25,324 nt of DNA, from the IMG/VR virus record IMGVR_UViG_3300037584_000937, positions 1 through 25,324 of that record; one strand, written 5' to 3'. The notes beneath the pieces are model-generated. The model worked only from the letters and a program-made list of their open reading frames with translations. It searched no databases and had not been told where the DNA came from. The stretch comes from a virus. Both the position numbers and the translations under genes were made by a program. Every line of letters begins with the position of its first letter. Positions within the stretch are counted from its first letter, which is position 1. Positions 1 through 25,324 of this stretch are shown here, one piece after another.

Positions 1-434
1 GTAGCTTCTTCTCTATCCATACCATCTGCGTCTTGCGATACAAGATTAAAATGAATGCATTGATCCAGATGAAATATACTTCTATTAGAATAGTAGCTAC
101 TCCTACCATCAAATGTACTTTTAAATGAGTCATTCTCTTTATCCTTGAAGTCCTCAAGTTTCAGATCAGGTACTTGTTTGTTATGAGGCAGTCCTGTGTT
201 GTTCCACCTATTTCTATCACTTATCTCACGCATAGCATTTATCTGGTCTTGTGGTGTGTGTGATGTGATATAACGATTTGCCACATTGTACGCATTGCGA
301 TACGCATTATCCCATTGACTTTTGTTTGTGTCATAGGTTTCTTTGTAGTCGCTTGGTAGACTGTGGATAGTTTTCAAAGCATGTGGGAGAATTACATTCT
401 CTTTGATGTCTTTGTCTATCAATGTTTTTGCCAT
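1..434 (-). CDS. Hypothetical phage protein, 3' end beyond the left edge
   Basis: An open reading frame runs leftward from ATG at 434 to the window edge without a stop, giving about 144 visible codons. It begins MAKTLIDKDIKENVILPH. A Shine-Dalgarno AAGGAGT lies at 441-447, six bases before the ATG, and a sigma70-like promoter (470-498) lies further upstream, so the start is well supported. The visible part is hydrophilic and rich in Asp, Asn, Lys and Ser, with no membrane segment or metal motif. I do not recognise the family. It is divergent from the early plus-strand genes and shares their control region, so early expression is likely. Its C-terminus is not visible. Confidence 0.8.
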   Translation of the reverse strand, partial: MAKTLIDKDIKENVILPHALKTIHSLPSDYKETYDTNKSQWDNAYRNAYNVANRYITSHTPQDQINAMREISDRNRWNNTGLPHNKQVPDLKLEDFKDKENDSFKSTFDGRSSYYSNRSIFHLDQCIHFNLVSQDADGMDREEA

Positions 435-469
435 AAGTTTACTCCTTTTGTTGGCGTTGATATGTCCTT

Positions 470-498
470 AGTATATGGTATTCGTACACATATGTCAA
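470..498 (-). promoter_or_regulatory. Leftward sigma70-like promoter
   Basis: On the minus strand, TTGACA (complement of 493-498) and TATACT (complement of 470-475) are separated by 17 bp. The predicted transcription start near 463 gives a leader of about 30 nt containing the ribosome binding site of the gene starting at 434. The match is 6/6 and 5/6 to consensus. Confidence 0.75.
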
Positions 499-520
499 GG
501 TGTGTAAGTGCTTGACATAT
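490..520. promoter_or_regulatory. Inverted repeat spanning both -35 boxes, candidate operator
   Basis: ATATGTCAAG at 490-499 is the exact reverse complement of CTTGACATAT at 511-520, with an 11-bp centre. Each arm contains one -35 box. Part of the symmetry follows simply from having two TTGACA boxes facing away from each other; the extra four matched bases per arm go beyond that and could mark a dimeric regulator site controlling both directions. Confidence 0.45.
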
Positions 521-539
521 ATAGATAAATGCTTATAAT
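512..539 (+). promoter_or_regulatory. Rightward sigma70-like early promoter
   Basis: TTGACA at 512-517 and TATAAT at 534-539 match consensus perfectly, with a 16-bp spacer. Transcription should start near 546, immediately before the ATG at 547. It drives the early plus-strand genes and is back to back with the leftward promoter; the two -35 boxes are 13 bp apart. Confidence 0.85.
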
Positions 540-546
540 GGTGAGT

Positions 547-708
547 ATGTTCAATAAAACTTTTTATACAACTGTTAATCCTTATTGGGTAGAGCAAGCA
601 AAAATTCGCAATCTCAATACAGAGAAGAAAAGACAGGCTTGGCTAAAAAGTAAACAAAACAAGGAGTTAAAAAATGACACAAGAACTAGACAAGAACGGA
701 AAACCTAA
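547..708 (+). CDS. Possible leaderless small protein, 53 aa
   Basis: The ATG at 547 lies one base after the predicted transcription start of the promoter at 512-539 and has no Shine-Dalgarno sequence. The frame stays open for 53 codons to TAA at 706-708, overlapping the next gene by 35 bp and covering its ribosome binding site. The product starts MFNKTFYTTVNPYWVEQAK, then becomes strongly basic and polar. It resembles no family I know. Two other ATGs in the window sit at the same place relative to strong promoters, which supports translation. The alternative is a plain 5' leader with a chance open frame. Confidence 0.4.
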   Translation: MFNKTFYTTVNPYWVEQAKIRNLNTEKKRQAWLKSKQNKELKNDTRTRQERKT

Positions 709-1195
709 GCTCTACTGTGCAAACTGTGGTAAGCGAATGCACTACACATATACACAGCAATGGTTTGGTACAAATGGCGTTAAGACTTACCACTATTACA
801 GTCTACAAAATAGTGGTCAAGTGTATGCTACAAGACAAGAAGCAGAAGCACGACTTAGAGAACTAGAAAGCGAAGGACATGACTATCGTGGCTATGATGG
901 AAATAGTAATCAACCACTAAAAGTATCAGTAATGGAAAGATGGCAACAACCAGATACATACTATGTCGAATACACTGAAGTTGTAGGTGAGGCAGTACCT
1001 TTTCAATTTCATTCTCAAGACTGTATGATGTCGTTTCTACAACGAGTAGATATAATACAGCAGATACTTCCTATCGTAGAAGCTAACAGAGCCGAGCCTA
1101 TCATACCTGCCAAACAACCTAGAAAGCCACGAAAGGTTAAGGTAGACTTACCAGACTATGATGCTATGAGTAAAAGATTGGGGGACTTACTATGA
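674..1195 (+). CDS. Hypothetical early protein with a CxxC pair
   Basis: This 173-aa protein starts at an ATG with AAGGAG (661-666) seven bases upstream. Near the N-terminus is a CANC motif (C15, C18) followed by GKRMH, like half of a zinc ribbon; a later FHSQDC could supply other ligands, but a full four-ligand set is not obvious. The middle is rich in Tyr, Gln and Glu. The C-terminal 35 residues are basic and proline-rich (KQPRKPRKVKV), which could bind nucleic acid. The stop overlaps the next start (ATGA). I do not recognise the family; as one of the first genes after the early promoter, a host-takeover or regulatory role is only a guess. Confidence 0.8.
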   Translation: MTQELDKNGKPKLYCANCGKRMHYTYTQQWFGTNGVKTYHYYSLQNSGQVYATRQEAEARLRELESEGHDYRGYDGNSNQPLKVSVMERWQQPDTYYVEYTEVVGEAVPFQFHSQDCMMSFLQRVDIIQQILPIVEANRAEPIIPAKQPRKPRKVKVDLPDYDAMSKRLGDLL

Positions 1196-1377
1196 GTCAA
1201 GATTTAGTATTTGAGTACGACTCTGACATGGGGTACGAATGGAACTTCGACAAGTGGTATCGTTGGAACTGTCGTGAGAAACGAATGTACCGAGAGAAAG
1301 AATACACTAGAGAAGAAGCCCGTAAAGTATTCGATAAGATATACCCAACGGCTAAAGTAATTACTGCTGGTCAATGA
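1192..1377 (+). CDS. Small hypothetical early protein, 61 aa
   Basis: The start overlaps the previous stop as ATGA, typical of translational coupling, and its own stop overlaps the next start in the same way. The product is small and highly charged, with many aromatic residues (five Trp/Tyr in the stretch YEWNFDKWYRW), then an Arg/Glu-rich helix. There is no signal peptide or membrane segment. I do not recognise it. Tight coupling on both sides makes it a real gene despite its size. Confidence 0.7.
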   Translation: MSQDLVFEYDSDMGYEWNFDKWYRWNCREKRMYREKEYTREEARKVFDKIYPTAKVITAGQ

Positions 1378-1556
1378 CAGATATTGTCATGATCATATGG
1401 TTAGTCACAGAGAATGTCACATTCCTTCTTCCAGAAGGTGTGACTTGTGACGACCAATACAAATACTTAGAAGAAATAGAACGCATAACATACGACATAC
1501 CATATACATACCTTGACGGAGTTCAAATGATAGGGTATGTTTGTGGTATCTTATAA
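1374..1556 (+). CDS. Small hypothetical early protein, 60 aa
   Basis: This frame starts within the preceding stop (ATGA). The N-terminal third is hydrophobic (IVMIIWLVTENVTFLL), the rest acidic and tyrosine-rich. The hydrophobic segment is too interrupted for a confident membrane call. The family is unknown. The following gene has its own ribosome binding site just after this stop. Confidence 0.6.
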   Translation: MTDIVMIIWLVTENVTFLLPEGVTCDDQYKYLEEIERITYDIPYTYLDGVQMIGYVCGIL

Positions 1557-1573
1557 ACAAACAGGAGAAACTT

Positions 1574-1792
1574 ATGGAACTTTCAGAACTAAAGAAAGGT
1601 GATTGGGTTCGTATAGACAACGGACTTGGTGCACCAGTAAGGGCTAAACTTTTAGAATCACCCAAACAAGGCAAAGGATTTAAGAATGTAATCTTGATGG
1701 ATGTTCAAGGTCAAGATGTAGGATTATTTAATGAAGCTGGTGGTGTATACGCTAGTGATATATTGGAGAAGATAGATGACCAACAGCACTAG
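1574..1792 (+). CDS. Small hypothetical protein, 72 aa, SH3-like character
   Basis: I chose the ATG at 1574 over an in-frame upstream ATG at 1541, because AGGAG at 1563-1567 is well spaced for 1574 and the upstream start would overlap the previous gene. The product starts MELSELKKGDWVRIDNG. The KKGDWVRI pattern followed by alternating hydrophobic residues is what small beta-barrel (SH3/KOW-like) proteins look like, but no family can be named. Its end overlaps the zinc/AT-hook gene by 17 bp. Confidence 0.7.
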   Translation: MELSELKKGDWVRIDNGLGAPVRAKLLESPKQGKGFKNVILMDVQGQDVGLFNEAGGVYASDILEKIDDQQH

Positions 1793-1955
1793 AGAATGCA
1801 AAACTTGTGGCATTGTGTTTGAGATAAACAAGTGGCAAACTACTAAACAATATTGTAATGATAGTTGTAAGCCTACATTCAGACCTAATCGAGGTAAGCC
1901 TCGTGGCAGACCAAAGAACGAATGGAAGGAAGTCTTTGAGAAGTATAGTATATAG
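1776..1955 (+). CDS. Zinc-ribbon and AT-hook mini-protein, 59 aa
   Basis: ATG at 1776 is preceded by GGAG at 1765-1768, and the frame ends at TAG 1953-1955. The N-terminal half has two cysteine pairs, C8-x-x-C11 and C27-x3-C31, spaced to hold one zinc ion. The C-terminal half has KPRGRPK (residues 41-47), a canonical AT-hook core (PRGRP) that binds the minor groove of A/T-rich DNA. A minimal DNA-binding protein in the early operon of an A/T-rich phage could be a transcription or nucleoid-interfering factor; that role is inferred. The gene overlaps the previous one by 17 bp in another frame. Confidence 0.75.
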   Translation: MTNSTRECKTCGIVFEINKWQTTKQYCNDSCKPTFRPNRGKPRGRPKNEWKEVFEKYSI

Positions 1956-2017
1956 ACCCCCCTCGGAACCACAGGTTCATATAGCACGAATTTTAATTTA
2001 AGTCAAGGAAAAAATAC

Positions 2018-2137
2018 ATGAAAGACAAAAAAGAAGAAGAACAAAACAGAAAGACAGACAGGATAGTAAACATAGTTGCTATTATATCTGCAATACTAGC
2101 AGGAATACTATGGTTTTTTGGTGGAGGTGAAGAATGA
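2018..2137 (+). CDS. Single-pass membrane peptide, 39 aa
   Basis: ATG at 2018 follows AAGGA at 2005-2009, and the TGA stop overlaps the next ATG (ATGA at 2134-2137). The product has a strongly charged N-terminus (MKDKKEEEQNRKTDR), then about 18 hydrophobic residues (IVNIVAIISAILAGILWFF), then a short Gly/Glu tail. By the positive-inside rule the charged N-terminus should be cytoplasmic. It is an early membrane peptide of unknown function; superinfection exclusion or membrane remodelling are possibilities without direct evidence. Confidence 0.7.
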   Translation: MKDKKEEEQNRKTDRIVNIVAIISAILAGILWFFGGGEE

Positions 2138-2622
2138 ATATATTTTTTTTAGACAGACTACCAGAGGTATCAGCAGAAATGCTATGCGACAAACACATAC
2201 CCAAGATGTTACTTGAGACATGCCAGATGTTATCTACTGCATACCAACGACACATGGGAGAACACGAAGAACTTTATAAACCAGCATATCCCAAACACCC
2301 CATGACTATATGGACTGGAGATTCAAAGGCAAACTTTGATTGGGCATTTGATCATGCAGTAGCAATATCAAGACAGTATACTAAAAGATTTAACAATTCA
2401 CATAAGTCACACATAATACTTCAAGTGTTGGAAGATGAGTATGTGGGCATACCAGACATAGGATTTACTACACCACCACAATGTATGCCAGATGAATACA
2501 AATGTGATAACTACATAGAGGCGTACAGAAAATATTATTGGAATGAGAAAAGATATTTTGCCAAGTGGTCTAAGGGTGTAGAGGCACCTGCTTGGTGGCT
2601 TGACTTACAGTCTGTTGCATAG
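2134..2622 (+). CDS. Conserved phage protein of the MNIFxLDxxP...CDKHxxKM type
   Basis: This 162-aa protein begins MNIFFLDRLPEVSAEMLCDKH and continues with KMLLETCQMLSTAYQ. I recognise this N-terminal signature from many marine and cyanophage genomes, where it is a stand-alone protein without an established function. Conserved polar residues (D7, C18, D19, K20, H21, K24, E28) cluster in the first helices and could form an active site. The middle carries HPMTIWTGDSKANFDWAF, and the end is rich in Trp, Lys and Tyr. The start overlaps the membrane peptide's stop. The promoter for the Gp88 gene is embedded in its last codons. Confidence 0.8.
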   Translation: MNIFFLDRLPEVSAEMLCDKHIPKMLLETCQMLSTAYQRHMGEHEELYKPAYPKHPMTIWTGDSKANFDWAFDHAVAISRQYTKRFNNSHKSHIILQVLEDEYVGIPDIGFTTPPQCMPDEYKCDNYIEAYRKYYWNEKRYFAKWSKGVEAPAWWLDLQSVA

Positions 2623-2628
2623 TATTAT
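2600..2628 (+). promoter_or_regulatory. Promoter for the Gp88-family gene
   Basis: TTGACT (2600-2605) and TATTAT (2623-2628) are separated by 17 bp. The predicted transcription start coincides with the ATG at 2635, so the mRNA would be leaderless. No Shine-Dalgarno sequence precedes that ATG. The promoter lies in the 3' end of the upstream coding region. Confidence 0.75.
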
Positions 2629-2634
2629 AGTAGC

Positions 2635-3315
2635 ATGAAAAAAAATTACTCACAAATATCTTTAGACAAGATTAAAAACGGTCACACCATCTACACCAAA
2701 ACGATCAAGGTGGTGGAGTTCTATCCTTACAAAGCTCTTAAGCCTGTTATCAATAAGAAGTTAGGTAAGAAGGTGAGCAAGGGTATGCACAAGGATAGAC
2801 CTATATTCACATTAACGTTAGAGGAGAGGGCTACATGCCCTCGTACTTGTGGGCATTGGGATGATTGTTATGGCAACAACATGCCCTTTGCTCACAGGAT
2901 ATCTCATGGCAACGGGCTAGTTCACAAGCTATACACAGACCTCACAGAGATACAGAAGAAGCATGAGAAGTTTCTTGTACGACTTCATGTGCTTGGAGAT
3001 TTCTATTCAGTAGATTATGTGCAGTTCTGGGAGAGATGTCTTGCTAAGTTTCCAGGCCTTGCCATCTGGGGATATACACATTGGCACCCAGGCACAGACA
3101 TAGGAGATGAAATCAAGAGAATACGCACAGCACAATGGGATAGATTCTCAGTACGATTTTCAGATTACACCAGAGATATACTATCAGCTAACTCAGAAGA
3201 GATAGCAGAGAAAGGCATAGTGTGTCCAGAACAGACAGGCAAAGCCAAGAGCTGTGCCGATTGTGGTCTGTGTTGGTCAATGAAAAAACAATCAGTTATA
3301 TTTAAAACACATTGA
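2635..3315 (+). CDS. Gp88-family Cys-rich phage protein
   Basis: This 226-aa product resembles the 'gene product 88' family named after mycobacteriophage L5 gp88. Hallmarks visible here are C68-PRT-C72 ... C78-YG, the core RLHVLGDFYSVDYVQFW (residues 116-132), and a C-terminal C197 ... C207-A-D-C210-G-L-C213 cluster. The CxxCxxC triplet and upstream cysteines suggest an Fe-S cluster or zinc, which I infer rather than know; the family function is unestablished. The start ATG lacks a ribosome binding site and lies at the predicted transcription start. Its TGA stop is part of the -35 box of the next promoter, so the unit is cleanly separated from what follows. Confidence 0.8.
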   Translation: MKKNYSQISLDKIKNGHTIYTKTIKVVEFYPYKALKPVINKKLGKKVSKGMHKDRPIFTLTLEERATCPRTCGHWDDCYGNNMPFAHRISHGNGLVHKLYTDLTEIQKKHEKFLVRLHVLGDFYSVDYVQFWERCLAKFPGLAIWGYTHWHPGTDIGDEIKRIRTAQWDRFSVRFSDYTRDILSANSEEIAEKGIVCPEQTGKAKSCADCGLCWSMKKQSVIFKTH

Positions 3316-3340
3316 CACAGACTATCAATGATGTTATAAT
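3312..3340 (+). promoter_or_regulatory. Perfect consensus promoter before a non-coding region
   Basis: TTGACA (3312-3317), a 17-bp spacer and TATAAT (3335-3340) give an ideal sigma70 promoter. Transcription should start near 3347. Unlike the other plus-strand promoters here, no long reading frame follows; instead about 235 nt of non-coding, hairpin-rich sequence precede the gene at 3585. Confidence 0.9.
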
Positions 3341-3346
3341 ACAGCA

Positions 3347-3560
3347 TTCTTTAGGTGGGAATGGCAATACTAGTCAGCCTATAAGCCTAGAGATAGAGAT
3401 GACCAGTACAAGCCTTATGGAGTTGATCTAGCATAGTACTATGCAGAAAAGACTAAGAAACTAAACGTAAAGTTTTAGGTTTTATGGAGAGTGGCTTCTT
3501 CACATCTCGCTAGAGTGTGTACCGTATCTCTAAAATAGCACTGCGGTACACGCTCGCTTA
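3347..3560 (+). ncRNA. Candidate structured RNA or long structured leader
   Basis: All ATG frames in this stretch stop within about 10 codons. Complementary segments form five successive stems. Stem 1 pairs GGC 3363-3365 with GCC 3412-3414 and TACTAGTC 3368-3375 with GACCAGTA 3401-3408 (one A/C mismatch). Stem 2 is the perfect palindrome GCATAGTACTATGC (3431-3444). Stem 3 is CTAAAC 3461-3466 against GTTTTAG 3472-3478. Stem 4 is GAGAGTG 3487-3493 with CACATCTC 3501-3508 (one bulged base). Stem 5 is 12 bp, 3513-3524 with 3544-3555, including GTGTACCG/CGGTACAC. The 3' boundary is set at the last stem; no long T-run follows, so read-through into the next gene is likely. It may be a riboregulator, a leader or a separate small RNA. 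Confidence 0.6.
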
Positions 3561-3584
3561 TTAACAACAACAAAGGAGGCAGAA

Positions 3585-3914
3585 ATGCAACGACTAAAAC
3601 GACAAACCTTTTCAGATGAACTACATAAACTTGTAGGATCTAAAATCTTTTCAGCAAAGTTTACTAAGAAAGATGGCTCAGATAGAGTTATGAACTGTAT
3701 GCTAGGTGTAAAGAAACATCTGAGAGGTGGAGATAGAACGACAAGTAAAGAAGAGTTTATGATTGTATTTGATACAAATAAGAAACAGTATCGTAATATA
3801 AATCTACAGACTCTTGATTGGATTAAGTTCAATGGTCAGCTATATACCGTTGAGCTACAGTACAAAGGCAATCAACTAAAGCTGACACCAGCAGAGAACT
3901 TAACAGATGAGTGA
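3585..3914 (+). CDS. SH3-like (WYL_2/DUF2693-type) small protein
   Basis: This 109-aa protein starts at an ATG with a strong AAAGGAGG (3572-3579). The segment FTKKDGSDRVMNCMLGVKKHL (residues 26-46) matches, from memory, the pattern of the DUF2693/WYL_2 family of small Sm/SH3-like barrels common in phages: a KKDGS turn, a RVMN strand, then a G-V-K/KH element. The end is a predicted beta-rich segment. Such proteins are thought to bind nucleic acid, but the function here is unknown. The gene lies downstream of the structured RNA region and probably on the same transcript. Its stop overlaps the next start. Confidence 0.7.
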   Translation: MQRLKRQTFSDELHKLVGSKIFSAKFTKKDGSDRVMNCMLGVKKHLRGGDRTTSKEEFMIVFDTNKKQYRNINLQTLDWIKFNGQLYTVELQYKGNQLKLTPAENLTDE

Positions 3915-4083
3915 GGTTAAAAAAAAGATAGCTACTGGTTGGGCATTGAGTATCAACTGGCAATATGAAGATGGCACTTGGCATAACGAACTTGTTGCGG
4001 ACTTACCAGATTCAGTCGCACAAGTTGTTGATGATTTTATAACAGAACTAGAGGAGGACTACAATGACCAAACCTTACAATGA
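3907..4083 (+). CDS. Small acidic hypothetical protein, 58 aa
   Basis: ATG at 3907 overlaps the last codons of the preceding gene (ATGAGTGA), and the frame ends at TGA 4081-4083, overlapping the following gene by 20 bp. The product begins MSEVKKKIATGWALSINW, has an alternating Trp-rich strand region (WALSINWQYEDGTWHNEL) and ends in a very acidic helix. I do not recognise it. The ribosome binding site of the next gene (GAGGAGG, 4051-4057) is inside its coding sequence, consistent with a compact operon. Confidence 0.65.
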   Translation: MSEVKKKIATGWALSINWQYEDGTWHNELVADLPDSVAQVVDDFITELEEDYNDQTLQ

Positions 4084-4288
4084 ACTAGACTGGACAAAGC
4101 ATGACACAGATGATACAATATTTGTTTGTTGGAATACAGAAGATGTTAGGCAACTAAGACCAGACCTAACAGACGCAGACTGCAGAAAAGTTTTACATGC
4201 AGTCAAAGACAAACACGATGCTACTCTGGGTATATCATGGGACGTAATAGAAAGTATATCTTACGACATGTACCCGATACAAGTTTGA
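4064..4288 (+). CDS. Small phage protein of the RPDLTDxxxRxVL...HDAxxGIxWDV type
   Basis: This 74-aa product has GAGGAGG seven bases before its ATG. The pattern VRQLRPDLTDADCRKVL followed by KHDATLGISWDVIESI is one I recognise from small proteins scattered through phages and plasmids, always without a known function. It is predicted to be helical and soluble. It is the last gene of the early block; hairpins follow from 4341. Confidence 0.75.
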   Translation: MTKPYNELDWTKHDTDDTIFVCWNTEDVRQLRPDLTDADCRKVLHAVKDKHDATLGISWDVIESISYDMYPIQV

Positions 4289-4340
4289 TATGAACAAATG
4301 GTAAAACCCAAAGCTAGCTAGAGAGGTAGTGTTCGTATCA

Positions 4341-4374
4341 GGGAGCAGGTTGGTCGTTCCTGCTCCCACTTTAT
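4341..4374 (+). terminator. Strong hairpin, probable terminator of the early block
   Basis: GGGAGCAGG (4341-4349) pairs perfectly with CCTGCTCCC (4359-4367) around a 9-nt loop, followed by ACTTTAT. The 9-bp, G/C-rich stem stands out in this A/T-rich genome. The T-run is short (three T), so termination may be partial. It lies 52 bp after the last early gene. Confidence 0.6.
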
Positions 4375-4444
4375 GGGGGTGCAGGTCTGAGTACTCAAAA
4401 GCCGTTTAAACATTGCGGCCTACGGACACCCCCACCCACTTTAT
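4365..4444 (+). repeat. 10-bp direct repeat flanking the second hairpin
   Basis: CCCACTTTAT occurs at 4365-4374 and again at 4435-4444, precisely bounding the 60-bp hairpin element. The arrangement resembles either duplicated terminator tails or a target-site duplication around an inserted mini-element. Confidence 0.6.
4374..4434 (+). other. Second hairpin element with terminal inverted repeats
   Basis: TGGGGGTG (4374-4381) is the exact complement of CACCCCCA (4427-4434), closing a 45-nt interior. The interior contains the palindromes GAGTACTC and GTTTAAAC and a small GCCG/CGGC stem. It is followed by CCCACTTTAT, which repeats the sequence that follows the first hairpin. It could be a second terminator, a structured RNA, or a miniature mobile element; it is not a tRNA, because anticodon and T arms are missing. 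Confidence 0.45.
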
Positions 4445-4446
4445 CA

Positions 4447-4475
4447 TTGACAGAATAAAAAAAATATGTTATAGG
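4447..4475 (+). promoter_or_regulatory. Promoter of the replication operon
   Basis: TTGACA (4447-4452), a 17-bp spacer and TATAGG (4470-4475, 4/6 match) place the transcription start at about 4482, the A of the primase ATG. No Shine-Dalgarno sequence precedes this ATG. It is the last convincing plus-strand promoter seen before the long replication gene string. Confidence 0.65.
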
Positions 4476-4481
4476 ATTTGC

Positions 4482-5267
4482 ATGAATTACACAGACCAGA
4501 TAGAAGTTATTAAAAATTTAAGTTTAGATGAAGGGCAGTCTATAAGAATGGACTGCCCTTTTTGTATGCGTAACAATACATTCTCAATCAGCAAAGAAGA
4601 TTCAAAAGTATTATGGTATTGTTTTTCTGCATCTTGTGATGCCAAAGGTGCATTTCACACAGAGAAAACTATGCACGATATAGAGCATTATATTTATCAC
4701 AAAGACACAGACGCAAACTTTATCACACCAAAAAATTTTACATCTGCACATTCAAGTGACAGGTGTATAAACTATTTAGAACGCAACAATTGTATGACTG
4801 CATTCACAAGAGGTAAGGTGGATGTTAGATATGATCCTGCAAGAGATCGTGTTGTGTTTATGATACACAATGACAAGGATAAAATTATTGGCGGTGTTGG
4901 CAGATCATTAAACTCTGCTGTACTTCCAAAATGGTATGTGTATGGTAGTAGAAGTTATCCTTTCATATGTGGTAGTGGCGACACTGCAGTAGTCGTAGAA
5001 GACTGCGCATCAGCTTGTGCAGTATCAAATGATTATGCAGGTGTCGCCTTGATGGGTACAAGTTTACCAACAGAATACATAAGTATACTACAAAATAAAT
5101 TTGATAATATTATTGTTGCTTTAGACAGAGACGCAACATCAAAAGCATTTGACATAGCGAGAGAATTAGGATATACATCAAAGGCAAGCGTGGTCATGTT
5201 AGAAGATGACTTAAAATATTTTAAACCAGATGAGATACGAGAGATACTATGCAAGAACGACAGTTAA
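4482..5267 (+). CDS. DNA primase (zinc finger and Toprim domain)
   Basis: The 261-aa protein makes RNA primers for phage replication. Residues 25-52 form a zinc ribbon (C25-x2-C28 ... C47-x4-C52) like the T7 gp4 primase finger. A Toprim fold follows, with the catalytic Glu in VVVED (E173) and the metal-binding ALDRD motif (D215, D217). I chose the ATG at 4482, exactly at the predicted transcription start; an in-frame TTG at 4413 would begin inside the hairpin element and has no ribosome binding site. Unlike T7, where primase and helicase are fused, the helicase is a separate gene overlapping by 19 bp. Together they would act at the replication fork with the polymerase encoded next. Confidence 0.9.
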   Translation: MNYTDQIEVIKNLSLDEGQSIRMDCPFCMRNNTFSISKEDSKVLWYCFSASCDAKGAFHTEKTMHDIEHYIYHKDTDANFITPKNFTSAHSSDRCINYLERNNCMTAFTRGKVDVRYDPARDRVVFMIHNDKDKIIGGVGRSLNSAVLPKWYVYGSRSYPFICGSGDTAVVVEDCASACAVSNDYAGVALMGTSLPTEYISILQNKFDNIIVALDRDATSKAFDIARELGYTSKASVVMLEDDLKYFKPDEIREILCKNDS

Positions 5268-6457
5268 TAAAGCTACTACTTAAGAAAAATTTTTACGAAA
5301 AGAATAAAAGCAAAGTCACAAAGACAACATTTAGCAATGGCCTTGGTAATTTTTTTACAACTATAGAAAAAGCACACAAAGACTATGAAGATGATCTTAC
5401 AATAGATGAGCTGATAGATTTACACACAGAGAAATATAATCCTGCACTTACACGAGCCGCTAAATTAAACTTTGAAACTTTAGTACAAGAAATAAAAAAA
5501 GAGACAGAGCCAAACGAAGCAGTTGCATCTGATATTATCGAGGCAGTATACAAAAGAAACTTAGCACATAAAGTTGCAGTTATAGCTACAGATATATTCA
5601 ATGGGCAAGACAAATCATTTAATGAAATCAAACAGTTACTAGATAACACAGACGAAGACACGGACGAGCATGAGGCAGTCACAGAGGACATACCAGAGTT
5701 GATAGACTCACTTGATATACAAACTAAGTTTGAATTTAATTTACCAAGTTTACATGAGCAAGTTCCAGGAGTTGGTCCAGGTAATTTAGTTATTGTATTT
5801 GCAAGACCAGAGTCTGGCAAGACTGCATTCTGGGTTAATCTTGTTGGTGGCTTGCAGGGTTTTGCATCACAAGGTGCAAAAGTTTGTGCGTTAATAAACG
5901 AAGAGCCTGCAGTGAGAACACAGATGAGAGTTATAAATGCACACACAGGTATGACTAGAGATGAGATCATAGACAATATGGATTTAGCAAAAGAAAAATG
6001 GAAGGAGATAAAAAATAATGTTAAACTTTTGGATACTGTTGATTGGACTATTGACGATGTCGATAGTTTTTGTAAGCATCACAAGCCCGATATTCTTATC
6101 ATTGACCAGTTAGATAAAGTTAATATGTCTGGCAACTTTAGTAGGACAGATGAAAAACTAAGAGCTGTATACACAGGAGCAAGAGAGATAGCTAAACGGC
6201 ACGAGTGTTGCGTGATAGCAATATCACAAGCATCAGCAGATGCACATGGTAAGACTAGAATATCTTTTGACATGATGGAAAACTCAAAGACAGGTAAAGC
6301 TGCAGAGGCAGATTTAATTATAGGTATTGGTAAGCATGGCACACTAGATTCTTTAGACACAACTAGAGTTATGTGTATAAGTAAGAATAAGATATCAGGA
6401 TATCACGGAGAGATAACTTGTAACATTGAACCACAACTATCAAGGTATAGAGTATGA
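5249..6457 (+). CDS. Replicative DNA helicase, DnaB/T7 gp4-like
   Basis: This 402-aa protein has an alpha-helical N-terminal region (about residues 1-150), possibly for oligomerisation or primase contact, and a C-terminal RecA-type ATPase core. Walker A is ARPESGKT (185-192, K191), with Ala replacing the usual first Gly. A catalytic glutamate pair lies in NEEP (218-219), Walker B is ILIIDQLD (D286), and a sensor Gln is in ISQAS (Q327). This order matches the DnaB family of hexameric 5'-3' helicases. The gene overlaps the primase by 19 bp and the polymerase by 4 bp, so the three are likely translationally coupled. No intein or insertion is seen. Confidence 0.92.
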   Translation: MQERQLIKLLLKKNFYEKNKSKVTKTTFSNGLGNFFTTIEKAHKDYEDDLTIDELIDLHTEKYNPALTRAAKLNFETLVQEIKKETEPNEAVASDIIEAVYKRNLAHKVAVIATDIFNGQDKSFNEIKQLLDNTDEDTDEHEAVTEDIPELIDSLDIQTKFEFNLPSLHEQVPGVGPGNLVIVFARPESGKTAFWVNLVGGLQGFASQGAKVCALINEEPAVRTQMRVINAHTGMTRDEIIDNMDLAKEKWKEIKNNVKLLDTVDWTIDDVDSFCKHHKPDILIIDQLDKVNMSGNFSRTDEKLRAVYTGAREIAKRHECCVIAISQASADAHGKTRISFDMMENSKTGKAAEADLIIGIGKHGTLDSLDTTRVMCISKNKISGYHGEITCNIEPQLSRYRV

Positions 6458-8517
6458 TTACAGTATTAGATGTAGAGACCAGCTTTAAAGTAATTGATGG
6501 TAAGGTAGATCCACTACCTTTTAACCCAGAAAACTGTCTTGTTAGTATCGGAGTAAATGATGATTATTATTTCTTTAATCACAATCATAAAAATTTTGAT
6601 ATACAGTCTAATCACAAAGCTGTTCAAGATATACTAGACAAGACCACATTACTTGTAGGGCACAATATTAAATTTGATTTAGTATGGCTTTTGGAGTCTG
6701 GCTTTAAATACAGTGGTAGATTGTATGACACAATGATAGGGGAGTACATTCTTTTGCGTGGGCTTCGTAAGCCATTGTCTTTGAAGGACATATGTAAACG
6801 CAGAAGCATATCACAGAAGTCAGATGCAGTTGATGACTACATGAAACGAAAAATATCTTTTGAAGATATACCAGTAAACATTATTGAAGAGTATGGTAGG
6901 CAAGATGTTATCTCTACTAGAGCTTTGTTTGATGCCCAGATTGTTGACTTTAAAAAACAAGATAACAAGCCGCTGTTAAAGTCAGTTAAAATGATGAACG
7001 AGTTTTTACCAGTTCTTGCAGACATGGAGATGAATGGTATAAACATTGATCTAAATGCATTAAATGCAGTGGAGCAAGAGTTTAAAGAAGAGTTTGGCAG
7101 ACTAGCACAGGAGATAAAAAAAATTATATATGAAAAGATGGGGGATACTCCTATCAATCCTGCTAGCACAGAGCAACTATCTTGGTTGATCTATTCTAGA
7201 AAAGTCACAGACAAAAAAAAGTGGGTAGATCTTTTTAACATAGGCATAGATAAGTTTACTAAGAAAAAGAAACGCAGACCTACTTTATCTAAGTCCAGAT
7301 TTAGGGATATGGTTATAGCTAACACTGAGGTTATTAAAAGGACACAGGCTATTCAGTGCAGGCATTGTGACGGAAAAGGTTTTGTTAGAAGGTTCAAAGT
7401 AAACGGAGACCCATACAAAAACCTATCAAAATGCTCTGAATGTAGTGGAGAAGGTGCTATATATTTAGAACTAAATAGGACTGCAGGGTTCAGCCAGTTT
7501 CCTATTGGTGTATCAGAAGTTGCAGAAGGAGGATTTAAAACAGACAGAGACACACTAAGAAAATTATCTATGCGTGCAAAGGGAGACATGAAAGAGTTTG
7601 TTGATTTAATTATAAGGTACAATGCTATAGACACATACTTAAATACATTTGTGAATGGCATAAGAGATCATGTAAATGAAGATAGTATACTACATCCTAA
7701 ATTTATGCAGTGTGTTACAGCAACAGCAAGACTATCTAGTCGTGATCCAAACTTTCAGAATCAACCAAGGGGTAATACTTTTCCTATTCGTAAAGTTATA
7801 ACTTCTAGATTTGATGGTGGTAAAATTATGGAAATAGATTTTTCACAGCTAGAGTTTAGAACTGCTGTTTTCTTGGCACAAGATGAGCAAGGAATGAAAG
7901 ACATAGACGATGGAATTGATGTACATCAATTTACTGCAGACACTATTGGAGTATCTAGACAAGATGCAAAGGCACATACATTTAAACCTTTATATGGTGG
8001 CATGTCTGGTAGTGATGATGAGAAAAGATATTACAAAGCATTTCTTGAAAAGTATAAAGATATAGCTAAGTGGCATGAAAATTTACAGAGCGATGCAATA
8101 CAGTATAAAAAAGTTAAGCTGCCATCAGGTCGTGAGTACGCTTTTCCTTACGCACAAAGGCAGGCATGGGGTGGGTCAAGCTATTCAACACAGATAAAAA
8201 ACTATCCCGTTCAAGGATTTGCAACTGCAGACATAGTACCTATCGCTTGTATTAATGCATACAAAATGATGAAAGAGAAAGGTGTAAAGAGCTTACTTAT
8301 AAATACAGTTCATGATTCTATAGTTGTTGATGGGCATCCAGATGAGATACAGACAATGACAAAAATTTTAGACAGGGCAACTAAAGATGTTATCGAATCC
8401 CTATATGAGTTTTACAATGTAGAATTTAATGTTCCTTTAGACACAGAGCTAAAGGTTGGCCCTAACTGGCTAGAAATGCAGGAAATACCTATAAAAATAA
8501 ATAAAGTTATTTTGTAA
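6454..8517 (+). CDS. Family A DNA polymerase with DnaJ-like zinc insertion
   Basis: This 687-aa replicative polymerase has a 3'-5' proofreading exonuclease (D6, E8; N71/D75 in GHNIKFD; Y147-x3-D151) and a pol I-type domain. The latter has TARLSSRDPNFQNQPRG (about 424-440), motif A DFSQLEFR (D462), motif B R502-x3-K506-x3-F510-x3-Y514, and motif C VHDS (H620, D621). F510 corresponds to E. coli Pol I Phe762. Unusually, residues 302-334 contain two CxxCxGxG units (C302, C305, C327, C330), like half of a DnaJ zinc domain. That partial DnaJ centre is known from SAR116 phage HMO-2011. There is no 5'-3' exonuclease domain. It overlaps the helicase by 4 bp. Confidence 0.95.
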   Translation: MITVLDVETSFKVIDGKVDPLPFNPENCLVSIGVNDDYYFFNHNHKNFDIQSNHKAVQDILDKTTLLVGHNIKFDLVWLLESGFKYSGRLYDTMIGEYILLRGLRKPLSLKDICKRRSISQKSDAVDDYMKRKISFEDIPVNIIEEYGRQDVISTRALFDAQIVDFKKQDNKPLLKSVKMMNEFLPVLADMEMNGINIDLNALNAVEQEFKEEFGRLAQEIKKIIYEKMGDTPINPASTEQLSWLIYSRKVTDKKKWVDLFNIGIDKFTKKKKRRPTLSKSRFRDMVIANTEVIKRTQAIQCRHCDGKGFVRRFKVNGDPYKNLSKCSECSGEGAIYLELNRTAGFSQFPIGVSEVAEGGFKTDRDTLRKLSMRAKGDMKEFVDLIIRYNAIDTYLNTFVNGIRDHVNEDSILHPKFMQCVTATARLSSRDPNFQNQPRGNTFPIRKVITSRFDGGKIMEIDFSQLEFRTAVFLAQDEQGMKDIDDGIDVHQFTADTIGVSRQDAKAHTFKPLYGGMSGSDDEKRYYKAFLEKYKDIAKWHENLQSDAIQYKKVKLPSGREYAFPYAQRQAWGGSSYSTQIKNYPVQGFATADIVPIACINAYKMMKEKGVKSLLINTVHDSIVVDGHPDEIQTMTKILDRATKDVIESLYEFYNVEFNVPLDTELKVGPNWLEMQEIPIKINKVIL

Positions 8518-8561
8518 ATTTATGTTGACTTTTAATCAAAAACATGATAAGGAGTAGTATT

Positions 8562-8762
8562 ATGTCAAGAATCTTAGACGCATTAATAGATCGCTATAAT
8601 GCACAAATATCAGAAGCAAAGGCAACTCTAGAGATTTATCTAAATAAATCTGTTGGTATTGGAGAGCATCCTCAACACATCGATGAGGTAGATAAGTTAA
8701 TAGCAAAGATAGCTACAGCTAAAGAGAATCTTATGGTGATTGAAGAGATAAGAGATATATAA
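8562..8762 (+). CDS. Small coiled-coil hypothetical protein, 66 aa
   Basis: I chose the ATG at 8562 because GGAG at 8551-8554 is seven bases upstream; an in-frame ATG at 8544 lacks this. The product (MSRILDALIDRYNAQISEAK...) is almost entirely amphipathic helix with heptad-like spacing and a short loop near IGEHPQHIDEV, so a helical hairpin is likely. It is unrecognised. Position between polymerase and the probable ssDNA-binding protein suggests a replication accessory, by context only. Confidence 0.7.
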   Translation: MSRILDALIDRYNAQISEAKATLEIYLNKSVGIGEHPQHIDEVDKLIAKIATAKENLMVIEEIRDI

Positions 8763-8782
8763 TTAATAATCAAGGAGGTCGT

Positions 8783-9634
8783 ATGACAAACAATGAAATA
8801 AGTAACATAGATAATTTATCTAATGAGCAGATAATGTCTATGATAGGACAAGAGAAGTCGTCCACTGGTAACTTCTTACCGAAGTTATCCATAAATAGAT
8901 TTCCAGAAAATGATGATGGTGCAGAAGTTCCCGTTGGTTCTTATGGAGTATATGTTCCAGAGCTGGATAGCCTAGCCTATGGTAAGCCTGTTACATTCAG
9001 ACCATTCATCAATGCGTATCAGTACATGAAGTATGACGCAGATAAAAACGAATACAGCAATCGTAGTATTATATTTAAATCCTGGAAGGATGAGGCTATA
9101 GATGCTAAAGGTGGTGTTCGTTGTGGAAAGATACCAGCAAAAGAACTTGCTAATCTTTCTGAAGAAGAAAGAACCAAGCAAAAGGCTGTTAAGTGTTATA
9201 GATTAATTTATGGTCTAGTATCATTTGATGGTGTATTACCAGGTGGGGCAGAAGCACATGTTACTAATCTACCTGTACTTTGGAAAGTGACTGGCAGTAA
9301 TTTTAAACCTGTTGGTGAAGCAATCGAAAGCCTTAGACGAAGAGGTAAGGTAATGTTTAATCATACACTTACGCTAAAAACAAAAAAGAAAAAGGCTGGA
9401 AGTAATGTGTTTTATGTTTCCGACATTACTGTAGATAAAGACGAAGTCTCTTTCACAGACGCAGAGAAAGAAACACTTCTTAGTTTTCAAGAAACTATTA
9501 ACACAGAGAACGAGGAGATAGTAGAGCTATGGAGACAGGCTAAAAAGGCGGAGCCTATTAGTGTAAAAGCTACTAAGGCAGAAGTCGTAGACGCAGAGTT
9601 CGAGGATGATCCTATCGAAGTTCTATCGTCATGA
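8783..9634 (+). CDS. Probable single-stranded DNA-binding protein
   Basis: The 283-aa protein has an excellent AAGGAGG ribosome binding site (8772-8778), implying strong expression. A central beta-rich region (about residues 45-220) is followed by an acidic C-terminal tail (VVDAEFEDDPIEVLSS). An abundant beta-barrel protein with an acidic tail, encoded between polymerase and nucleases, is what T7 gp2.5-type ssDNA-binding proteins look like. I see no decisive sequence motif, so the assignment rests on position, tail and expression signal. C118 and C142 are the only cysteines visible in the core, arguing against a zinc protein. It overlaps the following nuclease by 4 bp. Confidence 0.55.
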   Translation: MTNNEISNIDNLSNEQIMSMIGQEKSSTGNFLPKLSINRFPENDDGAEVPVGSYGVYVPELDSLAYGKPVTFRPFINAYQYMKYDADKNEYSNRSIIFKSWKDEAIDAKGGVRCGKIPAKELANLSEEERTKQKAVKCYRLIYGLVSFDGVLPGGAEAHVTNLPVLWKVTGSNFKPVGEAIESLRRRGKVMFNHTLTLKTKKKKAGSNVFYVSDITVDKDEVSFTDAEKETLLSFQETINTENEEIVELWRQAKKAEPISVKATKAEVVDAEFEDDPIEVLSS

Positions 9635-10527
9635 GCCAAGACATCCTAGAAAAAGTTAGGGTGTTTTTGGAAGCTGCATCAAAAGATGCGGTAGAGGTAT
9701 CCGATGATTTGATTGATCAGTTTGGTGAGGCTTGTAAGGAATCATTCAGAAAGCAGTTCACTGACCAAAGAAAAAAAGAGTTTGGTCTTAGAGCATCAAA
9801 CATCGGACGACCTTTATGCCAACTACAGATGGAGAAGAAAGGTGTAAAGGGAGAAGGCCAACCATATAATGCAAAGATGCGAAACATGTTTGGTGATTTA
9901 GTAGAACAGCTTGCAATCATAGTCATGAAAGCTGCAGGTATAGAAATACAAGCAGAACAAAAGAAAATAAAATATGGAGTTACTAAAGATGTTGAAATTA
10001 ATGGAGCACTTGATGTGGAGATTAGTGATAAAGTGTGGGATATTAAAAGTGCATCGCCTTGGTCGTTTACTAATAAGTTTGGTGACAATGGCGGTTTCGT
10101 TACAGTAGCCACAGATGATATATTTGGGTATACAACACAAGGGTATGTATACGCAGAGGGAGCTAACAAACCATTTGGAGGATGGATAGTTATAAATAAA
10201 TCTACAGGTGAGTGGGCAGTGACAGAGACTCCACTTGCAGACGATGAATATAAAGATAGAGCATTGGCAACAGCTAAAGAAAATGTCATAGCCTTAAACA
10301 AAAATAAAAAATTTAAAAGGTGCTACACAGATGAAGAAGAATACTTTAGAAAACAAAAGACAGGCAATAGAGTATTGAATAGCACATGCGGTTTCTGCCC
10401 TTACAAGTATCCTTGTTGGGGAGAAGACTTGCAACTGTTACCACAACAGCAGTCGCAAGGTAAAAACCCTAAATGGGTTTGGTACACTAAAGTTGAGAAT
10501 CCTAGGGTAGAGGACGATGGCTACTAG
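9631..10527 (+). CDS. Cas4/RecB-like PD-(D/E)XK exonuclease with Fe-S cysteines
   Basis: This 298-aa protein has the nuclease core E92 (in LVEQLA), G-A-L-D128 and D137-I-K139, the three signature elements of RecB-type PD-(D/E)XK nucleases. Four cysteines frame the domain: C63 in IGRPLC and C253-x2-C256-x5-C262 near the C-terminus, the pattern that holds a 4Fe-4S cluster in Cas4 and AddB. The likely role is processing DNA ends during replication and recombination or degrading host DNA. No CRISPR genes or arrays are nearby, so this is not a CRISPR system. It overlaps the upstream gene by 4 bp and the next nuclease by 11 bp. Confidence 0.85.
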   Translation: MSQDILEKVRVFLEAASKDAVEVSDDLIDQFGEACKESFRKQFTDQRKKEFGLRASNIGRPLCQLQMEKKGVKGEGQPYNAKMRNMFGDLVEQLAIIVMKAAGIEIQAEQKKIKYGVTKDVEINGALDVEISDKVWDIKSASPWSFTNKFGDNGGFVTVATDDIFGYTTQGYVYAEGANKPFGGWIVINKSTGEWAVTETPLADDEYKDRALATAKENVIALNKNKKFKRCYTDEEEYFRKQKTGNRVLNSTCGFCPYKYPCWGEDLQLLPQQQSQGKNPKWVWYTKVENPRVEDDGY

Positions 10528-10876
10528 TGTACGCAGTAGAAAAGCCAAGGGGCGAAGGCTACAAAACTGGGTTAGGGACGCACTACTTGGTGCGTTCCCT
10601 AGCTTAAAAAAAGATGAAGACATCTGGTGCGCTATCATGGGTGAGTCTGGTGTTGATGTTAAACTATCTAAAGATGCCCAAAAACTTTTTCCATTCTCTA
10701 TTGAATGTAAAAATAAAGAAACATGGAAAGGATTGTATGATGCTTACGATCAATCTGTTTCTAATGCAGACTTAGAGCCTGCTATTGTTCTAAAGATGAA
10801 TGGCAGAAAACCACTTATCGTACTTGACTGTGTGTCATTTTTAAATATAATAAAAGAAAAAACTAAAGGAGAATAA
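10517..10876 (+). CDS. Small Holliday-junction-resolvase-like nuclease
   Basis: The 119-aa protein starts SRKAKGRRLQNWVRDALL, the basic leading helix typical of archaeal-Hjc-like and phage VSR/PDDEXK enzymes. Catalytic residues follow as G-V-D47 and E63-C-K65. It would cut branched DNA or debranch replication intermediates before packaging; T7 uses endonuclease I for this. The start codon lies inside the end of the Cas4-like gene, an 11-bp overlap, so both nucleases are probably made together. An alternative is a nicking or homing-type nuclease, but size and motif spacing favour a resolvase. Confidence 0.75.
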   Translation: MATSVRSRKAKGRRLQNWVRDALLGAFPSLKKDEDIWCAIMGESGVDVKLSKDAQKLFPFSIECKNKETWKGLYDAYDQSVSNADLEPAIVLKMNGRKPLIVLDCVSFLNIIKEKTKGE

Positions 10877-10877
10877 T

Positions 10878-11060
10878 ATGATTACATTTCCAAATGGTCT
10901 TACTGATGAAGACATAGAGCTTATGAAAGAAGAGCAAGACAAAGAAGTAGAAGAAACAATAGCTATGCTTAATTATAAAAAGCAAAAGCTATTGAAAGAA
11001 GGCAAGTCTATAGATGATGAAGAAGTAAAAGGTATTGATGAATTGATGGGGTTAGTATAA
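10878..11060 (+). CDS. Small acidic helical protein, 60 aa
   Basis: AAAGGAG (10865-10871) precedes the ATG. The product is rich in Glu, Lys and Asp (LTDEDIELMKEEQDKEVEE...) and predicted to be a helical hairpin or coiled coil. Its TAA overlaps the next ATG by one base. Function unknown. Confidence 0.7.
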   Translation: MITFPNGLTDEDIELMKEEQDKEVEETIAMLNYKKQKLLKEGKSIDDEEVKGIDELMGLV

Positions 11061-11350
11061 TGGATAGTTTTGATAGCCCAATAGATATATTTCAATCAGT
11101 ATCTGTTATTATAAGCCCACATGAAAAGGGATTTACTTGTGGTGTTATAGATCCAAAAGGTCCAGCAGACAGAGATGTTTGTTCTTATATAGCAAAAGGT
11201 ATAGTTAAATTTGTAAGAGCTAATCCAGAACTAATATATGAAGAAGGTATGCAAGGCTTTTACGAAGATGATGTAGAAGAAAATAAAAAACAAAATGGAG
11301 AAGATAATGTTGTAGATCTTTTCACCTGGAAAAAAGGAGACTTAAACTAA
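11060..11350 (+). CDS. Small hypothetical protein, 96 aa
   Basis: The start shares a base with the upstream stop (TAATG), and its own stop does the same with the next gene. The N-terminal half looks alpha/beta (VSVIISPHEKGFTCGVIDPKG, then a helix DVCSYIAKGIVKFVRANPEL). The C-terminal third is acidic and probably disordered before a short hydrophobic VVDLFTW. Not recognised. One-base coupling on both sides ties it to the metallophosphoesterase gene. Confidence 0.7.
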   Translation: MDSFDSPIDIFQSVSVIISPHEKGFTCGVIDPKGPADRDVCSYIAKGIVKFVRANPELIYEEGMQGFYEDDVEENKKQNGEDNVVDLFTWKKGDLN

Positions 11351-12096
11351 TGACAACTCACTTAGTAATAGGAGACCCCCATTGTACACCTCATGCTAGT
11401 AATGAAAGATTTACCTGGGCAGGTAGAATGGCTAAAGATTTAAAAGTAGATAAAGTAATCTGTATGGGAGACTTTGCAAGTATGGATTCTATGTCCAGCT
11501 ATGATAAAAAGAAAAAATCATTTGAAGGTAGAAGATATAAGAAAGATATAGAGCATGCACATGATGCACTACAAAAGTTTAATGATGGTATTGGCAAACA
11601 TGATGCAGAGATGCACATGCTATTGGGCAATCATGAAGATCGTATACTTCGTATGGTAGAAGATAATCCAGAACTTGAAGGGCACATGACTATAGATGAT
11701 CTAAAGTATCCAGAGTATGGATGGCACACATATGACTATAGATATCCTGCTGTAATTGATGGAGTATACTACTCACATAATTTTCCTAGTGGTGTTATGG
11801 GTACAGCTATATCTGGAGAGAATATGGCTAGAGCTCTAGTAAATAAAAACAAAGTATCATCTACTGTTGGACATTCACATTTATTAGATTATGCTATTGC
11901 ATCTAAACCATCTGGTAAAAAAATTATGGGATTATCTGCAGGCTGCTACTTGACACACAGAGAAGCATACGCATATAACACACAGAGACTATGGTGGAGT
12001 GGCCTTATAGTTAAACGTAATGTAAAAGGTGGAGAGTACGATATCGAAACTGTAAACATACAGGAGGTAAAGAAAAGATATGGAAGACGTAGTTAA
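11350..12096 (+). CDS. Calcineurin-like metallophosphoesterase
   Basis: The 248-aa enzyme contains the full metal-binding set of the calcineurin-like superfamily: GDPH (D9, H11), GD (D41), GNHED (N94, H95), H143 in YSHNF, and GHSH (H175, H177). Such enzymes cleave phosphomono- or diesters with two metal ions. The substrate in phages is usually unknown; nucleotides, RNA ends or protein phosphates are possible. A good AAAGGAG precedes the ATG, which overlaps the previous stop by one base. It lies among DNA-processing genes, so a nucleic-acid or nucleotide substrate is the likelier guess. The end overlaps the DUF3310 gene by 17 bp. Confidence 0.88.
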   Translation: MTTHLVIGDPHCTPHASNERFTWAGRMAKDLKVDKVICMGDFASMDSMSSYDKKKKSFEGRRYKKDIEHAHDALQKFNDGIGKHDAEMHMLLGNHEDRILRMVEDNPELEGHMTIDDLKYPEYGWHTYDYRYPAVIDGVYYSHNFPSGVMGTAISGENMARALVNKNKVSSTVGHSHLLDYAIASKPSGKKIMGLSAGCYLTHREAYAYNTQRLWWSGLIVKRNVKGGEYDIETVNIQEVKKRYGRRS

Positions 12097-12337
12097 CTTT
12101 CCTAAACATTATCGTCAGTCAAAGACTGAGACTATTGATCTAATCAAAGAGTCAATGACCACTGAAGAGTTTCATGGTTATCTTAAAGGTGCATGTATGA
12201 AATACATGTCAAGATACAAGTACAAAGGACAGCCCGTTCAAGATTTAGAGAAGGCAGAATGGTACTTGAGAAGATTAATCGTAGAAGTTTTAGAACAAGA
12301 TGTAGAAAAGCAACAAAAGGAGTATCCAGATGACTGA
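12080..12337 (+). CDS. DUF3310-family phage protein
   Basis: This 85-aa product has the family's features in order: FPKHYRQ near the start, ETIDLI, EEFHGYLKGACMKYMSRYK, then DLEKAEWYLRRL. DUF3310 proteins are frequent in podo- and siphoviruses; some are annotated as nucleotide kinases (SaV-like), but no ATP-binding motif is visible here. The start lies inside the metallophosphoesterase gene after AGGAGG at 12062-12067. A 140-bp gap follows its stop. Confidence 0.85.
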   Translation: MEDVVNFPKHYRQSKTETIDLIKESMTTEEFHGYLKGACMKYMSRYKYKGQPVQDLEKAEWYLRRLIVEVLEQDVEKQQKEYPDD

Positions 12338-12477
12338 AACATAGCAAATAGTGTTTAAACGCCCATATCTAAGCATACAATCAAATGTTATCTTGGCTGG
12401 GGTGTTGGTATTAAAAGACTCAGATATGTTTATATTTGAGCATCTATGAAAGAAAAATTTTAAGAAAGGCTAATAAA
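12338..12477 (+). other. Intergenic gap with inverted repeat and GTTTAAAC
   Basis: No gene is supported in this 140-bp gap, by far the longest inside the replication operon. CATATCT (12364-12370) and AGATATG (12422-12428) could pair around a 51-nt loop containing G-rich TGGCTGGGGTGTTGG. It also has GTTTAAAC, an octamer seen in the hairpin element before the primase. No convincing -35/-10 pair was found. It may be a processing site, weak promoter or RNA leader. Confidence 0.4.
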
Positions 12478-12684
12478 ATGGCAGAAAAACAACAAGAGCA
12501 ACAGATTACAGATACACAGTATATTATATCTGGATCACAAGTGCAAAGCATACTTCGCTACCTATTTACAAGACCATATGGAGAAGTAGTACAGGGTATT
12601 GAAGTACTATCAAGAGGATTAAAAGAGCTTGATCCAAAGATAGGTGCAGACTTTGTAGCGAAACCTAGCGATGCAAAAAAATAA
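12478..12684 (+). CDS. Small hypothetical protein, 68 aa
   Basis: I chose ATG 12478 because AAAGG at 12465-12469 lies correctly upstream; an in-frame TTG at 12436 lacks one. The product is MAEKQQEQQITDTQY followed by a helical region (SGSQVQSILRYLFTRPYGEVVQGIEVLSRGLKEL). It resembles short structural or scaffold-associated proteins in shape only; no family is recognised. The next gene overlaps it by 14 bp. Confidence 0.7.
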   Translation: MAEKQQEQQITDTQYIISGSQVQSILRYLFTRPYGEVVQGIEVLSRGLKELDPKIGADFVAKPSDAKK

Positions 12685-12895
12685 TTCAGAATTATTTAAC
12701 ATGAAAGTGTCTTTGACTGACACTAGTCAGATAGCAATACATCTAGACTACATACAGCCAGCTAAAATTAAAGATAGTTTGGAAGATATAAATGAAGTAT
12801 TCTATGCTAACCTACTGGCTAGTGTCATCAAACACTGCATTGAAACAAGTCAAAAATTAAATGACGATATTAAAAGATTAATAGAAAGGATATAA
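12671..12895 (+). CDS. Small hypothetical protein, 74 aa
   Basis: The ATG at 12671 overlaps the upstream gene by 14 bp. An alternative ATG at 12701 would give 64 aa starting MKVSLTDTSQ; neither has a clear ribosome binding site, and overlap favours the longer form weakly. The sequence is mostly helical (LEDINEVFYANLLASVIKH... KLNDDIKRLIERI). Unknown function. Its stop shares a base with the next start (TAATG). Confidence 0.65.
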   Translation: MQKNNSELFNMKVSLTDTSQIAIHLDYIQPAKIKDSLEDINEVFYANLLASVIKHCIETSQKLNDDIKRLIERI

Positions 12896-13278
12896 TGAGT
12901 AACGTGGCAAGAGCTGAAGTCCCAATGAGAATGAGAAGTATAACTGTTAGAATGAAGATTGATGACAGGAGAGTGTTAGCTATAGTAGACTATTCTATGT
13001 CAGCAACAGGCATAAGCCCAATGGCTGTATGGATTAAGGTAAGACCAACTGAGTCTACTTTAGATAGAGAACTAAGAGCATCTGGAAAGATGACATCTTT
13101 ATTATTGCAATATGGATGTAGCTTTAAAGAGATAGCAGAAACACTAACTAAAGATTCTATAGTTGGTGCAGCTATAACCTATCTACATAAAAATCTTGAA
13201 AGCATATTGGCTGGAGAGCAAGGGGACAAAGTGCCTAATTTAAATACAGATCCTTATAAAATTAAAGATGTTGGCTAG
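12895..13278 (+). CDS. Possible TSCPD-domain protein
   Basis: The 127-aa product begins with VPMRMRSITVRMKI and later has STLDRELRASGKMTSLLLQYGCSFKEIAETL. This order resembles phage TSCPD proteins, stand-alone relatives of the C-terminal domain of B12-dependent ribonucleotide reductases, where a leucine-rich LRxLLxxxSxxLxxGxPxEEI helix is typical. The characteristic Cys-Pro of the TSCPD name is not present, so the match is partial. If correct, it could modulate nucleotide reduction, but no reductase is in the window. AAAGGA precedes the ATG. The stop TAG shares the tetramer CTAG with the stop of the converging minus-strand gene. Confidence 0.5.
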   Translation: MSNVARAEVPMRMRSITVRMKIDDRRVLAIVDYSMSATGISPMAVWIKVRPTESTLDRELRASGKMTSLLLQYGCSFKEIAETLTKDSIVGAAITYLHKNLESILAGEQGDKVPNLNTDPYKIKDVG

Positions 13279-13937
13279 TCTTGAGCGTCACTAAACGCTT
13301 GAGAGCTTCCTAAATATTGATCTAAAGAAAGAAAATTATCTCTACCTAAATTAAAATAGTTTTCTCTTTGCTGCATCTCTTCATCATCTGTAAGTTTAGG
13401 GCCTAAATCTACCCTAGCCATTAGTCCTTTTAAATCAGCAGTAGATAAAACTGTAAATTTATTTTTACCTGTAGGCACAATCATTTCTGGGCCTCTTTCA
13501 CCAACTACAAGAGGTCTATCTATTTGAACATCTTGAGCACCAGTACTTGCATACATTATGCCCGCACTAACTGGTGCAGGATTTCCTGGTCTTGGTGCAG
13601 GATTTCCTGGTCTTGCTGCTAATCCTTGAGTAGTTTGCCTACCTGCTCTTTCTCCAGTTTGTTTATCAGCAGTTATTTCTTCTGAAGATCTAATAGTTTG
13701 TTCTCTCTCTGTAGTTCCAGGAGCTTGATTCTCTTGCATACCTGCCATTACAATGTCTGGATTAATTAAAAAATCTGACTGCTGACCTATTAGATCTGCT
13801 GGCATTTTTTGATCTGGAACCATGCCCATAACGTTCTTATCAGGCTGCATAGCTGCTGCAGCCACTGGAGAAGGGGTTAAACTTCTATCTAATTCTCTCT
13901 GTGTAAATACTCTTTTTGGTGCTAATGTGTCTACCAT
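13275..13937 (-). CDS. Late protein with tape-measure-like VGERGPE motif
   Basis: The 220-aa product has a low-complexity, Ala/Pro/Gln-rich N-terminal half with a tandem RPGNPAP repeat, then RPLVVGERGPEMIVPTGKNKFTVLSTADLK (about residues 140-169). VGERGPE(M/I)I(V)P is familiar from the C-terminal regions of tail tape measure proteins, where it is a conserved element of unknown function. Here it occurs in a short stand-alone protein, the last gene of the late operon. GAGGAG precedes the ATG. It is probably a minor virion or assembly protein; exact role unknown. Confidence 0.7.
   Translation of the reverse strand: MVDTLAPKRVFTQRELDRSLTPSPVAAAAMQPDKNVMGMVPDQKMPADLIGQQSDFLINPDIVMAGMQENQAPGTTEREQTIRSSEEITADKQTGERAGRQTTQGLAARPGNPAPRPGNPAPVSAGIMYASTGAQDVQIDRPLVVGERGPEMIVPTGKNKFTVLSTADLKGLMARVDLGPKLTDDEEMQQRENYFNLGRDNFLSLDQYLGSSQAFSDAQD
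13573..13614 (-). repeat. Two perfect 21-bp tandem repeats
   Basis: Positions 13573-13593 and 13594-13614 are identical. They encode the repeated heptapeptide RPGNPAP in the late protein above. Being exact in DNA, the duplication looks recent and may vary in copy number between relatives. Confidence 0.9.
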
Positions 13938-13943
13938 ATAATT

Positions 13944-14165
13944 TTACTCCTCTATAATTCTTACGATTCTTAATCGACCCATGTCATTTTCTAATTCTAC
14001 TTTTAGTTCCTTACATTGAACATATATACCTTCTTGTTCTTCTCCAATCTGCCTGGAAACAACACGTTTTTGCTGCAGGCAATCACTCATGCCCCCAGTA
14101 GGTACATACTCTAAGACTTTGTTACCGTCTTTTATCATCATCATTGCAAAAACCATCTCTATCAT
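13944..14165 (-). CDS. Small conserved late protein, 73 aa
   Basis: The product begins MIEMVFAMMMIKDGNK and has SDCLQQKRVVSRQI and GIYVQCKELKVELE. Two cysteines (C29, C51) could pair if the protein is exported, and the start is weakly hydrophobic. Similar short DCLxxKR proteins occur beside lysis genes in marine phages, to my recollection, without known function. The start overlaps the upstream gene's stop by one base. Confidence 0.7.
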   Translation of the reverse strand: MIEMVFAMMMIKDGNKVLEYVPTGGMSDCLQQKRVVSRQIGEEQEGIYVQCKELKVELENDMGRLRIVRIIEE

Positions 14166-14536
14166 TAGTGAGTTCCGTTTCTTTCTTCTAAGTTAATTAA
14201 TCTTTCTTCATGAAACTGTATAGTCATATCATTCTTCTGTATCATAGGTATTTCTTGTTCCATCTGTTTCTTTAGTTTATCTTGGTTTTTTGAAATAAAT
14301 TCAACCAACATAAAAAGTTCTTGTATCTGTGGGGATACCATATCACCTTTAGGTACACCATCAATAAACTCATTGGCAGCATCTAAGTCTTTACTAATTA
14401 ACTGCAATTCTGTTTCTATAATATTAAGTCGCTCAATGACTCCAAACCCGAACCAAGCACCCACAAGAATAGTGCCAATAATAGAGATAAGATTACGAGC
14501 TGGCATTGAGATAGAGGTGTTTTCACTTATTTTCAT
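14165..14536 (-). CDS. Membrane-anchored coiled-coil protein in the lysis region
   Basis: This 123-aa protein has one transmembrane helix at about residues 16-34 (LISIIGTILVGAWFGFGVI) and a long Glu/Lys-rich, heptad-like helical region to the end. The layout, a short N-terminal anchor and extended soluble helices, fits an inner-membrane spanin-like component or an accessory holin factor, and its place in the amidase-holin cluster agrees. No lipobox is present. The start overlaps the preceding gene by 4 bp. Assignment to spanins is only a hypothesis. Confidence 0.65.
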   Translation of the reverse strand: MKISENTSISMPARNLISIIGTILVGAWFGFGVIERLNIIETELQLISKDLDAANEFIDGVPKGDMVSPQIQELFMLVEFISKNQDKLKKQMEQEIPMIQKNDMTIQFHEERLINLEERNGTH

Positions 14537-14763
14537 ACCTCATCCAATTCAACAGGTTTGCCTTCACAAAAGTATTCAAATGATTTCATATTCATTCCAT
14601 CTACATTTCTAAATTTTAATAATAAATTATCAACTAGCATTACTTTATTATCAAACAAATGCTGTTGACAAGCATCTTCAGAAATAAATTGTATATCTTG
14701 AAGATATGTATTTCTAGTTTGTTCTCCTTCGTACCACATCATTACTGTTAATACCCAAATCAT
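14533..14763 (-). CDS. Small late protein with two cysteines, 76 aa
   Basis: It starts MIWVLTVMMWYEGEQTRNTY and has C32 and C66, which could form a disulfide if the hydrophobic start acts as an export signal, though that segment is short (about 9 residues). It overlaps the holin gene by 4 bp and the coiled-coil gene by 4 bp. I recall similar short MWVLT...MWY proteins in pelagiphage lysis regions but know no function. Confidence 0.65.
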   Translation of the reverse strand: MIWVLTVMMWYEGEQTRNTYLQDIQFISEDACQQHLFDNKVMLVDNLLLKFRNVDGMNMKSFEYFCEGKPVELDEV

Positions 14764-15167
14764 TTCTTAAATTTCTTTAGTGTTGATACTCCAAATGATC
14801 CACCAACTATTGTGAGAATAATAACCCAGTAATAATCATTAGCTTGAGCCAGAATCTCCCAACCTCTATTCATGTAAGGCTGTAGTGGTCCAATAAAATG
14901 ACAAATAAAAATTCCTGAAAACGTGAGGGTTAACCATTCGTCTTTCCATGAGTTCTGTGTTTGTCTTACCTGTTCTAATTGTACTCCAATCTTAGCTACA
15001 TCTACATCTCTTGCAGCTTCTATCTCTTTAGCTTTAATTATCTTATCCTTCTCTAGCTTGTGACTAATAGCTCCGACAGTTTTTTCTGTGATAAGTTTTG
15101 TAATTGGATTACCAAGTATACCTCCTCCTAATCCAAGTAGTGGCTTAATTAATAATAACGGATTCAT
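14760..15167 (-). CDS. Holin, GTA 3-TM type
   Basis: The 135-aa protein has an N-terminal Gly-rich hydrophobic region (residues 3-26), a charged middle, then the signature SWKDEWLTL (73-81) leading into two transmembrane helices (about 79-98 and 112-130). This matches the 'holin of 3 TMs, for gene-transfer release' family of alphaproteobacterial gene transfer agents and marine phages. It would permeabilise the inner membrane to release the amidase encoded directly upstream, with which it overlaps by 4 bp. Confidence 0.8.
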   Translation of the reverse strand: MNPLLLIKPLLGLGGGILGNPITKLITEKTVGAISHKLEKDKIIKAKEIEAARDVDVAKIGVQLEQVRQTQNSWKDEWLTLTFSGIFICHFIGPLQPYMNRGWEILAQANDYYWVIILTIVGGSFGVSTLKKFKK

Positions 15168-15589
15168 TTTAGATTATCCCCTTTCCATTTTTGCACATCA
15201 AATGATGGGCATTTTTTTTCGCTTATCTCATTATGCCCTATAACATCTGCATCTGGATAGTCTGCTTTTAATTGTTTAACTAAATCTAAAAGAGCTGTCC
15301 ATTGTTGTGCAGTAAAATTATTTTCAGCAGAATTATCTTCAGCCATTCCACCCACCATGCACACAGAAACACTCTTATGATTGTATCCTGCTGCATGTGC
15401 GCCAGTATCCCTATTGCTACGACCAAGTTCCACCTCTCCATTTCTTCTAATTATGTAATGATATCCAACGTCACGCCATCCATTATCCTGAACGTGCCAT
15501 TTTCTAATCTCTGTTAATCCTATATCCATGCTAGCTTTTGTAGCTGCACAGTGTATTACTATATATTCTGTACTATTGCGTGGCTCCAC
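15164..15589 (-). CDS. N-acetylmuramoyl-L-alanine amidase, T7 lysozyme-like endolysin
   Basis: The 141-aa enzyme hydrolyses the amide bond between muramic acid and the peptide of peptidoglycan. Zinc ligands are H13 (VIHCAAT), H119 (GHNEI) and C127 (KKCPSFD), with catalytic Y43 (GYHYII) and K125 in the positions of T7 lysozyme Y46 and K128. GAHAAGYN (63-70) is also typical. There is no signal peptide, so the holin must release it. The start is GTG at 15589, supported by GGGAG seven bases upstream, and lies inside the end of the 1331-aa gene (17-bp overlap). T7 lysozyme also binds RNA polymerase; nothing here shows that. Confidence 0.93.
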   Translation of the reverse strand: MEPRNSTEYIVIHCAATKASMDIGLTEIRKWHVQDNGWRDVGYHYIIRRNGEVELGRSNRDTGAHAAGYNHKSVSVCMVGGMAEDNSAENNFTAQQWTALLDLVKQLKADYPDADVIGHNEISEKKCPSFDVQKWKGDNLK

Positions 15590-18500
15590 TTATTTCTCCC
15601 ATATTATTTTCTTCTATAAATTTGTATATATCTAAATTCATTTGTTCTATTTGTTCTTTTGTAAGATTAGGCCAAACTCCATTTTTAATTGGGTCATCTT
15701 TTTTATCACCAAATGATTTACTAAATATACTACTATATTCTTTAAGAAGTTTAGTTCTTTCTTTATCAATTTTTTCTATTTCTTTATAATAACTTTTTTC
15801 ATCAAATCCTATAGATTCTTTTTTTTGTAATTTTAAATATAACTGTGATGATGTTTCTTGTAATGAATCAAGCTGTCTTCTTAGTTCAGCTTGCTTTCTA
15901 AACTCTAATGTTTTCAAATCTGCTGGCTTTAATTTAACACCTAAAGTATCTAAAAGAGCCTGCATAGGAGTTAAGTCATCTTGAAATCTTGTACCACCTT
16001 CTCTAATAGTCCTTACCACTTTTTTATGTGCATATGTTCCAGGCATAACTGCTATATTTGGAATAAACTGGTATGCTATACTTTTTAATTTAGTTGTTGC
16101 ATCAAACCATCCAGGCGCACCTAAACCAGCAACAGGCTGTGCAGTATAGGGATCATATCCTGCCATACCAAAAGCTATTGCGCCCACTCCACCAAATGAT
16201 GGCTGAAGAGGTGTTGGTAAAAATGGCCATTGCCCTTCTCCTTGCCTTAATTCAAATACATCTCCTCCAGGTGTCCATCTAGTTATATCTATATACGTTG
16301 GATTACCACCCACATTTACAGGCACTTTAACCATTCTGTGCGGTAAGAAAGGAAGTGAAAAAACTCTTTGCTGATCGTCTTTAGACATTAGGTTTCTTTC
16401 TTTTTCAGTATCACCTTTACCTAATGTTGTACCAATTTGATTTAAGCCATAACCAAGTGCTGCCCATTTTGCAAATTTTGCAGGCTGTGTTAATGATGCT
16501 TCTGCAAGTAAAGGAACAACTCTATATGTATATGCTAAAAATGGTAGTGCAGATGCTCTCAATAAATTTATTGCTGGTGCTTGTATGTCATAATCAATAA
16601 ACCATTTAGTGCCTTGTTGTGTTGCATGGTCAAGAATATCTCTAACATATTTTAATTCAGGGCTATCTACATTAGTAATGGTACCATTCATAACATTTCT
16701 AAGTGCAGTCTTTTCAAAATTAGTTAGTGCTTTATTGGCTGCTCTTTGCATTTCAAGGCCACCTTCAACTACACCACCTACAGCTTTTGCATCTAAACCT
16801 AAATCTAAACGTTGTTTCATTATAGCAAGTCTAAATATGTGATCTTCTTTTCTATATATTTGCTCTGCTGCTTTAGGAAATTTAGCTATAAAATCTACAG
16901 AACCTTTGGTTTTTGCTATACCGTTCATCATTCGTCCAGCTATACCATCTAAATCCTCTCCATTTTTAAATGCATCATCATAAATTTTAGTTATATAATC
17001 ATTTAATTCTGAAGTTTCTTGTCTTAAAAAATCTGAACTAAAAAGACCTTGTCGTTCTGCAAGTTTATAAAACCCATCTTTATTTTTTATAGATTCAAAT
17101 GCTTCTCTTAAATACTTAGCATGATATTGGCCCATATTTTTTACACCATACACATCGCCTTTTATTGCAAGATCAAATAAAACCATATTAGACATAATAT
17201 TATTTGTATGTACGGCAGGATTATATGCTGTTTTTGTTTTTTTCCAAAGTTGTTGCATATTTGTGTACCCTCTTGTTAGTGCAGGAAAACTTTCTGATAT
17301 ACCCTTGCCAACTTTTGTTGCACCAAAACCAGCTATTGGAGAATCTTGTTTACCACCAAAAAAATTTCTATACCTATTAAACTGCTGAAGGTCGTATGCT
17401 ACTGCATTTGGAACATATTTACCAGCAGCACTTCCATATGCTTTTATTCCTGTATCTCCTATTTCAGTATCAGGAATCATTGTATACGATCTATCTACTT
17501 GTTTATTTGTTAGGCCACTTTTTGCTATAAGATCTGATTTAGATGAAGCAATACCTTCTTCACCAATTTTTTTATAAAATTTATTTATAGATAAATCTCC
17601 AGACATTAATCTGCCTGTTTCAAATATTGCTACAGATGCATCTTCTATTTCACCTAGTGCTAATCTTTGTGCTTTAGATAATTGCCATCTAATTTTTATA
17701 ACTTGTTCGCCTTTAGAGTTTGCTTTAACTAACTCTTTAGTTCCATCATCAAGTATTTTATAATACTTACCTTTAATTTTTCTTAAATTAACAACTCCAG
17801 GTCCAAACAACTCCCAGCCTTTATGCATTTCCTCTTTACCAATAACCATGTCTATTTTTCTTGCAGATGCAATATCATCAAATCCCATTTTTTTACCCAT
17901 GGTTTTAAGATGCTGCTGTGAAGAAACATTTTTATAGTCTTTAACCCAGTCTTCTGCTTTTATTTCTCTTAATATTCCACGAGGTTTTAATTCATCTGCA
18001 TTTGTTCTTAGTTCAGAAAAGGCATCTCTAAATCCTTTTGTAAAAGCTGCACGTTTTTTATCATCTGTTATAAATCTATCTGCAATATCTTCATACTGTA
18101 CATATTTTCTATGTAAATAAGTATCAATATTTTCTCTAAAAGTTCTAACATCTAGTAATCCATCATCTACCATTTGTTGGCCTAATTCTGTAATGCCAGC
18201 TCTAACTTCTTTTTGTAATTCTCTTAGGCCTTTTAACTTTAATAGCTGTTGATCTTCTGTTAAACCTTCCATAGATTTTACAAGACTTACATCTTTTGGA
18301 GATACTGGATCTATTTCTCCAGTTAACATTCTATATAAAATTTTATTATCTTCAGGAGATAGTTTAGCTGCTACTTCTTGTGCGTTACCTAACCTTCCAT
18401 AAAAATTACCTTGGTCAGATCTAAATCTAGTTAGTGCATCTTTATATTGTTGCTGATCTTTTAAACCATATCTGTCTCTAAAATTACGAGCAAATACCTC

Positions 18501-19568
18501 ACCAACTGTATCAGAATCTTTTCTAAGTCCTAGTGGTATACTTTTTACTCCAACCCCTGCAAATGCACCAAGCGATGCACCTAATAACGCACCAGTTAAT
18601 TTTTTCATTATATTGGTATCGTCTTCGTACTCTCCCCAATTTTCGTATCCATAGACACCTCCTACAACACCACCAAGTGGCCCAGTAGGATTTTGCATAA
18701 CAGCCCTACTAATAAAATTAGCATCGCCATATTTCATTTGATTAAAAAATTGACGAACTGGACCAAGTGCTTTACTTTCTTTTTGTTTTACATTAAAGTC
18801 CTTACCATCTACTAATTTTTTTGCACTCTTAATTTTACCATCTGCACCTCGTGTTAACTTTAAATCTGCAACACCTTCTAATTCATCGTTTGTAATGGTA
18901 GGTCTTTTAGCTGCTGCATCAGCAACATCATCAGCACTCTTAGTAAGTATCTCTACAGGTTTTACATTTTCTGGTATAATTTTTTCTCTAAGAGGAACTA
19001 CTGGTCTGCCTCTCATTTTGTTTACAACATTACCAACTCCACCTGCAAGTGGTGCAATTGTACCACCACCAACTATACCGATCATAGTCTGTTCAGTCCT
19101 GGTCATTTTACCTTCACCAATCAAACTATCCATGTCTTCATCTACATATCCAGTTGCACCAGCTATACCACCAGTAATAAGTCCATATTTAGCCATCTTG
19201 TATATACTTCTTGCTTTTGCAAAAGGTATTACCCAACCAGCAGGATCTGCTATTAATCCGCCAAAGTATGCAGCAGTTACATAACCACCATACTCTTTAT
19301 TTTTCATTAGTTGATTTAACATCAACTGTTCTTTTTTAGTCTCTTCTTCTCCAATTCCTGTAAGCTGTGATGCACCTCTTATGGTATCTGTAGCACCAAG
19401 TTTTGCCGCAAAACCAACAGCCTGAGCTTTGGTAAAATTAGTAACATCCATTTCTTCAATAGTTCTTCTCTTAAGAAGTGGATTTGAATCTTGATCATCA
19501 TCAAAATTTATACCAGCAGCTTCAGCCTTTTTTTTATTTAAGGCATTTATAATATCTTGTGCAGACAT
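15573..19568 (-). CDS. Large internal virion / DNA ejection protein, 1331 aa
   Basis: Its length is nearly that of T7 gp16 (1318 aa), and its place between smaller internal-protein candidates and the lysis genes also fits an ejection protein. Hydrophobic, Gly-rich stretches occur at about residues 94-145 (TAAYFGGLIADPAGW; GLITGGIAGATGYV) and 160-185, which could insert into the host membrane on ejection. Much of the rest is helical and charged, ending in a Lys/Glu-rich coiled region. I see no lytic transglycosylase motif, which T7 gp16 has at its N-terminus. GGAG precedes the ATG; the upstream gene ends one base earlier. Confidence 0.7.
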   Translation of the reverse strand: MSAQDIINALNKKKAEAAGINFDDDQDSNPLLKRRTIEEMDVTNFTKAQAVGFAAKLGATDTIRGASQLTGIGEEETKKEQLMLNQLMKNKEYGGYVTAAYFGGLIADPAGWVIPFAKARSIYKMAKYGLITGGIAGATGYVDEDMDSLIGEGKMTRTEQTMIGIVGGGTIAPLAGGVGNVVNKMRGRPVVPLREKIIPENVKPVEILTKSADDVADAAAKRPTITNDELEGVADLKLTRGADGKIKSAKKLVDGKDFNVKQKESKALGPVRQFFNQMKYGDANFISRAVMQNPTGPLGGVVGGVYGYENWGEYEDDTNIMKKLTGALLGASLGAFAGVGVKSIPLGLRKDSDTVGEVFARNFRDRYGLKDQQQYKDALTRFRSDQGNFYGRLGNAQEVAAKLSPEDNKILYRMLTGEIDPVSPKDVSLVKSMEGLTEDQQLLKLKGLRELQKEVRAGITELGQQMVDDGLLDVRTFRENIDTYLHRKYVQYEDIADRFITDDKKRAAFTKGFRDAFSELRTNADELKPRGILREIKAEDWVKDYKNVSSQQHLKTMGKKMGFDDIASARKIDMVIGKEEMHKGWELFGPGVVNLRKIKGKYYKILDDGTKELVKANSKGEQVIKIRWQLSKAQRLALGEIEDASVAIFETGRLMSGDLSINKFYKKIGEEGIASSKSDLIAKSGLTNKQVDRSYTMIPDTEIGDTGIKAYGSAAGKYVPNAVAYDLQQFNRYRNFFGGKQDSPIAGFGATKVGKGISESFPALTRGYTNMQQLWKKTKTAYNPAVHTNNIMSNMVLFDLAIKGDVYGVKNMGQYHAKYLREAFESIKNKDGFYKLAERQGLFSSDFLRQETSELNDYITKIYDDAFKNGEDLDGIAGRMMNGIAKTKGSVDFIAKFPKAAEQIYRKEDHIFRLAIMKQRLDLGLDAKAVGGVVEGGLEMQRAANKALTNFEKTALRNVMNGTITNVDSPELKYVRDILDHATQQGTKWFIDYDIQAPAINLLRASALPFLAYTYRVVPLLAEASLTQPAKFAKWAALGYGLNQIGTTLGKGDTEKERNLMSKDDQQRVFSLPFLPHRMVKVPVNVGGNPTYIDITRWTPGGDVFELRQGEGQWPFLPTPLQPSFGGVGAIAFGMAGYDPYTAQPVAGLGAPGWFDATTKLKSIAYQFIPNIAVMPGTYAHKKVVRTIREGGTRFQDDLTPMQALLDTLGVKLKPADLKTLEFRKQAELRRQLDSLQETSSQLYLKLQKKESIGFDEKSYYKEIEKIDKERTKLLKEYSSIFSKSFGDKKDDPIKNGVWPNLTKEQIEQMNLDIYKFIEENNMGEISGATQ

Positions 19569-20576
19569 TTATGCTCCTTGTGCTATTGTATTTAGTTGTG
19601 GAAACTCCTCAGCATAAGGTGTTTGTGTCATATTAAAGTAATCAACTAATTGTTTTGCTTGCTCTTGATCCCCTGATGCTATAACATCCATTATCTGAGA
19701 CCTTATAGTAGGATCAATTTCTGTTGTCCCACCTGTCATTTCAAGATTAATATCGGATGTTATTGCTTTTTGATTACCAGCAGGATCTTGAGCATCTAAT
19801 AATGATTGTTGTAAAATATAATAATTTTTTCTAGGTACGGCTGTAAAGTCATCACCTTTAAATTGGGATTCTTTTTCGCCTGTCCTATAATCAACAGGCA
19901 CTTTTAACCAATTATAGTATGTTATATTTTGTTTCATAGTGTCTTGCCCGTAATCCATTTCTGCAATATCAGCTGCAGTGCTGCCAATAAAACCTGTATT
20001 GTCTCCGCCAAAAGCAAGGTCTGCCATAGGAGGTGATGTATCTACTGGCTGTTCCATAGGCATTGCTTCACCCTCTACAGTTTGCATATCAGGTGCAGGT
20101 TCTTGTGCGTCTTGCTGACCTCCTCTTAGTCCTAGTTGAAGATCTATAGTGCTTTGTCCAAGTCCTAATTGTCCAGCTATATCATTAGTATATATATTTT
20201 TGTAGTTTTCTAATTTTTCTTGTGTACCAGAATCAAACTCAGCAGATTCAGCAGCAGCGTTTAATGCAGCCATAGCACTAGCCTCATCTGAACCAAAAGT
20301 TTGAACTAATGATTGAGCATCTTCTAATGGGTTTGCTGAGTATAAAAGATTAGGGTTTAAAGAATATAAAACATTTTGTTCTTGCTGTGTATAAACATTT
20401 CCAAGTGCATCTTTTGTTTTTTGTTCTTTTTCTAGTAATTTTCTTTGATCATCTATATTTTGTAAAGCATAGGGTGCTATTTGTTTTACTAATTCAAACT
20501 TTCTTTCAGCAGCAGCTTTTTTATTTTCTAAAGATTGCTCTAACATACCACTTCCAAATGCATAAAATGCTGACAT
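19569..20576 (-). CDS. Putative internal virion protein, 335 aa
   Basis: The protein begins MSAFYAFGSGMLEQSLENKKAA followed by a long charged helix (about 15-70), a region rich in Ala, Gln, Asp and Pro, and a C-terminal helical end. It has no cysteine-based or enzymatic motif. It is encoded directly before the 1331-aa protein, with no gap, and its stop and start are adjacent to its neighbours. An adaptor to, or partner of, the large ejection protein is the simplest reading. I do not recognise a named family. Confidence 0.65.
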   Translation of the reverse strand: MSAFYAFGSGMLEQSLENKKAAAERKFELVKQIAPYALQNIDDQRKLLEKEQKTKDALGNVYTQQEQNVLYSLNPNLLYSANPLEDAQSLVQTFGSDEASAMAALNAAAESAEFDSGTQEKLENYKNIYTNDIAGQLGLGQSTIDLQLGLRGGQQDAQEPAPDMQTVEGEAMPMEQPVDTSPPMADLAFGGDNTGFIGSTAADIAEMDYGQDTMKQNITYYNWLKVPVDYRTGEKESQFKGDDFTAVPRKNYYILQQSLLDAQDPAGNQKAITSDINLEMTGGTTEIDPTIRSQIMDVIASGDQEQAKQLVDYFNMTQTPYAEEFPQLNTIAQGA

Positions 20577-21079
20577 TATTTTTCTCCCTCTGGTTTACCC
20601 ATTAATCCTGTTGCAGGCGCAGTTTCTTTTTTAATTTTTTGTGCAGCCTTTTTAACTCCTTTTACTCCTGTATCTTCTGATACTCTTAACATAGATTTAG
20701 TAAAAGTATCATCAGGTTGTTCGTCCATTAGCATTCTAAATTTTTCTATACCTGCTGCCTTTGCAATACTTACAACCTGCATAAGAACTACAGGTGCTAA
20801 TAATACAGCTGAGTCTACACTCCATTTACCTTCTGTAAATCCAGCAAATAGTATAGTTCTAACTATTGCCTCTGCTGGTACATCAGCAGATAGCATAGTA
20901 AGTAATTGCTGTACTGATTCTTCTTCTGTTAAGTTATCAAATATTCTATCTCTTGCTTCTCTAATATCAGAGAACTGTGCAGGATGTTCCCAAGGATAGT
21001 TTTGAGGTTCATCTGTTAAAGATTGTCCTGGCACTGGTCTATCAAATATATCAGGAAAATTATCATTGCCGTTTGCCAT
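20576..21079 (-). CDS. Conserved marine-podovirus virion-associated protein, 167 aa
   Basis: The N-terminal segment FDRPVPGQSLTDEPQNYPWEHP (12-33) followed by DIREARDRIFDNL and VPAEAIVRTILFAGFTEGKWSVDSAVLLAPVV is a pattern I have seen repeatedly in marine phage genomes, always next to structural genes and without a known function. The rest is helical with a basic C-terminus. The start overlaps the end of its neighbour within the late operon. A role in the portal, tail or internal core is inferred from position only. Confidence 0.7.
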   Translation of the reverse strand: MANGNDNFPDIFDRPVPGQSLTDEPQNYPWEHPAQFSDIREARDRIFDNLTEEESVQQLLTMLSADVPAEAIVRTILFAGFTEGKWSVDSAVLLAPVVLMQVVSIAKAAGIEKFRMLMDEQPDDTFTKSMLRVSEDTGVKGVKKAAQKIKKETAPATGLMGKPEGEK

Positions 21080-21081
21080 TA

Positions 21082-21531
21082 TTATGTTTTCCTTCCTTGA
21101 CTTTCTGCATAATTGTAAAGGGATATAGATTCATTTAAAAATGCACTATAATCTGCAGCTGCTGGTGCATTTACTGTTTGTGCACCCTCTGGTGAATATG
21201 TTGTTAATCCTTCAGATGCTGTTGATCTATATCCAGTAGATCCTCCACCATAGGATGATCCACCACTACCACCACCTAGTGCTCCCATTATTCCTTGTGC
21301 ACTTTCTATTTTACCTTTTAATCCTAGTAGTCCTTCTCCTGCTGCTTTAGATTTAGCCACACTAAATAAAGACTTAGCTCCTCCAAGTATTTGTCCTCCA
21401 AGACTAGTGCCTGTTGCCGCAGCACTTGCTCCTATTCCTGGCAATAAAAATGTAGATCCTACACCTATAGCTATTTTTCCTATATCTGACTTAACAAATT
21501 TTTTAAGTGATTTTCCTATTTTATCAAACAT
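21082..21531 (-). CDS. Gly/Ala/Ser-rich late protein, 149 aa
   Basis: The basic amphipathic start (MFDKIGKSLKKFVKSDIGK) is followed by a Gly/Ala-rich hydrophobic segment (IAIGVGSTFLLPGIGASAAATG, about 20-41) and a Gly/Ser tract GGGSGGSSYGGGSTGY. This could be a membrane-active ejection peptide, resembling small internal proteins of podoviruses, but no family is clear. Ribosome binding site GGAG lies just upstream. Encoded between two other ejection candidates. Confidence 0.65.
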   Translation of the reverse strand: MFDKIGKSLKKFVKSDIGKIAIGVGSTFLLPGIGASAAATGTSLGGQILGGAKSLFSVAKSKAAGEGLLGLKGKIESAQGIMGALGGGSGGSSYGGGSTGYRSTASEGLTTYSPEGAQTVNAPAAADYSAFLNESISLYNYAESQGRKT

Positions 21532-21539
21532 ATATTCTC

Positions 21540-22916
21540 CTATAAAATTGATATTGCAAACTTGCCTAAGAAATTAAAGAAATCATTTTTTGCTGTTTGA
21601 TCATTTGTATCAAACATATTAGCTCTATTAATAGCTGCCATAGCTATATTATGCTGTCTGTTTCTCTCATTTTCTGCTGCTGTGTTTGCCCATGATGCTT
21701 CATCTCTCCACTCTTGCCATAATGTAGATAGTGCAAAATTAGAAAGGTTTAATAAATTTTCTGCATTAGTTTGATTGGCTGCATTTGTTGCTGCTGTATT
21801 TGCAGTGTTAATAGTTCTTCTCCATGTAGCATTAGATTGGTCTATGACTCTTTGATTTTCTACATTAAATCTTTGTCTTTGATCTTTTATGCTAGCATTA
21901 AATTGATTAATTGCGGACTCTCTTTGTGCATTAGCCTCATTAACTGCTATTGTATTATTTGCATTTGTTGCTGCTACTTTATTTTGTTCTGATGATGTAA
22001 ACTGTTTCATTGCATCTGTTCTTTCAGAATTACTTTGATTTATTTCTTTAGAAAGATTTGAAAAAAACTGATCTGTTTGTTGTTTATTTGTTGCATTAAA
22101 TTGTAATGATGCATTAGCTGCAGCCTGATCAGACAATAGAGTATTCTGTCTTAGTTGAATATTTTGTAATCTTGTTTGTTGATTATTACTAAGATTAGCA
22201 ACGTCTAACTTAAAAAAGTTATCTGCATTAGTTAATGCTGCCTGTTGTCTATTATTTAAATTTGCAAATATCATTTGCTTATAGGAGTCAGCATCTGCAG
22301 CAGCTATTGGTGTTGCTGCATTTAATATGCCTTCAGCCATAGCTTCAGCAAACATAGTACTTTGACTTAATCCACGTTTTGCAAGTGCAGCCATAGTAGC
22401 TTTAGATGCACCTCTAGCCCATGCTGGTAGTTGCCCACCAGACTGTAACGCTGTTTCAATTTCTGTTGATAATTTACCTAGTTGCCCTTTTACAGTAGCA
22501 TCAGATGTTAATGAATCTGTAGCAGCAGCCATAGTTTGTGTAGGTGCACTAAGTTGTGCAGCAACTGCTTGAGGTGTAGCAGTACCAGTAGTTTTAGCTG
22601 TGTAAGATTGTGCTGTAGCTGCTGGCTGTGAAGCTATTTGAGTTGATGTTACACTACCAGGTGTAGCTATTGTTGGTGCTGTTGGTGCTGTTGGTGTAGC
22701 AGCTGCAACTGTACCTGTAACTCCTGATGTTGTTACTGTTTCTCCTGCTTGAACGTTTTGTAACGCAGGAACAACTGCAGTTCCTTGAGGTAATGTAGGT
22801 TTATTAACAGAAGTCCTTAAAGTAGCAGCCACATTACTAGCATCACCTTGTGCTTTTGTGGCTTGATCTGGTAACTTTACTGTTACCTTTCTTTGTTCTA
22901 TATCTTGAGTTGCCAT
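21540..22916 (-). CDS. Asn/Gln/Ala-rich helical virion protein, 458 aa
   Basis: Residues 1-130 are Thr/Ala/Pro-rich and probably disordered, with short repeats such as APTAPTIA. From about 130 to the end the protein is a long helical rod rich in Asn, Gln and Ala (NNRQQAALTNADNFF, LSNNQQTRLQNIQLRQ, ...) with recurring heptad-like blocks. The motif KRGLSQSTMFAEAMAEGIL...PIAAADADSYKQ is familiar from marine phage internal proteins. A DNA-ejection or tail-tube rod is the likely function. It has no cysteines. Its start shares one base with the stop of the basic 47-aa gene. Confidence 0.7.
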   Translation of the reverse strand: MATQDIEQRKVTVKLPDQATKAQGDASNVAATLRTSVNKPTLPQGTAVVPALQNVQAGETVTTSGVTGTVAAATPTAPTAPTIATPGSVTSTQIASQPAATAQSYTAKTTGTATPQAVAAQLSAPTQTMAAATDSLTSDATVKGQLGKLSTEIETALQSGGQLPAWARGASKATMAALAKRGLSQSTMFAEAMAEGILNAATPIAAADADSYKQMIFANLNNRQQAALTNADNFFKLDVANLSNNQQTRLQNIQLRQNTLLSDQAAANASLQFNATNKQQTDQFFSNLSKEINQSNSERTDAMKQFTSSEQNKVAATNANNTIAVNEANAQRESAINQFNASIKDQRQRFNVENQRVIDQSNATWRRTINTANTAATNAANQTNAENLLNLSNFALSTLWQEWRDEASWANTAAENERNRQHNIAMAAINRANMFDTNDQTAKNDFFNFLGKFAISIL

Positions 22917-23059
22917 TATCTTCTCTTTCCTTGTCCTCTATATTTCTTAAAACTTGCTTTCTTTTTTTTATTCATAGTGCTTTTAATAGGGTTACGACCT
23001 ATTGAAGTTCCTTTTTGTATTCGTATATGCTCTTGATATGCTTTTGTTTTTTTAGCCAT
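22916..23059 (-). CDS. Very basic conserved phage protein, 47 aa
   Basis: I chose the ATG at 23059, which shares one base with the previous stop (TAATG), over a longer in-frame extension to 23131 that would overlap the preceding gene by 72 bp. The product starts MAKKTKAYQEHIRIQKGTS and contains GRNPIKSTMNKKKKASFKKYRGQGKRR; about a third of residues are Lys or Arg. Similar 'KGTSIGRNP' mini-proteins occur in structural regions of marine phages. Nucleic-acid binding in the capsid is plausible. Function unproven. Confidence 0.7.
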   Translation of the reverse strand: MAKKTKAYQEHIRIQKGTSIGRNPIKSTMNKKKKASFKKYRGQGKRR

Positions 23060-23307
23060 TAATTCATCATACCTAGTAATGTCTCGATTACCATTAAGCC
23101 TACAGCCCCCACTGTAGAAAGAACAACCCAATAGATCTTATCTATCTTGCCACCCAACTTTTCTACGTCCTCATGAACGTGTGTAATTTTTTCATCTAGG
23201 TGTGCTAGATGATTATCTTTAATAACTGCAATATCTTTTTTAACACCTGTAATGTGCCCTTGAAGAGATATAATATGTTCTCTTTCTGTCTTTGGTTCCA
23301 TATCCAT
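23059..23307 (-). CDS. XhlA-like coiled-coil membrane protein, 82 aa
   Basis: A charged helical region with heptads (residues 10-55, rich in His, Lys, Asp) is followed by one transmembrane helix (about 57-80, IYWVVLSTVGAVGLMVIETLLG). This matches the build of the XhlA/haemolysin-associated family found near phage lysis genes, although the lysis cluster here is 8 kb away. The in-frame second ATG (23301) is an alternative start. No strong ribosome binding site is visible. Membrane topology suggests a C-terminal anchor. Confidence 0.6.
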   Translation of the reverse strand: MDMEPKTEREHIISLQGHITGVKKDIAVIKDNHLAHLDEKITHVHEDVEKLGGKIDKIYWVVLSTVGAVGLMVIETLLGMMN

Positions 23308-23314
23308 AGGAGAC

Positions 23315-23617
23315 CTAGCTGTCGTTCAATGTGCTTACGTCAAAACTATCATCAACTGTATCAGCTACTGGTGGGTTTTGGTGTACGTTATGTTTTTTTG
23401 CAAACATATCATCCCAATGTGCCTCATCCATAAGTGCTAGTATCTCAGCTTTTGTATAATCACCTGGTACTTTTGATGGTACATCTATCTTTTCAGATTT
23501 ACTAAATGTATGAGAAAAGTCACCATCAGTATATTTATATTTAACTGACCATTCTGTTACATTACCATCAGCATTGACTTTAGGTTTAGCTGATATCCAT
23601 TCTTTAGTTACTGCCAT
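23315..23617 (-). CDS. Small tail-associated protein, 100 aa
   Basis: The ATG at 23617 has AAGGAG upstream. The N-terminal half is a beta-rich domain (EWISAKPKVNADGNVTEWSVKYKYTD; note the WSV-x-Y pattern seen in small phage proteins encoded after tail fibres). The C-terminal half is acidic and helical (ILALMDEAHWDDMF). It follows the tail fibre gene directly. Probable virion or fibre-assembly factor, by context only. Confidence 0.65.
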   Translation of the reverse strand: MAVTKEWISAKPKVNADGNVTEWSVKYKYTDGDFSHTFSKSEKIDVPSKVPGDYTKAEILALMDEAHWDDMFAKKHNVHQNPPVADTVDDSFDVSTLNDS

Positions 23618-23618
23618 A

Positions 23619-25324
23619 TTATTCTCCTTTTATGGTTTTTATTTCTTGTTGTAGAGTTGTTACTTGAGCCGACAACTCTTTTACGGCATTTATTAGTGGT
23701 GTTATAAACATTTCACGAGAAATAGCTTGACCATCTTCTTGTTCTTCCCAACCATTAAACGTTTCATTACCAACTTTTTCCATAGCCTTTTTAACGTCTT
23801 GTGCTATTAGTCCGTGTATTAAAGTTTCAGTATCTTTTTCTCCTTTATTTGCACGAGTTGCTTGAAATTCAGGATCAACTTCTGATTGTGGTTTCCAATT
23901 AAATGTAACTGGTTTTAATTCATTAATAAAACTTAAGCCTAAAGTGTCTGCATTAATATTCTTTTTAAGTCTTTCATCAGAGGATTGAGTCCAAGTATTA
24001 TTTTGGGTGTATGAGCAATTAATTGTTCCACTAGCTGATCCAAGAGTTACTCTGTTGTCACCTACACCTGATAAATTATTGCCAATAACAATTTGATTTT
24101 CTGCGTTATTAGCACTAGTTCTAGCATTGAAACCCATAACTGTATTTCCAGTACCAGTTGTTAGAGCAATTGTATCTTCACCTGCTTGGTGACCTATTAG
24201 TGTATTAAGACCGCCAGTAGTAATACTTGACGCAGCATTATGACCCACAACAGTATTACCATCAGCAGACGTTAAAGCATCTAATGCAGAATTACCAATG
24301 GCTACATTAAATTCTCCACCACTATTGCATAGCCTTAAAACATTTTTACCAATTGCAAGGTTACTAGTTTCAGTATCAGCACTTTCTAATGCTTGAAATC
24401 CTATAGCTACTTGGTCTCCAGCAGTGGTCATAGCGGCTCCAGCTTGCCACCCTAGAAAAACATTACAGCAACCCTCGGTTAAATCATTACCAGCTTCAAA
24501 ACCCAGTATCGTGTTTAAAGTAGCAGAAGTCATATGTTGACCTGCATTTCTTCCAATAACTACATTTTCAGCACCTGTTGCAGTTGCAGAAGATACCGCA
24601 TCATCTCCGATAATAACATTACTGTTACCTGTAGTTAAGCCCGCTCCCGCATTTGAACCTAAAGTAACATTACGAACAGCAGTTGTTATGGCTGTACCAG
24701 CTTGATAACCAACAGCAGTATTTTTATCACCAGAAGTCACAGCATCAAGGGAGTAGTTTCCTACAGCTACATTAAATTCTCCACCAGCTATTGATCCACC
24801 AAGTGCGTGAGTACCAATAGCTAAGTTATGGTTTTCGGTATCTGCATCATCATACGCTGTATAACCAATCGCAATAACATTACTGCCTGTTGTATTTTGT
24901 TCTGCTGCTTGATAACCAATAGCAATAGTTTCAGACATACTTGTTGCTTCTTTTGCTGCTTCTTTTCCTATAGCAACATTGTAAGCACTTGTTGCTACAC
25001 CTGTCCCCATAGCCTCGTGACCTATCACAACATTTTCTGCTAAAGTTGTAGCATTTTCAGCAGCATTATATCCAATAATTACATTGTCATTACTTGTTGT
25101 TAACGCACCTGCTGCGTTATATCCAATGGCTACGTTATTATCACCAGATGTCAAAGCATCTAAACTAGCATTACCAATAGCTACGTTGTATTCTCCTCCA
25201 TTAATATTTCCACCCAAAGCCCCAGTACCTATACCTAAGTTGTCATTTTCAGTATCGTGGTCATCTCCAGCAGTAGAGCCTATAAAAATACTTCTTGCAG
25301 TTGTAGTACATTGCTCACCAGATT
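23619..25324 (-). CDS. Tail fibre with repeat stalk and S74 chaperone domain (5' partial)
   Basis: The frame is open to the right edge, so the N-terminal virion-anchor part is missing. About 430 residues of [N]-[V]-[x]-[I]-G-x-x-A-type repeats (unit about 17 aa) form a beta-helical stalk like YadA/Hep_Hag heads. Then comes TQSSDERLKKN at 23961-23990, the start of a peptidase S74 intramolecular chaperone domain. This domain trimerises the fibre and releases itself by cleavage before the conserved Ser; the Ser-Asp-x-Arg-x-Lys pattern (Ser at 23979-23981) is intact. The end carries a coiled coil. It should recognise the host cell surface. The leftmost in-frame TTG at 25217 is not the true start. 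Confidence 0.9.
   Translation of the reverse strand, partial: SGEQCTTTARSIFIGSTAGDDHDTENDNLGIGTGALGGNINGGEYNVAIGNASLDALTSGDNNVAIGYNAAGALTTSNDNVIIGYNAAENATTLAENVVIGHEAMGTGVATSAYNVAIGKEAAKEATSMSETIAIGYQAAEQNTTGSNVIAIGYTAYDDADTENHNLAIGTHALGGSIAGGEFNVAVGNYSLDAVTSGDKNTAVGYQAGTAITTAVRNVTLGSNAGAGLTTGNSNVIIGDDAVSSATATGAENVVIGRNAGQHMTSATLNTILGFEAGNDLTEGCCNVFLGWQAGAAMTTAGDQVAIGFQALESADTETSNLAIGKNVLRLCNSGGEFNVAIGNSALDALTSADGNTVVGHNAASSITTGGLNTLIGHQAGEDTIALTTGTGNTVMGFNARTSANNAENQIVIGNNLSGVGDNRVTLGSASGTINCSYTQNNTWTQSSDERLKKNINADTLGLSFINELKPVTFNWKPQSEVDPEFQATRANKGEKDTETLIHGLIAQDVKKAMEKVGNETFNGWEEQEDGQAISREMFITPLINAVKELSAQVTTLQQEIKTIKGE
24035..25324 (-). repeat. Protein-level repeats of the tail fibre stalk
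   Basis: Units of roughly 17 residues ending in (V/I/L)(A/I/V)(I/L/V)G recur at least two dozen times. A higher-order repeat is also visible: blocks beginning DTENxNLxIG...GGEYNVAIGN occur three times, 138 and then 155 residues apart, with the second spacing about one unit longer. The repeats are diverged at DNA level. Confidence 0.85.

Follow-up and report, generated by a model that had tools for sequence, protein, structure and literature searches.

The window analysed here is a 25,324-base fragment of an IMG/VR virus, and the region of interest lies between a GP88-like gene (2635-3315, with Pfam matches to GP88 and DUF7227) and a WYL_2 gene (3585-3914, plus strand), with primase, helicase and polymerase genes further downstream. 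The window's DNA polymerase shares 63% identity with that of Pelagibacter phage HTVC033P and about 41% with that of Puniceispirillum phage HMO-2011, identities that point to a marine phage of the HMO-2011 type that probably infects SAR11, with HTVC033P probably its closest isolated relative. The WYL_2 gene encodes a 109-aa protein with a Sm-like SH3 beta-barrel by Pfam (PF10902); its predicted fold (mean pLDDT 75.5, 17 sequences) has no significant structural relative (best E 0.07), the weak matches including the WYL proteins BrxR and DriD. In the two contigs of L023/L025 and L024/L027, WYL_2 matches as two separate pieces with about 10 bases between them, an apparent frameshift or sequencing error. 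The window also encodes a RusA-like Holliday junction resolvase (10517-10876) and a Cas4-domain exonuclease (9631-10527; both by PHROGs), which are possible actors in cassette recombination.

The intergenic region opens with a sigma-70-type promoter on the plus strand, with TTGACA at 3312-3317, a 17-nt spacer, TATAAT at 3335-3340 and an extended -10 TG, its -35 box overlapping the stop codon of the GP88-like gene. The perfect promoter described in the earlier note is thus exact at 3312-3340, and the window holds two perfect promoters of this kind (0.11 expected). The second, TTGACA-16-TATAAT at 512-539, precedes small genes that start at 529 and 674 and is accompanied by a divergent promoter-like site at 498-470. 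Downstream of the promoter at 3312, about 240 nt hold no real reading frame, the longest ATG frame read in 3341-3584 having 10 codons, as had been claimed. This leader folds at -71.9 kcal/mol, compared with -55.0 kcal/mol for shuffles (z -3.64; better than 200/200 shuffles), and the proposed folding check comes out in favor of a structured RNA.

Reading along the plus strand, the order is promoter, A-type hairpin (slot 1, H1), C-type hairpin (slot 2, H2), GCTA, M-type hairpin, tail, Shine-Dalgarno sequence (SD) and ATG. Slot 1 (3345-3395) reads CATT-[A-type hairpin, 3349-3392]-ATA and would form the transcript 5' end, with transcription predicted to start at about 3346-3348; in the A-type hairpin a conserved internal loop, GUGGGAA / AUAAG, separates two covarying stems. 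Slot 2 (3396-3508) is a C-type hairpin of about 113 nt with the closing stem GAGAUG...CAUCUC, the inner stem AAGCC...GGCUU and variable apical hairpins, represented in the window by the 14-nt palindrome that the earlier note had recognized (GCATAGTACTATGC, 3431-3444). That note had also allowed CTC 3506-3508 to pair with GAG 3513-3515; the covariation-supported fold instead pairs it with GAG 3396-3398, closing the C-type hairpin. After the linker GCTA (3509-3512) comes the M-type hairpin (3513-3555), whose 12-bp stem (3513-3524/3544-3555, one G-U) is present as described; its occurrence is limited to L001, L002 and additional copies of these contigs, the nearest relatives, where it is identical and so carries no covariation signal. 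The constant tail GCTTATTAACAACAACAAAGGAGGCAGAA (3556-3584) includes the Shine-Dalgarno sequence AGGAGG at 3574-3579.

ARAGORN finds no tRNA or tmRNA in the window, as the earlier note had judged by eye, nor in eight array-bearing loci. The suggested Rfam search (4,227 models) returns no family at gathering score in the window and none near arrays at E<=5 in the four sources searched.

For comparison, relatives were collected by a WYL_2 search (29 loci) and by a search with the GP88-like gene (the best 80 of 117 matches). Parsing of about 40 arrays yields the grammar AATATT-[H1]-ATA-[H2]-GCTAAAATATT-[H1]-ATA-[H2]-GCT, in which each unit consists of two abutting hairpins between constant linkers (AATATT-H1-ATA-H2-GCTAAAA), with a TTTAT linker joining some hairpins and a closing pair that is C-G or T-A in H1 and G-C in H2. 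At least 20 hairpin families fill the two slots, and several have covarying stems together with invariant loop or junction bases. The families combine freely enough that an E-type H1 may be followed by an H2 of type A, C, L, N or O and a K-type is found with C or G, while the A-type occupies either slot; the A- and C-type models match at most once per contig in whole-contig searches. A grammar scan of 36 loci (280 kb) finds 33 distinct gene-sense units and 1 antisense, against 0.2 per strand in shuffles, the pattern having been written after the arrays were seen, with shuffles and the antisense strand as its controls. An earlier linker-pattern scan was discarded as it gave mostly chance matches in coding DNA.

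No unit of the parsed arrays is flagged as lying within a coding frame. Where an array precedes WYL_2, its first unit begins exactly 22 or 29 nt past the upstream stop; since the promoter falls between that stop and the first unit, the predicted transcript begins at the first hairpin. At other loci the first unit often lies 0-1 nt past a stop codon. Module patterns and a further protein search place cassettes at these other intergenic sites of related phages as well, where they directly follow a stop codon and precede a small or convergent gene.

We observe that the content of the leader changes faster than its surroundings. Among the relatives listed, those at least 76% identical in the GP88-like gene mostly carry a promoter and leader at the matching place, with radically different leader content, and the distant relatives listed (about 50% identity or less in that gene) have no recognizable array. 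Even where the flanking gene is 98-99.8% identical, phages do not share the same array: units differ by deletion, insertion or swapping, exactly at the linkers. Leaders at the WYL_2 locus fall into 18 distinct non-empty arrangements (our count from parsed arrays). In the pair L059 (contig of L015) and L061 (contig of L018), the upstream gene is 99.8% identical and the first 200 nt of WYL_2 are 100% identical, while the leaders match at 51%; read from L015 to L018, the difference is explained if one unit was lost exactly between AGATATTCT repeats and one hairpin was gained. The arrays of L064 and L066 differ solely in the last H2, those of L065 and L066 in a K-C unit that only one of the two carries and in an exchanged last H2, and those of L003 and L015 in the first unit and one single base. 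In L058 promoter and array are both absent and the tail and SD are kept; deletion is the simpler reading of this empty site. As the contigs are metagenome assemblies, some arrangements could be chimeras; misjoining at the 6-9-base linkers is nevertheless improbable, these being far too short and several arrangements recurring in separate samples. Because the leaders of near-identical phages differ, one conserved small RNA is rejected, and the conservation among homologues that the earlier note had looked to holds for the module families and fails for the leader as a whole.

The stems carry the signature of selection at the RNA level. A-type hairpins show double changes in 8/13 pairs (score 0.52 versus 0.06-0.23 for slid controls), counted on a plain MAFFT alignment and scored with a structure that we drew from that alignment. 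C-type hairpins show them in 9/18 pairs (0.34 versus at most 0.11 in controls) and the S element, described below, in 7/23 (0.36 versus at most 0.12), both on alignments fitted to models partly built from those sequences, so that the exact scores lean towards the structures. The closing stems of the B-, E- and K-types covary in hand-aligned sequences. Many of the compensatory changes yield G-U pairs, a sign that selection acts on the RNA, and the compensatory changes called for in the earlier note are thereby found in the A- and C-type stems. Overall, the region very probably exemplifies a modular array of RNA, put together like a mosaic from structured-RNA cassettes that can be exchanged.

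Several features that catch the eye were set aside. B-type hairpins carry three different palindromes at one position, which is striking by eye; as kissing loops for dimers, palindromic loops are not enriched (11 8-nt palindromes versus 10.2 in shuffles). The 16S-like stretch of B-type hairpins (GAAUAAGCAC) was judged a chance match. The resemblance of CGCTTATTAACA to boxA was dropped, since its CGCT comes from the hairpin and linker before it and L058 keeps the TTAACAAC tail without CGCT.

Past the WYL_2 operon lies the S element (4283-4370, plus strand), a conserved RNA of about 88 nt with a long covarying stem and a terminator-like hairpin. It is found once per contig and has its own promoter in one lineage (e.g., L058), for which reason it may be a separate small RNA. 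It is followed by a T-type cassette (GGGGGTGCAGG...CACCCCC, 4372-4435, plus strand) that is present, replaced or absent in relatives and belongs to a second kind of cassette array (window 4372-4435; L058:4155 onward; L064:4567 onward), in which TTATG and ACCCAC linkers flank GGGGG...CCCCC hairpins, again mosaic between relatives. A promoter-like TTGACA-17-TATAGG (4447-4475) stands directly past the S/T elements, before the primase gene.

Three arrays searched against isolated phages gave no DNA match, the A, C and S models match neither HTVC033P nor HMO-2011, and the B-type core pattern has no match in bacterial genomes. HTVC033P has a structured-looking intergenic stretch of its own (L049:4217-4400), with a GACTTG...CAAGTC stem and no match to these models.

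Known systems resemble the arrays in part. HK022 put is a cis antitermination leader RNA, a single element of two adjacent hairpins just after early promoters, and the array likewise places two adjacent hairpins directly after a phage promoter; put, however, is one conserved element, whereas the arrays draw on many families in two slots and also stand at operon ends. REP/BIME and Rickettsia palindromic elements share with the arrays mobile-looking hairpins and quick turnover, and the arrays differ by strict strand bias, slot grammar and RNA-type covariation. GOLLD and ROOL, which are associated with phages, are structured non-coding RNAs too. These ornate RNAs are single conserved architectures that form homo-oligomers (PMC12286853), whereas the arrays are modular and without an Rfam match. 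The cyanophage cis-regulatory RNAs manA, wcaG and PhotoRC-II are structured and tied to phage genes in marine sequences (PMC2864571), but are single motifs rather than combinatorial arrays, the latter again lacking an Rfam match. The RNA arrays of type III toxin-antitoxin systems (ToxI/CptI/TenpI) also line up structured units in tandem, with a promoter before them and the gene for a small barrel-fold protein after them. ToxI, however, repeats a single RNA several times (PMC8860590), whereas neighboring units here come from different hairpin families, and the downstream gene matches only WYL_2 in Pfam and no toxin of the ToxN/CptN/TenpN kind, so that this assignment was rejected. A CRISPR array was likewise rejected, because recurring structured cassettes and short linkers stand here where a CRISPR array would alternate constant repeats and unique spacers. 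The words noncoding, non-coding, intergenic, promoter and small RNA are all absent from the HMO-2011 group paper (PMC9038755), and a literature search, with most subscription journals outside it, found no account of RNA leaders built from interchangeable two-hairpin units that outpace their flanking genes.

With respect to function, we tentatively propose, at somewhat short of even confidence, that the array acts in cis at transcript ends, setting stability or processing. With transcription starting at the first unit, the array would be the folded 5' end of the WYL_2 operon mRNA, and at promoterless loci a folded 3' UTR directly past the stop codon; it would serve as a structural cap and insulator that sets how the adjoining mRNA decays or is processed, and cleavage would probably fall in the A/U-rich single-stranded linkers. 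Recombination between the short repeats of the linkers would account for the fast turnover, to which selection against a nuclease or RNA-binding protein of the host may contribute. That the array can be lost together with its promoter (L058) counts against this proposal. A dedicated ligand- or protein-sensing leader, riboswitch-like or in WYL_2 autoregulation, would account for an array directly upstream of WYL_2, and WYL/Sm-like barrel proteins could bind nucleic acid; we consider it highly improbable, given that no aptamer is constant, cassettes recur beside other genes, the WYL_2 model lacks a significant structural match and the SD is not sequestered. The mean unpaired fraction of the SD is 0.48 in real leaders and 0.45 with shuffled arrays, so that control of WYL_2 by hiding or freeing the ribosome-binding site was rejected. 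A cis role in stability or processing fits better than a riboswitch because of the transcript-end position, sense-only occurrence, interchangeability, dispensability and absence of an SD effect. Of the suggestion that the region is a phage small RNA or a WYL_2 leader, what stands is a promoter-led structured RNA upstream of WYL_2; a single conserved small RNA or dedicated WYL_2 leader does not, as the cassettes are interchangeable and occur at other genes too.

The arrays might instead be precursors of small trans-acting RNAs, decoys or regulators, with the linkers cut to release each two-hairpin unit as a stable RNA and cassette turnover driven by an arms race with host factors. Such RNAs, which we hold to be rather unlikely, are kept in play by the conserved complex loops and fast turnover; the stems covary around these loops, the flanks stay constant, A/U-rich single-stranded linkers separate stable units and matching units occupy 3' UTR-like positions unconnected with WYL_2. 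Against this, the WYL_2-locus array is contiguous with the ribosome-binding site, with no terminator ahead of the gene. Selfish hairpin elements or recombination by-products, spreading among phages without benefit, would explain the empty site in L058 and the exact insertions and deletions at short repeats, and the RusA-like resolvase could act on cruciforms; the strand bias of 33 to 1, which also led us to reject a mobile DNA hairpin element in both orientations, the lack of any parsed unit flagged in a coding frame and a G-U-tolerant covariation that DNA-level elements would not need make this quite unlikely. Cis antitermination or RNA-polymerase-modifying elements like HK022 put are very unlikely: two abutting hairpins do begin at the predicted transcript 5' end and the terminator-like S element closes the operon, but arrays also end operons facing convergent genes, where readthrough would be antisense, and many unrelated hairpin families interchange where put is single. 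We thus return to a modular array with a cis role at transcript ends as the best explanation as a whole, held at nearly even confidence. Against it, generic hairpins would suffice to protect mRNA ends, so that the invariant complex loops suggest a specific partner.

A further and unlikely possibility is a combinatorial phage RNA system, in which phages would draw on a common pool of structured cassettes, exchange them at the fixed linkers and release them as small RNAs to engage or evade RNA-binding factors of the host; if true, this would parallel, at the RNA level, a gene-cassette array that evolves rapidly. The fast-changing modular viral RNA looks like a new kind, and its slot grammar is a ready search pattern for further cases. 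Should the arrays prove to govern mRNA decay or to serve as decoys, they would make it directly testable how phages exploit or evade the RNA machinery of a host, in the setting of one of Earth's most abundant bacteria.
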